Shown here in pieces: positions 1-64,000 of a DNA stretch of 64,000 nt. The notes below the pieces were generated by a model. It did no database searches and was not told where the DNA came from. It saw only the letters and a list, made by a program, of their open reading frames with translations. The DNA comes from Solobacterium sp. (GTDB lineage Bacteria; Bacillota_I; Bacilli_A; Erysipelotrichales; Erysipelotrichaceae), in assembly GCA_017404505.1 (NCBI GenBank), contig JAFRCE010000016.1:62001-126000 (forward strand). The letters run 5' to 3'. The position numbers were made by a program, and so were the translations under genes. The first letter of the stretch is position 1, and each line of letters begins with the position of its first letter.

Positions 1-380
1 TCCCCGGTAATCGTGATATTGGCGGTTGCCGGTAAGCCGCTCAGCTCGAAGGTATCGGTATTGTAGCGGGCCGTGACCGGAACGTTGTTCAGCGGTCTGG
101 CATAGCGGAGCGTCGAGGTGTAGGAAGCGACCATCGTATTGTAGTTATAGATCGCATAGAGCAGAACCGCCAGCACCAGGGCGACGATCTTGCTGTATTT
201 CTGGTTGAAGATGATCCGGTCGAAGAAGCCGGAGAACCAGCGGAAGATACGGAACAGTCCGCTCTCCATACTGCGGTAGGTATTGGCGACTTTCTGTGAC
301 TGTTCGGCAATCCGGTTCGCCAGTTCCGTCTTGTTGCGGGATTCCTTTTCGTCAAGGAAATCTTTCTTGTTCTCAGTCAT
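1..380 (-). CDS. cdaR: CdaR/YbbR-domain protein, N-terminal part (runs off the window)
   Basis: The visible 126 residues start MTENKKDFLDEKESRNK, continue through a hydrophilic cytoplasmic stretch, one membrane segment near residues 70-85 (IVALVLAVLLYAIYNY) and the start of an extracytoplasmic beta-rich part, as in YbbR-domain proteins. The gene overlaps the end of cdaA by 8 bases (ATGACTGA), the usual cdaA-cdaR arrangement. In Bacillota CdaR is the membrane partner that modulates the diadenylate cyclase CdaA. The assignment rests mainly on this context plus topology; the YbbR repeats themselves lie beyond the window edge. Confidence 0.8.
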   Translation of the reverse strand, partial: MTENKKDFLDEKESRNKTELANRIAEQSQKVANTYRSMESGLFRIFRWFSGFFDRIIFNQKYSKIVALVLAVLLYAIYNYNTMVASYTSTLRYARPLNNVPVTARYNTDTFELSGLPATANITITG

Positions 381-1794
381 TGACGTCACCCCCTTCCTCA
401 TCAGAAATGACCTGATGCGCCGAGGTATCGGCAAGCTGATCGATCATATCGAACTGACTGTCCAACTCGCCGTCGAAGCCGACGACTTTCTGCACGTCAA
501 TGCGTGTCGTGTCAAATTCCGTCGGTGAATTCGTCTGGGTGTTGACTCTGAGACGGTTGCGGGAAGCTTCCCGGGCGGCCTGGACTTCTTCCGGAGTCAT
601 GCGGCGCTGGGAAGCAGTACTGCTCTGCTGTTCATAATTGCCCGGCAGTTTTTTCTTCTGCTGGCTGGGATAACTTGGTTTGACGCGCTTCTTCTTGTGA
701 GGAAGCTTGATTTCCGCCTTTTCCGCTTCCCGGTCAGCCTGCTGGTGGATCTCGGCGGCACTCAGGGCCGGCCGGATCTCAAGAACTTCTTCCTCCACCC
801 CCGGATCGGGTGCTGTTTCCATTGCTGTTTCAGCGGCTGTCGGTTCCGCTGTCTTTACTTCTTCCGCTTCCATGATCGGAGCGACATTGCTGTCCTGACG
901 GCGGAAAGCCAGTTTGGAGAAGACACCGCCGCGCCGTTCGTCAGCCGCCGCGTGATCGTCGATCACGACACTGCCGTAGGTTTCGCGGGCGCCGCCGCTG
1001 CGCACTTCCGTGTTCTCGCCGCAGATGACGCGCAGCAGATAGTTCCGCAGTTCTTCGCGGTCGACAACGATCAGCTTGCCGCCTTCGGCGATGGAAACGT
1101 TGCCGGTTTCCTCACTGACGACGATCGTCACCGCGTCGGTGATTTCACTGATGCCGATCGCGGCTCTGTGACGGGCGCCGTAACGGGAAGGAAGTTCCAT
1201 ATTGGTCGGCGGGAAATAAGCTGAGGCACAGGCGATCTTGTCACCCTGGATAATGACGGCGCCGTCATGCAGAGGCGTCGACGTGACGAAGATCGATGTC
1301 AGCAGTTCCGCCGTGACATCCGAGTTCAGACGGGTTCCGGTCTGGATGAAGTCTTCCAGGGAATGGCCCTGTTCAATGGATATCAGAGCACCGGTCTGAT
1401 CCTTGCTCAGCAGCATTACCGCGGTCACGATATTGTCGACCAGATTTTCCCTTTCGTTGCCGGTCAGCGTCGTGATACGCGAGAAGACGTTCGATTTGCC
1501 CATCTTCTCAAGAAGCGAGCGGATCTCCGGCTGGAAAATAATGATAATGGCCAGAAGTCCCCAGTTGATGAACATGTCGGCCAGATACTGAACGGTTTTC
1601 AGACCGAGGATCTTGGCCAGACCATCGATGACGATGATCACCATAATGCCTTTGAAGATCTGGATCGTCCTGGCGTTGTTGCGGATGATCCTGAGGGCAT
1701 AGTAAAGAATCAGCCATATGATAAAAATATCCAGAAACATGACTGTGATATTTTTGATCGTCTCAAATGAGATATTGAGGTTATATGCGGACAA
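373..1794 (-). CDS. cdaA: Diadenylate cyclase CdaA (DacA) with a long C-terminal extension
   Basis: Makes the second messenger c-di-AMP from two ATP at the membrane. Three hydrophobic segments lie within the first ~95 residues, followed by the DAC domain with both catalytic motifs, DGA (LHDGAVIIQGD) and RHR (GARHRAAIGIS). The start is TTG at 1794, because an AAAGGAGG ribosome binding site lies 6 bases before it; a longer frame would begin inside that site. The protein is 473 residues, whereas CdaA is usually about 270-280. The extra ~190 C-terminal residues are low complexity, acidic then Lys/Pro/Gln-rich, and predicted disordered. Followed by cdaR with an 8-base overlap. Confidence 0.93.
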   Translation of the reverse strand: MSAYNLNISFETIKNITVMFLDIFIIWLILYYALRIIRNNARTIQIFKGIMVIIVIDGLAKILGLKTVQYLADMFINWGLLAIIIIFQPEIRSLLEKMGKSNVFSRITTLTGNERENLVDNIVTAVMLLSKDQTGALISIEQGHSLEDFIQTGTRLNSDVTAELLTSIFVTSTPLHDGAVIIQGDKIACASAYFPPTNMELPSRYGARHRAAIGISEITDAVTIVVSEETGNVSIAEGGKLIVVDREELRNYLLRVICGENTEVRSGGARETYGSVVIDDHAAADERRGGVFSKLAFRRQDSNVAPIMEAEEVKTAEPTAAETAMETAPDPGVEEEVLEIRPALSAAEIHQQADREAEKAEIKLPHKKKRVKPSYPSQQKKKLPGNYEQQSSTASQRRMTPEEVQAAREASRNRLRVNTQTNSPTEFDTTRIDVQKVVGFDGELDSQFDMIDQLADTSAHQVISDEEGGDVND

Positions 1795-1823
1795 ACGAAA
1801 ACCTCCTTTCAAAAATCTTAATA

Positions 1824-1851
1824 ATTATAACATATCCCCATGTTTCACAAA
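1824..1851 (-). promoter_or_regulatory. Probable promoter of cdaA-cdaR
   Basis: A perfect -10 box TATAAT (1829-1824) with a weak -35 (TTTGTG, 1851-1846, 16-base spacer) sits about 30 bases upstream of the cdaA TTG start. Confidence 0.55.
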
Positions 1852-1946
1852 GCAGTGAAAATGACGTTCCTGCCGCGGCAGTTCAGATTTCTTCTGTTCC
1901 GGTCTTTTTTATGGCACAATACCGTTAACAGACAGAGGTGATAAAA

Positions 1947-2786
1947 ATGGCAAAAATCGTATTTCTGGACGTCGACGGAACACTGATCGACTATCATGCG
2001 AAAACTCCGGCAAGTGCCAAAACAGCAATTGACCTGGCCCGCAAAAACGGCCACAAGGTCTATATCTGCACCGGCTGCTCGAAAGCCGAGATCCTGCAGA
2101 GAGACCTGCCGGAACTGGACGGCATGATCGGCGCCAACGGCGGCTATGTGGAAGATAACGGTGAAGTAATCCTCCATCACTCGCTGACAAAAGAACAGAC
2201 AAAGCACGTCATCGACTGGTGCGGTGAACGGCATATCGGCTATATTCTGGAAGCCAACTCCGGCCGTTATTACGACGATACTTTCCTCGAGCAGGGCCCG
2301 GACGCCTTCGCCCGCTACGCGGAAGGCAAAGGTGCTCAGCATGTCGACCGCGAAAAGCAGAAGGACCGTATCCGCGAGCAGTTTATTTACGTTTCCGGTG
2401 AGGACGCCTACCGTGACGACGTCAATAAGATCAGCTTTGTTTTAAGAACTTACCAGGATCATCTGGATTCCATCACGGAATTCCCGGATATGATCGCCCA
2501 TACCTGGGGCGGTGTCGGCGAAAGCGCCATCTTCGGCGATCTCGCGCCGGCCGGAATTACCAAAAAGTACGCTATTGAGATCCTGCTCGAACATCTCGGT
2601 GCCGATCAGAAAGACACGATTTCTTTCGGCGACGCCAAGATCGATCTTTCGATGTTTGAACTGTGCGCCTACAATGTCGCGATGGGCAACGGCGGTCCGG
2701 AAATCAAGGAAGCGGCCGACTACATCACGACCGACGTCAATGACGACGGTCTCTACAATGCTTTCAAGTATCTCGGACTGATATAG
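1947..2786 (+). CDS. Cof-type HAD family hydrolase
   Basis: Haloacid dehalogenase superfamily phosphatase of the Cof/type IIB group, 279 residues. Motif I with the nucleophile is VFLDVDGTLID near the start, motif II is the Thr in ICTGCSK, a conserved Lys lies in GITKKYAIEIL, and motif IV is GDAKIDLSMF, so all four catalytic elements are present. Substrates of such enzymes are usually sugar phosphates or flavin/pyridoxal phosphates; nothing here singles one out. The ATG at 1947 is chosen over an in-frame GTG at 1938 because the GTG is part of the AGAGGTGA ribosome binding site. Starts a plus-strand group with the M42 peptidase 12 bases downstream. Confidence 0.88.
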   Translation: MAKIVFLDVDGTLIDYHAKTPASAKTAIDLARKNGHKVYICTGCSKAEILQRDLPELDGMIGANGGYVEDNGEVILHHSLTKEQTKHVIDWCGERHIGYILEANSGRYYDDTFLEQGPDAFARYAEGKGAQHVDREKQKDRIREQFIYVSGEDAYRDDVNKISFVLRTYQDHLDSITEFPDMIAHTWGGVGESAIFGDLAPAGITKKYAIEILLEHLGADQKDTISFGDAKIDLSMFELCAYNVAMGNGGPEIKEAADYITTDVNDDGLYNAFKYLGLI

Positions 2787-2798
2787 AAAAGAGGAACT

Positions 2799-3863
2799 AT
2801 GGAAAAACTGATTCAGGAACTGATTTCCCTGCCCGGCGCCTGCGGCCAGGAGCACGCTGTTATCAAATATCTTTATGAACGTCTGAAAGATCAGACCGAT
2901 TCCTGCTATGTCAACGGCCTCGGCGACCTGATTGTCACAAAAAAAGGCGCTTTTGACGGACCGGTCCTGGCCGTCAGCGCTCATACCGACGAAGTCGGCT
3001 TTATCGTCAAAAAGATCGAAACCAGCGGTCTGATCCGCTTTGAAAAACTGGGCGGCCATGATGACCGCATCCTGCTGTCACAGAAGGTCATCGTCCACGG
3101 TGAAAACGGACCGTGTCCGGGTGTGATCGGCACCATCAGCGCCCATATGCAGAGATTTGACAATACCTCTCTGATCCGCAATTACCGTGAAATGTACATC
3201 GACATCGGCGCTGCCGATGATGCGGAAGTACGTGGAATAGGTGTTTCTGAAGGTGATCAGATCACCTGGGATTCACCATTTACCAGATGCGGAAAAAGCC
3301 GCGCCTATGGTCACGCTTTCGATGACCGCTGCGGCTGCGCGGTGCTTCTGAAGGCAATTGAAAACGCGGATTTCAGCAAAGTCCACGGCACCCTGATCGG
3401 CATCTTCTCCACCCAGGAAGAAGTCGGCCTGCGCGGCGCCACAGCGGCGGCGACCAGTATCCGTCCCGATGTCGCCCTGGCTGTCGATACGACGGCAGTC
3501 AGCGACACACCGGAAGCGATGATGGACAAAACGCTTGCGCTTGGCAAAGGAGCCGGCATCAAAGTGATGGACTTCTCTCTGCTCGCCTCAAAAGCCGTCT
3601 GGAAATTCATGCGGAAGATCGCGGAAGAGAACGGCATCCCCTATCAGCTGGAAATCTTCACCGGAATCGGCACCGATGCCGGCGCTCTCCATCAGGGATA
3701 TGACGGCGTGCCTTCCGGAGTCATCTCCATTCCTTCCCGCTATGCCCATTCCAGCGTCGAGATGATCGATATGAACGACTTTGAAAACTGTGAAAAGCTC
3801 CTGGAAGCATTCCTTCTGAACATGAAGGACCGCAGCCAGTTCGCTTTCCTGACGGACTGCTGA
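2799..3863 (+). CDS. M42 family metallopeptidase (glutamyl aminopeptidase-like)
   Basis: Cytoplasmic di-metal aminopeptidase of the M42 (PepA/FrvX/tetrahedral aminopeptidase) family, 354 residues, a normal length. Metal and catalytic residues are visible in order: the His/Asp of SAHTDEVGF, the bridging Asp of GHAFDDRCG, the Glu pair in STQEEVGLRGA, the Asp in AVDTT, and the final His in RYAHSSVEMID. Members form large dodecameric particles that trim N-terminal residues from peptides. Ribosome binding site AGAGGAACT precedes the ATG; 12 bases separate it from the HAD gene. Confidence 0.93.
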   Translation: MEKLIQELISLPGACGQEHAVIKYLYERLKDQTDSCYVNGLGDLIVTKKGAFDGPVLAVSAHTDEVGFIVKKIETSGLIRFEKLGGHDDRILLSQKVIVHGENGPCPGVIGTISAHMQRFDNTSLIRNYREMYIDIGAADDAEVRGIGVSEGDQITWDSPFTRCGKSRAYGHAFDDRCGCAVLLKAIENADFSKVHGTLIGIFSTQEEVGLRGATAAATSIRPDVALAVDTTAVSDTPEAMMDKTLALGKGAGIKVMDFSLLASKAVWKFMRKIAEENGIPYQLEIFTGIGTDAGALHQGYDGVPSGVISIPSRYAHSSVEMIDMNDFENCEKLLEAFLLNMKDRSQFAFLTDC

Positions 3864-3876
3864 AGAAGGAATTCCC

Positions 3877-4431
3877 ATGAAACTGTATACAGCATCACTG
3901 GCCTATGCCGCAAAGCACAGTGACCGTCTTCAGCAGCTGCGTCTGAAAGGCAATATGGTCTGTCTGTATGGCGACTGCAGCCGCCGCGCCATGAAGCTTG
4001 AGCATATCCGTGAAGCCAATGTCTTCGCGGCCGACAACGGCGAATTCATCTTCAGCGGCTGCTACAGCCTGTATGACGTGCGTTCCGCCTATCTGCCGGA
4101 AACCATCCGTATCCTGCGTGAAAGAGGCATCCGCTACGCCTTCCGCCTGGAAGATCCCGCGGCCTGCGGCGGCACGCTGGACTTCGCAATCAGCGATCCT
4201 TCCCTTTCGAATGATCGGTACACATACATGGTCCGTTTCAAAGACGAAACAGAAAAAGATGCCGTCGTACCGGAATGCCAGCCGTACTGCACCTTTCATT
4301 TCCTTGATCCTCTGAACGCCTATCTGATCTTCAACGACAGCGACCCGAAGAAAGCGGTTCTCAGCATTCATGACGCTCTGCGCATCAATGAAGAAGACAT
4401 CGTCTTTCTTTCCGAAGACTCAGAACTCTGA
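3877..4431 (+). CDS. HAD-like protein lacking the catalytic motif I (degenerate Cof relative)
   Basis: A 184-residue protein that at first looks unknown, but it lines up by eye with the HAD hydrolase two genes upstream. KGNMVCLYGDCSRRAMK matches the HAD segment GHKVYICTGCSKAEI, AADNGEFIFS matches the NGG/NGE segment, and the tail KKAVLSIHDALRINEEDIVFLSED matches KKYAIEILLEHLGADQKDTISFGD. The N-terminal DxDGT nucleophile motif is absent, motif II Thr is replaced (YGDCS for TGCS), and the protein stops just after where motif IV should begin. It is therefore probably not a phosphatase. It has a good ribosome binding site (GAAGGAATTCCC) and an intact frame, so it seems expressed. Its last 12 bases overlap the convergent FAD-dehydrogenase gene. 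Confidence 0.7.
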   Translation: MKLYTASLAYAAKHSDRLQQLRLKGNMVCLYGDCSRRAMKLEHIREANVFAADNGEFIFSGCYSLYDVRSAYLPETIRILRERGIRYAFRLEDPAACGGTLDFAISDPSLSNDRYTYMVRFKDETEKDAVVPECQPYCTFHFLDPLNAYLIFNDSDPKKAVLSIHDALRINEEDIVFLSEDSEL

Positions 4432-5982
4432 AGCATTCAGGAAGGCAATCAGATTCTCCGCCTGACGGATGCCGTCGACCGCACTGGAGATAATGCCGCC
4501 GGCATATCCCGCTCCTTCGCCGCACGGGAACAGACCCTGACAGCTCAGCGCCTGACCGTCTGCATTGCGCGGCATGCGGATCGGTGAAGAAGAGCGCGAT
4601 TCCATACCGACCATGATGCCGGTATTGACAAAACCGGGAATACGGCGGTCAAAATCGGCAAAACCTTCCGCCAGAGACATACCTGCCTCTTCGGAAAAAA
4701 GTGAATGCATATCAACGGAAACGACACCGAGCGGATACGTGGAGTCCAGCACCCACTGTCCGCTTTTCTGTCGGTTCAGATAATCCCGGATATTCTGGGT
4801 CGGCGCCATCGTCTGATTCCGCCAGGCCTTTTTTTCAAGTTTCTTCTGGAATGCGAAGCCGTCCATTACGCTGCCGCGGTAAAAATCCTTCTGCGGTATC
4901 TGAACGAGGATCGCACTGTTGGCGTTGCGGCCGTCACGGCCCGAATAACTCATGCCGTTGACTGCCAGGCTTTCCGCCATGGTGGCGGCCGGAATCACGA
5001 CGCCGCCCGGACACATGCAGAAAGAATAGACACCGCGGCCGCAGGAACTCCGGAATGTCAGAGAATAGCTCGCGGCAGAAAGAGCCGGATGCGAGGCATA
5101 TGCCCCGTACTGGCACTGGTTGATGAGTTCCTGGGGATGTTCCACCCGGACACCGGCGGCGAAATCCTTGGGAATCATATCCACTCCCCGGCCCAGCAGT
5201 TTTTCATAAGTGTCGCTGGCACTGTGACCAAGACACAGCATCGCCGCATGGCAGACGATCCGCTCCTCGCCGCAGCGCAGTGCCGCAAGCCGGCCGTCTT
5301 TGATCTCGATATCGTCGAGCCGGGCGGCAAAACGCACTTCACCGCCCAGGGAGACGATCTTCTCACGGATATTCTTCACGATGACGCGCAGCCGGTCGGT
5401 GCCGAGGTGCGGCCTTGCCTGATAAGCGATTTCCGCCGGCGCGCCGGCTTCGATCAGTTCCGAAAGAACCTTGTGGATCCGGCCGTCTTTGATGCGGGTC
5501 GTCAGTTTGCCGTCGGAAAAGGTGCCGGCGCCGCCTTCGCCATACTGCACGTTGCTTTCCGGATCCAGCGTGCCGTCCTGAAAATAACGGTCGACGTCAA
5601 TGCTGCGCTCCTCTACCGGCTTTCCTCGCTCAATGACGACCGGCTTCAGGCCGCTTTCCGCCAGCAGCAGCGCGGCGAACATGCCGGCCGGGCCAAAGCC
5701 GGCAATCACCGGCCGCTCCGCGGGACGGTTTTTTACAGCCGGCATCGGATAAACATATTTTTCCCCGCGCACGACATCTTTGCGGCGCAGATAAGGTTCT
5801 TCATTTCGGAGGTCGGCCAGGACCGAATATGTGAAAAACAGCTCATCGCGGCGGGCATCGATCGATTCTCTTTCAATTTCAAAAGAGCGGATCTCATCCG
5901 GCCGGCAGTTCAGTTTGCGGGCGATATGCTCAACGCTGAGCTTCTCCCCCGGCGGGCATTTGATCTGGGTAATTTTAAGCAT
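4420..5982 (-). CDS. NAD(P)/FAD-dependent oxidoreductase (COG2509-type FAD dehydrogenase)
   Basis: Uncharacterised FAD-dependent dehydrogenase, 520 residues. After an N-terminal ~95-residue domain comes a dinucleotide-binding fold with GFGPAGMFAALLLAESG and an ERGKPVEER segment, then the family-specific NVQYGEGGAGTFSDGKL stretch, and near the C-terminus a second flavin-contact segment GEGAGYAGGIISSAVDGI. The family is widespread in anaerobes, but its substrate is not known. Ribosome binding site GGGAGGTTG lies ahead of the ATG. It is divergent from the hydrogenase operon, with 155 bases between. Confidence 0.88.
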   Translation of the reverse strand: MLKITQIKCPPGEKLSVEHIARKLNCRPDEIRSFEIERESIDARRDELFFTYSVLADLRNEEPYLRRKDVVRGEKYVYPMPAVKNRPAERPVIAGFGPAGMFAALLLAESGLKPVVIERGKPVEERSIDVDRYFQDGTLDPESNVQYGEGGAGTFSDGKLTTRIKDGRIHKVLSELIEAGAPAEIAYQARPHLGTDRLRVIVKNIREKIVSLGGEVRFAARLDDIEIKDGRLAALRCGEERIVCHAAMLCLGHSASDTYEKLLGRGVDMIPKDFAAGVRVEHPQELINQCQYGAYASHPALSAASYSLTFRSSCGRGVYSFCMCPGGVVIPAATMAESLAVNGMSYSGRDGRNANSAILVQIPQKDFYRGSVMDGFAFQKKLEKKAWRNQTMAPTQNIRDYLNRQKSGQWVLDSTYPLGVVSVDMHSLFSEEAGMSLAEGFADFDRRIPGFVNTGIMVGMESRSSSPIRMPRNADGQALSCQGLFPCGEGAGYAGGIISSAVDGIRQAENLIAFLNASEF

Positions 5983-6078
5983 TTTTCACAACCTCCCGAA
6001 ATTCTTTTTCAGAATACTACAGATTACCCTTTTTGCAAAAAGTCACCGGGTGATTTTTCTGTTCAATTGCAAAATATT

Positions 6079-6106
6079 TATTTCACATATGCGAAATATG
6101 GTATGA
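6079..6106 (+). promoter_or_regulatory. Probable hydrogenase operon promoter with an imperfect 20-bp palindrome
   Basis: An inverted repeat occupies 6079-6098: TATTTC and GAAATA arms flank a CATATG core with a single mismatched pair. It directly precedes and overlaps the spacer of a likely -10 TATGAT (6102-6107). A repressor or redox sensor could bind here; the site does not match the usual Rex consensus (TTGTTAA arms). Regulator identity is unknown. Confidence 0.4.
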
Positions 6107-6137
6107 TTTCTATATAAAAGGAAAGGGTGTTTTTGTT

Positions 6138-6626
6138 ATGGTTAAACTTAGCGCTAGCGGTGTTGCCAAGATTAATGAGATCTGTGATCGTTATGTTAAC
6201 GAGCCCACGCCTCTCATGATGATCTTAAGCGACATTCAGAATGAATATGGCTACATTCCGCTGGAAGTTCAGGAACTGGTATCCAAGAAAACAGGTATCT
6301 CAGTTGCTGAAATCTACGGTGTTGTCACATTCTATTCATTCTTCTCCCTTACACCAAAGGGAAAGTATGTCATCGGATGCTGTCTGGGAACTGCATGCTA
6401 CGTAAAGGGAGCACAGCAGGTCATCGACAAGTTCTCCGAAATTCTTAACATCAAGCCTGGTGAAACTTCCGCTGACGGACTGTTCACGCTGGATGCTCTC
6501 CGCTGCATCGGTGCATGCGGTATCGCTCCGGCAGTCAGCATCAACGGCACAGTCTATCCGAAGATGTCTGTCGATCAGGTTCCGAAGATTATCAATGACT
6601 ACAAGGCAAAGGAGGCTGCTGCATGA
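6138..6626 (+). CDS. hydC: NuoE-like [2Fe-2S] subunit of a trimeric [FeFe] hydrogenase
   Basis: 162-residue thioredoxin-like [2Fe-2S] ferredoxin of the NuoE/HydC/HndA family. The four ligands are visible as Cys-x4-Cys (CLGTAC, residues ~82-87) and Cys-x3-Cys (CIGAC, residues ~123-127). In trimeric hydrogenases this subunit sits beside the NADH-oxidising NuoF-like subunit. It is first in a three-gene operon and overlaps hydB by 4 bases (ATGA). Ribosome binding site AAGGAAAGGG. Confidence 0.92.
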   Translation: MVKLSASGVAKINEICDRYVNEPTPLMMILSDIQNEYGYIPLEVQELVSKKTGISVAEIYGVVTFYSFFSLTPKGKYVIGCCLGTACYVKGAQQVIDKFSEILNIKPGETSADGLFTLDALRCIGACGIAPAVSINGTVYPKMSVDQVPKIINDYKAKEAAA

Positions 6627-8506
6627 TTTCCAATGTCGAAGTATTCAACGAAAAAACTGCTGCGTTGACAAAGTCACTCAACGACAAGATCAGCGGTGCT
6701 GACGGAAAGCGTCACATCGTTCTGTGCGGCGGTACCGGCTGTCTGTCTTCCCATTCCGATAAGATCAAGGAAAGATTCGAAGAAGTCCTGGCTGAAAAAG
6801 GCCTGACGGATAGAGCGACCGTCAATATCGTCGGCTGCTTCGGCTTCTGCTCACAGGGTCCGTTCGTCAAGATCTATCCGGAAGACACACTGTACCGTCT
6901 GGTCAAGATCGAAGATGTTGAAGAAATCGTCGAGACCGACATTATGAACGATACCGTAGTCGAAAGACTGCTGTATGTCGATCCGGTCACAAAAGAAAAA
7001 GTATCCAAACAGGATGACATCAACTTCTATAAGAAGCAGCGCCGTGTCGCATTATACGGCTGCGGTGTCATCAATCCGGAAAACATTGAAGAAGCGCTCG
7101 GCATGGGTGCCTTCCAGGGTCTGAAGAGAGCTCTCTCCATGTCCCAGCAGGAAGTCATCGACGAAGTCCTGAAGTCCGGCCTGCGCGGCCGCGGCGGCGG
7201 TGGCTTCCCGACCGGCCGTAAATGGCAGTTCGCTTACAACGTCGAAGCGGATCAGAAGTATGTGGTCTGCAACGGTGACGAAGGTGACCCGGGTGCGTTC
7301 ATGGACCGTTCCATTCTGGAAGGTAATCCGCTCGCCGTCATCGAAGGCATGGTCATTGCCGGTTATGCTTACGGCGCAAGCGAAGGTTACTTCTATGTAC
7401 GTGCAGAATATCCGATCGCGGTCGGACGTCTGCGCAAGGCCATCAAACAGGCGGAAGAAATCGGCCTGCTCGGTGACCATATCCTCGGCACGGACTTCAG
7501 TTTCCGCTGCCATCTGAGACTGGGCGCCGGCGCCTTTGTCTGCGGTGAGGAAACAGCTCTGCTGAACTCCATCGAAGGCAAGCGCGGTATGCCGCGTCCG
7601 CGTCCGCCGTTCCCGGCAGTCAAGGGTCTGTGGGGCAAGCCGACCTGTGTCAACAACGTCGAAACACTGGCTTGCGTACCGTTCATCCTGAGAAACGGCT
7701 GGGAAGAATTCGCCAAAGTAGGTACCGAAAAGTCCAAGGGTACGAAAGTATTCGCTCTGGGCGGCAAAGTCAACAATGTCGGTCTGGTCGAAGTACCGAT
7801 GGGCACGACCCTGAGAGAACTGATCTTCGACATCGGCGGCGGTATCCCGAACGGCAAGAAGTTCAAAGCCATTCAGACCGGCGGTCCGTCCGGCGGCTGT
7901 CTGACGGAAGAATTCCTCGATGAACCAATCGACTTCGATAACCTGGTAGCCAAGGGTTCCATGATGGGAAGCGGCGGCGCCATCGTTATGGACGAAGACA
8001 ACTGCATGGTTGACGTTGCCAAGTTCTATATGGAATTCATCTGTGATGAATCCTGCGGCAAGTGCACACCATGCCGTATCGGCACCAAGAGAATGCTGGA
8101 GATCCTGACCCGTATCACGGAAGGAAAAGGCACGATGGAAGACCTGGAAGAACTCGAAGAGCTCAGCCAGACCGTCAAGTCCAATTCCCTCTGCGCTCTC
8201 GGTCAGACAGCATCCAACCCGATCGATTCCACGATCAAACATTTCCGCGATGAGTATATCGCTCACATCGTTGATAAGAAGTGCCCGGCGCATGTATGTA
8301 AGAAACTGATGGAATACCACATCGATCCTGACAAGTGCATCGGCTGCGGTATGTGTGCAAGAGGCTGCCCGGCCGGCTGCATCACCAGAACCGATTACAT
8401 CGCTCCGAACCACAAGCTTGCTTCTATGTCAATTGATTCTTCGAAGTGCGTCAAGTGCGGAGCATGTATCTCCACATGTAAGTTCGGCGCAATTGAAAAG
8501 AGATAA
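6623..8506 (+). CDS. hydB: NuoF-like NAD(H)/FMN subunit of electron-bifurcating [FeFe] hydrogenase
   Basis: 627 residues with the HydB domain order. An N-terminal thioredoxin-like [2Fe-2S] domain (CGGTGC and GCFGFC) comes first. The NuoF core follows, with the glycine-rich NADH site (GLRGRGGGGFPTGRKW) and the FMN-binding CNGDEGDPGAFMDR, then the N3-type [4Fe-4S] motif ESCGKCTPCRIGTKR. A C-terminal two-cluster ferredoxin domain ends it (CIGCGMCARGCP and CVKCGACISTCK). This subunit oxidises or reduces NAD(H) and carries the flavin proposed to bifurcate electrons between ferredoxin and NAD. It starts inside the stop of hydC and is followed by hydA after 14 bases. Confidence 0.95.
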   Translation: MISNVEVFNEKTAALTKSLNDKISGADGKRHIVLCGGTGCLSSHSDKIKERFEEVLAEKGLTDRATVNIVGCFGFCSQGPFVKIYPEDTLYRLVKIEDVEEIVETDIMNDTVVERLLYVDPVTKEKVSKQDDINFYKKQRRVALYGCGVINPENIEEALGMGAFQGLKRALSMSQQEVIDEVLKSGLRGRGGGGFPTGRKWQFAYNVEADQKYVVCNGDEGDPGAFMDRSILEGNPLAVIEGMVIAGYAYGASEGYFYVRAEYPIAVGRLRKAIKQAEEIGLLGDHILGTDFSFRCHLRLGAGAFVCGEETALLNSIEGKRGMPRPRPPFPAVKGLWGKPTCVNNVETLACVPFILRNGWEEFAKVGTEKSKGTKVFALGGKVNNVGLVEVPMGTTLRELIFDIGGGIPNGKKFKAIQTGGPSGGCLTEEFLDEPIDFDNLVAKGSMMGSGGAIVMDEDNCMVDVAKFYMEFICDESCGKCTPCRIGTKRMLEILTRITEGKGTMEDLEELEELSQTVKSNSLCALGQTASNPIDSTIKHFRDEYIAHIVDKKCPAHVCKKLMEYHIDPDKCIGCGMCARGCPAGCITRTDYIAPNHKLASMSIDSSKCVKCGACISTCKFGAIEKR

Positions 8507-8520
8507 GAGGAGGTATATTC

Positions 8521-10299
8521 ATGACTTTGGTAAATGTAAAAATCGAAGGTGTACCTTATCAGGTAGAAAGCGGCCTGACGATTCTGGAAGCAGCGAAAGC
8601 CTGCGGTTATGAGATTCCTTCCCTCTGCGCATTCAATCACGGCGAATGCAATCAGGGTTCCTGCCGTGTCTGTCTCGTCGAAGCAACCGGCGCCAGAGGT
8701 CTGGTAGCCAGCTGCGTATATCCGGTCAGCGAAGGCATGGAGATCCGCATCTCCACCCCGAAGGCAACCGAGGCCAGAAGAAGAAGTGTCGAACTCCTTC
8801 TCTCCAATCACAATCAGAACTGTCAGCAGTGCGACAAGAACGGCAAGTGTGAACTGCTCCATGTCGCCAAGATCACAGGTGCCCGTGAAGGTGCCTTCGC
8901 CGGTGTTCATTCCGAGACATATCTCGACGAACTGGCACCGGGCCTGATCAGAGATACATCCAAATGTATCCTGTGCGGAAGATGCATCGCCAGATGCTCC
9001 AATGCCCATGGTCTGGGTATCCTCGGTTTCGAAAACCGCGGCTTCCGTACATTCGTTTCTCCGGCAGAGAACAGAAGCTTTGCCGATTCCCCGTGCATCC
9101 AGTGCGGTCAGTGCGTTAACGTCTGCCCGACCGGTGCATTGATGGAACACAGTGAAATCGCCAAGGTTGACGCTGCTCTGAAGGCCGGCAAACATGTCGT
9201 CATTCAGGCTGCTCCGGCTGTCCGTGCCGCCCTCGGCGAAGAATTCGGCTATCCGGTAGGCACACCTGTCACCGGCAAGATGATCGCGGCTATGAGACGT
9301 CTTGGCTTCGAAAGAGTCTACGATGTCAACTTCGGCGCTGACCTGACAATCATGGAAGAAGGCACCGAACTTCTGCACCGCATCACCAATGGCGGCGTTC
9401 TGCCGATGATCACATCCTGCTCGCCAGGCTGGATCAACTATGCTGAATACAACTACGGCGATCTGCTGGATCACCTCTCCAGCTGCAAATCCCCGCACCA
9501 GATGCAGGGTGCTGTCATCAAGTCCTACTGGGCAGAACAGAAAGGCTATGATCCGAAGGATGTCTTCGTGGTATCCGTCATGCCGTGTGTCGCCAAGAAG
9601 TTTGAAAGACAGAGAGAACAGATGAATGTCAACGGCATCGACGATGTCGACGCTGTTATCACAACCAGAGAGCTCGCCAGAATGATCAAGCGTGCCGGTA
9701 TCATCTTCAACCGCCTGCCGGATGAAGAATGGGACGGCGATATCATGGGCGACTACACCGGTGCAGCCGTTATCTTCGGCGTTACCGGCGGTGTCATGGA
9801 AGCAGCTCTGCGTACCGTTTACTTCAAGCTGACCGGCAGTGAATACGGCCGTATCGCGTTTGAAGAAGTTCGCGGTCACGATGCCGGCATCCGTGAAGCA
9901 TCTCTCGATATCAACGGAACCGTTGTCAACGTTGCCATCGCTTCCGGTATGAAGTCAGCGAAAGTTCTGCTGGATGAGATCCGTGAAGGCAAGTCCAAGT
10001 ATCACTTCATTGAAATCATGGGCTGCCCGGGCGGATGCATCAACGGCGGCGGTCAGCCATATGTCAGACCGGTCTTCCTGCCGAACGAAGATGACAACAT
10101 CCTCGACACATACAAGGAAAAGAGAGCAAAAGCCCTCTACAGTGAAGACGAAAGACAGGTTGTACGTCAGTCGCACAACAACCCGCAGATCGTTGAACTG
10201 TACGAAAAGTTCCTTGGTGAACCGAACTCCCACAAAGCCCATGAACTTCTGCATACGACCTATGCGGCAAGAGAAGGCTTCAACGACATTAAGAAATAA
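8521..10299 (+). CDS. hydA: [FeFe] hydrogenase catalytic subunit (group A, trimeric/bifurcating type)
   Basis: 592 residues. In order: an N-terminal [2Fe-2S] ferredoxin domain (Cys in CAFNHGECNQGSCRVC); a His/Cys cluster H-x3-C-x2-C-x5-C (HNQNCQQCDKNGKC); two [4Fe-4S] clusters (CILCGRCIARC, CIQCGQCVNVC); the H-cluster domain; and the small-subunit-like C-terminus. H-cluster signatures are TSCSPGW (L1), MPCVAKKFE (L2) and EIMGCPGGCINGGGQP (L3). L1 has Ser where most enzymes have the second Cys of TSCCP. With HydB and HydC this should reversibly make H2 from NADH plus reduced ferredoxin. No maturases (hydE, hydF, hydG) are in the window. Ribosome binding site AGAGGAGG. Confidence 0.96.
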   Translation: MTLVNVKIEGVPYQVESGLTILEAAKACGYEIPSLCAFNHGECNQGSCRVCLVEATGARGLVASCVYPVSEGMEIRISTPKATEARRRSVELLLSNHNQNCQQCDKNGKCELLHVAKITGAREGAFAGVHSETYLDELAPGLIRDTSKCILCGRCIARCSNAHGLGILGFENRGFRTFVSPAENRSFADSPCIQCGQCVNVCPTGALMEHSEIAKVDAALKAGKHVVIQAAPAVRAALGEEFGYPVGTPVTGKMIAAMRRLGFERVYDVNFGADLTIMEEGTELLHRITNGGVLPMITSCSPGWINYAEYNYGDLLDHLSSCKSPHQMQGAVIKSYWAEQKGYDPKDVFVVSVMPCVAKKFERQREQMNVNGIDDVDAVITTRELARMIKRAGIIFNRLPDEEWDGDIMGDYTGAAVIFGVTGGVMEAALRTVYFKLTGSEYGRIAFEEVRGHDAGIREASLDINGTVVNVAIASGMKSAKVLLDEIREGKSKYHFIEIMGCPGGCINGGGQPYVRPVFLPNEDDNILDTYKEKRAKALYSEDERQVVRQSHNNPQIVELYEKFLGEPNSHKAHELLHTTYAAREGFNDIKK

Positions 10300-10306
10300 A
10301 CTGATC

Positions 10307-10334
10307 AGGGGACCGCATCCGGTCCCCTTTTCTG
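10307..10334 (+). terminator. Rho-independent terminator of the hyd operon
   Basis: GGGGACCG and CGGTCCCC form a tight GC-rich hairpin 8 bases after the hydA stop, followed by TTTT. Confidence 0.88.
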
Positions 10335-10347
10335 ATCACCAAAGGAA

Positions 10348-10373
10348 AAGAGATCCGCGTGGATCTCTTTTTC
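10348..10373. terminator. Bidirectional terminator between hydA and the cystatin-like lipoprotein gene
   Basis: AAGAGATCC-GCGT-GGATCTCTT hairpin with T-run on the plus side and matching A-run upstream, so it can serve both convergent genes. Confidence 0.78.
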
Positions 10374-10381
10374 AGTTTGCT

Positions 10382-11122
10382 TTATTCTGCTGTGACGTAG
10401 TGAACGAGATCAAGGACCTGATTGTCTGTGATCGTGCATTTGCCGGCTGTGTCTTCGTATACCGTCGTGATATACAGATTCATTACCGGATCCGCTGTGG
10501 TTGCTGCACCGCGGCAGAGGAACATGTAGTTCGTGCCGGATACTACCTGTGTGCCGAGCAGAACGATCGGTTTCAGGGATACGCCTGTAAAGCCTTCAAG
10601 CGCTTTGGAAAGAGCGTTCTCCCCTTCCGCGGAAATGCCTGCCACCTTCCCGATATCGGTTACTTCCCAGCTGCCGAGCAGATTTGGATCGTCAGCGTTG
10701 TCTTTGACTTTCAGATCATTGATGTCTAGTCTGTTGATTGCCAGAACTGTTGTTTTGCCTTCCAGGCTCTTATAGATGGTCACAATGGCAAAACCTTTGT
10801 CAGCTTCGGTTGAAACGTTCTCAGCCGATGCCAGGAATGCGTAGTTTGTGCCGGAAACGAGCTGAGTGGCAACTACCTGTACCGGTAAATAATTCACACC
10901 GATCAGATTTTCCATCGCTGTTTTGAAGATGATCTTTTCTTCTTCATTGAGCAGTTCTACATATTCTGTATATGGCTGCCAGCCGCCCAGAAGCGTTTCT
11001 GTTTCTGTCTTTTCTGTTTCCGGTTCCTTCACTTCTTCCGGTTCAGCCGGTTTCGTACAGCCGGTCAGAATCATTGCTCCGGCCAGTGCCGCGGCGCTCA
11101 GAATGGAAATATGCTTTTTCAT
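10382..11122 (-). CDS. Lipoprotein with two tandem cystatin/stefin-like domains
   Basis: 246 residues. A lipoprotein signal peptide ends in the lipobox LTGC (lipidated Cys22), then comes an acidic linker of ~20 residues and two related repeats of ~100 residues. Each repeat has a Gly near its start, a helix, then the cystatin signature QxVxG: QLVSGTNYAF at 87-96 and QVVSGTNYMF at 192-201. Human stefins carry QVVAGTNYY at the same point. In repeat 1 the next strand (VTIYKSLEGK) also resembles the stefin segment after that loop (KVFKSLPGQ). Cystatins (MEROPS I25) inhibit papain-like cysteine proteases with this loop. Target and function here are unknown; an outer-surface protease inhibitor is the simplest inference. 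Confidence 0.72.
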   Translation of the reverse strand: MKKHISILSAAALAGAMILTGCTKPAEPEEVKEPETEKTETETLLGGWQPYTEYVELLNEEEKIIFKTAMENLIGVNYLPVQVVATQLVSGTNYAFLASAENVSTEADKGFAIVTIYKSLEGKTTVLAINRLDINDLKVKDNADDPNLLGSWEVTDIGKVAGISAEGENALSKALEGFTGVSLKPIVLLGTQVVSGTNYMFLCRGAATTADPVMNLYITTVYEDTAGKCTITDNQVLDLVHYVTAE

Positions 11123-11187
11123 TTTCTTTTCCTCCTGCAGGTTTTACCCTGGCATTTCATGGTATATCTTTTTTTCTGCCAATGCAA

Positions 11188-12204
11188 TCAAATCATTTCT
11201 TCCCGCAGTTCCCCGCGCAGATCACGCTCCATATACATCTTGACTTCTTCCGCGTTCCGGCAGGTACTGAACAGATAATACAGTTTTGTAACAGCCGCTT
11301 CACTTGTCATGTCGCAGCCGCTGAGGGCGCCTGCCTGACGCAGAACCAGGCCGGCTTCATAGGCGTTCATGTTCACGGTCGCCTGCGGACACTGCGAGCA
11401 GACAACGACCACCGCTCCGTTGGCGCCGGCTTCCTTCAGCATCGGCAGCAGCACGTTTTTGTCATCTGGCAGATTGCCCGAACCGAACGCTTCCAGAACG
11501 ATTCCTTTCAGTTTCAGACTGAGCACATTCGCGAACAGTTCAAACTGGATGCCCGGGAATACCTTGAGCACACCGATCGGAACATTCGCGAACGGCCGGC
11601 ACGCAAACGGTTCATCGGACGGTTTCCGGAAAGCGGATCTGTGATAGCGGATGGATATGCCTGCTTCAGCCAGCGCCGGCCAGTTCGGCGACAGAAATGC
11701 CTGCATACCGTCCGCCGAGTATTTGGTGGCCCGGTTGCCGCGCAGCAGCAGACCGCCGAAATAGATGCAGACTTCTTTGACCTTTCCCTCACCGGCAATG
11801 ATCATCGAAGTGATCAGGTTGTCACGGCCGTCACTGCGGGTTTCGCACAGCGGGATCTGCGAGCCGGTCAGAATCACCGGCTTCCTGAGACCCTTGAGCA
11901 TGAAAGACAATGCCGAAGCGGTATAGGCCATGGTGTCGGTGCCATGCAGAATGACAAAGCCGTCATATGCTTCATAATGGTTCGCGATCAGCTGGCCGAT
12001 CATATTCCATTCGGAAACAGCCATCCGGCTGGAATCCAGCAGCGGATCCGTTTCCATGAAATCCCATTCCGGCATACCGGACGCTTTCAGAGAATCCATA
12101 TGAAAGATTGCCCGGCGGAAGTATTCCCCGTCCGGCTGATACCCCTTCTCCGTTTTTGTCATACCGATCGTTCCGCCGGTATGCAGGATCAGAACCCTGC
12201 TCAT
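11188..12204 (-). CDS. ansA: L-asparaginase, type I (cytoplasmic)
   Basis: Hydrolyses asparagine to aspartate and ammonia. The 338-residue protein carries both catalytic signatures: the nucleophile Thr in LHTGGTIGMTK near the N-terminus and the second Thr-Asp pair in LHGTDTMAYTASALSFML. The middle also keeps VILTGSQIPL and the DGRDNL segment. The start is ATG at 12204, directly after GGGGAGGAAGT; upstream in-frame codons belong to the preceding lipoprotein gene. It lacks a signal peptide, so it acts in the cytoplasm. Its start codon overlaps the stop of the upstream lipoprotein gene (4 bases), implying coupled translation. Confidence 0.93.
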   Translation of the reverse strand: MSRVLILHTGGTIGMTKTEKGYQPDGEYFRRAIFHMDSLKASGMPEWDFMETDPLLDSSRMAVSEWNMIGQLIANHYEAYDGFVILHGTDTMAYTASALSFMLKGLRKPVILTGSQIPLCETRSDGRDNLITSMIIAGEGKVKEVCIYFGGLLLRGNRATKYSADGMQAFLSPNWPALAEAGISIRYHRSAFRKPSDEPFACRPFANVPIGVLKVFPGIQFELFANVLSLKLKGIVLEAFGSGNLPDDKNVLLPMLKEAGANGAVVVVCSQCPQATVNMNAYEAGLVLRQAGALSGCDMTSEAAVTKLYYLFSTCRNAEEVKMYMERDLRGELREEMI

Positions 12205-12866
12205 ACTTCCTCCCCGGATATTCCCTTCCGTTTCAGCAGCCAGTATGCGCCGCCGCCCGCAATCAGAAGACCGCCGGCGATCAGCAGCAGCGTGGAAAGC
12301 GGCTGGCCCGCTTTGCTGGTGACGACGATTTCGGCTGTGCCGGATGGAAGATCCAGCAGGTCGATGAAGACATGTCTGCCTTCCACCGTTCCGACATTGC
12401 ACGAAGCGGCGGCCGGCATATTGACTTCCAGCGTGATCTGCGCTCCGTGTTCCTTCAGATCATTCAGGCTGAAATTCGCACCGTTCAGCACGGTGGCGGC
12501 GAATTCATTCGTCAGAGCGCTGACCGGAAGACGCAGAGTAACCATACCTTCCGAAACATCTGCTTTCAAAGCGTCGTTGACAATTCCGGAAACACTGACA
12601 CCTGCATATACCGTATCGCCATCTTTTTCTTCCACCTTTTTGATCACGGCATCCGGATACTGTTCACGGTACTGGCTCATCATCGCGTCAATCTGTTCCT
12701 CCGCGTTGGCACCGTTAAAGTTCATCAGATCTTCATGAAACAGAAGCGTCACGCCGCTTTTCACATCTCCGGATGAACTCACATCCATCGACATACGCAT
12801 TCTGACGCAGCCGCTCAGAACAAAGACGCACACAGCTGCCAGGATTTTCATCATTGTCTTTTTCAT
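12201..12866 (-). CDS. LppM-like (DUF3153-type) lipoprotein with C-terminal membrane anchor
   Basis: 221 residues. An N-terminal lipoprotein signal with lipobox LSGC comes first, then RMRMSMDVSSSGDVKSGVTLLF, which resembles the start of LppM/DUF3153 domains. A mixed alpha/beta region follows, and a strong membrane segment near residues 190-212 (LSTLLLIAGGLLIAGGGAYWLL) ends in basic residues. Function is unknown. It is co-transcribed with the downstream asparaginase gene through a 4-base overlap; why these two are coupled is unclear. Confidence 0.72.
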   Translation of the reverse strand: MKKTMMKILAAVCVFVLSGCVRMRMSMDVSSSGDVKSGVTLLFHEDLMNFNGANAEEQIDAMMSQYREQYPDAVIKKVEEKDGDTVYAGVSVSGIVNDALKADVSEGMVTLRLPVSALTNEFAATVLNGANFSLNDLKEHGAQITLEVNMPAAASCNVGTVEGRHVFIDLLDLPSGTAEIVVTSKAGQPLSTLLLIAGGLLIAGGGAYWLLKRKGISGEEV

Positions 12867-12914
12867 AAATCAACACCTGTATTTATTGTTAATCCGATTA
12901 TACCATGGTCAGAA

Positions 12915-12948
12915 CAAAAAAAAGAACCGGCGCGCTTTGCGCCGGTTC
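12915..12948 (-). terminator. Rho-independent terminator of the PPi-PFK gene
   Basis: Ten-base-pair GC-rich stem GAACCGGCGC / GCGCCGGTTC with a 5-base loop, followed on the minus strand by a run of nine T. Confidence 0.9.
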
Positions 12949-12962
12949 CTGCAGTCAGATGA

Positions 12963-14624
12963 TTATAAGCCTTTTTCCAGAGCCAGTGTTCTGGTTGTCA
13001 GGTCACATACTTCAGCCGGTCCATAGTACTGGATCGCACCCGGATATGTGTAAGCTGTTTCGACAGCCCATTCATCTCTGTGTGCTTCGAAGTATTTGAA
13101 CGGTTTGCCTTCGAGTTCGACGAGAGCCTTCTTGATGACCGGCTTGTCTTCGCCGTGTCTTCTTTCCATGTTCATCATCTTGGTGATCGGCATGCCGCCT
13201 GCTACCCATTCATCTGCCGGCTTGGACAGGTTGGAGATCTTGGACAGATATCCGTTGTATCCGTACTGAATCAGCATGAAGGCATTGTAGCCGAGGGAAT
13301 AGCAGTAGTCAGCGTCGAAGTTGGACGGGAACGCGCATCTTCCTTCATAACCGAAGAAGTGATGCAGCGGGCTGAACTTGCCGTTGTATGTGCCGGCAGC
13401 TTTTCTCTCAGCCAGTTTTGCGGCAACCAGACCGGAGAACAGCTTTTCGGATTCGATCAGGGATACCTGTACGTTTCCGTGCGGGTCTCTTTCCAGGAAC
13501 AGCTGCTGCTGGATCGTTACCGGCAGAATCGCGAAGACGTCCATGGATTCCTTTGTCAGACCCTTTTCGATGAACGCATACTTGTCAGCCCAGGTCGGCA
13601 GAGCGTTGAATTCTTCCGCCTTCTTGCCGGCCAGCAGTTCGTTGATTTCCTGGATCAGTTTATTGAATTCCGGTACGAATTCAACAACGCCTTCCGGAAT
13701 GATGGCGACACCGAAGTTCATGCCTTTGTCCGCACGCTTGTTGACGGAGTCAGCGATGTAGTCGGCGATCTCGGACAGGGACTGCTTCTTGGCAGCGACT
13801 TCTTCGGAGATCAGGCAGACGTTCGGCTGTGTTTCCAGTGCGCATTCAAGAGCGACGTGGGAAGCGGAACGACCCATGACCTTGACGAAATGCCAGTACT
13901 TCTTAGCGGAGTTGGCGTCTCTTTCGATGTTACCGATAACTTCGCTGTATGTCTTTGTGGCTGTATCGAAACCGAAAGAGCATTCGATGTCTTCGTTCTT
14001 GAGGTCGCCGTCGATGGTCTTCGGGCAGCCGATGACCTGAACGCCGGTCTCGTGAGCGGCAAAGTATTCAGCCAGAACGGCTGCGTTTGTATTGGAGTCG
14101 TCACCGCCGATGATAACGATTGCTGTAATGCCATGCTTCTTGCATACTTCTGCTGCTACAGCAAACTGAGCCTCTGTTTCCAGCTTCGTACGGCCGGAAC
14201 CGATGATATCGAAACCGCCGGTGTTTCTGAACTGGTCGATGTATGCATCGTCAAATACCAGATAATCATCATCCAGCAGTCCGCTCGGACCGTTCTTGAA
14301 ACCGAACAGTTCATTCTCAGCATTGGTAGCCTTTAAAGCGTCATACAGACCGCAGACAACGTTGTGTCCGCCAGGTGCCTGACCGCCGGAAAGAATAACA
14401 CCGACAACCTGTTTCTTGGCAGCGGAAGTATTCTGGCCTTTCGCGAAAGTGATTTCCTTTTTGCCATAGGTGTTCGGGAAAAGAGCCTGGATCTTTTCCT
14501 GATCCGCAACGCTCTGTGTTTCTTTTCCTTCCACTACGCAGATCTCGGCAATACCGTGTCTGAGCATGCCCGGAAGTTTCGGAACATACTGTAGTCTTTC
14601 CTTCTGAAGAGGTGAAATATTCAT
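12963..14624 (-). CDS. pfp: Diphosphate--fructose-6-phosphate 1-phosphotransferase (PPi-dependent PFK)
   Basis: 553 residues, the long PFK form. Glycine-rich [15 protein letters not shown] opens the nucleotide/PPi site, followed by [18 protein letters not shown] and [10 protein letters not shown]. The second Asp of GGDD, where ATP enzymes have Gly, is the established marker for PPi rather than ATP as phosphoryl donor. A reversible PPi-PFK suits an energy-limited fermenter. Ribosome binding site AAAAAGGAG; the gene is monocistronic with its own terminator. Confidence 0.93.
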
Positions 14625-14650
14625 ATTATCTACTCCTTTTTCTACTATCC

Positions 14651-14666
14651 AAATGATAAATCATTT
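14651..14666 (-). promoter_or_regulatory. 16-bp perfect palindrome upstream of pfp
   Basis: AAATGAT and its exact complement ATCATTT, separated by AA, lie about 27 bases upstream of the pfp start, in the expected promoter region. This could be an operator, but an AT-rich short palindrome may also arise by chance. Confidence 0.3.
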
Positions 14667-14713
14667 ACGCCTCAAAGTGAATACCCGAGCCGCTTTTCAA
14701 GCCCCGTTTCCCG

Positions 14714-14748
14714 GAAAAAAAACAGTGTCATTTCATCCTGACACTGTT
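14714..14748 (-). terminator. Rho-independent terminator after the Hsp70 gene
   Basis: Perfect 10-bp stem AACAGTGTCA / TGACACTGTT with an 8-base loop, followed by eight T on the minus strand. Confidence 0.9.
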
Positions 14749-14757
14749 GTCTGTCCC

Positions 14758-16464
14758 TTACGACAGCATGGGCTGGCCGGAGCCTTTTTCCAGGTTCTCC
14801 AGAAGATCGAGCAGCTCCTGTCTTTTTTTGTCAATTTCCAGACGGGTGCCGGTCTGCATGGTCCTCTCAAACGCCTCGGCAGCCTCCTCGATACGGCTGC
14901 GCTCGCTGCCGCCGGCTTCTTCATACATGCGCTCCGCCTTCAGCAGCACGAAGACATTCTGCTCATCCTCACGGGGATTCTGTTTCAGATACTGCAGCCG
15001 CTCCAGACGCGCCTGCGCTTCCTCTTCGGAAATGCGGTTTTCCTCATCCTGGATGATCACCTTCTTCTGCAGGCCGGTCGAAACAACCCTGACCTCCACC
15101 TCCAGCAATGAATTGACGTCATAGGTATAGGTGATTTCGATCGCTTCCTGGCCGCGCGGTCCTTTCGGCACTTCCACGTTGACTTCACCGATCAGAAGAT
15201 TGTTGGCCGGGATCCTGCTTTCGCCCTGCAGGACCTTGACCCGGACCCATTCCTGATCGTCATAGGCTGTGTATACGGTCTGTGAACGGCTGACCGGAAT
15301 GATCGTATTACGCTCAATGATCGGCAGATATCTGCCGTCGTCGGCGAATGTCGAATTGAACGAGTGAACTTCCGTACCCAGCGTGAACGGACATACGTCG
15401 GTCAGGATCACCTCCTGGATATCACGGTTCCTCTCCTTCATCGCGCCGGACAGTGCCGCGCCTTCCACAACGGATGTGTCGGGATCGACGGAATATTCGG
15501 GATAGATACCGGTCATGCGCTGGATATAGCTGCGGATCAGCGGCAGCCGGGTGGCTCCGCCGACCAGAATGATGCGGTCAAGATCATTCAGGGTGATTTT
15601 GGCATCGCGCAGCGCCTTTTCGATCGGTTTCCGCATTTTTTCCAGAAGCCCGAGACAGGCTGTTTCATATTCACTCAGGCTGAACTCTTCTTCGTAGATC
15701 AGAGAGCCGATCGTCACGCTCATTTCCGAAACCGGTTTTTGAGCGAAGGCGCATTTGCAGGCCTCCGCCGCTTTGTACACGCTGCTCAGTGTCTTCAGAT
15801 CGAGCGACGCTGCATCGATCTGGCAGCCGGCCAGGAACAGTTCCGTCAGCACCATGGTGAAGTCTTCCCCGCCCAGCCGGTTGTCACCGGCAACGGCATA
15901 CACTTCCATGATATTGCGGTAGTATTCAAGCACCGTGACGTCGAACGTTCCGCCGCCGAGATCCAGCACCATGCAGCATTCACTGCTGCCGCTTTCCCCG
16001 ACGCCATAGGCGATGGCCGACGCTGTCGGTTCGTTGATGATGCGGCTGACTTTCAGACCGGCCAGTTCACCGGCCCGGGCAGTGGCGCGGCGCTGACGGT
16101 CGTTGAAATAGGCAGGCACGGAAATAATCGCTTCACTGATTTCTTCCTGCAGATAGGCACTGGCATCTTCCTTCAGAGAACGCAGCACAAAAGCTGACAG
16201 TTCTTCCGGTGAGAATGTCAGTTCTCCGAGTGTATACGTCTTTTCCGTTCCCATCGTCCGCTTGAAAAGTCTCGCCATCCTTTCCGGATGCAGATAGCCG
16301 TACTCGCGGGCTGTCTCTCCGATCAGGATCTGTCCCTTCTCGTCCACGCTGACCACGGATGGCGTCAGGTTCTTTCCCAGACGGTTGGGAATGATGACCG
16401 CTTTGCCGTTCTGAAAGCAGGCGGCCAGACTGTTCGTTGTTCCTAAATCAATTCCTATCAGCAT
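14758..16464 (-). CDS. Hsp70 family chaperone, HscC-like
   Basis: 568 residues, shorter than DnaK (~610-640) and close to HscC. The ATPase domain is intact: [16 protein letters not shown] at the N-terminus, [37 protein letters not shown], the second phosphate loop [16 protein letters not shown], and [14 protein letters not shown]. The linker region and a reduced C-terminal part rich in charged helices follow. The gene begins 4 bases after the stop of the large J-like/TPR gene, so the two are one transcript. E. coli hscC is likewise accompanied by unusual J proteins (DjlB, DjlC). A specialised chaperone rather than the housekeeping DnaK; no grpE or dnaJ is adjacent. Confidence 0.88.
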
Positions 16465-16468
16465 TTTT

Positions 16469-19400
16469 TCACTTAACTTTCCGTTTCAGGTTATGTTCGG
16501 CAATCAGGAAATCTTCCTCGTCCGGATACATGCTCTGGCATTCACAGGCGATCTCATACGCTTTCTGATAGTTGCCGAAGATCTCTTCCGCTTCCATGCG
16601 GAAAATGTCCGTATCCTTGCATGTCTGCTCCGGGCATGACATGCAGAACGGATGGTTCTTGCAGGCGTCGGCCAGTGCCAGGGCTTCTTCCTTTCTGCCA
16701 AGGATGGCCAGCAGCCGGATCTTGCGGGCCATAAACAGCAGTTTGTCCGGCTCGAATTCCGACAGTTTACGGTCAATTTCCACAAGTGCCGTGCGGGCGT
16801 ATTCCTGCGCCATTTCCAGATCATGAAGACGGAAATAACACATGGCAATGGCACCCTGGATACGGGACATGTCAAAGCCGTCCCGCTCTTTGCGGAACTG
16901 TTCCCATTTCAGCAGTTCCTTCAGCTGTTTTTTATAATCGCCGTAGTACTCGGAAAGGATATGATCCACTTCCAGAGCACGGTCGGGATGGAGATACTGG
17001 CGCACCATTTTTTTCTGCAGGGATGCTTTGTCGAAATCTTTTCGGTACATATGCAGAAGGATCTCGCAGTCACACAGTTCCCGGTCATATTCATCGACTG
17101 CCGCCCATTCCTTCAGGAACGCTTCCGCCTCTTCCAGACGGCCGGCATGGGCATAAACCATGAAGATGATCCGCCGGGCATATTTGTAATCATAGCGCTC
17201 AAGCACTTCGCGAAGAACTTCGATGGCTTCATCATAGCGCTTCATCCGGCGCAGGATGGTGGCTTTGCGCAGGAAGTATCCGCTCTGGTCCCCTTCCCGT
17301 TCGCTGGCCATTTCCACTGCGTGATTGATTTCCGCCAGCGCCTCTTCCAGTTTGCCCTGCATGCCATAGACCGAACTGAGCCGGTACCAGCTGTCAATGG
17401 AGTTCGGGTTCTTTTCCTTCAGCAGTTCGAACTGCTCACGCGCCTCTTCCGGTCTGAACATGTACATATAGCACATGCCGGCATAAAAGTGGCCGGAGGG
17501 ACGGCCGCCTTTTTCCAATGACATCAGATAGTATTTCAGAGCCTGATCCGCTTTGTGCTCAAGATCCTGATAATAGATATAACCGATCTCAGCTTCGACA
17601 TTCGGTGTGTGGTAGGGATCGTTCAGCAGATCCTGATAGATCGCCATCGCTTCATCATACTGATTTCCCCGCACCAGCAGCCAGGCTTTGTAATCCTTCA
17701 GACCATAATGATCCGGATTGCATTTCAGACCGCGTTCGGCAAGATCCAGCATGATTTCTCTGTCATCGGTGACATAGGCGTCCAGTTTTTCACCTTTCAG
17801 ACAGAGCAGACGGTAAAGCATCTCCGCGCCGAATTCATAGTTTTCTTCCTGGCCGCTCATGCCGGCCAGCGCTTTTTCATAGAAGTCCTGCGCGGCACTG
17901 TAATCCTGTTTGGCGTCTTCCTGCAGCACGCCCTGCACGAACAATACACCGGGGTCCTCCCCGACACCGCTCTGCACCAGGAAATCAATGATCTCCTGCG
18001 CCGCGTCCGCCGCCTCGTTGCGGATCAGAATGCGGGCTTTCAGGGTATAGAGATTGATGTCGGAACGGTACAGATCCATCGCCCGGTTCACGGCGTTGAA
18101 AGCTTCCCGGTCAAACCGTTTGTAGTAATACGCATAGGCCATCATCAGGAACGCGCGGTAGTTGCCCGGCGCGACCTGGGCCAGCTCACGGCAGTATTCC
18201 AGTGTCTTGTCCCAGTTGCGCTCCGTCAGACCGTTCTCACTGAGATGGACGAGAATCTCGGTTTTGTCTTCCGATGTCGCCAGGGCTTTCTGGTATGCTT
18301 CGTCGGCCTTTTCCATGTTCTTCAGACTGTAGTAGCAGAAACCGACCCGTGTCCATGTTTCACCGACTCGGCGGCGGCGGGAAATATTCTTCTCCGTGTC
18401 AGCGGGAAGCTGCGCGGCTATTTCGGCGAGTTTCTCCAGCAGTCCGGCCGCTTCTTCGTATCTTCCCTGTCCCAGGGCGAGACTGCCTTTGAGATTGAAG
18501 TATCCAAAACGGTCCTCATAATCTTCCGGAAGCAATGAAGCGGCTTCGTCCGCTTCATCCATCCGGTTGTTTTCCAGCAGTGCCCAGCAGAGATCGAAAC
18601 GGGCTTCCTGATCGTCCGGATCGTCAGCCAGTTTCTTGCTCAGTTCCTCAATGATGACCTTGTTCCATTCGCTGCGTTTCTGATCCAGCGTGTACTGCAG
18701 TTCGCCATTGCCGGCGGTGTCCCGCAGCATGGCGTCGATGATCTTCACGGCATCCTGATAACGGCCCTGTCCGGCTGTCGCGTTGGCTTCAAACCAGCGT
18801 CTTCGGATATTGTCCTTGTCCAGTTCCGCCAGCTTTTCCGACAGCTGCAGGCATTCGTCATACAGATTCCTGCCCAGCAGTTCTTCCGCCAGGGCGAGAC
18901 CGACATGCAGGCTGGCGGGATATTTCTTCTGCAGATCCCGCAATTCATCCAGGGCTGCCTCATCGCCCTCCCGCAGACGCCAGGAAAGCCACAGGGCATT
19001 GCCATAAGGATGCTGTTCCGGCAGTGCGAGCATTTCGTCGAATACCGGCTTCAGATCTTCTGTCTCCTGATTCACGGCTTTCAGATAAAGGCCGAGATAC
19101 TGATTGGCGGCTTCGCCGTCCGTTCCCGGTTCAAACAGATCCATCAGCAGCGTGTCTTCAAAATGGATCCCCGACGCGATGACATAATCGATGAAATCAC
19201 GCGGGTAGGTTTCATATAGCTCTTCCTGCCGTTCCAGCCAGGAAAACTGTTCGTCAAAATAAACCCAGACATCATGGGTAATAAAATAATGCTCCATCAG
19301 GAAACGGATCAGCAGATCTTCGCATTCCATGCGGCTGTCCACGGAAAGACAGACATCGGCATTGAGAAGCTTCTGCCACTCGGAAAGATCGTTGCGGCGC

Positions 19401-19633
19401 CGGAAGTCATCATATAAAGCGGAAAGATCATCCTGCCACTGTTCGATCGGTGTCTTCAATGCACTGACCTCATGTTCGGCAGCGTACGCCAGGGCGTCTT
19501 CATAGGCCTGCCGCAGCTGCTTGAATTCCTCCGGCTTGTCTTCCGGATTCGTCACCGCCAGCAGTTCCCGATAAGCGGAACGGATCCTGTTTCTGTCCGA
19601 CGTCGGCTCGATTTTCAGTATTTTCCAGAACAT
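16469..19633 (-). CDS. Large TPR-repeat protein with a degenerate N-terminal J domain
   Basis: 1054 residues. Residues 1-50 ([20 protein letters not shown], then [20 protein letters not shown], then AYEDAL) follow the J-domain pattern of helix II, loop and helix III. The loop reads TNPED in place of the HPD tripeptide needed to stimulate Hsp70 ATPase. The rest is a long series of tetratricopeptide-like helical pairs (repeated A-x-x-Y-x-x-A/L-x-P motifs, e.g. [48 protein letters not shown]). A Cys-containing segment near the C-terminus reads [12 protein letters not shown]. Co-transcribed with the HscC-like Hsp70, so it is presumably a client adaptor or co-chaperone. Client unknown. Confidence 0.8.
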
Positions 19634-19712
19634 ATCTTCCCCCAGTTTTCTGTTATATACATATATCTATTATAAGCGTGAAACGGTTTCTTCCAAAGAT
19701 AAAAACGGTTCA

Positions 19713-19742
19713 ATAAAAGATCCCGCCTGAGCAGGATCTTTA
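19713..19742 (-). terminator. Rho-independent terminator after the CARF-like/HEPN gene
   Basis: AAAGATCC arms with inner GC pairs around a TCAG loop, followed by TTTTATT on the minus strand. It separates the 613-residue gene from the J-TPR/Hsp70 operon. Confidence 0.78.
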
Positions 19743-19745
19743 TCT

Positions 19746-21587
19746 TCAGTCTTTCAGCTGTTTGGCTTTCGCCTTGATTTCACCCGGTGAGATCAGAACC
19801 ACATTCAGCGGCTTGTCCTTGATCAGATCAATGACTTTGTCATAACACTGCATGAAATAATCAATGCCTTCACGGATCCTCATCATCCGGATACTGAGAT
19901 CTCTGAATTCAACGATCAGACGATCATCCGATTCACGCATCGAGGCATGGTTGGTCATGTTGCGGATCTCGCACAGATGATAATAGGCAAACAGCAGGTT
20001 CTCCAGTGCTTCCCGGTCATCACAGACGGTATATCCGGTGATTTTTACATTCGATGTGTTATCCAGCAGACTGACATGCAGAGCGGCGTAATTGCGCTGG
20101 GCGTCCTTGTAGGTATGGATGGGATTGTCACCGCGCAGATATGTTTTTATATAGTAATGCTGCACGTTGTCATCGATCATCCAGTACTGGTTCGGACGCA
20201 GGCTGTTACGGCATCTGGCAAACTGGGCCGCGACATTGCCTTTTTCTTCCTCGCTGTTGCAGTAATAGAGGATACCCTTATTGACAAAGATCTCCGGCGC
20301 GCGGGATTCGATCAGAGTCAGAACCTGCTGATAGAAACTCTTTCGATAAGCCCATCTGGCCATGTCGATGAAGCTGACTTCATCTTTTGTCAGAAGCTCT
20401 CCGTAATCACGTTTGATGCCTTCGGCAAGGATCGAGAACAGACTGCTGTAATAATCGTTCTCCTCCGTTTCCAGACCTTTGTCGAGAATCTCACGGAGCT
20501 GGCTGATGCCATTTTCGATTTCACCGATGTCACACAGAGAAACGCCGGCGTCGATATGCCGCATGGCATAGATCATCTGATCCACCCGGGTGTTTTCGGA
20601 ACCGTATTTTTCCCAATAGTCAATGATCATGTCAGCCTTGCCGTACTTCAGGAAGGTACGGAATGCCGCATTCAGGGCCGTGACGCCATAGCCTCTCGTA
20701 TCGTCTCTGATTTCACCGGCCAGCATGTTATGAGAATCGGACGTCGTGAATACGTGACGCAGATGCACGCGGGAATCCGGGAAAGTGTTGATAATGTCGA
20801 GAATACTGATCAGAACGAAGTTGTCAGTCATATCGTCACTGTTCAAAGCGACATACAGGTTGATCTCATCATTGTGATCACCTTCGATGGCTTTGGCCAG
20901 CTGCATGATATTCTCGATCGGCAGCTTGCCGTCATCGCTGACACTGGTCGGAATGAATCTGACCTTGACGTCCGAGTTCTCCGGCAGGATCTCAAGCTTA
21001 TAGGAATCCTTGAGGGTGCCGTAGAGATAATTCTTTAACCACTGTTTGTAGACGATCATGTCATCAGCAGCACCCGGAACTTCTTTCGCGAGTTCCTTCT
21101 TGAACGTTTCATACATCTTCGGGTCTTTGGTGAGAACGTCAAAGAAACGGTTGTATTTGACATCGTCATCCTGGAAGCCGCGTTCCTTATAAAACCGGCG
21201 GACAAAGCCAGTTACCTGTTTCTGTGCTTCCTCATTGAGCAGAAGACCGAGATCCTGCTGTTCGATATGCAGCTCGTCAATATACTGGGCGATACGGTAA
21301 CGGAAAAGACTGTATGCCGAAAGCTCCTTGATATCGGCGGTATAGAAGTTCTTTCCTTCCCGCAGCTGGATCAGCTTGCCGTCATCCCCTTCATCGAAGG
21401 TAAGCTTGCGGCCCAGCGTGATGATCTCATCCACCGGATATTTGGACAGAACATATTTACAGCTGGCTTCCACCGTCAGCATCGCGTCACAGTACATATT
21501 CTTGAATCCGTCTTTTCCGTAATAATAACGGATCTGTTCCGCATCACTCGGCATGCTTAACGATGTGAGCAAAATATTATAGGCCAT
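19746..21587 (-). CDS. CARF-like / HEPN-motif protein (TM1812/Csm6-like), outside any CRISPR locus
   Basis: 613 residues. The N-terminus looks like the Rossmann-type start of TM1812-family CARF proteins (YNILLTSLSM, later PVDEIITLGRKL). A central segment NLYVALNSDDMTDNFVLISI, continuing LDIINTFP, occupies the place of the family's strand-plus-DxTHG region, although the DxTHG residues are not kept. The C-terminal helical part contains EIRNMTNHA, an exact R-N-x-x-x-H HEPN ribonuclease motif (Arg542, His547). Csm6/Csx1 effectors pair a CARF sensor of cyclic oligoadenylate with a HEPN RNase in this order. Domain calls are by eye: HEPN motif fairly clear, CARF tentative. The gene starts 15 bases after the MATE gene stop, whose TAG lies just before its AGAGGAAG ribosome binding site. 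No cas gene or repeat array is nearby. Confidence 0.55.
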   Translation of the reverse strand: MAYNILLTSLSMPSDAEQIRYYYGKDGFKNMYCDAMLTVEASCKYVLSKYPVDEIITLGRKLTFDEGDDGKLIQLREGKNFYTADIKELSAYSLFRYRIAQYIDELHIEQQDLGLLLNEEAQKQVTGFVRRFYKERGFQDDDVKYNRFFDVLTKDPKMYETFKKELAKEVPGAADDMIVYKQWLKNYLYGTLKDSYKLEILPENSDVKVRFIPTSVSDDGKLPIENIMQLAKAIEGDHNDEINLYVALNSDDMTDNFVLISILDIINTFPDSRVHLRHVFTTSDSHNMLAGEIRDDTRGYGVTALNAAFRTFLKYGKADMIIDYWEKYGSENTRVDQMIYAMRHIDAGVSLCDIGEIENGISQLREILDKGLETEENDYYSSLFSILAEGIKRDYGELLTKDEVSFIDMARWAYRKSFYQQVLTLIESRAPEIFVNKGILYYCNSEEEKGNVAAQFARCRNSLRPNQYWMIDDNVQHYYIKTYLRGDNPIHTYKDAQRNYAALHVSLLDNTSNVKITGYTVCDDREALENLLFAYYHLCEIRNMTNHASMRESDDRLIVEFRDLSIRMMRIREGIDYFMQCYDKVIDLIKDKPLNVVLISPGEIKAKAKQLKD

Positions 21588-21602
21588 ATGATTACTTCCT
21601 CT

Positions 21603-22967
21603 CTAAGACCATGTGCTGAGTACTTTCTTTCTAAGCCAGGTATTCATAACAATGATAAACAGGAAATTCAGGAAATCCGCCGCGCAGATTCCCAGCCAGA
21701 TACCGCTGATTCCGAAATACTGCTGTAACAGCAGGGTCAGCGGCACAAGCAGAACGACCTGTCTCAGCAAAGCCGAGATCATTGAGATATACGTTTTTTT
21801 CACCGGCGCAAACAGCTGTGTCAGAACGATCGAAGCGCCGAGAATCGTCAGCGACAGCGACAGGATCCGGTAGGACGAGATGCCCAGCGGCAGCTGTTCG
21901 CCTTTGATATTCATCAGACCCAGCAGAAACTGCGGGACTGTCTGAAACAGCACAAAGACAGCAAGTGTCCAGCTGTTTGCCATTTTCATGGCGAAATTTC
22001 TTGTTTCCAGGAATCGTTCACGGTTCTTTTCGCCGCAGCAGAAGCCGAGAATCGGATTCATGCCGCGGGTGATACCAAAGACCGGCAGCGTCGCGAATGA
22101 GTAAAGCTTCGAGAATGATCCGTAGACAGCAACCGCATCGGTTCCGTATATGGCGATTTCCTTGTTCACGATGCCGGCAACGACGGAAGTGGTCGCCTGG
22201 GTCAGGGCAGATGGAACGCCGACATACAGGATATCCTTGATAATCGTAAAATCCGGTTTGAAACACTGCGGGTTCACCGGCAGATTCTCCCTGTTTTTCA
22301 CGAAGATGCCGTACATGCCAATCAGCATGGAAACCATCTGCGCGCAGCTGGAAGCGATGGCCGCTCCCCGGACGCCCAGATGCAAAGAGAAGATCAGCAC
22401 CGGATCCAGAAACAACACGACCAGACCGCCGGCAATCTGCGACAGCATCGGAATCACCATACTGCCCGATCCCTGCAGGATCGAGAAGCTCAGCTGTGAG
22501 AAGATGCTTCCGAAACCAAGCAGACAGATCGTGCGGATATAAATGACAGCCGCCGCGGAAACTTCCGGGTCATTCGTATAAAGACTGACAAAAGCCTGCG
22601 AGCCGAACAGACCGAACAGGATCATGATGCCGGCTGTCAGAATGCCGATCAACAGTCCGTTGGCGGCGGCTGAACCTGCTTCTTCCGTATTCTTTGCGCC
22701 GAGATTGCGGGAGATGCAGGAATTGATACCCACACCGATACCCGTTGAAAGAGCGCCCATGATCATCTGTACCGGAAAAGCCAGTGTGACAGCGGCCAGT
22801 GAGCCGTCGCTGATCCGCGCCACGTACATTGAGTCCACCGTATTGTAAAACGCCTGCATCAGCATCGCCACAATAGACGGCCCGGCCATTTTCAAAAGCA
22901 GTGAACGCACCGGCTCAGTTGCCAGCGCGTCACGTTCCGGTACCTGCGGATTCCTGTAGATATTCAT
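21603..22967 (-). CDS. MATE family efflux transporter
   Basis: 454 residues and about twelve hydrophobic segments. The N-terminal pattern KMAGPSIVAMLMQAFYNTVDSMYVARI and the later GINSCISRNLGAKN are typical of the NorM/DinF-type MATE fold. These pumps export cationic drugs or metabolites using a Na+ or H+ gradient; the substrate cannot be told. It is the middle gene of a tight three-gene set: STAS protein 19 bases upstream, CARF-like/HEPN gene 15 bases downstream. Confidence 0.92.
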   Translation of the reverse strand: MNIYRNPQVPERDALATEPVRSLLLKMAGPSIVAMLMQAFYNTVDSMYVARISDGSLAAVTLAFPVQMIMGALSTGIGVGINSCISRNLGAKNTEEAGSAAANGLLIGILTAGIMILFGLFGSQAFVSLYTNDPEVSAAAVIYIRTICLLGFGSIFSQLSFSILQGSGSMVIPMLSQIAGGLVVLFLDPVLIFSLHLGVRGAAIASSCAQMVSMLIGMYGIFVKNRENLPVNPQCFKPDFTIIKDILYVGVPSALTQATTSVVAGIVNKEIAIYGTDAVAVYGSFSKLYSFATLPVFGITRGMNPILGFCCGEKNRERFLETRNFAMKMANSWTLAVFVLFQTVPQFLLGLMNIKGEQLPLGISSYRILSLSLTILGASIVLTQLFAPVKKTYISMISALLRQVVLLVPLTLLLQQYFGISGIWLGICAADFLNFLFIIVMNTWLRKKVLSTWS

Positions 22968-22986
22968 CCGAATATCACCTGTTCGT

Positions 22987-23286
22987 TTATTCGATTGTCA
23001 GGAAATCAGAAAAACCGGTCACTTCAAATACATCATTAATATCTTCGTTAACGTTTTTCACCGTCATCGTTCCCTGCGCGTTCATCGTTTTCTGAGCTGA
23101 AAGAAGCACTCTCAGACCAGCACTGGTGATGTACTCCAGCTTTTCCATATCAAAGACCAGTTCCGTGACGTTATCGATGCTCTCTTTGATCGCCGCTTCG
23201 AAATCCGGAGCCGTGATGGTATCCAGTTTTCCTTCCAGAAAGACGGTCAGACTGGTTCCGTTCTGTTCTTTTCTGATATTAAGCAT
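22987..23286 (-). CDS. STAS domain protein (anti-sigma factor antagonist type)
   Basis: 99 residues forming a single STAS domain. The phosphorylatable Ser site reads YITSAGLRVLL (compare DSSGLG in SpoIIAA and RsbV), preceded by the usual LVFDMEKLEY strand. The ATG at 23286 is chosen because AGGAGGTGCAT lies just before it; an upstream in-frame ATG at 23301 has no such site. Partners (an anti-sigma kinase or sigma factor) are not in the window. It is the first gene of the operon with MATE and CARF-like/HEPN. Confidence 0.88.
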   Translation of the reverse strand: MLNIRKEQNGTSLTVFLEGKLDTITAPDFEAAIKESIDNVTELVFDMEKLEYITSAGLRVLLSAQKTMNAQGTMTVKNVNEDINDVFEVTGFSDFLTIE

Positions 23287-23456
23287 ATGCACCTCCTGCA
23301 TTTTTCATCCTACAGATAAACTCTTGCCATTTTCACTCGCTGAAAACACGGCAGACTGTTTATCTGTCCTTACAATAGTATCATGTTCTTTATTTTCGAG
23401 TATGTTTTCACGCTATTTTTCTTTTTCCGGCCGCTCATTTTTCCCGGGCTTTGCCG

Positions 23457-23502
23457 CGTTGAACCGCAAGGAGCCATGGTATAATTCTCTTCAAAGAGGA
23501 AA
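23457..23502 (+). promoter_or_regulatory. Promoter and ribosome binding site of pepF
   Basis: A perfect -10 TATAAT at 23480-23485, with a weak -35 around CGTTGA, and the ribosome binding site AAAGAGGA just upstream of the ATG at 23508. Confidence 0.6.
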
Positions 23503-23507
23503 ATGAT

Positions 23508-25262
23508 ATGAACAAAGAATGGTCACTTGAAAAACTGTACAAAGGTTACGACGATCCCGCTTTCGCGGCTGACGAAGCGGAACTGGACCGGCTCCTCAGT
23601 GAATATGAGGAATTTGCCGGCTGTCTGCAGGGCGATCCTGCCGATCTTCTCAGCCGGATGATCACCCTGAACCAGCAGATCACCGGTAAAGCGGAAAGCA
23701 TGATGGTATTCGCATCCCTGCAGCAGTCAGTCAACACGTCCGACGCGGCTTCCGCCGCTGTACTCGGCCGTCTCTCCCGCAAGCTGTCCCGCCTGGCGGC
23801 ACCGCGCACCGCGCTGGTTCAGTATATCGCCGGCCTGGACGATCTTGATGCCGTGATCCGCGGCCATGAACTGCTGGAGGAACATTCCTTCTTCCTGCAC
23901 AATATCCGCCAGGACGCGAAGTATACCCTCTCACCGGAAGTTGAGCGGGCCATCAGCCTGTATGAGATCAGCGGTTCTTCCGCCTGGAGCGATCTGCAGG
24001 GTTTCCTGACTTCCACCGTTCCGGTCGAATATGAAGGCGGCATTACGAATCTGTCCGACATCCGCAACAAGGCATACGATCCGGATCCATCTGTCCGCAA
24101 GAGCGCCTACGAGGCGGAACTGAAAGCCTATGAGCGCATCCGGGACGGCATTGCCTTCTCCCTGAATTCGATCAAGATGGAAGTGATCTCCCACTGCCAG
24201 CTGCGCGGCTACGAATCACCGCTTGATGAGACATTGAAGAATGCCCACATGAAGCGAGAAACGCTCGATGCCCTGATCGGTGCCATGGAAGAATATCTGC
24301 CGAAGTTCTGGGCATACATGCGGGCCAAGGGAAAACTGCTCGGCTATGACAACGGCCTGCCCTTCTATGAAATGTTCGCGCCGCTGGAAGGCAACGACAA
24401 AACCTATACCACCGAAGACGCCAAAGCTTATCTGGTCGATCTGTTCTCGACGTTCGATCAGGAAGAAACCGATATGATCGCCCGGGCTTTCGACGAAGCC
24501 TGGATCGACTTCTATCCGCATGACGGCAAAGTCGGCGGCGCTTTCTGCGCACCGGTCGCCGTCCTCAAGGAAAGCCGCGTGCTGACCAATTTCGGCGGCA
24601 CCCTCGGCGATGTCGTCACCCTCGCCCACGAACTGGGTCATGCGTTCCATAACCACTGCCTGCGCGACAACAGCCTTCTGAACATGGACGTATCCATGCC
24701 GGTTGCGGAAACCGCCTCGACGTTCAACGAAGTAGTCGCCATGAACGCGGCGATCAGCGCCGAAACCGATCCGGTTGCCAGAAGAGCGCTGATCGAAAGC
24801 CAGCTGATGGATGCCAACCAGATCATCTGCGACATCTATTCCCGTTATCTGTTTGAAACAGCCGTCTTCGAAAAGCGGGAAAATGAATTCCTGTTCGCCG
24901 ACAGTCTGTGCAAAATCATGTTGGAAGCACAGAAGAAAGCTTACGGCAACGGTCTCGACCATAACTTCCTGCATCCGTATATGTGGGCATGCAAGAGCCA
25001 TTATTACAGCGGCAGCCTCAGCTTCTACAACTTCCCGTATGCCTTCGGCGGTCTGTTTGCCAGAGGCCTCTATGCGAAATACCTGAAGGAAGGCCCTTCT
25101 TTTGTGCCGCTTTACAAAAAACTTCTGAAGGCGACCGGAACGACGACTGTTGAAGGCGCGGCGGAAGTTGCCGGCATCGATCTGACCGACAAGGAATTCT
25201 GGCGTTCTTCCCTGCAGATCCTGGCCGACGAAATCGACGAATTCATCGCCCTGTGCGAATGA
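23508..25262 (+). CDS. pepF: Oligoendopeptidase F family M3 metallopeptidase
   Basis: 584 residues, typical for PepF. The zinc site is LAHELGHAFHNHCL (HExxH) with the third ligand Glu in MPVAETASTFNEV about 25 residues on. The C-terminal YMWACKSHYYSGSLSFYNFPYAFGGLF segment is the substrate-binding signature of the M3B family. It is a cytoplasmic enzyme that cleaves oligopeptides of roughly 7-17 residues. Monocistronic, with its own promoter and a downstream terminator. Confidence 0.94.
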   Translation: MNKEWSLEKLYKGYDDPAFAADEAELDRLLSEYEEFAGCLQGDPADLLSRMITLNQQITGKAESMMVFASLQQSVNTSDAASAAVLGRLSRKLSRLAAPRTALVQYIAGLDDLDAVIRGHELLEEHSFFLHNIRQDAKYTLSPEVERAISLYEISGSSAWSDLQGFLTSTVPVEYEGGITNLSDIRNKAYDPDPSVRKSAYEAELKAYERIRDGIAFSLNSIKMEVISHCQLRGYESPLDETLKNAHMKRETLDALIGAMEEYLPKFWAYMRAKGKLLGYDNGLPFYEMFAPLEGNDKTYTTEDAKAYLVDLFSTFDQEETDMIARAFDEAWIDFYPHDGKVGGAFCAPVAVLKESRVLTNFGGTLGDVVTLAHELGHAFHNHCLRDNSLLNMDVSMPVAETASTFNEVVAMNAAISAETDPVARRALIESQLMDANQIICDIYSRYLFETAVFEKRENEFLFADSLCKIMLEAQKKAYGNGLDHNFLHPYMWACKSHYYSGSLSFYNFPYAFGGLFARGLYAKYLKEGPSFVPLYKKLLKATGTTTVEGAAEVAGIDLTDKEFWRSSLQILADEIDEFIALCE

Positions 25263-25274
25263 TTCCGGGATAAA

Positions 25275-25312
25275 AAAAAGAGGAACTGTTTTTCATAACA
25301 GTTCTTTTCTTT
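25275..25312. terminator. Bidirectional rho-independent terminator
   Basis: GAACTGTT and AACAGTTC arms (25283-25304) are flanked by an A-run on the left and TTTTCTTTT on the right. It serves pepF and the convergent phosphatase gene. Confidence 0.85.
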
Positions 25313-25316
25313 TCGC

Positions 25317-26078
25317 TCATCGGCGGTCACTGAACGCCGCTTTTTTCCCAATGGGGATATAACGCAGTTCCATATCGTCCAGACGCAGCAGCGCCAGTTT
25401 GGAAGAATCTTCGTTGTATGCCAGACCGCAGTCGATGTCATACCAGTCCTCCCCGTCCTGCAGGATGTACTCATCGCCGCGGTACTGGGCGGGCGTATGG
25501 CCGACGATCACCGTGTAACCGGGAATCTTCGTCACATAACGGCCCCAGACAAAATCACTTTTCCAGTCGAACAGGAACGGATACTTCTCGTCCGCAATCG
25601 TGTCCAGATACAGATCATGCAGGTCATCGAGCGGATAATCCGCCGGAATCGCGGCATGAACGAGACAGAATTTGCGGCCGTTGACTTCCAGAAGTTTGAG
25701 AAGCGGCCGGCTCTTCAGGTAGTCCATCAGTCTTTCCTGTTCCTCCTCGCTCTCCTGCATCAGCGCGTCCCATGTGTGATTGCCGAAGTTGAGGATCTGC
25801 CAGCGGAAGAAAATATCATCCCGCTTGAGGATCGACACTTCGTCGCGATGCTTTTCGCATTCATAGTTCTGCATCATCATCAGATCATGATTGCCCAGCA
25901 GCATCTCACAGCGCGGATCCGCGATCAGCATCTGCAAAGCCTCCATGCCGTCCGGGCCTTTGTCCACCGCGTCACCGATCATATACAGTCTGTCATCCTC
26001 ACCCAGCATGGCCAGTACTTCACGCAGTACGTCGGCATGGGCGTGGATATCGGAACAAACATATGTTTTGCCCATCAT
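25317..26078 (-). CDS. PPP-family metallophosphatase (ApaH/PrpE-like)
   Basis: 253 residues with all metal-binding motifs of the PPP superfamily: SDIHAH (DxH), IGDAVDKGPDG (GDxxDxG), LLGNHDLMM (GNHD), and later His residues in LVHAAIP and IVGHTPAQY. Members include diadenosine tetraphosphatases and Ser/Thr protein phosphatases of the PrpE/PrpA type; sequence alone does not separate them. The start has only a weak ribosome binding site (AGGTAAAG). Confidence 0.88.
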   Translation of the reverse strand: MMGKTYVCSDIHAHADVLREVLAMLGEDDRLYMIGDAVDKGPDGMEALQMLIADPRCEMLLGNHDLMMMQNYECEKHRDEVSILKRDDIFFRWQILNFGNHTWDALMQESEEEQERLMDYLKSRPLLKLLEVNGRKFCLVHAAIPADYPLDDLHDLYLDTIADEKYPFLFDWKSDFVWGRYVTKIPGYTVIVGHTPAQYRGDEYILQDGEDWYDIDCGLAYNEDSSKLALLRLDDMELRYIPIGKKAAFSDRR

Positions 26079-26145
26079 CTTTACCTGTCTTTCCGCATCT
26101 CCTTTTTTCTTTCTGATTTAAAACGCAGAAAGCGGATAAAAAAGG

Positions 26146-26216
26146 AGCAGGCGACGGGAATCGAACCCGCGTATTCAGCTTGGGAAGCTGACATTCTGCC
26201 ATTGAATTACGCCTGC
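26146..26216 (-). tRNA. tRNA-Gly (anticodon CCC)
   Basis: A 71-base cloverleaf. The acceptor stem is GCAGGCG/CGCCTGC with U73, and the T arm contains GGTTCGATTCC. The anticodon stem TCAGC/GCTGA encloses the loop TTCCCAA, giving anticodon CCC. The 3' CCA is not encoded. Confidence 0.93.
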
Positions 26217-26298
26217 ATGCCTATTAAATATAATCCATTTGCCCTGAATTGGCAATCCGGCAGTCTTTCACCTGGCTCCCGCGTCATTTTGCGATACA

Positions 26299-27384
26299 AT
26301 GATTTACATGAACAGAAAACGCATCACATCGCAGGAAGCTGACCGGCTGGTCCGCTGGTATGAAAGAAACAGGCGCCCTCTGCCCTGGCGCGATACCGGT
26401 GATCCCTATCATGTCTGGATCAGCGAAATCATGCTACAGCAGACCCGCATCGAAGCAGTCCGGGACAAATACATCCAGTTCGTCCGCGAGCTGCCGGACA
26501 TCCCTGCCCTGGCCGCCTATGAAGATGACCGGCTGATGCGCCTGTGGGAAGGCCTTGGCTATTACAGCCGGGCCCGCAGTCTGAAGAAATGCGCTGTGGT
26601 GCTGATGAAAGAATACGGCGGCCGGCTGCCGGCTGACTATCAGGCACTTCGGAAACTGCCCGGCATCGGTCCCTACACGGCTGGTGCGATCGCCTCGATT
26701 GCCTTTCATCTGCCCTTTCCGGCCGTGGACGGAAACGTTCTGCGCATTCTGGCGAGGATCTTCGCGGAGAAAGGCGATATCCATGATGTGACGATAAAAA
26801 AACGTCTGGAAGACACCATTCTGGATGTATATAAGGGAAAGATGGATCCTGCCCTTTTCAATCAGGGTCTGATGGAACTCGGCCAGACCGTCTGCCTTCC
26901 CAACGGCATGCCGCGCTGCGAAACATGTCCCTGGGCGGAATTCTGCCAGGCAAAGGAGAAGAATCTCATTTCAGAGATTCCTTACCGCAGTCCCCTGAAA
27001 CAGCGCCGCATCGTTCAGCGCACCCTGCTGATCATCCGTGACGGCCGCCAGTTCCTGCTTCACAAGCGGCCTGCTGCCGGCCTTCTCGGAGGCTTATATG
27101 AGTTTGTCGGATATGATTCCGACCTGTCTTTCAAAGAGGCCCGGAAAGAAGCGGAAAAGCTCTCTCTGAAGCCGCTCAGGATCAAGGCACTGCCGGACAG
27201 CAGACATATCTTTTCCCACCTGGAATGGCATATGAAAGCCTATGAGATCACCGTCGAACAGATCAGCTGTCGGATGGATGAAAGCTATATCCTGGCAGAC
27301 AAAAAGGAACTCGCCCAACTGGCGGTTCCTTCTGCTTTCAAAACATATACGGACTGGTATGCCCTGCGCGATCAGGATTCGTGA
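26299..27384 (+). CDS. mutY: A/G-specific adenine glycosylase MutY
   Basis: Removes adenine mispaired with 8-oxoguanine. In the 361-residue protein the catalytic Glu lies in SEIMLQQTRIEAV, the helix-hairpin-helix is LPGIGPYTAGAIASIAF, and the catalytic Asp is in AVDGNVLRIL. The iron-sulfur ligands follow in CLPNGMPRCETCPWAEFC (Cys-x7-Cys-x2-Cys-x5-Cys; the usual first spacing is 6). The C-terminal ~130 residues form the NUDIX-like MutT domain that recognises 8-oxoG. An in-frame ATG at 26308 is an alternative start; neither has a clear ribosome binding site. Its last 13 bases overlap the convergent DUF262 gene. Confidence 0.94.
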   Translation: MIYMNRKRITSQEADRLVRWYERNRRPLPWRDTGDPYHVWISEIMLQQTRIEAVRDKYIQFVRELPDIPALAAYEDDRLMRLWEGLGYYSRARSLKKCAVVLMKEYGGRLPADYQALRKLPGIGPYTAGAIASIAFHLPFPAVDGNVLRILARIFAEKGDIHDVTIKKRLEDTILDVYKGKMDPALFNQGLMELGQTVCLPNGMPRCETCPWAEFCQAKEKNLISEIPYRSPLKQRRIVQRTLLIIRDGRQFLLHKRPAAGLLGGLYEFVGYDSDLSFKEARKEAEKLSLKPLRIKALPDSRHIFSHLEWHMKAYEITVEQISCRMDESYILADKKELAQLAVPSAFKTYTDWYALRDQDS

Positions 27385-29528
27385 ATCGTGATCTGTTTGC
27401 GCCGGGCGGTAAACTTCCGCGTTTCCTTTTTGCCGCCCGTCTGTTTTTTATCCGCAGTCTTCTTCTTTTTGGAAGGCTGTGTTTTTTTCTGCGGTTCCTC
27501 GGCCTTCAGATCCACCTGCCAGGCCTGGGCGTTCTCACCGCCGCGGTGCATCAGGAACTGAGCGGCTTCATTCAGGGAGGAGAATGTCCAGCTCTGGGCA
27601 AACTGAATCTTGCCGTTGTCATTTTCATGCAGGACACCCTTGGCCTGCAGATCAAGGAACAGTGTGCGCATCTTTTTCATTTCCTTGGGGCCGTAGGCTT
27701 TCATCGTCGAACCGGGCAGGACTTCAACGCCGTTTTTGTTATGATTGATGGCTCTGGCATTGACCGTCGGAGCTGTCAGGGAAATCATGTCCTCACCATG
27801 GGCGATGACCTGCGATTTTCTGACCTTGTCCATGTTGGCGCCGTTGTATGGATAGATGCGGATGATCTCTTCCGTCAGTTCGTCGCAGCGTCTGAGAATA
27901 TCGTCCTTGGTCCAGTGCTTCATCTTCAGGATCTCGGTATTCATGCGGATGTGCAGGGTCTTGGAAAGCACCTTTTTCTTATAAGCGAAGTCCTCGTTGC
28001 CCATGCGGGTGTTGTCATATTCCGCGCACAGCGTCAGATTGCCGATCAGATTGACATAGAACGGATAATCGTCCTCGTCGTCGATACCGCAGTTCTTCTT
28101 CCACCAGTTGTTGGGATTCTGCGGCATGATATGCTCAATGTTCAGATCGTCGGTATTGACAGCCGCCGTGGCACCGTGGTGCTCAATTCTGTCCAGTACC
28201 GGCCGGATGCACATCAAAGAATAGGCGTTGACTTCCTTCAGCTGGGTACGCAGCTGGTCGTCCGTCGGCATGGCCTGTGATTTGCCGCGGTTCATGGTAA
28301 TCAGATTGACTTTGGTCAAAGACAGAATATCCTGTTTCTGATTGGCCTGATAGGCATTCATGACCGATCTCAGCAGGGTCGGGAAGTAGCGGCTCAAAGA
28401 CCCGGTGTCATAGCCGCACAGAGAGCGGCGGATCAGGTAGGAATCGATCAGACGGATCTCAGCGACCAGTGTCTTTTCACTGATGATATTGTCTTCATAG
28501 AGCCGGTACATTTCCATCAGGAACGGGGCCGGCATACGGAATTCATAGCGGCGGAAATCATTCAGGGCTTTTTCAATTTCCGGGTTCTCAGCCGGTCCTT
28601 CATAGATCTCATAGTAATAGCGGCAGTAACGGTTGATCTCCCGCAGCAGGCTTTCGGTATCCTGTCTGGAACGGTTCCAGTAATTCTTGAAACCTTCATA
28701 GACATCGCGGCGGTTCAGAAGATCAAACGTCTTGATTGCCAGATAGAACCGGAAGAATTCTTCCAGCCGCCGGGATTCCGGATAATACTCTTCCAGCGGT
28801 TCCCAGTACATCTCGTAATAGCGTTCCTGCACTTCGTCGGTATGATTCATCAGGACATAGTTACGGATCAGGTCGGCTGACGTCAGCGGCGCGCCGGTCG
28901 AGTTGATCGATTCGAAAATCTGCTGGGCATTGTCCGTTTCCGCTAACGGGAAAGCCAGAATATCCACCCGGTTCAGACAGTCGAGCAGCTCCAGCAGGCT
29001 GTGCTTGCGGGCCAGTTCGACAATGCGCTTATGAATGAAGTCATAATTGCGGTATACGCCCGATTCCTTCTCCTTGCGGGAAAGATCTTTGACGTTGCCG
29101 TAAACGAGGCGGGCATAGACATCGTCACTGGAAACAGCCGGCTTCAGACGCAGGGCGGCATTGGAATCGGAATGACGGTTATATAAATAATAGTCATCGA
29201 TCATGCCGGCAACGACTCTGTCCTTCTTTTCTTCCGCCACCCTCTTCAGAGCCAGCAGAAAGATAAAACAGGTGGTCAGTCGCTGCTGTCCGTCGACGAT
29301 CTGCAGCTGCTGGAACATGGCCGAGATCTTGGACTCCAGATAGATGATAATGCCGAGAAAATGATTCGTGGTCCGCCCTTCCAGAAGGTCCTGCAGATCG
29401 TTCATAAAACGATACGTTTCCTTCTCCGGGTTCCACGTATAGTTTCTCTGATATACCGGGATGACAAACTGTGATCCCATTGTTGTTTTAATAAAGTCAG
29501 ACAGACTTATTCTGACTGGTGGTTTCAT
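27372..29528 (-). CDS. DUF262/DUF1524 protein (GmrSD-like), with C-terminal DUF4357-like domain
   Basis: 718 residues. The N-terminal DUF262 domain (ParB/sulfiredoxin-like fold) shows FVIPVYQRNYTW and the signature LQIVDGQQRLTTCF. The C-terminal DUF1524 nuclease domain of the His-Me finger type shows LNIEHIMPQNPNNWW and NLIGNLTLCAEYDNTRM. A final ~110 residues (LPGSTMKAYG ... WTFSSLNEAAQFLMH ... AWQVD) resemble DUF4357, then a Lys-rich tail. Single-chain GmrSD relatives cut modified phage DNA, so a type IV restriction or other defence role is the best guess. A GTG at 29549 is an alternative start, but a -10 box is only 10 bases before it, so the ATG at 29528 is preferred. Confidence 0.82.
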   Translation of the reverse strand: MKPPVRISLSDFIKTTMGSQFVIPVYQRNYTWNPEKETYRFMNDLQDLLEGRTTNHFLGIIIYLESKISAMFQQLQIVDGQQRLTTCFIFLLALKRVAEEKKDRVVAGMIDDYYLYNRHSDSNAALRLKPAVSSDDVYARLVYGNVKDLSRKEKESGVYRNYDFIHKRIVELARKHSLLELLDCLNRVDILAFPLAETDNAQQIFESINSTGAPLTSADLIRNYVLMNHTDEVQERYYEMYWEPLEEYYPESRRLEEFFRFYLAIKTFDLLNRRDVYEGFKNYWNRSRQDTESLLREINRYCRYYYEIYEGPAENPEIEKALNDFRRYEFRMPAPFLMEMYRLYEDNIISEKTLVAEIRLIDSYLIRRSLCGYDTGSLSRYFPTLLRSVMNAYQANQKQDILSLTKVNLITMNRGKSQAMPTDDQLRTQLKEVNAYSLMCIRPVLDRIEHHGATAAVNTDDLNIEHIMPQNPNNWWKKNCGIDDEDDYPFYVNLIGNLTLCAEYDNTRMGNEDFAYKKKVLSKTLHIRMNTEILKMKHWTKDDILRRCDELTEEIIRIYPYNGANMDKVRKSQVIAHGEDMISLTAPTVNARAINHNKNGVEVLPGSTMKAYGPKEMKKMRTLFLDLQAKGVLHENDNGKIQFAQSWTFSSLNEAAQFLMHRGGENAQAWQVDLKAEEPQKKTQPSKKKKTADKKQTGGKKETRKFTARRKQITIHES

Positions 29529-29558
29529 CTGTATTGCAATCTCTTTCACTGATGATTC

Positions 29559-29564
29559 ATTATA
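29559..29564 (-). promoter_or_regulatory. -10 box of the DUF262 gene
   Basis: A perfect TATAAT on the minus strand, placing transcription start near 29552 and giving a very short leader. Confidence 0.5.
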
Positions 29565-29572
29565 TCACACAA

Positions 29573-29598
29573 ACGGAAAAAGCCCATAACAGGGCTTT
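29573..29598 (-). terminator. Rho-independent terminator
   Basis: AAAGCCC/GGGCTTT stem with a 6-base loop, followed by TTTTT on the minus strand. A second stop signal for the small-peptide operon upstream of the DUF262 promoter. Confidence 0.72.
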
Positions 29599-29660
29599 AT
29601 ACTGACCGTTCATCCTGCCTTTTCACGCTTGTCCTGCCGGCCTCAGCAGCCGCTGTACAG

Positions 29661-29688
29661 AAAAAGATCCTGCTTTTTACAGGATCTT
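29661..29688 (-). terminator. Rho-independent terminator of the double-glycine peptide operon
   Basis: Perfect 9-bp stem AAGATCCTG/CAGGATCTT with a 7-base loop, followed by TTTTT on the minus strand, 31 bases after the last stop codon. Confidence 0.85.
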
Positions 29689-29718
29689 ATACAGGCTTTG
29701 CGGGATGCCGGATCACGG

Positions 29719-29988
29719 TCACTCCTGATTGTTTTTGTAGTCCTCACGGAGTTTTTTCAGCTGCGGCCAGGTCAGCACGTCAATGGACATGCCGATTTCC
29801 CTGGCGTAGCGTTCCGCCCCGTGAATATCGTTGTAGAATGTTTTAATAACCTCGCCGGACACATCGTCGATGACTTCAACTTCCGTATAGCCGCCGTTGA
29901 TATCGGCTCCCTGGTAGATGAAGAACGCACCGCCGCTGACATCCTTCATTTCTTCTTCGGTTAACTGTTTTCGCGCAATCAATGCCAT
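29719..29988 (-). CDS. Small peptide with a double-glycine-type leader (1)
   Basis: 89 residues. The N-terminus ARKQLTEEEMKDVSGG fits the leader consensus LSxxELxxIxGG cleaved by C39-peptidase ABC transporters after Gly19-Gly20. The remaining 69 residues (start AFFIYQGADINGGY) contain no Cys and do not look like known bacteriocins. They hold two hydrophobic-acidic strands (VEVIDDV, EVIKTFY) and a basic C-terminal helix. Good ribosome binding site (AGGAGAATC). It lies 58 bases after a second gene of the same type. No transporter, modification enzyme or immunity gene is nearby, so function is open: secreted peptide, signal or bacteriocin. Confidence 0.68.
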   Translation of the reverse strand: MALIARKQLTEEEMKDVSGGAFFIYQGADINGGYTEVEVIDDVSGEVIKTFYNDIHGAERYAREIGMSIDVLTWPQLKKLREDYKNNQE

Positions 29989-30046
29989 TTCTGATTCTCC
30001 TTTATTGCCTCTTGCTTATGACAGGAAAAATGAATTCCCCGATATG

Positions 30047-30337
30047 CTAATCACCGTATTTCTCTCTCAGCATTGCCATGATCTCAGGGGTGCCGATTTC
30101 CTGTCCGTCATAAGTGAAGAACACATTCAGTTTATCCTCCGGACCATAGGTGCTGAGGTCCGCCCGGCCGATCGGCAGATATACCAGCAAAGCAGTCGCG
30201 ATTGCATCATCTCTTGGAAGGCTGTCAAACTCAGGAAATTTTCTGTGAATATATTCATACATTTCCTTGAGTTCCGCTTCCGTGCCGCCGTTAATGAACT
30301 GCATCAGTTCATTTGGGATCTGTTTCTTTTCTGTCAT
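30047..30337 (-). CDS. Small peptide with a double-glycine-type leader (2)
   Basis: 96 residues. The leader-like start MTEKKQIPNELMQFINGG ends in Gly17-Gly18, with the expected hydrophobic positions Leu11, Phe14 and Ile15. The remainder (TEAELKEMYEYIHRKFPEFD onward, then a hydrophobic stretch ATALLVYLPIG and LNVFFTYDG) has no Cys and matches no bacteriocin that I recognise. The ATG at 30337 follows AAAGGAAACAAAA. The frame continues upstream without a stop, but that part has no ribosome binding site. Transcribed with the downstream sister gene. Confidence 0.65.
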   Translation of the reverse strand: MTEKKQIPNELMQFINGGTEAELKEMYEYIHRKFPEFDSLPRDDAIATALLVYLPIGRADLSTYGPEDKLNVFFTYDGQEIGTPEIMAMLREKYGD

Positions 30338-30384
30338 TTTTGTTTCCTTTCGTAAATCAAATTCTCTTACCATCATTATCTGAG

Positions 30385-30416
30385 GACAATGCCGTTCCTT
30401 TCGGAACAGCTTTGTC
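30385..30416 (-). promoter_or_regulatory. Long imperfect hairpin upstream of the peptide genes
   Basis: GACAA-GC-GTTCC and GGAAC-GC-TTGTC arms with two internal mismatches around a TTTC loop, about 50 bases before the ATG at 30337 and without a T-run. It may be a structured leader or a regulator site. Confidence 0.35.
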
Positions 30417-30488
30417 ATTGCATCTGATATTTTTTTTACCATCAGAAGTTCTTCTTCCGCAAGCGGTTTACAATGCCTTCGGGAAAAC

Positions 30489-30520
30489 CAAAAAAATGAT
30501 CTCTTACTGTCAGAGATCAT
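30489..30520 (-). terminator. Rho-independent terminator of the tRNA-Glu/tRNA-Trp transcript
   Basis: ATGATCTCT/AGAGATCAT 9-bp stem with a 7-base loop and seven T on the minus strand, just downstream of tRNA-Trp. Confidence 0.87.
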
Positions 30521-30533
30521 CCTGATTTACAGG

Positions 30534-30604
30534 CAGGGGTAGAGAGAATCGAACTCCCATCAGCGGTTTTGGAGACCGATGTACTACCATTGTACGATAC
30601 CCCT
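30534..30604 (-). tRNA. tRNA-Trp (anticodon CCA)
   Basis: A 71-base cloverleaf with acceptor AGGGGTA/TACCCCT and G73. The anticodon loop CTCCAAA in a CGGT/ACCG stem gives CCA. The T arm contains GAGTTCGATTCTC. CCA end not encoded. Confidence 0.94.
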
Positions 30605-30616
30605 AAAAAGAAAAAG

Positions 30617-30690
30617 TGACGCGTACGGGATTCGAACCCGTGAATGCCGCCGTGAAAGGGCGGTGTGTTAAGCCGCTTCACCAACGCGCC
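30617..30690 (-). tRNA. tRNA-Glu (anticodon TTC)
   Basis: A 74-base cloverleaf with acceptor GGCGCGT/ACGCGTC (one G-U pair). The anticodon loop CTTTCAC in a CCGCC/GGCGG stem gives TTC, and the T arm contains GGGTTCGAATCCC. 12 bases upstream of tRNA-Trp in the same transcript. Confidence 0.93.
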
Positions 30691-30819
30691 ATGTGGTGCT
30701 CAGAAATAATAGCATAAACAAAAATCTAAAACAATCTTTTTATTTCATTTTTTCATAATTTCTTTTCCCCTTTTCCCATCCTGCTGTTTTGTATAGTAAA
30801 ATACGGGAGGAGGAAAGCC

Positions 30820-32157
30820 ATGGAACAGACTTCATTATTTGATGACCGCCGGACCACCGGACCGCTCGCCGACCGCATGCGTCCCGAAACACTGGGTGAT
30901 TATGCCGGCCAGCAGCATCTTCTGGCGGAAGGAAAGATCCTGCGCCGGATGATCGACCGCGATGAAGTGCAGTCGATGATTTTCTGGGGGCCGCCCGGTG
31001 TCGGCAAGACTACCCTGGCAAGAATCATCGCCCGCTGCACCAGATCCCACTTCATCGTTTTTTCCGCAGTCACCAGCGGCATCAAAGAAATCAAGGAAGT
31101 CATGAACAAGGCGGAAGCCGCCCGTTCCATGGGTGAGAAAACGATCGTTTTCGTGGATGAAATTCATCGTTTCAATAAAGCGCAGCAGGACGCCTTCCTA
31201 CCGTATGTGGAACGCGGCAGTATCATCCTGATCGGCGCCACGACCGAGAATCCTTCGTTTGAGATCAACAACGCTCTGCTCTCCCGCTGCAAGGTCTTCA
31301 CCCTGGAAGCCCTGTCAACGGATGATATCGTTTCACTTCTGAAGCGGGCTCTTACCGATCCGCGCGGCTTCGGTGCCTGGGAAGTGACGATCGACGACGA
31401 TCTTCTCTATCTGATTGCCAATTACGCCAACGGTGACGCCCGCACTGCGCTGAACACACTGGAACTGGCTGTCATGAACGGCCAGGGTGACGCCGTGCAT
31501 TCCACCGTTACCAGAGAAATCATCGAACAGTGCATCGCCGGCAAGTCGCTGCTGTATGACAAAAACGGCGAAGAGCACTACAACCTGATCAGCGCCCTGC
31601 ACAAATCGATGCGCAATTCCGACGCTGATGCGGCGGTCTACTGGCTGGCCCGCATGCTGGAAGCCGGGGAAGATCCGCTCTATGTTGCAAGACGTGTTGT
31701 CCGCTTCGCCTCTGAAGACGTCGGCATGGCGGACAGCCGGGCTCTGCAGATCGCGATTGCCGCCTATCAGGCATGTACATACCTCGGCATGCCGGAATGC
31801 AACGTGCATCTGACCCACGCCGTCGTGTTCTGTTCCCTGGCGCCGAAATCCAATTCTCTCGAAGTCGCTTATATGAGCGCCGCCGAAGATGCCAGAAACA
31901 TGCTCGACGAGCCGGTGCCGCTGCAGATCCGCAATGCCTCTACCCGCCTGATGGAGGATCTCGGCTACGGAAAAGACTACATGTATGCCCATGATTACGA
32001 AGGACATATCACCGCCATGCAGTGTCTGCCTGACTCTCTGAAAGACAAAAAGTATTATCAGCCTTCTGACCAGGGGGTGGAAAAACGGGTCAGAGAGCAC
32101 AAGGAACAGATCGAAGCATGGAAAGAAGAACAGCGTAAAAAGGGAAGATCCCGCTGA
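30820..32157 (+). CDS. rarA: Replication-associated recombination protein A (AAA+ ATPase, MgsA/RarA)
   Basis: 445 residues. The order is the family start LADRMRPETLGDYAGQQHLL, Walker A FWGPPGVGKTTLARII, Walker B IVFVDEIHRFNKAQQDAFLP, sensor 1 ATTENPSFEINNALLSRCKVF, and the C-terminal tetramerisation part (DDARNML region, KYYQPSDQGVEKRV). It acts at stalled replication forks as a clamp-loader-like ATPase. The ribosome binding site GGGAGGAGG follows a -10-like TATAGT (30792-30797). Confidence 0.95.
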   Translation: MEQTSLFDDRRTTGPLADRMRPETLGDYAGQQHLLAEGKILRRMIDRDEVQSMIFWGPPGVGKTTLARIIARCTRSHFIVFSAVTSGIKEIKEVMNKAEAARSMGEKTIVFVDEIHRFNKAQQDAFLPYVERGSIILIGATTENPSFEINNALLSRCKVFTLEALSTDDIVSLLKRALTDPRGFGAWEVTIDDDLLYLIANYANGDARTALNTLELAVMNGQGDAVHSTVTREIIEQCIAGKSLLYDKNGEEHYNLISALHKSMRNSDADAAVYWLARMLEAGEDPLYVARRVVRFASEDVGMADSRALQIAIAAYQACTYLGMPECNVHLTHAVVFCSLAPKSNSLEVAYMSAAEDARNMLDEPVPLQIRNASTRLMEDLGYGKDYMYAHDYEGHITAMQCLPDSLKDKKYYQPSDQGVEKRVREHKEQIEAWKEEQRKKGRSR

Positions 32158-32173
32158 GGATCTTCCCTTTTTT
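32133..32173. terminator. Bidirectional terminator overlapping the rarA stop codon
   Basis: GGGAAGATCC/GGATCTTCCC stem at 32142-32167 with the rarA TGA in the loop, flanked by an A-run before and TTTTTTCTTT after. Confidence 0.87.
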
Positions 32174-32175
32174 CT

Positions 32176-33507
32176 TTATTCCGCCAGTTCCGGCGCCATG
32201 ATCTTCTGGAAGATGGCATATGCCAGAACGGCTGTCAGAATATCCGCTGCCGGCTGCGCGGCAATGACGCCTATGTATCCGAACATGGCGGACAGGGCGA
32301 ACAGCATGACGGCATAGATGTAACCCTGCCGGCCGGCACTCAGAGCCAGTGCTCCGCCCGCTTTGCCGGCGGACTGGAACAGACAGGTCGTGACCATCGT
32401 ATAACCGATGAACGGCATGCCGGCAAGGATCGTCCTGAGCATCGGGGTGCCGGTTTCAATTACCGCCGGATCATTGAGGAAGAACCGGATCAGTACCGGT
32501 GCCAGAACAAACAACACAGCGGAAAGCACGACACCGAGTCCGCATACCAGCATCCTGGCAAAACGCAGGGTTTCCTTCAGACGCTTTTTATTGCCGGCGC
32601 CATACAGATAGCCATAGAGCGGCTGGCCGCCGAAGGAGAACGCCACCATGATCATGATGACGATCATCAGAACTTTGGATACAATGCCGTACGCGGCGAT
32701 CTTGTCGGTACCATACGGCACCAGGAAGTTGTTCAGCAGCATGATCGCGACACTCTGCATGATATTCGTGATGGACGAAGGAATACCGATGCCGAAGACC
32801 TGCCGCAGCTCATCGGTGCTGATATGAAAGCCGCGTGGTGAAACAGAGAGCTTTCTGGACTTGCTCATGATAAACCAGAAATAGTAAATGTCCGCGCAGA
32901 CATTGCCAATCACGGTCGCGATGGCAGCACCGGCCGCACCCATTCCCAGCGTGAAGATGAAGACAGGGTCGAGAATCATATTGACGATCGATCCGATGGC
33001 CGAACCGATCATCGCGGCTGTCGCGAAGCCTTCTGTTCTCAGCAGGTTGGTCGGTACCAGCGAGAAAATGATAAACGGCGCGCCAAGAGCAATCCACGTG
33101 TAATAGTCCGATGCGAACGACAGTGTGTCACTGCCGGCTCCGAGCAGCTTCAGCATGACACCGCGGCTCAGGATCAGCACCAGGGCGATCAGAATGCCGA
33201 AGGCAAACGAACCGAGAAAACCGAAAACGGAAATGCGTTTCGCGTCTTCGTCTTTTTTCTGGCCGAACAGACGGGAAATCACGGAAGCGCCGCCCAGTCC
33301 GAAGATATCACCGATGGCGATCAGGAAGGTAAACACCGGCGCGCATAAGGCGATACCGGCAACCAGATTCGTATTGCCTGTCTTGGCGATGAAATACATA
33401 TCAACCATGTTGTAGACAAGCATCAGCACGCTGCTCATCATGACCGGAACAGCCAGTTTCATATATGCTTTGCCGATCGGCATGGATTCAAATAATTCGT
33501 TGTTCAT
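32176..33507 (-). CDS. MATE family efflux transporter, under a divergent Crp/Fnr-type regulator
   Basis: 443 residues and about twelve membrane segments. The typical MATE start is KLAVPVMMSSVLMLVYNMVDMYFIAKTG, with GGASVISRLFGQKKDEDAKR after the third segment. Ribosome binding site CGGAGGAAATCC. Its -10 TATAAT (33532-33527) lies 18 bases from a 22-bp palindrome; with a start site near 33520 the palindrome is centred close to -41.5. Substrate unknown, but regulation by the neighbouring sensor protein is likely. Confidence 0.92.
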   Translation of the reverse strand: MNNELFESMPIGKAYMKLAVPVMMSSVLMLVYNMVDMYFIAKTGNTNLVAGIALCAPVFTFLIAIGDIFGLGGASVISRLFGQKKDEDAKRISVFGFLGSFAFGILIALVLILSRGVMLKLLGAGSDTLSFASDYYTWIALGAPFIIFSLVPTNLLRTEGFATAAMIGSAIGSIVNMILDPVFIFTLGMGAAGAAIATVIGNVCADIYYFWFIMSKSRKLSVSPRGFHISTDELRQVFGIGIPSSITNIMQSVAIMLLNNFLVPYGTDKIAAYGIVSKVLMIVIMIMVAFSFGGQPLYGYLYGAGNKKRLKETLRFARMLVCGLGVVLSAVLFVLAPVLIRFFLNDPAVIETGTPMLRTILAGMPFIGYTMVTTCLFQSAGKAGGALALSAGRQGYIYAVMLFALSAMFGYIGVIAAQPAADILTAVLAYAIFQKIMAPELAE

Positions 33508-33550
33508 AGGATTTCCTCCGATGATTATTATACTTTTTCCACTTTACCAG

Positions 33551-33572
33551 AATGGTGCCATATGGCACCATT
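33551..33572. promoter_or_regulatory. 22-bp perfect palindromic operator (Crp/Fnr-type)
   Basis: AATGGTGCCAT followed immediately by its exact reverse complement, with no mismatch. It sits between the divergent MATE and regulator genes, centred ~41.5 bases upstream of the expected MATE transcription start, the classical class II position for Crp/Fnr activators. It ends 5 bases before the regulator ATG, so autoregulation is likely too. Confidence 0.72.
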
Positions 33573-33577
33573 AAAGT

Positions 33578-34219
33578 ATGCGGAAGGAAAACAATGCAAA
33601 AAAACTTGAAAGTTATCTGAAGAAATACCGGATCCCTTCTTTTTTCGGCATTCCTTCTCTTCCCTTCGAACTGTATTCCGCCGCCCGTCATGAAGTCATC
33701 AACAACGAACTGGAGTTCACGGATCATCTCGTCTTTTTCGTGGCCGGTGCCATTGCCATTACCCATATCCGTGATGACGGCACTTCGTTCACGATCGGTG
33801 AGATAACGGAATTTACTGTCCTGGGCGATCTCGAATTCGCCTCTTCTGTCACTTCCCCTCACCTGGTGGGAGCGCTGAAGAAATCATGGTTTGTCGTTCT
33901 GCCGCTGCGGGATATCCGGCAGCAGCTGATGAACGACCCTGTCTTTCTGCGGAATATGCTGGCTTCGATCAGCCGCAAATTCATCCTGTTTTCGACAGCC
34001 ATGTCAGTTCCCGGTTCTTTGCGTACCCGGATCCTGTATCATATGCAGGTGACCCGCAGCGACCACATGATCCACAGCGTCATCCGTACGTGTTCACTGC
34101 TTCAGTGCAGTAAAAGACAGCTGCTGCGGATCCTGAAGCAGCTGTGTGATGAAGGCGTCGTCGAAAAAACCGGCAAGGGATCCTACCGGCTGCTGCGGAT
34201 GGAAAAGGAAGCCTTTTAA
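33578..34219 (+). CDS. Crp/Fnr family transcriptional regulator
   Basis: 213 residues. The N-terminal ~120 residues fit a cyclic-nucleotide-binding-like beta barrel (VFFVAGAIAITHIRDDGTSF, then TIGEITEFTVLGDLEFAS). A long dimer helix follows, then a C-terminal winged helix (CSLLQCSKRQLLRILKQLCD, ending GVVEKTGKGSYRLL). There is no N-terminal Cys cluster for iron-sulfur sensing as in FNR, so it would sense a small molecule or other signal. The only possible start is the ATG at 33578, because a TAA lies two codons upstream. No ribosome binding site is seen and the operator ends 5 bases before it. Confidence 0.86.
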   Translation: MRKENNAKKLESYLKKYRIPSFFGIPSLPFELYSAARHEVINNELEFTDHLVFFVAGAIAITHIRDDGTSFTIGEITEFTVLGDLEFASSVTSPHLVGALKKSWFVVLPLRDIRQQLMNDPVFLRNMLASISRKFILFSTAMSVPGSLRTRILYHMQVTRSDHMIHSVIRTCSLLQCSKRQLLRILKQLCDEGVVEKTGKGSYRLLRMEKEAF

Positions 34220-34225
34220 GCTTCC

Positions 34226-34738
34226 TTAGATCTTATTCTTTTTCAGCGGTCTGATCCGGGAAAGAACCAGCTGGGCTGTCAGGCCGGTCAGAACACCCAT
34301 CGGAATCGATCCGAGCAGCAGATACGGCAGGATCACGGCCACACCGGACTGCATATAGAACAGACAGACGACGATGACCTGGCCGACGGAGTGCATGATG
34401 GAGCAGATGATGGACGTGAACATCAGCGAGGATTTCAGTTTGTCCATCAGGATCAGGGCAATACTGGAAAGAACGACACCGCCCAGCGAGATCCAGAAGG
34501 TGCTGGAAAAGATCATGCCGCGCATCAGGGTCGATATGACGACACGCATGACATTGACGACGATCATTTCCCTGACACCCATGATTTTGATCGTGATCAG
34601 GGCAATAATATTGGCCAGGCCCAGCCGCACCATATAGAAGACAGGACCGATATAGACCGACTCGGCTATGCTGAGCACGATCGCCATCGCCGAAAGCAGA
34701 GCCAGATATATGAAATGTCTGGTTTTTTCAATTCCCAC
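34226..34738 (-). CDS. Gx transporter family protein (heptaprenyl diphosphate synthase component I-like)
   Basis: 170 residues with five to six hydrophobic helices; matches the PF07456-type family (MVRLGLANIIALITIKIMG, IMHSVGQVIVVCLFY, LGSIPMGVLTGL). Despite the old name these look like small integral membrane S-component-like transporters. It starts 4 bases after the NusG-II gene stop. The pairing of these two families is common near RnfC or ApbE genes in anaerobes, although neither is here. Function not established. Confidence 0.8.
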   Translation of the reverse strand: MGIEKTRHFIYLALLSAMAIVLSIAESVYIGPVFYMVRLGLANIIALITIKIMGVREMIVVNVMRVVISTLMRGMIFSSTFWISLGGVVLSSIALILMDKLKSSLMFTSIICSIMHSVGQVIVVCLFYMQSGVAVILPYLLLGSIPMGVLTGLTAQLVLSRIRPLKKNKI

Positions 34739-34742
34739 GGAC

Positions 34743-35156
34743 TTACTCCTTCTCCATCATGTTCCAGGCGGTTTCCGCATCAACAATCACGAGATCATTC
34801 GGCAGGCAGATGATCGGAAACAGATTGTTCTGATCCGCCCACCCCATTTTCTTGCATGTATAGTCATAGCATTCGACGTCTTTCACGTGCCAGCGGCCGT
34901 CTCTGACTTCGATATGCATCTCACCGACATCGCCTTCCACTGTGTATTCGCTGTCCACCCCGGAATCGAAATAAAGAATGATACGGTTGTGGTGCACGAT
35001 GGCGACCCATTCCCCTTCCGCTTCTTTTTTCGGGGCATTCACATCCCCATATGGATCCGGCTTCCCGGCGGAAGAGGAAAACAGACGCCGGCCGAGAATC
35101 ATGCCGGCAGCCAGTACGCCGATCAGTAAAATGATGAGCCATTCTTTCTTCTTCAT
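34743..35156 (-). CDS. NusG domain II-containing protein
   Basis: 137 residues: one N-terminal membrane helix (LIILLIGVLAAGMILG), then a small beta domain with the NusG-II family features VECYDYTCKKMGW and PIICLPNDLVIV. The two Cys of DYTCKKMGW...IICLP are typical. Unrelated in function to transcription factor NusG as far as known. Two-gene operon with the Gx transporter. Confidence 0.8.
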   Translation of the reverse strand: MKKKEWLIILLIGVLAAGMILGRRLFSSSAGKPDPYGDVNAPKKEAEGEWVAIVHHNRIILYFDSGVDSEYTVEGDVGEMHIEVRDGRWHVKDVECYDYTCKKMGWADQNNLFPIICLPNDLVIVDAETAWNMMEKE

Positions 35157-35182
35157 AAGCGATATCGATTATAGCATAACAC

Positions 35183-35205
35183 AAAAGAAAAGAGCCGAAG
35201 CTCTT
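35183..35205 (-). terminator. Terminator of the aro operon
   Basis: AAGAGC/GCTCTT stem with a CGAA loop followed by TTTCTTTTGT on the minus strand, 4 bases after the tyrA stop. Confidence 0.78.
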
Positions 35206-35209
35206 CCCC

Positions 35210-36061
35210 TTACGGTTTGACATCAAAGGCTTTGCGGCGGATCGTTGATGTGATCATCTTCTGTTTCATTCCTTCGACATCCTCTGCTTCCAGAAGATTC
35301 CGGAAATCCTGCATTTCCTTGACAAACGCGTCGATCTCCGCCAACAGATAATCCTGGTTCTGCAGGAACAGTTCCGGCCACAGGTTCTCGTTGATGCTGG
35401 CGATGCGGGTCAGATCCCGGAAACTGTCACCGGTATATTTCACCAGGTCCGTGCAGTCGGTCACGTTCATCAGACTGACCGCGATCACATGCGACAGCTG
35501 GGAAACAAAGCCGATCATGTTGTCATGTTCTTCCGGCGTCAGTATGCCGATATAGCGGAATTTCAGAGCTTCGGCAATATCCCGGGCTGTCTGTATGGCA
35601 CGCTCCGTGTTGGCGGCGGTCGGCACAATAATATAATTGGCCTGATGGAAGCGGGTGCAGTCCGCAAAGTGAATGCCCTGCGACTCCCTTCCCGCCATCG
35701 GATGGGCCGCGATGTATTCGACGTCGGGCCGCAGGATGGCATTGATTTCCCGGATGACATTGCGCTTGACACCGGTCACGTCTGTCAGAATCGTGCCGGA
35801 CGTGAAAAGGTGCTGGTATTTTCCGACCCACTCTATGAACGTTTTCGGATAGAGGGCGGAAATCACGATGCCGCTGCCGGCCACAAGTTCCGGATCCGGA
35901 CCGCCTTCTGTGATCCAGCCCTGTTCCTTTGCATACTGAATGGCTTCTGGATCTATGTCGATACCGGTTACCTGGCAGCCCGCTTCGGAAAGCCCCTGGG
36001 CATAGCTGCCACCCAGCAGACCGAGACCGATAATCGTGATTTTTGTGTCTTTACTGATCAT
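35210..36061 (-). CDS. tyrA: Prephenate dehydrogenase
   Basis: Converts prephenate to 4-hydroxyphenylpyruvate for tyrosine synthesis. The 283-residue protein has the NAD-binding fold IIGLGLLGGSYAQGL, the prephenate-site segment AAHPMAGRESQGI, and VSQLSHVIAVSLMN. There is no C-terminal ACT domain and no chorismate mutase fusion. Last gene of the aro operon, overlapping aroA by 4 bases. No chorismate mutase gene is visible in the window. Confidence 0.93.
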   Translation of the reverse strand: MISKDTKITIIGLGLLGGSYAQGLSEAGCQVTGIDIDPEAIQYAKEQGWITEGGPDPELVAGSGIVISALYPKTFIEWVGKYQHLFTSGTILTDVTGVKRNVIREINAILRPDVEYIAAHPMAGRESQGIHFADCTRFHQANYIIVPTAANTERAIQTARDIAEALKFRYIGILTPEEHDNMIGFVSQLSHVIAVSLMNVTDCTDLVKYTGDSFRDLTRIASINENLWPELFLQNQDYLLAEIDAFVKEMQDFRNLLEAEDVEGMKQKMITSTIRRKAFDVKP

Positions 36062-37317
36062 ATTGCATATGCTCCTGTTTTCTGCAGATCCGAAAAGAAA
36101 TCCGGATAGCTTTTCGCCACGGCTTCACAGCCGCGAATGGTGATCTTCTCGTCCGAAGAAGCCGCCAGCACGCTTAAGGCCATGACGATACGATGATCAT
36201 TATGGCTGCTGAGAACGGCGTTTCTGAGTGAGGAAGTGCCTGTGACATACACCGTATCCTGATCGGATGTCATCTGAACGCCAAGCCTGGCAAGTTCCTC
36301 TTCCATTGCCTGAATACGGTCGCTTTCTTTCAGCCGCAGTCTTCCGGCGCCGCGGAATACCGAAGTTCCTTCCGCCCGGGCCGCCGCGGCGAATAATACC
36401 GGGCCAAGATCCGGACAGTCGGACAGATCCGCTTCGACGGCTTTCATCGCATGCGGAATGATCCGGCAGCCTTCTTCCGTCCAGACCGTTTCCGCTCCGA
36501 GACGCTCAGCGATCTTCACCATGACAAGATCTCCCTGGGCGGAAGCGGGATTCAGTCCGGCAATCGTCAGCGGCACTTTTCTGAGCATGGCCAGGGCGAT
36601 AAAGAACGCCGCCGCGGAAGCATCCGCTTCCACACGGGCTGTAAACGGCTGATACTTCTGCCCGCCGTCGATCCGGTAGAGCGATCCTTCAGCAGCGATC
36701 CTAATACCGGCCTGCTTTAACGCGGACAGCGTCAGATTCACATATGATCTGGATTCAAACGGTTCCATGACCCGGATGAGACTGTCCCCTTCCAGCATCG
36801 GCAGGGCGTACAGAAGTCCGGTAATAAACTGGGAAGAGATATTGCCGGCAATCTCGTATTCGCCGGATTGCAGCGGACCCCGCACCTTCAGCTGTTCGTC
36901 ATTCATCATAAACAGACAGCCCTGTTCCCGGAAGATTTCTTCGTAAACCGTCTGCGGACGCTGCAGCAGTCTGCCATGGCCTGTAAAGCGGACTTCCTGA
37001 TCCGTTACGGCGGCGATGGGAATCAGAAAACGCAGTGTGCTGCCGGATTCCGCGCAGTCGATCAGACGGCCGTCATAGCGGATCCTTCCGCCGGTTCCCT
37101 CTACGATCAGATCATTCCCGTCGGTCCGTATCTTTGCCCCGAACGCTTCAATACACCGTCTGGTCGCGGCGATGTCTTCATTGTCAGCCAGCCGGCTGAT
37201 GCGGGAAGTGCCTTCGGCCAGAGCCGCGGCGATCAGCACCCGGTGGCTGAGTGATTTGCTGGATGGAACATGAATGACCGTATCCGCCGGCATACCGCGG
37301 CTTACCGTGATCTCCAT
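36058..37317 (-). CDS. aroA: 3-phosphoshikimate 1-carboxyvinyltransferase (EPSP synthase)
   Basis: Sixth step of the shikimate pathway. In 419 residues: the N-terminal PSSKSLSHRVLIAAALAEG, the PEP-site signature CAESGSTLRFLIPIAA, and RLRLKESDRIQAMEEEL near the C-terminus. Overlaps aroF by 1 base and tyrA by 4. Confidence 0.95.
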   Translation of the reverse strand: MEITVSRGMPADTVIHVPSSKSLSHRVLIAAALAEGTSRISRLADNEDIAATRRCIEAFGAKIRTDGNDLIVEGTGGRIRYDGRLIDCAESGSTLRFLIPIAAVTDQEVRFTGHGRLLQRPQTVYEEIFREQGCLFMMNDEQLKVRGPLQSGEYEIAGNISSQFITGLLYALPMLEGDSLIRVMEPFESRSYVNLTLSALKQAGIRIAAEGSLYRIDGGQKYQPFTARVEADASAAAFFIALAMLRKVPLTIAGLNPASAQGDLVMVKIAERLGAETVWTEEGCRIIPHAMKAVEADLSDCPDLGPVLFAAAARAEGTSVFRGAGRLRLKESDRIQAMEEELARLGVQMTSDQDTVYVTGTSSLRNAVLSSHNDHRIVMALSVLAASSDEKITIRGCEAVAKSYPDFFSDLQKTGAYAI

Positions 37318-38333
37318 CAGAGTTTCCTTCCCACTGCCGCGGCAACCAGGGCTGCCTTTTCGATCAGCTGGGCGAATTTCTCCGGTTTCAATGACTGGGC
37401 ACCGTCTGACCAGGCTTTTTCCGGTTCGTCGTGCACTTCGATGATCAGGCCGTCGGCACCGGCCGCCACGGCAGCCAGAGCCATCGGTTCGATCAGTTTC
37501 CAGTCACCGGTCGCATGCGACGGATCGATGATCACTGGCAGATGGGTACGTTCCTTCAGGATCGGCACAACCGCAAGATCCATGGTATTGCGGGTATATT
37601 TTTCAAACGTACGGATGCCTCTTTCACAGAAGATGACATTGGGATTGCCAGAGGCCATGATATATTCCGCCGACATGATCCAGTCTTCAATCGTTGCGCT
37701 CATGCCTCTTTTCAGCAGAACCGGCTTGTGAATATGGCCGACTGCTTTCAGCAGGTCGAAGTTCTGCATGTTGCGGGCACCGATCTGCACCAGATCGACA
37801 TATTCTTCAAACTCGTCGATCTTGTCCGCACTCATGATCTCACTGACGACCGGCAGACCTGTCATTTTCCCGGCCGCGGCAAGATCCATCAGACCTTCAT
37901 AACCAAGTCCCTGAAAGGCATACGGCGAAGTACGCGGCTTATAGGCACCGCCTCTCAGCATGTCCGCGCCGCCTTCCTTTACCGCCTGAGCGATCCGGCA
38001 GATCTGTTCTTTTCCTTCCACCGAACACGGTCCGCCAATCACGGTGATCTTTTCCTGTCCGCCGACTTTCACCCCGGCCACATCGACAATGGTATCTTTC
38101 GGGTGAAACATGCGGTTGGCCAGCTTATAGGGCGCTGACACACGCTGAACGTTTTCCACCCAGATATTGGCTTTGATATCTCTTTCATCCAGATGGGAAG
38201 TGTCACCGACCAGACCGAACACGTTGAAATCAACACCTTTGATCAGAGTGACCTGCAGTCCCTCGTCCTCAAACATCTGATGCAGACGTTCAACTTCCGT
38301 CTGCGGTGCGTTCTTCTTAAGTGTAATGATCAT
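37317..38333 (-). CDS. aroF: 3-deoxy-7-phosphoheptulonate synthase (DAHP synthase, AroF/B. subtilis type)
   Basis: First step of the pathway (PEP plus erythrose 4-phosphate). The 338-residue type I-beta enzyme starts with a ferredoxin-like regulatory domain of ~70 residues (MIITLKKNAPQTEVERLHQM), which in relatives mediates feedback control. The barrel follows with GGPCSVEGKEQI, RGGAYKPRTSPYAFQGLG and VIIDPSHATGDWKLI. Overlaps aroEK by 4 bases. Confidence 0.94.
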   Translation of the reverse strand: MIITLKKNAPQTEVERLHQMFEDEGLQVTLIKGVDFNVFGLVGDTSHLDERDIKANIWVENVQRVSAPYKLANRMFHPKDTIVDVAGVKVGGQEKITVIGGPCSVEGKEQICRIAQAVKEGGADMLRGGAYKPRTSPYAFQGLGYEGLMDLAAAGKMTGLPVVSEIMSADKIDEFEEYVDLVQIGARNMQNFDLLKAVGHIHKPVLLKRGMSATIEDWIMSAEYIMASGNPNVIFCERGIRTFEKYTRNTMDLAVVPILKERTHLPVIIDPSHATGDWKLIEPMALAAVAAGADGLIIEVHDEPEKAWSDGAQSLKPEKFAQLIEKAALVAAAVGRKL

Positions 38334-39583
38334 ATGCGTTTCTTCCTTTCTCCGGTTTTCCTGAGGATCTCGGCAACGGTATCACCGATATCCCCGGTAT
38401 TGTCAGCACTGACGTCACTGTACAGTTCATACAGCGGTTTCCGCTCTTCATACAGCTTGCGGAGCGCGTCCGCATTACTGGAAAGCGGCCGCGAATCCGT
38501 CGCGAACAACTGCTCGATGCCGCGCTTCAGCCAGACAACGATACTGTTCTCAGAAAGAAAGCGCATCGTTTCCGGATTCTTGATCACACCGCCGCCGCAG
38601 GAGATGACAAACCGGCCGCCGCTGCGCAGGTCTTTGGCGACTTCCTGTTCCAGCCAGCGGAAGTAATCTTCGCCTTTTTCCGCAAAACACTCTTTGATCG
38701 AAGTGCCGAGAATTTCGACGATCTCATCATCCATCTCGATGACATCCCGGCCGCAAACTTCTCCCAGCAATGCCGAAACAGTCGTTTTGCCGGCGGTTGG
38801 CATACCGATCAGGACGATGCTGCGGCGGTCCCGGTACAGTTCTTCCAGACATGCCGTGATCAGCTGCGGATCCAGCTGTTTGCCGGTATAAAGCAGATCG
38901 GCATACCAGGCCTGCGCCACCAGCATTTCCAGACCGCCGGCCGTTTTCAGATGGCGGCAGCCCGCTTCAAACAGCAGTCTGCTGCGCAGCGGATTGGCAA
39001 TGATGTCAGCCACCGCTTCCAGTCTGCCAAAGCGGTCAAGGTCAACCGGCATTTCGTCCGGATGGGGAGCCAGGCCGACCGGTGTCGTATTGATGATGAC
39101 CTGATAGTCATCACTTCTTTCGTACATCGTTTCATACAGGATCGTATCTTCCCTCTCGGCTTTCCGGCTGACAATGTCAAAGTCGGCACCGAGAATCGTC
39201 AGCGCCGCCGCGACCGCCCGGGAGGCACCGCCGCTGCCCAGCACGGCCGTTTTTTTGTTTCTGACATCGATCTGATTCCGTTTCAGCATCTCCATGAAAC
39301 CGAGATAATCGGTGTTGTAGCCTTTGAGAATGCCGTCGTGATTGACAATCGTATTGACAGCGCCGATTTTCGCGGCTGTCTCATCGATTTCATCCAGGTA
39401 CTGCATGACCTTCTGCTTATAAGGGATCGTGACATTCAGACCGTCGAAATCCTTTTTCGTCATAAAGTCAGCCAGTTCTTCCGGTTTCAGTTCAAACATC
39501 TGGTAATCCGATCCGATCATAAAATCATGGATCGGCTTCGACCAGCTGTGGCCCAGCGGATAACCGATCAGTCCGAGTTTCAT
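38330..39583 (-). CDS. aroE-aroK: Shikimate dehydrogenase-shikimate kinase fusion (AroE-AroK)
   Basis: One 417-residue frame covers two consecutive-function enzymes. Residues 1 to ~250 are AroE: GLIGYPLGHSWSKPIHD, the catalytic Lys in NVTIPYKQKV, the Asp in KGYNTDYLGFM, and the NADP fold AVLGSGGASRAVAAAL. Residues ~255-417 are shikimate kinase: Walker A LIGMPTAGKTTVSALL, substrate Asp in VIEMDDEIVE, VISCGGGVIKNPET, and the lid RPLSSNAD. It should carry out NADPH reduction of dehydroshikimate and ATP phosphorylation of shikimate in one polypeptide. The frame is open throughout, so the fusion is not a sequencing artefact visible here. Overlaps neighbours by 4 bases on each side. Confidence 0.93.
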   Translation of the reverse strand: MKLGLIGYPLGHSWSKPIHDFMIGSDYQMFELKPEELADFMTKKDFDGLNVTIPYKQKVMQYLDEIDETAAKIGAVNTIVNHDGILKGYNTDYLGFMEMLKRNQIDVRNKKTAVLGSGGASRAVAAALTILGADFDIVSRKAEREDTILYETMYERSDDYQVIINTTPVGLAPHPDEMPVDLDRFGRLEAVADIIANPLRSRLLFEAGCRHLKTAGGLEMLVAQAWYADLLYTGKQLDPQLITACLEELYRDRRSIVLIGMPTAGKTTVSALLGEVCGRDVIEMDDEIVEILGTSIKECFAEKGEDYFRWLEQEVAKDLRSGGRFVISCGGGVIKNPETMRFLSENSIVVWLKRGIEQLFATDSRPLSSNADALRKLYEERKPLYELYSDVSADNTGDIGDTVAEILRKTGERKKRI

Positions 39584-40689
39584 ATATGTCCCTCCTCAAA
39601 GCCGGCCCGGCCGTATTTTTCCATCAGCAGATCCGCGACAGCCAGAGCTGTTACCGCGTCGATGACCGCCCGGGCACGGTGAATAACGGCCGGATCGTGA
39701 CGGCCGCGGATCTCGATTTCCGTATTTGTCATCGTTTCCAGATCCACTGTCGCCTGCTTTCTGCCGATCGAAGGCGTCGGCTTGATGACGGTTTCAAAAC
39801 GGATCGGCATGCCGTTGGAAATGCCGCCGTTGATACCGCCGTTATGGTTGCTGAGGGTCTGCACCGCACCGTCTTTTACAGCAAAGGGATCGTTGGCCTG
39901 TGAGCCATACATATCCGCGAAAGCGAAACCGCTGCCGAACTGCACGCCCTTGACAGCCGGCACGGCAAACAGCGCTTTGGCAAGCACGCCTTCCAGAGTA
40001 TCGAACATCGGTTCGCCGATTCCCGCTTCCAGACCGTAAACGGCTGTTTCAAGGATACCGCCGACCGAGTCTTTCTTTGCGGCTGCTTCTTCGATCAGAG
40101 CTTTCATCTTTTCTTCCGATGCCGCTTCCAGCACGGCAAACAGCCGGCTGTTGACCAGTTCGATGTCTTCTTTCAGATGTTCTTCGGAAAACGGTCTTTC
40201 TTCAATATGATGCAGTTTACGGATATGGGTGCCGATCAGGATACCTTTTTCCTTCAGCATCTGCATGGCGATCGCCCCGGCGGCTGTCAGAGGAGCCGTC
40301 AGACGGGCGCTGAAATGACCGCCGCCCGATGCGTCTTCGAAACCGCCGTAACGGATGTGGCCGCTGTAGTCGGCATGGGAAGGCCGCGGTTTATTCATCG
40401 TGGCTGCGTAGTCATCACGGCGTACGTTCTCATTGCGGATGATCAGGGTCAGCGGTGTGCCTTCCGTGTATCCGTCTTTCAGACCGGAAACAAACTCCGG
40501 CAGATCCGCTTCCTGGCGGGCTGTCGAAATCTTTCCGGATGCTTTTCTTTTCTTCATCTGATCCAGCAGAAAATCCATGTCGATCTTCAGGCCGGACGGC
40601 AGTCCGTCAATGACAGCACCGACAGCCGGTCCATGTGACTCACCGAAAATGGTCACGGTCAGATTCTTGCCAAGTGTGTTCCCGCTCAT
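39580..40689 (-). CDS. aroC: Chorismate synthase
   Basis: Last common step, EPSP to chorismate with reduced FMN. In 369 residues: FGESHGPAVGAVIDGLPSG near the start, RPSHADYSGHIRYGGFEDASGGGHFSARLT, and the C-terminal IEIRGRHDPAVIHRA. 4-base overlaps with aroB and aroEK. Confidence 0.95.
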   Translation of the reverse strand: MSGNTLGKNLTVTIFGESHGPAVGAVIDGLPSGLKIDMDFLLDQMKKRKASGKISTARQEADLPEFVSGLKDGYTEGTPLTLIIRNENVRRDDYAATMNKPRPSHADYSGHIRYGGFEDASGGGHFSARLTAPLTAAGAIAMQMLKEKGILIGTHIRKLHHIEERPFSEEHLKEDIELVNSRLFAVLEAASEEKMKALIEEAAAKKDSVGGILETAVYGLEAGIGEPMFDTLEGVLAKALFAVPAVKGVQFGSGFAFADMYGSQANDPFAVKDGAVQTLSNHNGGINGGISNGMPIRFETVIKPTPSIGRKQATVDLETMTNTEIEIRGRHDPAVIHRARAVIDAVTALAVADLLMEKYGRAGFEEGHI

Positions 40690-41687
40690 ATCAATTTCTC
40701 CCTGAGACTGTCGATCTCAACTTCTTTCAGATATCCTTTGCCGATCTCATCCACCTGAACGATCGTGATTCTGTCATGGCTGGCTTTCTTGTCATTCCGC
40801 AGCAGCCGGAATACTTCTTCCTTGTCGTTATCACAGCGAATCGGCAGATTGAGCCTCTGCAGGACAGCCTTCAGCCGCTCTTTCAGTGCGGGATCGTCCA
40901 TGATCGCCAGCATGCCCATGCCCACGCATTCGCCATGCAGATATTCCGCAAGACCATGCGAGGCCTCATAGGCATGGCCGATCGTATGGCCGAAATTCAG
41001 CAGCTTCCGCTCGCCTTCCTCCCGCTCGTCACGTTCGACGACACCTTTTTTGATCATCAGGCACCGGTAAATAATGTCATCGATATGGTCCGGATAATCA
41101 TCCTTCTCAAAGATCTCAAACAGACTTTCATCAAACGTCAGTCCTTCCTTGACTGCTTCGGCCAGTCCGTTGCTGAAATGGCGCGCGGGCAGAGTCGCAA
41201 GGACATCGGTATCCACCAGCACCGCATCCGGCTGCCAGAAGGCACCGACCAGGTTCTTGACACCGGCCAGATCGACAGCCGTCTTGCCGCCGATCGACGA
41301 ATCGATCTGTGAGAGGGTCGTCGTCGGAATGTTGACATAGGAAATGCCGCGCTTATAGACAGACGCCGCAAAGCCGGCCAGATCACCGACCACCCCGCCG
41401 CCCAGGGCGACGACAGTATCGTTCCGGGCTACCTGATGTTCCGCCATATCTTCCAGAAGACGCCTCAGGGTGTCCATGTTTTTCGACGGTTCACCATGCA
41501 GAAAGACATGCATATGCGCCCCGGGATACTGACGCTGCAGAAGAGCCCGCCACGTTTCCGGCACACCGTCGTCACTGACCAGAAAAACCCGTCCTTTTCT
41601 GCTGATGTATTCTGAAGCTTTTCCCAGGATTCCCCTTTCCAGAATCACCGGATAGGTTTTTGTTTTTGTACGTACCATGATTTCCAT
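40686..41687 (-). CDS. aroB: 3-dehydroquinate synthase
   Basis: Second pathway step. In 333 residues: NAD-site GGGVVGDLAGFAASVYKRGI, and the zinc/active-site segments RHFSNGLAEAVKEGL, NFGHTIGHAYEASHG and LHGECVGMGM. The ATG at 41687 is preferred because AGGAGG (41702-41697) lies 9 bases upstream; a longer frame to 41723 has no such site and would enter the attenuator. It is the first structural gene behind the Tyr/Phe leader. Confidence 0.94.
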   Translation of the reverse strand: MEIMVRTKTKTYPVILERGILGKASEYISRKGRVFLVSDDGVPETWRALLQRQYPGAHMHVFLHGEPSKNMDTLRRLLEDMAEHQVARNDTVVALGGGVVGDLAGFAASVYKRGISYVNIPTTTLSQIDSSIGGKTAVDLAGVKNLVGAFWQPDAVLVDTDVLATLPARHFSNGLAEAVKEGLTFDESLFEIFEKDDYPDHIDDIIYRCLMIKKGVVERDEREEGERKLLNFGHTIGHAYEASHGLAEYLHGECVGMGMLAIMDDPALKERLKAVLQRLNLPIRCDNDKEEVFRLLRNDKKASHDRITIVQVDEIGKGYLKEVEIDSLREKLI

Positions 41688-41713
41688 ATCGAGAAACCTC
41701 CTGCTGATGAAAC

Positions 41714-41807
41714 AAAAAGCCATACGGCGTTATCCGCATGGCTGATCATTTCTTTCCATTCAGATAATGCCGTTAAGATGAAACGGGCAGTTATCTGCTA
41801 ACTGCCC
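41714..41807 (-). promoter_or_regulatory. Transcription attenuator of the aro operon (pause hairpin, antiterminator, terminator)
   Basis: On the minus strand, 3 bases after the leader-peptide stop, comes a perfect 9-bp hairpin GGGCAGTTA/TAACTGCCC (41807-41785). Next is AACGGCATTATCTG (41774-41761), then an intrinsic terminator GCCATGCGG/CCGTATGGC with five T (41742-41714). ACGGC-TTATC of the middle segment can pair with GATAA-GCCGT inside the terminator (41734-41724, one mismatch), forming an antiterminator. TTATCTG of the same segment can instead pair with CAGATAA in the first hairpin. This gives mutually exclusive folds. The mechanism is inferred from the pairing; sequences were read directly. 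Confidence 0.75.
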
Positions 41808-41810
41808 AGC

Positions 41811-41855
41811 TTATCTGTAATAAAAGTAAAAATATGTGCATGCTGTCTGATTCAT
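41811..41855 (-). CDS. Leader peptide of the aro operon (MNQTACTYFYFYYR)
   Basis: A 14-codon frame whose codons 8-13 are Tyr-Phe-Tyr-Phe-Tyr-Tyr, ending in Arg and TAA, three bases before the first attenuator hairpin. Six aromatic codons in a row, directly upstream of a terminator that precedes the tyrosine/phenylalanine pathway genes, is the classical layout of ribosome-mediated attenuation as in pheA/pheST leaders of enterobacteria. A -10-like TATAGT lies about 15 bases upstream. The ribosome binding site is poor, and the start could be used with a very short leader or on readthrough mRNA from pheA. Confidence 0.78.
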   Translation of the reverse strand: MNQTACTYFYFYYR

Positions 41856-41889
41856 CTAACAAAAACTTTACTATACGCCCCTGCCGTTT

Positions 41890-42741
41890 TCAAGACTGAT
41901 TTTCTGAAAACTTTTCAGGATCAGCAGCCGGATAGCAGCCTAACAGTTTTGTCTCTTCACAGCGCAGTTCCAGTTCCTTCAGAACTTCTTTGATTTCCCG
42001 GTTTCTGATGTTTCCGCTGAAATCGATATAGAACATATATTCGAAGATTCTGCCCGGAATCGGCCGCGATTCCAGTTTCATGATATTGATGCCTTTTTTG
42101 GCAAGAATGCCAAGGATGTTGTAAAGTGCGCCGGGACGGTGCTTCAGCACCAGCATCATGGAAATCTTATCCGCTTTGGGATCCAGTTCCTCTTTGGCGG
42201 TGACGATCAGAAAACGGGTCATGTTCAGATCGGAGTCCTGCACTTTGCTGATCAGCGATTCCAGACCGTAGTATTCCCTGGCCCGCCAGCTGCCCAGCGC
42301 GGCCTTGGTGCGATCGCCGCATTCTCTGACATATTCCACACTGCGGGCGGTGTCCTGGAAAGGAACTGACTTTATCCCGGGATGCGCGGCAAAGAATTCC
42401 GTGCACTGTGAGAGAGCCTCCGGATGGCTGTATACTTCCTGTATCTCTTCCAGTTTCGTGCCGGGAAGCACGATCAGATCTTCATGGATGGGAATGTCGA
42501 TTTCGCCGACCGCATGAACGTCGTAATGACGGAACAGATCGTAGCAGCGGGCAATGACGCCGGTCGTCGTATTCTCCACCGGCAGCACGGCATAATCCAG
42601 AACACCGTTTTCGACGTCTGTCAGTATCACCTTAAAATTCGGATAACCGCATGCCTCATAGTCTTTTCCGGCGAAAAAACGCATTGCCGCGATTTCACTG
42701 AACGTTCCGTGATTGCCCTGATAACCAACCTTTATCTTCAT
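41890..42741 (-). CDS. pheA: Prephenate dehydratase with ACT domain
   Basis: Makes phenylpyruvate from prephenate. In 283 residues: GYQGNHGTFSEIAAMRFF, the VENTTTGVIARCYDLF segment, and TRFLIVTAKEE as the catalytic-domain end. A C-terminal ACT domain (LVLKHRPGALYNILGILAKK, then LESRPIPGRIFEYMFYIDF) has the ESRP motif that binds phenylalanine for feedback inhibition. The ATG at 42741 follows GGGAGAAAAGT. It is upstream of the leader/attenuator, so it escapes that control unless the downstream genes are read through from here. Confidence 0.94.
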   Translation of the reverse strand: MKIKVGYQGNHGTFSEIAAMRFFAGKDYEACGYPNFKVILTDVENGVLDYAVLPVENTTTGVIARCYDLFRHYDVHAVGEIDIPIHEDLIVLPGTKLEEIQEVYSHPEALSQCTEFFAAHPGIKSVPFQDTARSVEYVRECGDRTKAALGSWRAREYYGLESLISKVQDSDLNMTRFLIVTAKEELDPKADKISMMLVLKHRPGALYNILGILAKKGINIMKLESRPIPGRIFEYMFYIDFSGNIRNREIKEVLKELELRCEETKLLGCYPAADPEKFSENQS

Positions 42742-42759
42742 ACTTTTCTCCCGTTTGAG

Positions 42760-42765
42760 TATAAT
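42760..42765 (+). promoter_or_regulatory. -10 box of a leaderless gene
   Basis: Perfect TATAAT ending 6 bases before the ATG at 42772; transcription should begin at or next to the start codon. Confidence 0.6.
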
Positions 42766-42771
42766 TTTAGT

Positions 42772-43311
42772 ATGCGTGAATTCATCCATCAACATGAAAA
42801 ACATCTGATCATTTTCACCGGCTGCATTCTCATACCGGCTGCGTTTCTGGCCTGTATGCTGATCATGGGCTACCCGTATGACAATCTGACCGGTCTGCTG
42901 AACGATCCCGTCTGGCGCATTCCTTCCCATATTGTCTTCCTGCTGATGCTGACATGGCTGTGCTTCTGTCTCTACCGGATCGGCATGAAAACAATACCGA
43001 AAGAACTGGTGCTGTATGATCTGGGTATCCTGGCGCTGCTGAGCGTCGTCTGCCTGTTTCTGCCTTATGAGGAAACCTCGCAGCTGATCAGCGGCCTGCA
43101 TATCGTCGCCGCTTATTCCGCCTTCATCTGGATGAATATCATCTTCTGGCGCTATATTCCCAATCAGACAGCAATGCGGAACATTTATCTTCTCCTGCTG
43201 CTGTTCGCGCTGCTGCATTCCCTGACCCGCAGTGCTGTCACCGGCCTGTCGGAAGTCGTCATCGGCATCGGCATCTCAGTCATGATCTCACTGTTATGCG
43301 CGCGTACTTAA
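42772..43311 (+). CDS. Integral membrane protein of unknown function
   Basis: 179 residues with about five to six hydrophobic segments (LIIFTGCILIPAAFLACMLI, IVFLLMLTWLCFCLY, LVLYDLGILALLSVVCLFLP, LISGLHIVAAYSAFIWMNII, IYLLLLLFALLHSL, VVIGIGISVMISLL). I do not recognise a family. There is no ribosome binding site; a -10 TATAAT ends 6 bases before the ATG, so it is probably translated from a leaderless mRNA. Divergent from pheA with only 30 bases between starts. Followed by its own terminator. Confidence 0.72.
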   Translation: MREFIHQHEKHLIIFTGCILIPAAFLACMLIMGYPYDNLTGLLNDPVWRIPSHIVFLLMLTWLCFCLYRIGMKTIPKELVLYDLGILALLSVVCLFLPYEETSQLISGLHIVAAYSAFIWMNIIFWRYIPNQTAMRNIYLLLLLFALLHSLTRSAVTGLSEVVIGIGISVMISLLCART

Positions 43312-43350
43312 AAACCTGCAGAATTCATCATTTCCGCAGGTTTGTTTTTT
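43312..43350 (+). terminator. Rho-independent terminator
   Basis: AAACCTGC/GCAGGTTT stem with extra pairs, followed by GTTTTTTT, directly after the membrane-protein stop codon. Confidence 0.82.
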
Positions 43351-44727
43351 TTATGCCGCGTCCGGCATCGAGGCCCGGCTCTTCCAGGCACCCGAGTACA
43401 GATACACACTGCCGATAAAGAACGGCACGCAGCCGCTAATGGCGTTGCCGTACCAGAAGCCTTTGATGCCCCAGTTCAGCGCGACACCCAGCAGCAATGC
43501 CAGACCGATCCGGCAGACAATACCGTCCAGAACAGCGACGCTCAGGTTCAGACGGGAATTGCCGGATCCGTTGATCAGAGCGAAATTGGCCGGTCTGAGT
43601 GTGGCACCAAGATACTGGATCATCGCGACCGGTATATAGGTGATCGCCATCGTCAGCACCGCCTCATCCGACGAGAACAGACCGAACAGCCACTCCGGTT
43701 TGAAGGCGGTGATCACGGCGAAGACGGAAGCCGGGATCGCCACGATCCAGAGGGCGTGGTAAACGACCTTCGGCACCCGGTCGATCTTGCCGGCTCCAAG
43801 CGCCTGGGCAATCATCGCGCCGCCGGCACTAGAGATCGACTGAGAAACAATGGAGATCATCGATTCCAGTTTTCGGGCCACGCCGGTAACCGCGACCGCG
43901 GTGGTGCCGTAGGTATTGATATAGGAATTGACGAACAGCATCGAGAAAGTAATGGCGGCGGACTGAATGGCCATCGGAATGCCAAGTGACAGCAGCGGCT
44001 GGAATACTTCCGGATAAATGCGGAAGCTCTGCGGCCGGAAATCAAAGTGGAACTGCGCGCGATTGCGATACAGAAGAACGATCGCGAAGATGAAGCTGAC
44101 AGCCTGGCCGATGACGGTCGCAAGCGCCGCTCCGAACGGTCCCATATGAAGCACCGCCACAAACAGCAGGTCCAGTATGATATTGATCACCGAAGCAATG
44201 GCGATGAACATAAAAGGATGTTTGGAATCGCCCATGCCGCGCAGGATCGCGGAAACAAGGTTGTATCCGTAGATAAACAGCACACCGTAAACACATGTCA
44301 CGGAATACTGTCTGGTCATCTCAAAGATTTCTTCCGGCGTATTCAGCCAGTGAATGATACCACGGTAAGTAAACAGGAAGATTACCATGATGGTGATGGC
44401 CGCCAGAGTCAGGAACGTGAACAGAGTGCCTATCATCATACCGACTTTGTCTTTGCGGTTTTCACCGACATAGCGGGAAATCATGATCTGGCCGGCATTG
44501 GAGAAACCCATGGCGAAGAAAGTGATCAGCTGCAGCACTTCACCGCCGATCGCCACCGCGGAAAGACCGCCGGTGCCGACAAAGCGGCCGACGACGATCA
44601 TGTCCACCATATTGTAGACCGTCTGCAGCAGACCGGAAAGGAACAGCGGCATGGCAAACTTCAGCAATGTCACCGGAACACTGCCGACCGTCAGATCACG
44701 AATCAGTTCTTTCTTTTTTTCACTCAT
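43351..44727 (-). CDS. MATE family efflux transporter
   Basis: 458 residues and about twelve membrane segments, with the MATE start VPVTLLKFAMPLFLSGLLQTVYNMVDMIVVGRFVG and a FSNAGQIMISRYVGENRKDKVG loop. The ATG at 44727 is chosen for its AAGGAGGAATGC ribosome binding site; an in-frame ATG 18 bases upstream has none. The third MATE gene in the window; the three are not close copies of each other. Substrate unknown. Confidence 0.92.
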   Translation of the reverse strand: MSEKKKELIRDLTVGSVPVTLLKFAMPLFLSGLLQTVYNMVDMIVVGRFVGTGGLSAVAIGGEVLQLITFFAMGFSNAGQIMISRYVGENRKDKVGMMIGTLFTFLTLAAITIMVIFLFTYRGIIHWLNTPEEIFEMTRQYSVTCVYGVLFIYGYNLVSAILRGMGDSKHPFMFIAIASVINIILDLLFVAVLHMGPFGAALATVIGQAVSFIFAIVLLYRNRAQFHFDFRPQSFRIYPEVFQPLLSLGIPMAIQSAAITFSMLFVNSYINTYGTTAVAVTGVARKLESMISIVSQSISSAGGAMIAQALGAGKIDRVPKVVYHALWIVAIPASVFAVITAFKPEWLFGLFSSDEAVLTMAITYIPVAMIQYLGATLRPANFALINGSGNSRLNLSVAVLDGIVCRIGLALLLGVALNWGIKGFWYGNAISGCVPFFIGSVYLYSGAWKSRASMPDAA

Positions 44728-44789
44728 GCATTCCTCCTTTATCAAACGACATAATCATAACAGACGAATGTTTCTTTTTGACACCGGTG

Positions 44790-44821
44790 CGAAAAAAAAG
44801 ATCTGATCAGATCAGATCTTT
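44790..44821 (-). terminator. Terminator of the histone-like gene
   Basis: A 25-base near-perfect palindrome of AAAGATCTGATC arms, followed by eight A on the plus strand (T-run on the minus strand), 9 bases after the stop codon. Confidence 0.82.
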
Positions 44822-44830
44822 CCATGCAGA

Positions 44831-45445
44831 TTATAATACGTCGAAGTATTTTCTGCGGTCTTCACTCAGGTTGTCGCAGTAGTAGCGAACTGTCAGAGTA
44901 TCGGAGACCTTGTTTTCTTCCGCCGGTTCAACGATAAAGCCGTCACCTTCGAGCATGCAGTTCAGAATTGCTTCGCATGTTGTAGCCAGGTTGTCGACAC
45001 CCGCTTCAACTTCCGTCAGCAGATCGTTTGCATTGATTTCGATATACAGCCAGTCCATGGCATGAGCTTCACCCTTTTTCCAGTTAATGACATCTTCATA
45101 GTCTTTAACTGTCTTCTTGACAACTTCCGGCTTGGCAACTTTCTTAACAGTTGTCTTCTTGGCGGTTGTCTTCTTGGCGGCAGGTTTCTTGGCTGCTGTC
45201 TTCTTTTCAGCAGTTGCTTTCTTTGCCGGAGCAGCTTTCTTGGCAGCAGGCTTCTTTACTTCTTTTGTCTCAACTGCTTTTTCAGCTTCAACCTTTACGG
45301 CTTTCTTGGCAGCAGTTTTCGTAGTAGCAGCTTTCTTGGCAGGAGCAGCCTTTGTAGCTGTTGTTGTCTTCTTAGCTGCTGGCTTCTTCTCTACTTTAAC
45401 TTCTGTCTCCTTTTCAGCAGCCTTTACAGTTTTCTTTGCTGGCAT
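44831..45445 (-). CDS. Histone H1-like Lys/Ala-rich protein with a C-terminal folded domain
   Basis: 204 residues. Positions 1-~115 are a low-complexity basic arm of PAKKA/TTAKK/PAAKK repeats like AlgP, Hc1 or eukaryotic H1 tails, expected to bind DNA. Positions ~116-204 (DYEDVINWKKGEAHAMDWLY onward, ending NLSEDRRKYFDVL) form an acidic folded domain I cannot place. Strong ribosome binding site GAGGGAGG. A role in nucleoid packaging is inferred from composition only. Single gene with its own terminator. Confidence 0.78.
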   Translation of the reverse strand: MPAKKTVKAAEKETEVKVEKKPAAKKTTTATKAAPAKKAATTKTAAKKAVKVEAEKAVETKEVKKPAAKKAAPAKKATAEKKTAAKKPAAKKTTAKKTTVKKVAKPEVVKKTVKDYEDVINWKKGEAHAMDWLYIEINANDLLTEVEAGVDNLATTCEAILNCMLEGDGFIVEPAEENKVSDTLTVRYYCDNLSEDRRKYFDVL

Positions 45446-45731
45446 TGCAAATACCTCCCTCTCATAAACCGTTTATTATTGCAATAAACTTTCATAATTA
45501 TAGCACGGTTTTTTTAAAATCCATATTTATATGGGGTTTTTCAGACATTTTATCGGCCAAAAACCCTTTATTTATCGCTATTTTATGCCTTTTCGCACCG
45601 GTGGAACCCCTTTCAGACGATATCACTGTGTCATGGGAATACATGATTTCTTTGTCGGAACGTCCGCGGTGGAGTAACCTTTTTTCCCTCTTTCATGGTA
45701 TGCTAAATTTCAGAAGGAGACATGAACGATC

Positions 45732-47195
45732 ATGATCATTAACAGCAACGGAATGAAAGCCATAGAAGCTGCTTCGGGCATTCCTGTGTCTGAACTGATG
45801 GAAACAGCCGGCCGGACTGCGGCAGAGGCTGTAAAGAAAGAAGTCTCCCCTGATGCCCGGATACTGATCATTGCCGGAAACGGCAATAACGGCGGTGACG
45901 GCTTTGTCATGTGCCGTTATCTGGAAGACTATGCCTGCATGGTTTATCCTGCAGCCGGTGTTCCAAAGAGTGAGGAAGCACTCGCCAACTACCGGCTGCT
46001 TCCCGCTTCCCGTATTGTCAGTAAGAGAAAGATTAAAGACGAGATCCGCAAAGCGGATGTCATCATTGATGCGGTATATGGTTTCGGATACCACGGCGAA
46101 CTGAAAGCCGACATGCGCAAGCTTTTCCGGATGGTGAATGACAGCAATGCCCGTGTTTTCAGCATTGACATCAACAGCGGCTGTGAAGCCGATACGGATC
46201 ATTTTGACAAAGACGCCATCCGCTCCGATATTACCTTTGCCTTGGACTGCTACAAACCGACGCATATGCTGCAGAAGGAAATCGGGGTCGCCCGCGAAGT
46301 CCGGCTGCTCGATCTCGGGCTGCCGCATGATCAGCCGACACCTTATATGGAGATGAACGAAGAAATCTTCTTCCGGAATTTCCCGCACCGCTCGGTGATG
46401 ATGCACAAGAACACATTCGGCCACACTCTGATCATCGGCGGCTGCTACGGCATGGCCGGCGCCGTCAGTCTGAATATTCTCGGTGCCCGCACTGTCGGCG
46501 CTCCGTACATTGAGTGTGCGCTGCCGGAATCGATCTATCCGATCGTTGCCTCGCGGCACATGACGGCTGTCTTCCACCCCTTCTCCGGTCATACCGTCGA
46601 GCAGGTCGTGGAACCGCTCAGCCGCAAAGCCAAAGCAATCGTCTTCGGCAGCGGCGCGGTTTATATGGACCGCAAGGAACAGTGCATGGACATGATCCTG
46701 CAAAGCAGCACATGCCCGGTCATTCTGGATGCCGAAGCCCTGCGGCTGCTGCATCAGAACACCTACATCCTGCGCTTTGTCAAATGTCCGCTGATCCTGA
46801 CGCCGCATCTGGGAGAATTCTCGGTTCTGATCAACAAACCGATCGATGCCATCCGTGACAACAAGATCCTTTATGCGACGCAATTCGCGAAAGAGAACAA
46901 AGTAATTCTGGTGCTGAAAGGCGCCAACACGATCGTCGTTTCACCGTTCGGTGAAGTCTATTTCAATCAGTCGGGAAATCCCGCCCTGGCCCAGGCCGGC
47001 AGCGGCGACCTTCTGGCCGGTATGATCGCCGGCATCCTGACCATGACCAGAGACATCTACACGGCCGTATGCATGGCTGTCTGGCTGCATGGCCATCTGG
47101 CGGATATCGCCCTGGATTCCCATTCCATGCAGGGCTTTGACCTCGAGACTTATCCGCAGCTGATGGATCAGCTGTTCCGTAAATATCATTTCTGA
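45732..47195 (+). CDS. nnr: Bifunctional NAD(P)H-hydrate repair enzyme (epimerase/dehydratase)
   Basis: 487 residues with two domains. The N-terminal YjeF_N epimerase domain has LIIAGNGNNGGDGFVMCRYL. The C-terminal ribokinase-like ADP-dependent dehydratase domain has HTLIIGGCYGMAGAVSLN, LTPHLGEFSVL, VVLKGANTIV-like residues, and the signature AQAGSGDLLAGMIAGIL. It repairs hydrated NADH and NADPH. The AAGGAG ribosome binding site is 12-13 bases from the ATG, rather long. The 286 bases upstream contain a possible -10 TATGCT and nothing else that I recognise. Confidence 0.93.
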   Translation: MIINSNGMKAIEAASGIPVSELMETAGRTAAEAVKKEVSPDARILIIAGNGNNGGDGFVMCRYLEDYACMVYPAAGVPKSEEALANYRLLPASRIVSKRKIKDEIRKADVIIDAVYGFGYHGELKADMRKLFRMVNDSNARVFSIDINSGCEADTDHFDKDAIRSDITFALDCYKPTHMLQKEIGVAREVRLLDLGLPHDQPTPYMEMNEEIFFRNFPHRSVMMHKNTFGHTLIIGGCYGMAGAVSLNILGARTVGAPYIECALPESIYPIVASRHMTAVFHPFSGHTVEQVVEPLSRKAKAIVFGSGAVYMDRKEQCMDMILQSSTCPVILDAEALRLLHQNTYILRFVKCPLILTPHLGEFSVLINKPIDAIRDNKILYATQFAKENKVILVLKGANTIVVSPFGEVYFNQSGNPALAQAGSGDLLAGMIAGILTMTRDIYTAVCMAVWLHGHLADIALDSHSMQGFDLETYPQLMDQLFRKYHF

Positions 47196-47207
47196 TCCGT
47201 TTCTTGT

Positions 47208-48134
47208 ATGAGTGAAAACAGACCCCAGGTAATTACAACAAAACAGGCAAAACATCAGGTGAATATATTAGGCGGCTCGCTCGTCTTATATATTCTCCTG
47301 AATCTTTTGTTATGGCATGGTGTCGGTCTTCTCTATGACCGCCTGAATATCACCTTCTTTGATATCGATCCTGAGATCCTCTGCATGGCAGCCGCGATGG
47401 TGCTGATGGTGATCATCACCTTTGTCTTCTTCAGCATCAGCGCCGCCCGCCTGCACCTGCCGATCCGTGATTACCTGAAGCCGACCGGCATGGACTTCCT
47501 CCACAAGACAGCTCTGGTCTGTATCGGCATAGCCATTACCGTATTGACAACATATACCGGGTCCTTTCTGAATTTCCTGCTGCATCCGGCCAGCAGCGCC
47601 TTCGCGTTCGTCGGCCACTTCACCACGCCGGAAAACATTCTGAAAAACGGACTCTATTTCGCCCTCTTCGTGCTGCTGAAGCCGGTCTGCGACGAGTACA
47701 TTTTCCGCGGCATCATCCAGCGGCAGCTCGGTCATTACAACCGTTTCTTCGGTGTGCTTGCGTCTTCACTGCTGTATGCCATCGCCCAGCCTTCCCTGCC
47801 CGACGCCATTCCGGCTTTCTTCACCGGCTGGTATCTGGCACTGATGACCCTGCGGTATCATTCCATCCAGCCGGCCATCAAGACCCATCTTCTGATTTCT
47901 CTGTTCCTCTGGATCATATCCATCATTCCGGATGAATATGTTCTGATTCCAATCATTGTCATTACGCTGGTCTATATCGTGACCCTGCTGTTCATGGTCG
48001 GCAATGCCGTCAATTACCGCATCGCCTTCATGCGCATGCCTGAAAAAAAACTGTGGAAGATCGTTTTCACGTCTTCCACAATTGTCATCTGTATCATTCT
48101 TTTTATCGCTGAGAATATCCTGTCGTTCCTGTGA
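47208..48134 (+). CDS. CPBP family intramembrane metalloprotease
   Basis: 308 residues with about eight hydrophobic segments. The catalytic motif reads CDEYIFRGIIQRQLG, the E/D-E-x-x-x-R form of the Rce1/CAAX-prenyl-protease-like family, and a second motif region FGVLASSLLYAIAQP follows. Bacterial members are linked to bacteriocin maturation or self-immunity, but many have no known role. It starts 12 bases after nnr without a good ribosome binding site, so it may depend on translational coupling. Confidence 0.86.
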   Translation: MSENRPQVITTKQAKHQVNILGGSLVLYILLNLLLWHGVGLLYDRLNITFFDIDPEILCMAAAMVLMVIITFVFFSISAARLHLPIRDYLKPTGMDFLHKTALVCIGIAITVLTTYTGSFLNFLLHPASSAFAFVGHFTTPENILKNGLYFALFVLLKPVCDEYIFRGIIQRQLGHYNRFFGVLASSLLYAIAQPSLPDAIPAFFTGWYLALMTLRYHSIQPAIKTHLLISLFLWIISIIPDEYVLIPIIVITLVYIVTLLFMVGNAVNYRIAFMRMPEKKLWKIVFTSSTIVICIILFIAENILSFL

Positions 48135-48138
48135 TCTA

Positions 48139-48396
48139 TCAGCCCTGCAGACCTTCTGCCTGACGCTGCATGTTTTCAACAACGACATCATAAATATCAC
48201 CGATGGACTGTCCATATTCGAGAACCAGCCAGGGTTCGTTGGTATGGTAATGGATCTTGATCAGATCATCATCCCCGGCTACCAGCAGACTGTCGCCCTT
48301 GAAGTGATCAACGATATAATCATAGATCTCATCTTCATCCAAACCTTCACCGGCGATCAGAAGCTGTGTATCGAATTTGAATTCAAGCTGTTCCAT
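48139..48396 (-). CDS. Stand-alone FakA/YloV C-terminal-type domain protein
   Basis: 85 residues. The sequence FDTQLLIAGEGLDEDEIYDY, then GDSLLVAGDDDLIKIHYHTN, ending YGQSIGDIYDVVVENMQRQ, closely follows the segment near the C-terminus of DhaK/DhaL-related fatty acid kinase FakA (YloV), where GDSLVVVGDDDLVKVHVHT and IKIDNMREQ are typical. The kinase (DAK2) domain is missing. The ATG at 48396 follows GGAGGTTTGC; upstream codons have no such site. Convergent with the CPBP gene (4 bases apart). It could modulate fatty acid kinase or be a domain relic; function unproven. Confidence 0.75.
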   Translation of the reverse strand: MEQLEFKFDTQLLIAGEGLDEDEIYDYIVDHFKGDSLLVAGDDDLIKIHYHTNEPWLVLEYGQSIGDIYDVVVENMQRQAEGLQG

Positions 48397-48508
48397 ATGC
48401 AAACCTCCATATCTGTTTTCTATTATAACATGGATTCTCACGTCCGGTTTTCTGACAATCGTGGGATTCCCCGGTGCCTTCGCTATATAACTGTCGGAGG
48501 CTTTTTTT

Positions 48509-49330
48509 ATGACACAGTTAACGATCGAAGAACTGAGCAGCCGGCTCGAAGAAGGCGTGCGCGCTGTATTCAGCAGTGACAGCTACCGGCAGTATCTCAA
48601 TGCGATGTCCCGCTTTCATCATTATTCCTACAGCAATACCCTTCTCATTCTCACACAGAAACCGGACGCTTCTTATGTTGCCGGTTTCCGGACCTGGAAC
48701 GACAGCTTCAACCGGCGCATCCGCAAAGGCGAAAAAGCGATCCGCATCCTGCGGCCGCTGCTTTGCAGGACGGAAAACGAAGAGGAGGAAGAAACGAAAA
48801 GACTGAGCGGTTTTGCGGTCTGCAGCGTCTTTGACATTTCCCAGACCGAAGGTGATGAGATTCCTCTTTCCCTGAGCCGGATCCTCGACTGTCATGTCGA
48901 GGATTATCAGATGTTCATCAATGCCCTGATCATGGTTTCCCCGGTGCCGGTGGCCTTTCAGGAACGGATGCATGCATACGGATGTTTCTATCCGCTGGAA
49001 AACCGCATCGAGATCCGGGCCGGTCTGCCGAACGCCCAGACCATAAAGACCATGATCCATGAGATCGCCCATGCCGTTCTGCACCGTCATGACAGAGACA
49101 GCAGCCGGACAGCAAGAAGCAGGCGGGAAATCGAAGCGGAAAGCGTCGCTTATATTGTCAGCACCCATTACGGCATCGACACTTCTTCCTATTCGTTCGG
49201 CTATATCGCGTCCTGGTCAAAAGACAAGGATCTGCCGGCACTCAAGGCATCCCTGCAGACGATCCAGCAGGCGGCAGCCCATCTGATTTCCCTTCTGGAC
49301 TGCGTGCTGTATCCGCAGGCCGCAAACTGA
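48509..49330 (+). CDS. ArdC-like N-terminal domain plus HExxH metallopeptidase
   Basis: 273 residues. The N-terminal ~110 residues match the ArdC/DUF1738 single-strand DNA-binding type: MSRFHHYSYSNTLLILTQKP, VAGFRTWNDSFNRRIRKGEKAIRIL, FAVCSVFDISQTEG. The C-terminal half carries the zinc motif MIHEIAHAVLH with a downstream Glu in EIEAESVAYIVSTHYG, as in IrrE/ImmA-like peptidases. Such proteins are usually cargo of conjugative elements, where they act in antirestriction. No other transfer genes are here. Ribosome binding site CGGAGG. Confidence 0.8.
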   Translation: MTQLTIEELSSRLEEGVRAVFSSDSYRQYLNAMSRFHHYSYSNTLLILTQKPDASYVAGFRTWNDSFNRRIRKGEKAIRILRPLLCRTENEEEEETKRLSGFAVCSVFDISQTEGDEIPLSLSRILDCHVEDYQMFINALIMVSPVPVAFQERMHAYGCFYPLENRIEIRAGLPNAQTIKTMIHEIAHAVLHRHDRDSSRTARSRREIEAESVAYIVSTHYGIDTSSYSFGYIASWSKDKDLPALKASLQTIQQAAAHLISLLDCVLYPQAAN

Positions 49331-49332
49331 AA

Positions 49333-49350
49333 AAAGGCTTTTCAGCCTTT
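49333..49350. terminator. Bidirectional terminator
   Basis: AAAGGCT/AGCCTTT stem with a TTTC loop, with A-run before and T-run after, between convergent genes. Confidence 0.75.
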
Positions 49351-49357
49351 TTCATGT

Positions 49358-51484
49358 TTATTTATTCCGGAAGCTCATGCCGGCAATGTTCAGTGTCTGT
49401 TCGTCGGCGATCAGATCAGCCGTGTCATCCAGCGGATCTTCCAGCAGCAGCGGTTCATCCTCGCTGTCTGTCGTTTCATTCACGACTGCACCGGAAACCT
49501 CATCCTCGAGGAAGTCATCGTCATCAGCGAAGAGATCCTCTTCTCCTTCCGGTTCGATGTCATCCAGACCCGGCTTGAACAGATCGGAATTGGTCAGGCT
49601 CATCTCAGAGGTGCGCAGTCCGGCGGTACCAACTTCATCAAGAAGTTCCGTATCGCTTTCTTCCGGCATCGTCAGATCGAAGTCGTCCATATTCAGTTCC
49701 ATACTGCTTTCAAGATCCGGCTTTGTCTCGGAAACAGGAATCACTTCTTCACCGGTCATGTTGAAATCCAGACCGTCATCCTGCAGTTCTTCCACGTCTT
49801 CAAAGAGATTGAGCTGTCCTTCCGCTTCCGGCTCTGACACGCTTTCTGTCTCAACTTCTTCAACAACAGCCGGTTCTTCCGCAGCTGGTGCGGCGACCGT
49901 CACGAGCGGCAGATCCAGAACGCTTTCGTCATCGAACGGATTCTCATAATCCTCTTCCGTCGGGCGGCGCAGACGGACTGCCATGTACTGTCTGGCCGGC
50001 AGGTCAATGCGGAAATGTCCTTTGTGGATACCTGCTTTGCGGATCAGGATATTCCATGTATCGATCACTTCAGCGACGAATTCCGTATCCTCATCAATAT
50101 AGAAATCACGGAAAGAAGGTCTCATGAAGCTGAAGTAGTAAATGTACTGGCTCTTGACAGGCTTCAGGAATTCCATTTCCGGAACTGCTGTGACACAGTC
50201 AAATTTGTCATTGACGGCACAGAGACCGTGACCCGGTGTCTGCTTGAGTACTTCCTTCAGGAAACGGACACGCTTCCAGCTTTCGCCATGCAGTGTTCCG
50301 CCGTGTGACCACCACAGAACACCGTCGTCATTCAGATATGTTTCGCCATGTCCCGGATAGCCGCCGCGCATGGCGGTTTCCCAGAATCTTCTGACCATTT
50401 CTTCACCGGTGATATTGCCCCAGCCATGCTGGATATTGCCTTCGTAGGCGATTTCGTCCATAACGACCGGCTTGCCGTATCTTGCGGCCAGTTCATCGGT
50501 CAGTTCCGCGCCTTTGTACAGATCGATTCTCTGTACGGAGCAGTGGGTGATCCACGGCCGGCTGTGATCATACATCTTCTGGCAGTTATGAATCGAACGC
50601 AGGTGATGATAGTTGTCTTTCTTCACCAGAACAGCGGCCAGTTTTTCCCAATCGGCCTGGCTGCGGGTCGGAATCAGATCATATTCATTGGCCATCGCCC
50701 ACCAGACATTGTGGTATGCGGAGAAACGGGCAGCGATGTATTTGACATAATTGGCATCCTGCTCAGGTGTCATGGTGCTGAAGCCCCATCTGTCATATGG
50801 ATGCATGATGATCAGATCAGCCTGGATGCCGCGTTTGCCAAGTTCTGTAATGCATTCATCCAGATTTCTGAAATAAGCGGGATTCAGACGGTCATAATCG
50901 AAGTGGTTGCCTTCGTTTTTACCGAAATAAGCCATGAAGTTTTCACTGTTCAGCACGGATGCGTCCATCGGTGTGCCTTCAAACGGGAAAACAGCCGGAT
51001 CTTTCAGGTTGTAGTCATAATGCTTCGGGAAAATGCAGAAGCGCATCTTGTTGAAACCCGCCTCAACAAGGCTGTCCAGCGTTTCCGCTTTTCTTTCTTC
51101 GCTCTGCAGATGCCATACATAGGCTGTCGTGCCGATCGGATAGAACGGTGTGCCGTCTTCATAGCTGAAATGATGTGTGTCAGATACACGGACCGGACCG
51201 TGGACATTTTCGTCGGCAGCATCGACATAGAATACACCGGACAGTGTTTCCTTCAGGAATGAGCCTTTGAGGACAAATGTGTACTTGCCTTCAAAGGACG
51301 GCATGAAGCGCAGCCTGTATACACCGTCACCGTCATAGAAACCATCTACAACAGCGCTTTCATTCTTGCTTGTAAAGATTCCTTTCAGTGAATGATCAAG
51401 AAACGGATTGCCGTCTGACGGTCCTTCGACAGCGACTTCAAACACATCCCACTTTCTGACATTTGTCGGATAATCCTGGCTCAT
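49358..51484 (-). CDS. DUF5060/DUF4038-type glycoside hydrolase-like protein with long acidic tail
   Basis: 708 residues. The N-terminal beta-sandwich (~90 residues, KWDVFEVAVEGPSDGNPFLD) is DUF5060-like. The central TIM barrel is DUF4038/apiosidase-like (DTHHFSYEDGTPFYPIGTTA, AGFNKMRFCIFPKHYDYN, candidate acid in WWAMANEYDLIP, candidate nucleophile in VVMDEIAYEGN). A C-terminal beta domain then ends near residue 530. The last ~175 residues are a disordered Asp/Glu-rich tail. There is no signal peptide, so it should be cytoplasmic, acting on imported oligosaccharides. Strong ribosome binding site GGGGGAGG. Substrate unknown; DUF4038 relatives act on plant glycans. Confidence 0.8.
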   Translation of the reverse strand: MSQDYPTNVRKWDVFEVAVEGPSDGNPFLDHSLKGIFTSKNESAVVDGFYDGDGVYRLRFMPSFEGKYTFVLKGSFLKETLSGVFYVDAADENVHGPVRVSDTHHFSYEDGTPFYPIGTTAYVWHLQSEERKAETLDSLVEAGFNKMRFCIFPKHYDYNLKDPAVFPFEGTPMDASVLNSENFMAYFGKNEGNHFDYDRLNPAYFRNLDECITELGKRGIQADLIIMHPYDRWGFSTMTPEQDANYVKYIAARFSAYHNVWWAMANEYDLIPTRSQADWEKLAAVLVKKDNYHHLRSIHNCQKMYDHSRPWITHCSVQRIDLYKGAELTDELAARYGKPVVMDEIAYEGNIQHGWGNITGEEMVRRFWETAMRGGYPGHGETYLNDDGVLWWSHGGTLHGESWKRVRFLKEVLKQTPGHGLCAVNDKFDCVTAVPEMEFLKPVKSQYIYYFSFMRPSFRDFYIDEDTEFVAEVIDTWNILIRKAGIHKGHFRIDLPARQYMAVRLRRPTEEDYENPFDDESVLDLPLVTVAAPAAEEPAVVEEVETESVSEPEAEGQLNLFEDVEELQDDGLDFNMTGEEVIPVSETKPDLESSMELNMDDFDLTMPEESDTELLDEVGTAGLRTSEMSLTNSDLFKPGLDDIEPEGEEDLFADDDDFLEDEVSGAVVNETTDSEDEPLLLEDPLDDTADLIADEQTLNIAGMSFRNK

Positions 51485-51559
51485 GGTGAAACCTCCCCCT
51501 TTTCGTAAAATTGCAATACAAAAATATCTCTTCTCATTTACAATATCACGTTCTGCAGA

Positions 51560-51588
51560 AAAGAAAAAGCACGATAAACACCGTGCTT
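51560..51588 (-). terminator. Terminator of the his operon
   Basis: AAGCACG/CGTGCTT stem followed by TTTTCTTTTC on the minus strand, 27 bases after hisE. Confidence 0.83.
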
Positions 51589-51614
51589 ACGATATTTTCA
51601 CGCCGTTTCCGGCC

Positions 51615-51938
51615 TCAGATCTTCTCGATCGGTTTCCGCTCCGGCTTGAGATTGTTCTGCTTCAGAGAACGCTTCGCCATGACCTCTTCCACTTCTTCGA
51701 GAGTGATGCCCTTTTCGACCATCAGCACGACGAGATGATAGGCCAGATCGTTCAGTTCGCCGATCAGCTCTTCCTTTGATTCGGAAAGAGCCGCGACAAC
51801 GACTTCGGTTGTTTCCTCACCGATTTTTTTGAGTATTTTGTTCAGGCCTTTTTCATACAGATAGGAAGTATAGCTGCCTTCCTGCGGATTGTTTTTCCTC
51901 GCCAGGGCGGTCTGATACAGGTTCTTCAGTTCACTCAT
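51615..51938 (-). CDS. hisE: Phosphoribosyl-ATP pyrophosphatase
   Basis: Second step of histidine synthesis; 107 residues. The MazG-like all-alpha fold shows the metal-binding [15 protein letters not shown] and [17 protein letters not shown]. Encoded separately from hisI, overlapping it by 4 bases. Last gene of the operon. Confidence 0.94.
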
Positions 51939-52264
51939 AGTACTTCTTCTCCTTCGATATTGCGGTAAAAGCAGGAGTATTTGCCGGTGTGGCAGGCGGC
52001 CCCGTCCTGTTCGACCTTCAGCAGTAAAGTATCTTCGTCACAGTCGATCAGGATCTCCTTCACGTGCTGGTAATGACCGCTGGTCTCCCCTTTGCACCAG
52101 AGTTCCTGACGGCTGCGCGACCAGTACGTTGCCAGGCCGGTTTCGCGTGTTTTCTGAAAGCTTTCCTCATTCATCCACGCCAGCATCAGCACCTGATTGG
52201 TGTGGACATCCTGAACGATGCAGGGAATAAGACCGTTTCCTTTTTCAAAATCCGGACGGATCAT
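51935..52264 (-). CDS. hisI: Phosphoribosyl-AMP cyclohydrolase
   Basis: Third step, opening the purine ring. In 109 residues the zinc and magnesium ligands are visible in [19 protein letters not shown] and [11 protein letters not shown]. 4-base overlaps with hisF and hisE. Confidence 0.95.
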
Positions 52265-53022
52265 AATCTTACCGGCACTCCTTTCTCTTTCAGATATTCT
52301 TTTACGTCGCCGACCGTCAGTTCGTTGTAATGGAACAGACTGGCCGCCAGCGCCGCATCTGCCGCGTCCGCCGCGAACACATCATAGAAGTGCTCCAGCG
52401 CTCCGCAGCCGCCGCTGGCGATCACCGGCACGCTGACCGCTTCGCGCACCGCCTTCAGAAACGGCAGATCAAAGCCTTTTTTCGTTCCGTCGGCATCCAT
52501 GCTGGTCAGCAGGATCTCACCGGCCCCGCGCCGTACTCCTTCTCTGATCCATTCAATGGCATCGATCCCGGTATCGATACGGCCGCCGCTGATCACGACA
52601 TTCCAGCCGCTGCCGTCTTTGCGCATCCGGCCGTCGACCGCCAGCACGATGCACTGATCGCCGAACATGCCGGCGCCTTCCTGAAGAAGATCCGGATTCC
52701 GGACAGCCGCACTGTTCAGGGAAACCTTATCCGCACCGGCCCGCAGGATACGGCGGATATCGTCGGTCGTGCGGATACCGCCGCCGACCGTGAACGGCAT
52801 GAATACCTGGGCGGCTGTCTGTTCCACGATATGAACCATCGTATCCCGGTGTTCATGGGTGGCGGTGATATCCAGAAAGACCAGTTCGTCCGCCCCCTGT
52901 TCATAGTATGTCCTGGCCAGTTTTACCGGATCGCCGACCTCCTTCAGGCCGACGAAATTGACGCCTTTCACCACTTTGCCGTCCCGGACGTCCAGGCAGG
53001 GAATGATTCGTTTCGTGATCAT
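52261..53022 (-). CDS. hisF: Imidazole glycerol phosphate synthase, cyclase subunit
   Basis: 253-residue TIM barrel that closes the imidazole ring with ammonia from HisH. Signatures: [19 protein letters not shown] at the N-terminus with the first catalytic Asp, [25 protein letters not shown], and the second Asp in [15 protein letters not shown]. Coupled by 4-base overlaps. Confidence 0.96.
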
Positions 53023-53738
53023 ATTTCTCTCCCGGCGGCGATTGCTTCGCCAAGATCGATGTCGCCTGTATAAAGCGCCTTGCCGATAATGGCACCGTAG
53101 AGATCCATCGCCGCCAGTTTCCTCACATCCTGCAGATCATGAATGCCGCCGCTGGCCGTGATGTCACAGCCGCAGTGCAGTTTCAGATCATTGAGCATGG
53201 CGAAATTCGGACCGCTCAGCGTGCCGTCTCTTGAGATATCGGTAAAGATCAGATTGCGGACACCGAGTTCTTCCATCTTCGCGGCGAAGTCCAGATAATA
53301 GCAGGCGCTTGTCTGCAGCCAGCCGGCCGTCTGCACATAGCCGTCCCGGCAGTCCATGGCCACCGCGATTTTTTCCCCGTAGCGTTCGAGCGCTCTTTTC
53401 AGCAGCTGTTCGTCGTTGACGGCAGCCGTGCCGAGAATGACGCGGGAAACACCGTTTTCAATATAATAGCGGATGTCTTCAAACGTCCGGATACCGCCGC
53501 CCGCTTCCACCGGGATCTTCAGGTTTCCGGCCGCTGCGGTGATCAGTCTGGCATTTTCCTTTTTACCGCTGCGGGCGCCGTCAAGATCCACCATGTGCAC
53601 ATATTCTGCGCCGGCATCCTGAAAAGCCCGCAGAGTGTCCATGACCGATTCCGCGACCACTTCTTTTTTATCATAATCGCCCTGGTACAGCCGTACCGGT
53701 GCGCCGTCGATCATATCAACAGCAGGAATAATGATCAT
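53019..53738 (-). CDS. hisA: Phosphoribosylformimino-5-aminoimidazole carboxamide ribotide isomerase
   Basis: 239-residue TIM barrel for the fourth step, related to His[24 protein letters not shown] carries the catalytic Asp, followed by [33 protein letters not shown] and [14 protein letters not shown]. Confidence 0.95.
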
Positions 53739-54340
53739 ACAAAGTCCTCCAGAAAGTATTTCAGGATCTTCAGCCCTTCCTCACCGCTTTTTTCAGGATG
53801 AAACTGAGCTGCCATCACATGCCCTTTGACAAACAGGGAAGGCACTTTCACATCCCCGTAATACGACCAGCCGATCAGATCTTCTTCCTGATATTCCGCC
53901 GCGTGATAGGAATGGACATAATATACATAAGGGTTCTTGCGCAGACGGTTTCTGAGCGGATGCTCTTTCAGGATCAGCTCGTTCCAGCCGATCTGCGGCA
54001 CCGGCAGATCCGTGTCAAAACGGACGATCCGGCCGGTAAAGAAGCCAAGTCCCTGATGGACGCCCTTTTCTTCGCTTTCCTCAAACAGCATCTGCATACC
54101 GACGCAGATGCCAAGCAGCGGCTTTCCTTCTTCAATGCAGCGGATGACAAAACGGTCAAGTTTCTTCTGCCGCAGATTGGCAACACAGTCACCAAACGCC
54201 CCGACCCCCGGCAGAATGATCTTCTCACAGTCTGCCAGAACTGCTTCGTCGTCACTGATGAGAGCTTCGGCGCCAAGTTCTTTCAGAGCGTTCTCGACAC
54301 TGCGCAGGTTGCCCATGCCATAGTCAATGATGCCGATCAT
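53735..54340 (-). CDS. hisH: Imidazole glycerol phosphate synthase, glutamine amidotransferase subunit
   Basis: 201-residue class I amidotransferase supplying ammonia to HisF. The nucleophile Cys is in GICVGMQMLFE, with the His/Glu of the triad in AAQFHPEKSGEEG; IDYGMGNLRSVENAL opens the protein. Confidence 0.95.
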   Translation of the reverse strand: MIGIIDYGMGNLRSVENALKELGAEALISDDEAVLADCEKIILPGVGAFGDCVANLRQKKLDRFVIRCIEEGKPLLGICVGMQMLFEESEEKGVHQGLGFFTGRIVRFDTDLPVPQIGWNELILKEHPLRNRLRKNPYVYYVHSYHAAEYQEEDLIGWSYYGDVKVPSLFVKGHVMAAQFHPEKSGEEGLKILKYFLEDFV

Positions 54341-54918
54341 TCAAGCATTCCTTTCGAACTGGGGATCTGATCGCCGCTGACTCGGACAGCTTCCTTCAGG
54401 GCTCTGCCCAGAGCTTTGAAAATGGCTTCTGCCTTATGGTGGTCATTTTTTCCGTAATGAACGTTGACATGCAGAGTAATACCGGCATTTACAGCGAATG
54501 CCCGCATGAACTCCTCCACCATTTCGGTTGCCATCATACCGATCTGATCACGCTGGAATTCGCAGTTGAAGACCAGATACGGCCGGCCGCTGATATCCAG
54601 ATTCACACTGGCCAGCACCTCGTCCATCGGCAGGGTAAAACTGCCGTAGCGGGCAATACCGGCCCGGCTGCCAAGTGCCTTGCGCAAAGCCTGACCGATC
54701 AGAATGCCGCAGTCTTCAATGGTATGATGATCGTCCACATCCAGATCGCCGTTGGCGTCGATATACAGATTCATACCGGAATGGAACGCCAGCAGTTCCA
54801 GCATGTGATTGAAGAAACCAATGCCGGTATCCACGGCGGATTTTCCTTCGCCGTCCAGATTCAGTTCACATTCCACTCTTGTTTCTTTTGTCTCACGTTC
54901 CAGTTTTACTGCCCGCAT
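54337..54918 (-). CDS. hisB: Imidazoleglycerol-phosphate dehydratase
   Basis: 193 residues, the monofunctional form without a histidinol-phosphatase domain. Metal-binding His clusters: FFNHMLELLAFHSG, DVDDHHTIEDCGI, and KNDHHKAEAIFKALGRAL. Overlaps hisC by 13 bases and hisH by 4. Confidence 0.95.
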   Translation of the reverse strand: MRAVKLERETKETRVECELNLDGEGKSAVDTGIGFFNHMLELLAFHSGMNLYIDANGDLDVDDHHTIEDCGILIGQALRKALGSRAGIARYGSFTLPMDEVLASVNLDISGRPYLVFNCEFQRDQIGMMATEMVEEFMRAFAVNAGITLHVNVHYGKNDHHKAEAIFKALGRALKEAVRVSGDQIPSSKGMLE

Positions 54919-55946
54919 GTTTTTTCCTCCTCAAACTTTTTCAGCACGTCAAGCACCAGGTCATTTTCTTCCGGAACACTGATGGTGACCCGGAAGTTTC
55001 TGCTTCCCTTGTAGTTTCGGATCACAATGCCGGCTTCCTTCAGCAATTCCATCAGTCTCTCCTTGTCTTCGGATATACCGTAAATGAAATTCGCCTGCGA
55101 AGCAATATATCTGGCCCGCTGACTGCCGCTGAGAGCGGTCAGCATGCGGCGGCGCTCACGGCGGATCATGGCGGTGAATTCCTGTACCTCATCGCTATGG
55201 GCAAGCACGATGCAGGCGGCCTTCATGCTGAGGGCATTCAGGGCGTACGGAACAAAGGCGTTTTTGAGAGCCGCCATATTCTGCGGATTGGAAATCAGGA
55301 AGCCGACCCGGATGCCGGCCAGTCCGAACGCTTTTGACAGGGTTCGGGTAACATAGAGATTGTCATATCGGTCCAGCAGCTGCACAGCGCTTTCTTCATC
55401 CGCGAATTCAATATACGCTTCATCGATCACGACCGGCAACGGTGCGAACGCGGCAGTGATCTTTTCGCACTCGGAAAGACTGAGACAGTGGCCGCTGGGG
55501 TTGTTGGGATTGGAAAATATGACAAGATCGGCATTGTTTTTCCTGCCTTCTTCAATGAAGGCGTCAATATCGAGAGACCCGTCTTCGTTAATGTCAAACT
55601 TACGGACTTTCGCTTCATAGGAACCGGCATAATAGTCATACATGGAAAAATCCGGATCGAATGTGTACAGGATCTTATCACGGCCGAGGAAGGTGCCGAT
55701 CAGATAACCGAGCATCTGGTCTGAACCGTTGCCGGCCAGCAGCATTTCCTCAACAAGACCTGTCCATTTTCCATATGCCTGCAGCAGTTCCGTTTCATCC
55801 GTATCGGGATAACGGTTCAAAGGAAGGTCCCGGATCGCTTCCAGGATTTCGGCCATGACGGCTTCGGGAAGCGGCCGCGGATTCTCGTTGGCATTCAGCA
55901 GGATCCCCTCCTGCTTCATGGTTTCGTACGTCTGTATCTTTTTCAT
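54906..55946 (-). CDS. hisC: Histidinol-phosphate aminotransferase
   Basis: 346-residue PLP enzyme of fold type I. LNANENPRPLP at the start, FSNPNNPSGHCLS, the Asp of VVIDEAYIEFAD, and the PLP-binding Lys in TRTLSKAFGLAGIRVGFL. Overlaps hisD by 4 bases. Confidence 0.94.
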   Translation of the reverse strand: MKKIQTYETMKQEGILLNANENPRPLPEAVMAEILEAIRDLPLNRYPDTDETELLQAYGKWTGLVEEMLLAGNGSDQMLGYLIGTFLGRDKILYTFDPDFSMYDYYAGSYEAKVRKFDINEDGSLDIDAFIEEGRKNNADLVIFSNPNNPSGHCLSLSECEKITAAFAPLPVVIDEAYIEFADEESAVQLLDRYDNLYVTRTLSKAFGLAGIRVGFLISNPQNMAALKNAFVPYALNALSMKAACIVLAHSDEVQEFTAMIRRERRRMLTALSGSQRARYIASQANFIYGISEDKERLMELLKEAGIVIRNYKGSRNFRVTISVPEENDLVLDVLKKFEEEKTCGQ

Positions 55947-57226
55947 TTCTTCATCCTCACTCTGACCGCGTTGGCATGACCGTCCAGCTGTTCCTCCTTC
56001 GCCATGGCGATAATGTCATTTCCATATGCCGCAAGAGCTTCCTCAGTGTAGAACAGGAACGATGATTTTTTGATAAACGCATCGACACCAAGGGCGCTCG
56101 AGAAGCGGGCGGTGCCGTTGGTCGGCAGTACATGATTGGTGCCGCCGTAATAATCACCGATCGATTCGCAGGTATAGTAACCGAGGAAGACGGAACCGGC
56201 ATTGTGCACGCTGTTCAGGTATTTCATCGGCTCCCGCACCATCAGTTCAAGATGCTCGGGGGCGATGGCATTGGCGAAAGCAATGCATTCTTCAAGGGAA
56301 TCACAGAGAATCGACTTGCCGTAATCAGCCAGCGATTTTTCGACGATTTCCTTCTTCGGCAGCACGGCGGACTGTTTTTTCAGTTCGGCATTCACTTCCT
56401 GAATCAGTTTTTCGGAAGTGCTCAGCAGGATCGCCGAAGCCATCGGATCATGTTCCGCCTGGGAAAGCAGATCGGCTGCCGCGCAGACAGGATCCGCACC
56501 TTCGTCCGCGATCACCAGGATCTCAGAAGGTCCGGCGATCATATCGATATCCACTTTGCCGTAAACCAGTTTCTTGGCGGAGGCGACAAAGATATTGCCG
56601 GGTCCGACGATCTTATCCACCGCCGGAATGGATTCCGTGCCGTAAGCCAGCGCCGCGATTGCCTGCGCTCCGCCGACCCGGTAGATTTCCGTCACGCCGG
56701 CGATTTTCGCGGCAAAGGCGATATTGGGATTGATGCCGCCCTGCGCATTGGGAGGCGTGACCATGACAATGCGGCTGACCCCGGCAACTTTGGCGGGAAT
56801 CGCGTTCATCAGCACCGAACTGGGATACTGGGCCCGGCCGCCCGGCACGTAAATGCCGACCGCGCTCAGCGGCAGCACGCGCTGGCCGAGATAGATTCCC
56901 ATATCCTTCTGCTGCAGATAGGAATTCTGGACCTGGGCGCGGTGAAAGAATTCAATATTCTCTTTGGCTTTAAGCATCGCCTGACAGAAGCCGGGATCAC
57001 ACTGCGCGGCGGCCGCTTCGATTTCTTCCGGACTGACGCGGAACTGAGCGATATCGATTCTGTCAAATTCTTTTGTATACGCACGCAGAGCCTCGTCACC
57101 GCGGCTATGGACATCCTGCAGGATCGTATTGACCTTCTGCAGAATATCCGCGCTGATTTCCTGGGTGCGGGCACTCAGATATTCCCGCAGGACTTTCGTG
57201 TCTTTTTTATTGATTTCCTTCAGCAT
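55943..57226 (-). CDS. hisD: Histidinol dehydrogenase
   Basis: Last two oxidations to histidine. In 427 residues: LPLSAVGIYVPGGRAQYPSS, VGPGNIFVASAKKLVYGKVDIDMIAGPSE, the catalytic Glu-His in APEHLELM, and GYYTCESIGDYYGGTNHVLPT. Overlaps hisG by 20 bases. Confidence 0.96.
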   Translation of the reverse strand: MLKEINKKDTKVLREYLSARTQEISADILQKVNTILQDVHSRGDEALRAYTKEFDRIDIAQFRVSPEEIEAAAAQCDPGFCQAMLKAKENIEFFHRAQVQNSYLQQKDMGIYLGQRVLPLSAVGIYVPGGRAQYPSSVLMNAIPAKVAGVSRIVMVTPPNAQGGINPNIAFAAKIAGVTEIYRVGGAQAIAALAYGTESIPAVDKIVGPGNIFVASAKKLVYGKVDIDMIAGPSEILVIADEGADPVCAAADLLSQAEHDPMASAILLSTSEKLIQEVNAELKKQSAVLPKKEIVEKSLADYGKSILCDSLEECIAFANAIAPEHLELMVREPMKYLNSVHNAGSVFLGYYTCESIGDYYGGTNHVLPTNGTARFSSALGVDAFIKKSSFLFYTEEALAAYGNDIIAMAKEEQLDGHANAVRVRMKK

Positions 57227-57854
57227 GTTTTTTCACGATCCTTTCCAAATCAGAAATGAATGTCATGACTTCTTTCCGCTTTAGTTTGAAACTGGCTTTG
57301 TTCACGATGACGCGGGCACTGATGCGGGCAACGGTGTCATAGACCTCCAGGCCGTTCTCTTTCAGTGTCGTTCCCGTTTCCATAATATCCACGATGCCGT
57401 CACACAGACCAAGCACCGGACCGAGTTCCACCGATCCCTCGATGCGGATGATCTCCACGTCCATGCCGCGGGAGGCAAAGTAGCGGCGGGCCACTTCGGG
57501 ATATTTCGTGCCGATGCGGATGTGACCGTTTTTCTGCAGCGGATCACACCCCTTCAGACCGCCGACAATGAAGCGGCATTTGCCGATTTCAAGATCCAGC
57601 ATTTCATAATAATCACTGCCGCCCTCCATCAGCGTGTCCTTGCCGACAATACCGATATCCGCCACGCCGTGCTCGATGTAGGTAATGCAGTCATTGGCTT
57701 TGACCAGAAAATACCGGACGTCTTTTTCGGTATCCGCAAAGACAAGCGCTCTTCCTTTATTCTTCAATTTTTCGACGCCGTAGCCGGCTTCTTCCAGCAT
57801 CTCGGCAGCCGCTTTTTCCAATCTGCCCTTTGTCAGAGCTACCGACAGACTCAT
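57207..57854 (-). CDS. hisG: ATP phosphoribosyltransferase, short form
   Basis: First committed step. 215 residues, the short HisG lacking the C-terminal regulatory domain, so it needs HisZ, which is encoded just upstream with a 4-base overlap. Features: ALTKGRLEKAAAEMLEEAGYG, DIGIVGKDTLMEGG, and the PRPP-binding segment DGIVDIMETGTTLKENGLEV. Confidence 0.95.
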   Translation of the reverse strand: MSLSVALTKGRLEKAAAEMLEEAGYGVEKLKNKGRALVFADTEKDVRYFLVKANDCITYIEHGVADIGIVGKDTLMEGGSDYYEMLDLEIGKCRFIVGGLKGCDPLQKNGHIRIGTKYPEVARRYFASRGMDVEIIRIEGSVELGPVLGLCDGIVDIMETGTTLKENGLEVYDTVARISARVIVNKASFKLKRKEVMTFISDLERIVKKHAEGNQ

Positions 57855-58957
57855 CGCCGCACCTCCGGTTTATCAATCGTATCATCACGGACCAGTTCCA
57901 GCGGTCCTTCCTTCCTCAGCACTCTAGCATACTGCAGTGCCTCGATCAGGCATTTCTGCGGATAGGCCAGCTGCCGTTTGGTTTCTGTTTCCTCTTTTAC
58001 GGCATCCAGCAGATAATCGACCTTGACGCCGAACCCGATGGCCGGCATGTCACGGCCGACTTTCTTCAGAAGGTCATCATAGCGGCCGCCGCTCAGTACG
58101 GCTGTTCCGATGCCCGGCACGAAGCCTTCGAAGATAATGCCGGTATAGTAGTCAAGATGCGGAACCTTGCCGAGGTCAAAAGCGAAACGATCCTGATATC
58201 CCAGGGTGTTCAGATCCTCCGCCAGTTTCACGAAGCGCTCCGCTTCCTGCTTCAAAGACGGTGTGAAGCTGTATTTCAGAGCTTCCTGCAAAGCATCCTC
58301 ACCGTTGAACAGCGGCAGGTGCTCAAAGAAGGCACGGGCTTTGCCATCGATCGGCAGCGTCTGCAGTTTTTCCCTGACGTCCGTCATTGCCTTGGCGTCG
58401 ATCAGATCCGCCAGCTGCCGGGCGTCCTCTTTTCCGATACCGGCTTCCCGGACGGCCATTTTGAAGAAATTGCTGTTGCCGATTTCCAGCGTGCTGTTTG
58501 CCACAGGCAGTGCCGCCATCACGTCCAGCGCGCAGCTCAGAACTTCGAGATCACTGCCGTCATCGAGACCGATCAGTTCGATGCCGCAGTCTGTCACTTC
58601 GTTGCGTTTGCCGGCAAAATTCTGTCTGACTTTGTAGACATTCGCACAGTAGGAAAAACGGAACGGGCCCTGGACATTGCCGTACTTTGTTGCACAGAGA
58701 CGGGCGATCGGCAGTGTCATATCCGTGCGCAGAGCGAGGATCTGGCCGCTCTCATCCACGAATTTATACATCGTTTCTTCTTTCAGTGAAGTAAACGTGT
58801 TCTGATATGTCGAATAGAATTCGATCAGCGGTGTTTCGATCTTCTGATAGCCATAACTTTCATAGACCCGGCTGATACGCTCTTCCAGACGGCTTTTCAC
58901 CGCACATTCCTGCGGGAACAGGTCCCGCATCCCGAAGGGTATCTGAATCTGTTTCAT
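57851..58957 (-). CDS. hisZ: ATP phosphoribosyltransferase regulatory subunit
   Basis: 368 residues, a catalytically inactive paralogue of histidyl-tRNA synthetase that activates short HisG. IQIPFGMRDLFPQECAVK, LALRTDMTLPIARLCATKY and the motif GGRYDDLLKKVG of the HisRS-like fold are present; the anticodon-binding domain is absent. The ATG at 58957 is taken because GGGAGGAA lies at proper spacing; a longer frame would run into the T-box terminator. First gene after the T-box. Confidence 0.93.
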   Translation of the reverse strand: MKQIQIPFGMRDLFPQECAVKSRLEERISRVYESYGYQKIETPLIEFYSTYQNTFTSLKEETMYKFVDESGQILALRTDMTLPIARLCATKYGNVQGPFRFSYCANVYKVRQNFAGKRNEVTDCGIELIGLDDGSDLEVLSCALDVMAALPVANSTLEIGNSNFFKMAVREAGIGKEDARQLADLIDAKAMTDVREKLQTLPIDGKARAFFEHLPLFNGEDALQEALKYSFTPSLKQEAERFVKLAEDLNTLGYQDRFAFDLGKVPHLDYYTGIIFEGFVPGIGTAVLSGGRYDDLLKKVGRDMPAIGFGVKVDYLLDAVKEETETKRQLAYPQKCLIEALQYARVLRKEGPLELVRDDTIDKPEVRR

Positions 58958-58975
58958 CATTTCCTCCCTGAACAC

Positions 58976-59230
58976 AAAAAAGCGTCCTGCCAAGGGACGC
59001 TTCACGTGGTTCCACCCAAATTCACCGGCGTCTCACGGCGGCCGGCCTCACGAAGTACTATCATACTCCTGTGCTGTAACGTGCACACACGTCATTCCCT
59101 ACTGTGATTTCGGAAAAGCGGCTCCGGGATGTGTTTTCCGCAGTTCGGATCCGCTTCCTTTCACCACCCGGAAGCTCTCTTCAGCACCGTCTTCTGCTTA
59201 CTTTTTCCCTTCTCAGCCTTTCTGATTATT
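58976..59230 (-). promoter_or_regulatory. T-box leader (histidine) of the his operon
   Basis: The minus strand holds a full T-box element. First come the AGTA-type stem I start (AGAAGGGAAAAAGTA) and the AG-bulge/distal loop AGAGAGCTTCCGGGTGGTGAA. The specifier context GAAAACACATCCCGGAG gives a CAC (His) codon at 59133-59131. The T-box sequence GGGTGGAACCACG is at 59017-59005, and the terminator AGCGTCC/GGACGCT plus six T at 59001-58976. Uncharged tRNA-His should bind the specifier and T-box bulge and prevent termination. This fills the 321-base gap between hisZ and the surface-protein gene. Confidence 0.93.
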
Positions 59231-59233
59231 CAA

Positions 59234-59261
59234 ATTATAACACTCTCTGTATCGATGTAAA
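59234..59261 (-). promoter_or_regulatory. Promoter of the his operon
   Basis: -35 TTTACA (59261-59256) and -10 TATAAT (59239-59234) with a 16-base spacer, directly upstream of the T-box leader. Confidence 0.75.
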
Positions 59262-59278
59262 CAGAAAAGCATCGGTTT

Positions 59279-61003
59279 TCATGAAACCTGTTTCATACCC
59301 TTCTTTTTCTTTTGCAGGAAATACCAGACAGCAAGCAGCGCCGCACTGAGGACAGCGGGAATCACCACCCAGAACAGACTGCCGTCCTTTTCACTTCGGA
59401 TCGGTACCGCTTTTTCCGCCGCTTTGTTTTTGATCGTGATGATCGGCTCGCTCTGCGCGTCTTTCGGCATCGTGAAACTGATCCTGAGTTCCATTTTTTC
59501 ATAGCCGCTGACGGCGGTCTGCTGGGAAATCAGATATGTTTCGCCCGGTTCGACATGTTCACTGATCCGCTTCGCGTCATTGCTGCTGACCCACTGGGCA
59601 ATCGTTTCGCCTTCCGCATTATCGACCCGCAGCACCGCGCCTGAGAGCGGATGACCTTTTTCATCCTGCAGAACGACACAGAAACTCCGTACCGGCGATG
59701 CTTCCGCCGGCGTCGTTTCCGGTTCCGTCCTTCGCAGAACAGATGCTTCATAACCGCGGTATACCGGCCGTGCTTCTTCCTTTTCCACCGGCTTGTCCTC
59801 TTCTTCCTCTTTCTTTCCTTCTTCCACGCTTGCTTCCGAAGGACCATGGGGATACGGCTGTCCGGCTGTTTTCGCGCATGAGAAGCGGACGATCAGATCC
59901 TCCTCCGGCGCCGTTTCAGGAATCCGGATGCTCTGCGCCGATTCCAGCCATTCATAGCCATCCATCGTTTCCGGCACGATGGTGATTTCCATTCCGCTTT
60001 TCAGTTCTTCGCCGCTGATCACCCCTTCTTCATGGATCACTTCTTCCTGTAAAAAAGAGTCGTCATGGTACACATACACCGGTATTTCACCGGGGCTGCT
60101 TCCGTCTTCACAGGCAATCTGCACATGGATCCGGATCGGCTGTTGACAAATCACCAGTTCTTCGTCACTGTACAGATCAAACAGAAACGCTTTACGCTTC
60201 AGCGGATAGTAACCATCCGGCGTCGTTTCGGCATTGATGAAATAGTTGCCGTGCGTCAGGTTGGCTTCAAACGTGCCGTCTTCCGCCGGTTCATAAACTG
60301 CTTTTTCACCGAATTCGTCGAGACATGCTTCTTCATCCTCGTCATTACGGTAAAAGGTGATTATCTGTTCGGTGTTTTCCGGCTCGTACCGGATCTTCCG
60401 TACAGCGTAGGGCAGCGCTTCGGAAACGATGATAAATTCTTCGTCCGCGATGGTTTCCGGAACAGTGAAAACCTGATCGTCCGGCAGATGAAAGCCGTCC
60501 GGAACCGCTGTGTAATGGATGCGCAGACGGCTGCCGCAAGGTGCTTTCAGATCATGGAAAACCGTCTTTTCATGAACGGAATTCCACCATGCCGCAAGCC
60601 GGCTGCCGGCTTCGTCATACAGTTCGATCTGAAAGCCATCTGCTTCGCACATGTCAGGGCCTGAGAGCTGAAACGCAAGTGAGAACGGATGCAGCGGCAG
60701 TTCGATCCTCTCTTCTTCGCGTCCAACGGGATATTTCATTTCACTTCCGGCTGCCCAGCCCGGCGGCAGCTGCTCCGCTTCGATCAGGGCTGTATGTCCG
60801 GCGGGAAATGTGATTTCTTCTTCCGTCTCATTCATAACGATTTCCTTTTCCCAGTCGCTTTCCTTATCGGTGATGCGCAGAAGAATTCCCCTTACCGGGC
60901 TGATCAGGCGCAGACATGTTTCTTCCGAATCAGCAGCCTTCACCGGCCAGCAGGCCGCCTGGATGAATAGACAGCAGGCAAACAGGATAAACGGTTTTTT
61001 CAT
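59279..61003 (-). CDS. Membrane-anchored surface protein with SpaA/Cna-B-like repeats
   Basis: 574 residues. A signal peptide of ~23 residues (MKKPFILFACCLFIQAACWP, then cleavage near VKAAD) is followed by several beta-sandwich repeats of prealbumin-like type. Repeat features include GSRLRIHYTAVPDGFHLPDD, GNYFINAETTPDGYYPLKRK, and a last typical Cna-B unit FCVVLQDEKGHPLSGAVLRV...GETYLISQQTAVSGYEKME. A Glu/Lys-rich spacer lies near residues 390-415. One C-terminal membrane helix (LFWVVIPAVLSAALLAVWYFL) ends in KKKKG. No LPxTG sorting motif precedes the helix, so it is membrane-held rather than sortase-linked. Function unknown; adhesion is a guess. Confidence 0.75.
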   Translation of the reverse strand: MKKPFILFACCLFIQAACWPVKAADSEETCLRLISPVRGILLRITDKESDWEKEIVMNETEEEITFPAGHTALIEAEQLPPGWAAGSEMKYPVGREEERIELPLHPFSLAFQLSGPDMCEADGFQIELYDEAGSRLAAWWNSVHEKTVFHDLKAPCGSRLRIHYTAVPDGFHLPDDQVFTVPETIADEEFIIVSEALPYAVRKIRYEPENTEQIITFYRNDEDEEACLDEFGEKAVYEPAEDGTFEANLTHGNYFINAETTPDGYYPLKRKAFLFDLYSDEELVICQQPIRIHVQIACEDGSSPGEIPVYVYHDDSFLQEEVIHEEGVISGEELKSGMEITIVPETMDGYEWLESAQSIRIPETAPEEDLIVRFSCAKTAGQPYPHGPSEASVEEGKKEEEEDKPVEKEEARPVYRGYEASVLRRTEPETTPAEASPVRSFCVVLQDEKGHPLSGAVLRVDNAEGETIAQWVSSNDAKRISEHVEPGETYLISQQTAVSGYEKMELRISFTMPKDAQSEPIITIKNKAAEKAVPIRSEKDGSLFWVVIPAVLSAALLAVWYFLQKKKKGMKQVS

Positions 61004-61060
61004 TTTGTATCTCTCCTTTGTCCTCTGTCTTTTTTATTGTGTTCAAATTGGTTTTCCCGC

Positions 61061-61087
61061 AAAAAAATGATCCCGGTCCGGGATCAT
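61061..61087 (-). terminator. Terminator overlapping the end of the glycosyltransferase gene
   Basis: ATGATCCCGG/CCGGGATCAT near-perfect 21-base hairpin (61067-61087) followed by seven T on the minus strand; the stop codon is within the stem. Confidence 0.87.
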
Positions 61088-62421
61088 TGCCGTTCTGTTT
61101 CTTCTTCGCTGGGTTTTTCTTCGGTCTGCCCCAATGCATTCCGGGCATTGATACAGATGCGCTTCACCAGCTGATCCAGCGTGTTTTTTTCTTCTTCCGA
61201 AAAACCGTCCAGACATACCTCCAGCATATCTTCCTTCGCCATCTGAACATCACGCTCAAACTGTTCATTGATGCCCTTGATTGCGATGACTTCCAGTGTC
61301 GCCGGCGCGGTCCGGATGCCGATCAGATGACGGCTCTGCAGTTTCTGAAACGATGTCATGACATTCAGCTGGCCAATACCGGTAAAGTCGGCGATTTCCT
61401 TCTGGGTGCACCAGCCGCCCGTCATGCATACCGCTGTATAGACCCGCAGATCACTCAGCGTCAGATCATATTTCATGGCAGCCGCGTTCAGATAGCGCTG
61501 ATACAGTTTATCCGTATAATACCAGACCGTCAGGGTATCCGCCGTTTTGGCGTGATAGCTGGCCTGAACTGTCTCTTCCCCGATTTTCATGGTACCCGGC
61601 ATCATCGGAATCGTCATGTCATCCCGGGCGGCGTCGATCAGGAAGCCGGCGATGCGGAGCCGTTCCGCTTCATAGGTTTCCGGATCGAGAACACTCTTAA
61701 AGAAATTGTTGTAATACTGGAAGATGCTGGTTTTCATTTCCACCAGTTTCATCAGATTCAAGTTGCTGGCGACCAGTGAGCCTTCCGTTTTGACATAGTA
61801 GTATACCGGAACCTGCAGCGCGCAGATCCTCTCGCAGTGAATGACATACTCCAGATTGAACAGGAAGTCTTCACAGAAACTGACATCTTCATCCATGCGG
61901 ATCCTGTATGTTTCGATCAGATCACGGCGGTACAGTTTGTTCCAGAGAACGCCGTAGTAATAGTCAGCCGGCGCGTCCATCATGAATTCGGCATATTCCC
62001 GTCTGCTCAGCACCTTGCTGGTCAGGATGTTTCCCTTGCGGGAAAGATTCTCACCGACCACCCGGTAAAAATCGGCGATGACCATATCACACTGATTGTC
62101 TTCCGCCGTCCGGACCATCAGCTTGGTGGCGTCACTGCTGAGCCAGTCGTCCGCGTCCATAAACTGCAGATACTTTCCGCCTGCCGCTTCGATGCCATGA
62201 TTGCGGGCAGCCGAGGCACCGGCATTTTCCTGATGGATCACTTTCACTCTTTCGTCCTGCGCAGCGAGCGCGTCCAGGATGGCGGGCGAATCGTCCTTAC
62301 TGCCGTCATCGACGAGAATCAGTTCAAAATCCTTATATTCCTGCTGCAGCACGCTTTCCGCACAGCGGCGGATCGATTTCGCGGCATTGTAAACAGGCAC
62401 AACAATACTTACACAGGGCAT
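61084..62421 (-). CDS. Glycosyltransferase family 2 fused to a MarR-like helix-turn-helix domain
   Basis: 445 residues. Residues 1-~270 are a GT-A fold family 2 enzyme: VSIVVPVYNAAKSIRRCAES, VDDGSKDDSP, NAGASAARNHGIEAA, the DxD-type FMDADDW, and GVLWNKLYRRDLI typical of CpsJ/EpsJ-like transferases. Residues ~278-435 look like a complete MarR regulator: a dimer helix, LTLSDLRVYTAVCMTGGWCT, HTH KEIADFTGIGQLNVMTSFQK, LQSRHLIGI, a wing, then a long C-terminal helix (GFSEEEKNTLDQLVKRICIN). The frame is open across the join. I know of no such fusion; the HTH may sense sugar or lipid precursors or merely dimerise. Single gene. Confidence 0.78.
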   Translation of the reverse strand: MPCVSIVVPVYNAAKSIRRCAESVLQQEYKDFELILVDDGSKDDSPAILDALAAQDERVKVIHQENAGASAARNHGIEAAGGKYLQFMDADDWLSSDATKLMVRTAEDNQCDMVIADFYRVVGENLSRKGNILTSKVLSRREYAEFMMDAPADYYYGVLWNKLYRRDLIETYRIRMDEDVSFCEDFLFNLEYVIHCERICALQVPVYYYVKTEGSLVASNLNLMKLVEMKTSIFQYYNNFFKSVLDPETYEAERLRIAGFLIDAARDDMTIPMMPGTMKIGEETVQASYHAKTADTLTVWYYTDKLYQRYLNAAAMKYDLTLSDLRVYTAVCMTGGWCTQKEIADFTGIGQLNVMTSFQKLQSRHLIGIRTAPATLEVIAIKGINEQFERDVQMAKEDMLEVCLDGFSEEEKNTLDQLVKRICINARNALGQTEEKPSEEETERQ

Positions 62422-62463
62422 GGTCTGTCCCCTTTCTTTTCACAGAGCACAGTCAGTATACCA

Positions 62464-62490
62464 TTGAAAAAGGCTGCCGAAGCAGTCTTT
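62464..62490 (-). terminator. Terminator of the M32 carboxypeptidase gene
   Basis: AAAGACTGC/GCAGCCTTT stem (one G-U pair) with a TTCG tetraloop, followed by TTCAATG; ends 3 bases after the stop codon. Confidence 0.75.
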
Positions 62491-62492
62491 TG

Positions 62493-63989
62493 TCATTTCA
62501 GATCATACAGCCGGGAATACTTCTCTTCCAGATAATCCAGATAGAACCGCGGATCAAATACTTTGCCGGTTGCTTTTTCCATGATTTCGGAAGACGGATA
62601 CAGACAGCCGAAGCGATGAATATGTTCCTTCAGCCAGGCCATGATCTCAGGATATCTTTCTTCTTCCAGCAGTCTGGCCGGATCGATTTCCTCTGCCATC
62701 GCCGCATAGAACTGCGCCGCAAAGGCACTGCCTAAAGCATAGGTCGGAAAATAACCGAAGTAAGCATACGGCCAGTGCATATCCTGCAGGATACCGGATG
62801 CCGCATCCGGAACGTCAAGCCCCAGATACTCTTTGTATTTCGCGTTCCACAGAGATTCAAGATCCTTTGTCTGCACACGGCCGGCGAAGAGTTCCTTTTC
62901 GATCTCATAGCGGATCATGATATGCAGCGGATAGGTCAGTTCATCCGCTTCCGTGCGGATCAGGGAAGGTCTGACAAGATTGACAGCCTTCATGAATTCC
63001 GTCAGGCTGACATCCCCCAGCTGTTCAGGGAAGGTTTCCTTAAGACGCGGGAAGATGACCTTCCAGAAGCTTTCACTGCGGCCGAGATGGTTCTCGCACA
63101 GACGTGACTGTGACTCATGCATGCCGGCGCTGATCGCGGACACGATCACGGAATCGTCATAAGCCGGATCGACATCATGCGCGTAATAGGCATGACCGGT
63201 TTCATGCACCGTCGAAAGAATGCCGGCAGCCGGATCATGTTCACGGTATTTAGTGGTGATGCGCACGTCGTTCTCCGCGATCCATGTCGTCAGCGGATGC
63301 TCCGATTCACCCAGCTTTCCCCATGCCGGCGTGAAGCCGACATAGGCCAGGACATCCTGCATGAATGTTCTCTGCCGAGGAATGGGGTAGGCTTTGTGCA
63401 GGAACGCATCCGGCGGCTGGGGGCAGGAAGAAATCCGGCGGATCAGCGGCACCAGTCTTGTCCGGACAGCGGTGAAGAACGCATCGTAGCGTTCCATGTT
63501 CCAGCCCGGTTCGTTATCGTCAAGCAGGATGTCATAGGGATGTCTGTCATCCTGACGGTATGACAGCAGTTCTTTCTGCGCTTCGACCAGTTTTTCCAGA
63601 TAGGGCGCGTAGGACGGCCAGTCAGCGTTCTTTTTGCATTCCAGCCAGGCCTGTTCAGAGGCATGCAGAATACGCTGGTATTCGACATAGACTTCTTTCG
63701 GCACGTCATGGATCCTGGCAGCCTGCTGATAACGGATCTGCACTTTCCGTCTTGTCACTTCGTCAAGATCCGGATCCGCGAGCAGGTCCTTCATGATTTC
63801 ATACATTTCCGCATCGTTTTCAAGACTGAACAGTTCGCCATGCAGAAACGCGGTGTGTTCGTTACGGATCGCTGCTCCCTCGTAAGGCGGTCTGTCATTG
63901 GCATCAATGCCGATCACCGTCAGGGCGAACTGATAGGCATTCAGTTTTTTCTCCAATTCGGCAAATCTGTTTTTCCCCTCAGTATTCAT
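62493..63989 (-). CDS. M32 family metallocarboxypeptidase
   Basis: 498 residues, normal for thermostable carboxypeptidase 1-type enzymes. Zinc site TVHETGHAYYAHDVDP (HExxH), third ligand Glu in SAGMHESQSRLCENHLGR (also the HES-GQ-type signature), and the conserved LVRPSLIRTEADELTYPLHIMIRYEIE. Removes C-terminal residues from peptides in the cytoplasm. A GAGGAAACAG ribosome binding site precedes the ATG at the window edge. Confidence 0.94.
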   Translation of the reverse strand: MNTEGKNRFAELEKKLNAYQFALTVIGIDANDRPPYEGAAIRNEHTAFLHGELFSLENDAEMYEIMKDLLADPDLDEVTRRKVQIRYQQAARIHDVPKEVYVEYQRILHASEQAWLECKKNADWPSYAPYLEKLVEAQKELLSYRQDDRHPYDILLDDNEPGWNMERYDAFFTAVRTRLVPLIRRISSCPQPPDAFLHKAYPIPRQRTFMQDVLAYVGFTPAWGKLGESEHPLTTWIAENDVRITTKYREHDPAAGILSTVHETGHAYYAHDVDPAYDDSVIVSAISAGMHESQSRLCENHLGRSESFWKVIFPRLKETFPEQLGDVSLTEFMKAVNLVRPSLIRTEADELTYPLHIMIRYEIEKELFAGRVQTKDLESLWNAKYKEYLGLDVPDAASGILQDMHWPYAYFGYFPTYALGSAFAAQFYAAMAEEIDPARLLEEERYPEIMAWLKEHIHRFGCLYPSSEIMEKATGKVFDPRFYLDYLEEKYSRLYDLK

Positions 63990-64000
63990 TCTGTTTCCTC

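Follow-up and report, generated by a model that had tools for sequence, protein, structure and literature searches.

The stretch of DNA analysed here, hereafter the window, comprises 64,000 nt of Solobacterium sp. (Erysipelotrichaceae; assembly GCA_017404505.1, contig JAFRCE010000016.1, positions 62,001 to 126,000). Its minus strand carries the operon aroB-aroC-aroEK-DAHPS-aroA-tyrA, which combines synthesis of the Tyr and Phe precursor with tyrA (Table 1). The operon is preceded by pheA, the prephenate dehydratase gene, which ends at 41890 on the same strand, and the aroB ATG lies at 41687. Read in the direction of transcription, the gap between the two genes holds a predicted promoter, a short leader ORF, a hairpin (hairpin 1), a purine-rich strand (segment 3), an intrinsic terminator and the Shine-Dalgarno sequence of aroB. 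These features are tightly packed: the -35 box of the promoter overlaps the pheA stop codon, 35 nt separate the end of pheA from the leader ATG, hairpin 1 starts 2-3 nt past the leader stop, and 8 nt lie between the end of the terminator U-tract and the aroB Shine-Dalgarno sequence. No Rfam family, including the amino acid leader families, matches positions 41690-41900 at gathering score.

Table 1. Features of the pheA-aroB gap and of the aro operon, in positions of the window.
Feature	Position	Strand	Basis
Predicted sigma-A promoter, TTGAAA-N17-TAAAGT	41865..41893	-	consensus match; same position recurs in relatives
Leader ORF, MNQTACTYFYFYYR-stop, 14 codons (ATG-AAT-CAG-ACA-GCA-TGC-ACA-TAT-TTT-TAC-TTT-TAT-TAC-AGA-TAA, read 41855-41811)	41811..41855	-	sequence; 48 distinct homologous leaders
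Six Tyr/Phe codons in a row (TAT TTT TAC TTT TAT TAC), proposed sensor	41817..41834	-	sequence
Segment 0, leader ORF end (TACTTTTATTACAGATAA region, Tyr/Phe codons and stop), pairs with segment 3	41811..41828	-	minimum-energy fold
Hairpin 1 (segments 1:2), perfect, TGGGCAGTTA-GCAGA-TAACTGCCCG	41784..41808	-	fold and covariation
Segment 2, GATAACTGCC, 3' arm of hairpin 1, alternative partner of segment 3	41786..41795	-	pairing
Segment 3, AACGGCATTATCTGAATGGAAAG, mobile strand, pairs alternatively with segments 0, 2 and 4	41752..41773	-	alignment
Segment 4, CCATGCGGATAACGCC, antiterminator partner of segment 3	41726..41741	-	covariation
Intrinsic terminator, AGCCATGCGG-ATAACG-CCGTATGGCT then TTTTGTTT	41710..41743	-	sequence and covariation
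aroB Shine-Dalgarno sequence, AGGAGG	41697..41702	-	sequence
aroB, 3-dehydroquinate synthase, first operon gene	40686..41687	-	PF01761, PF24621
aroC, chorismate synthase	39580..40689	-	PF01264
aroE-aroK fusion, shikimate dehydrogenase and shikimate kinase	38330..39583	-	PF08501, PF01202
DAHP synthase	37317..38333	-	PF00793, PF18152
aroA, EPSP synthase	36058..37317	-	PF00275
tyrA, prephenate dehydrogenase, commits to Tyr	35210..36061	-	PF02153, PF20463

An earlier note on this DNA had interpreted the gap as a Tyr/Phe leader-peptide attenuator, and its coordinates and description hold; six aromatic codons stand in a row at 41834-41817. The leader is the sole ORF of at most 35 codons with at least five consecutive Tyr/Phe codons in the 64-kb window, and such ORFs are absent from 30 dinucleotide shuffles of it. 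Homologous leaders number 52 in Erysipelotrichaceae, 48 of them distinct, and nearly all sit at the same position with respect to aroB. If the stop codon is numbered -1, Tyr or Phe is found in 69-96% of the leaders at positions -8 to -3. The two residues are about equal in number and their codons interchange freely at the same positions, from which we infer that a shortage of either amino acid should suffice for a stall. The N-terminal residues before the run are variable, while start codon, frame and stop are retained. At codons -7 to -3, Tyr and Phe make up 86% of the residues in frame, versus 17% in each of the other two frames and 44% when the letters are shuffled, which argues against conservation as a U-rich strand only; one alternative frame of the same stretch contains 34 stops. 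Judging from these alignments, the leader is conserved as a peptide. In two leaders (L043 and L005) the frame has shifted at the ORF end, yet the GATA complementary to segment 3 is retained in both, in line with a stretch that serves as codons and as a pairing strand alike.

The position of the predicted promoter suggests little or no untranslated stretch before the leader. In the window, 9 nt lie between its -10 box and the leader ATG, for a predicted start 1-2 nt upstream of that ATG, which would make the transcript leaderless or nearly so. Spacings of 6-9 nt between the end of a consensus-predicted -10 box and the ATG are found in 15 of the 52 leaders, that of the window included; these leaders look leaderless or nearly so, with a predicted start at or within 1-2 nt of the ATG. 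The remaining leaders have 12-31 nt between the -10 box and the ATG, many of them with a Shine-Dalgarno sequence. When 32 leaders were compared with their own aroB genes, the best Shine-Dalgarno match averaged 3.3 nt for the leaders versus 5.6 nt for aroB.

The leader RNA is markedly more stable than expected from its composition (z = -5.8 relative to shuffles, with none of 200 shuffles folding as well), and segment 3 is the strand around which its alternative structures are organized. Within it, AACGGCATTATCTGAATGG (41773-41756) is complementary to CCATGCGGATAACGCC (41741-41726) or to GATAACTGCC (41795-41786), the latter being the 3' arm of hairpin 1. The terminator consists of a hairpin at 41743-41718 and a U-tract that extends to 41710, and segment 4 shares nucleotides with the 5' arm and loop of this hairpin and with the beginning of its 3' arm. 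The perfect hairpin just past the leader stop (41808-41784) and the mutually exclusive antiterminator and terminator helices ahead of aroB, both proposed earlier, are thus present. That set of hairpin 1, antiterminator and terminator was correct as far as it went and overlooked a further helix (0:3), in which segment 3 pairs with the leader ORF end and which dominates the minimum-energy fold of the window.

Comparative support differs among these helices. Covariation was scored on an alignment of 29 elements (alignment A1), the consensus structure of which consists only of hairpin 1 and the terminator. Of the alignment cells of the terminator, 97% are paired, and two-sided changes occur at 6 of its 10 pairs and at 4 of the 9 pairs of hairpin 1. 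For the antiterminator (3:4), 83% of cells are paired, versus 36-46% in slid versions of the helix, and at one pair, which joins segment 3 to the 5' arm of the terminator, A-U is exchanged for G-C in 12 of the 29 sequences (permutation p = 0.0005, relatedness being ignored). The comparative evidence thus extends to the antiterminator. The 2:3 helix, paired in 94% of cells versus 14-39% when slid, is too invariant for covariation, and the 0:3 helix (80% versus 37-57%) covaries weakly, with one pair at p = 0.05 in a permutation test that likewise ignores relatedness. In the window itself the antiterminator carries one A-C mismatch. An AUGG:CCAU extension of the antiterminator, found in the window, was rejected as a family feature, being present in only 14 of 29 relatives.

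The influence of the ribosome on folding was computed with a thermodynamic model in which its footprint was masked codon by codon and pair probabilities were obtained for the 29 elements; footprints of 11 versus 14 nt shift the profile by one codon with the same outcome. In the model, when the A-site is on the aromatic run, hairpin 1 forms, the 0:3 helix is blocked and the antiterminator is maximal. When instead the stop codon occupies the A-site, hairpin 1 is excluded and segment 2 captures segment 3 (mean P 0.85, full RNA). These outcomes agree in direction with the earlier proposal that a ribosome stalled on the run would let hairpin 1 and the antiterminator form, and that one at the stop would remove hairpin 1, trap segment 3 and favor termination. 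On the full RNA, the mean antiterminator probability falls from 0.19-0.25 for an A-site 2-5 codons before the stop to 0.03 once the A-site is on the stop, and it is 0.00-0.02 for an A-site 8-10 codons ahead of the stop. Even with a stalled ribosome it reaches at most about 0.28 on average and 0.30 in the window, the terminator still being favored. Since the terminator remains the equilibrium winner on the complete RNA, the size of the switch would depend on co-transcriptional kinetics. On nascent RNA of the window, with the 3' arm of the terminator incomplete, the antiterminator probability is 0.88 when the ribosome is on the run, and it falls to 0.50 when the ribosome is at the stop and to 0.08 when it is absent; the corresponding means for the 29 elements are 0.88, 0.59 and 0.71. 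Stalls well before the run also yield high antiterminator values on nascent RNA, and the gap between run and stop is modest over the 29 elements. The modelled direction and position of the switch therefore agree with stall-dependent attenuation, and a terminating state for the untranslated leader appears clear for the window, not for every relative.

The events from transcription start and translation of the leader to stalling, termination and a response to Tyr and Phe are proposed to unfold as follows. RNA polymerase would start just before the leader ATG, with a ribosome following closely and translating the 14 codons of the leader. In a shortage of Tyr or Phe, the ribosome would halt on the aromatic run and cover the end of the leader ORF; hairpin 1 would then form and sequester its own 3' arm, leaving segment 3 free to pair with segment 4 as the antiterminator, and the operon would be transcribed. 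If both amino acids were plentiful, the ribosome would proceed to the stop codon, close enough to hairpin 1 to prevent its formation, and the freed segment 2 would capture segment 3, so that the terminator would form and transcription would end near 41710. Were the leader untranslated, or the ribosome departed, the ORF end would pair with segment 3, and termination would again result. Computation reveals a leader conserved as a peptide, competing helices, some of them with covariation, and folding that depends on ribosome position, and these results support the interpretation of the locus as a ribosome-mediated transcription attenuator of aroB-aroC-aroEK-DAHPS-aroA-tyrA that senses charged tRNA-Tyr and tRNA-Phe, to which we assign a probability of about 0.88.

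Other explanations would account for part of these features. The ORF might be incidental, a U/C-rich stretch kept for its pairing with the purine-rich segment 3 in an untranslated element that responds to some other signal (ligand, tRNA or protein). Such an account would accommodate the pairing of the leader stretch with segment 3 in the minimum-energy fold and the GATA letters retained where the frame has moved, but it is at odds with the frame-specific aromatic content, the free exchange of Tyr and Phe codons, the start, frame and stop kept behind a variable N-terminus, and the many stops of another frame. The region is, in addition, devoid of T-box or riboswitch matches, and we regard this explanation as very unlikely. 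An arrangement even harder to credit is that pheA has two terminators, namely hairpin 1 and the second hairpin, with the aroB promoter downstream of them and no regulated readthrough. The short distance from pheA to the leader and the terminator-like appearance of hairpin 1 are compatible with it, but the few nucleotides between the U-tract and the aroB Shine-Dalgarno sequence leave no room for a promoter, and the predicted one precedes the leader. Moreover, the complementarity of segment 3 to both hairpins and a Tyr/Phe ORF in 48 leaders would be superfluous, and the element is also found before DAHP synthase and transporter genes; of the alternatives weighed here, this one has the faintest plausibility.

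Stalling might also be brought about by the peptide itself, through nascent-chain arrest as in TnaC or erm leaders, with a ligand or drug as the trigger instead of hungry codons. Arrest peptides normally require fixed residues, but here the residues before the run are unconserved and Tyr and Phe replace one another, and the genes controlled serve aromatic amino acid synthesis or transport. Arrest of this kind is therefore extremely improbable, although ribosome-mediated attenuation in Bacillota is best studied in drug-responsive leaders, such as those of bmrC/bmrD in B. subtilis (PMC4191407) and of mef/mel (PMC4335068).

Stall-dependent attenuation at the aro operon would operate alongside T-boxes in the same genome, for which 18 T-box matches were obtained. 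Among them, with specifiers read by eye from alignments, are a tyrS T-box with specifier UAC (L106:1501-1711) and a pheS T-box with specifier UUC (L120:1501-1700), the latter match being below the Rfam cut-off. The T-box on his that the earlier note had placed in the same stretch is real: it precedes hisZ at 58990-59223, has the specifier CAC, and is the only T-box (RF00230) of the window; the aro leader has no such match. It is thus probable that one genome monitors Tyr and Phe tRNAs in two ways, with T-boxes before the synthetase genes and with hungry codons before those of the pathway.

Close named relatives belong to uncultured Erysipelotrichaceae and Solobacterium, and several of these genomes come from samples of the rumen or of other animal guts. 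A short ORF that ends 106-148 nt before aroB is present in most members of the genus, and other genera have it as well. Of 273 genomes of the family, 58, from 16 genera, have matches to a covariance model built on the 29 elements, the weakest of these matches including some non-members. The model finds one copy in the source genome and no second one. Under strict filters, the element was not found outside Erysipelotrichaceae in 395 class-wide and 392 phylum-wide genomes, two samples that overlap. Matches in G149, G242 and G208 and at a second place in G330 were not accepted as family members. Two genomes (G008 and G040; L173 and L176) have weak model matches and a terminator before aroC, without an aromatic leader.

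The earlier note had held that orthologous leaders devoid of the aromatic run would speak against its interpretation. Across the leaders compared, the Tyr/Phe run before the stop is kept while other residues are free, so that the interpretation withstands this test, and the relatives in the aroB tree that have no run have lost the whole element, in a single clade. The attenuator was lost there as a unit, once on the tree, in genomes in which pheA is joined to aroB (L024, L026, L028, L029 and L031 in the tree; L032, L035 and L038 outside it). The attenuator was sought in these genomes and not found, nor was any Rfam element before pheA. A promoter-like sequence lies directly before pheA in this clade. 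Taken together, the three observations indicate that the attenuator was lost and not moved. For the sister family f2, the stretches fetched contain no aromatic leader before the aro operon, several of them missing the operon start, and they do not count as a negative.

Leaders of other kinds, and other genes under the element, were also encountered. Four loci (L044, L046, L199 and L053, in G075, G083, G081 and G134) have leaders MHNKGYYYYR, MLFNRYYYS, MKTLTNTFYFYFR and ..KFYFYYYITPLY before aroB, with a terminator and a hairpin set quite different from that of the main family. Sensing of Tyr and Phe by a leader may have more than one origin, or may have been rebuilt on separate occasions. In G089, a model-matched leader ending in GFYYFYYR precedes DAHP synthase. 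In G217, G218, G222 and G309 (L170, L169, L178 and L175), SFFFFFR or AYYFYFYFR leaders, likewise matched by the model, precede substrate-binding lipoproteins of PF04392, and it is a natural guess that these TrpX-like ABC lipoproteins are candidate Phe/Tyr transporters. One T-box-preceded protein of the source genome is TrpX-like, with a score below the cut-off of that model.

Several features may set these leaders apart as an RNA family specific to Erysipelotrichaceae and not previously described, a broader claim for which we consider the odds about even. One strand would have three rival partners, namely the ORF end, the 3' arm of hairpin 1 and the terminator; an idle leader or a terminating ribosome would lead to termination, and only a ribosome held on the run to readthrough; about 15 of 52 leaders would be leaderless; and aro synthesis would be placed under this control, the same two tRNAs being read by T-boxes at tyrS and pheS. 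The three-partner strand and the leaderless leaders are predicted variant features. A genome that has Tyr and Phe T-boxes as well as an aro leader offers a direct test of why the same tRNAs are sensed twice. The covariance model is ready for annotating such leaders, and Phe-rich leaders before members of the TrpX-like transporter family suggest a substrate of those transporters.

Amino acid attenuation by leader peptides is textbook biology of Proteobacteria. The aro leader resembles the attenuators of the E. coli type (trp, his, pheA and pheST) in its run of cognate codons, alternative hairpins, intrinsic terminator and cognate operon. In trp, the cognate codons lie within segment 1, and stalling blocks segment 1. 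In contrast, a stall at the aro leader would occur upstream and leave hairpin 1 free, and it is the ribosome at the stop that would block hairpin 1. Like T-boxes (RF00230), the aro leader would sense the charging of cognate tRNA via transcription antitermination, but unlike them its sensing would need translation.

The earlier note had contrasted Proteobacteria, with ribosome-mediated attenuation, to Bacillota, which mostly use T-boxes. The coexistence of both types in this genome agrees with the findings above, but the contrast is less sharp than claimed, since leader attenuators have already been predicted in Bacillota, Erysipelotrichales included (PMC2965389, PMC9413887, PMC8632094). Thus, hisS*/hisZ leader peptides were predicted in Bacillus (Naville and Gautheret, 2010; PMC2965389), and a later study lists predicted His leader-peptide attenuators for his operons of the B. 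cereus group, of Eubacteriales including Peptostreptococcaceae, and of six Erysipelotrichales species (Ashniev et al., 2022; PMC9413887). These his leaders come from the same phylum and partly from the same order and, like the aro leader, combine an ORF with a cognate-codon run and a competing terminator and antiterminator before a biosynthetic operon, both being computational predictions (PMC9413887, PMC2965389). By codons and genes they differ, having His codons and his genes (PMC9413887), and hisZ in the window has a T-box instead. In Acholeplasma, uORFC-13-1 before aroF is described as a uORF with 'at least one phenylalanine' and 24 representatives (PMC8632094). By that description, it shares with the aro leader a Phe uORF, a terminator, the same pathway (theirs precedes a DAHP synthase gene) and a similar logic, and it differs in lineage and from the six aromatic codons before aroB reported here.

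A Tyr/Phe leader before aroB in Erysipelotrichaceae was not found described in the open literature, the search having left most subscription journals outside. Leader-peptide attenuation in Bacillota has so far been represented by a handful of predictions, to which a Tyr/Phe family of uncultured Erysipelotrichaceae can now be added; this family is well sampled and stands before the genes of the common aromatic pathway. The predicted start of the mRNA at the ATG, proposed for part of the aro family, and the 14-aa length of the leader recall trpL of Sinorhizobium meliloti, which differs in sensing Trp, in being alphaproteobacterial and in having an experimentally known 5' end (PMC7298713). The aro leader family is thus a well-supported addition to the already known principle of leader-peptide attenuation.
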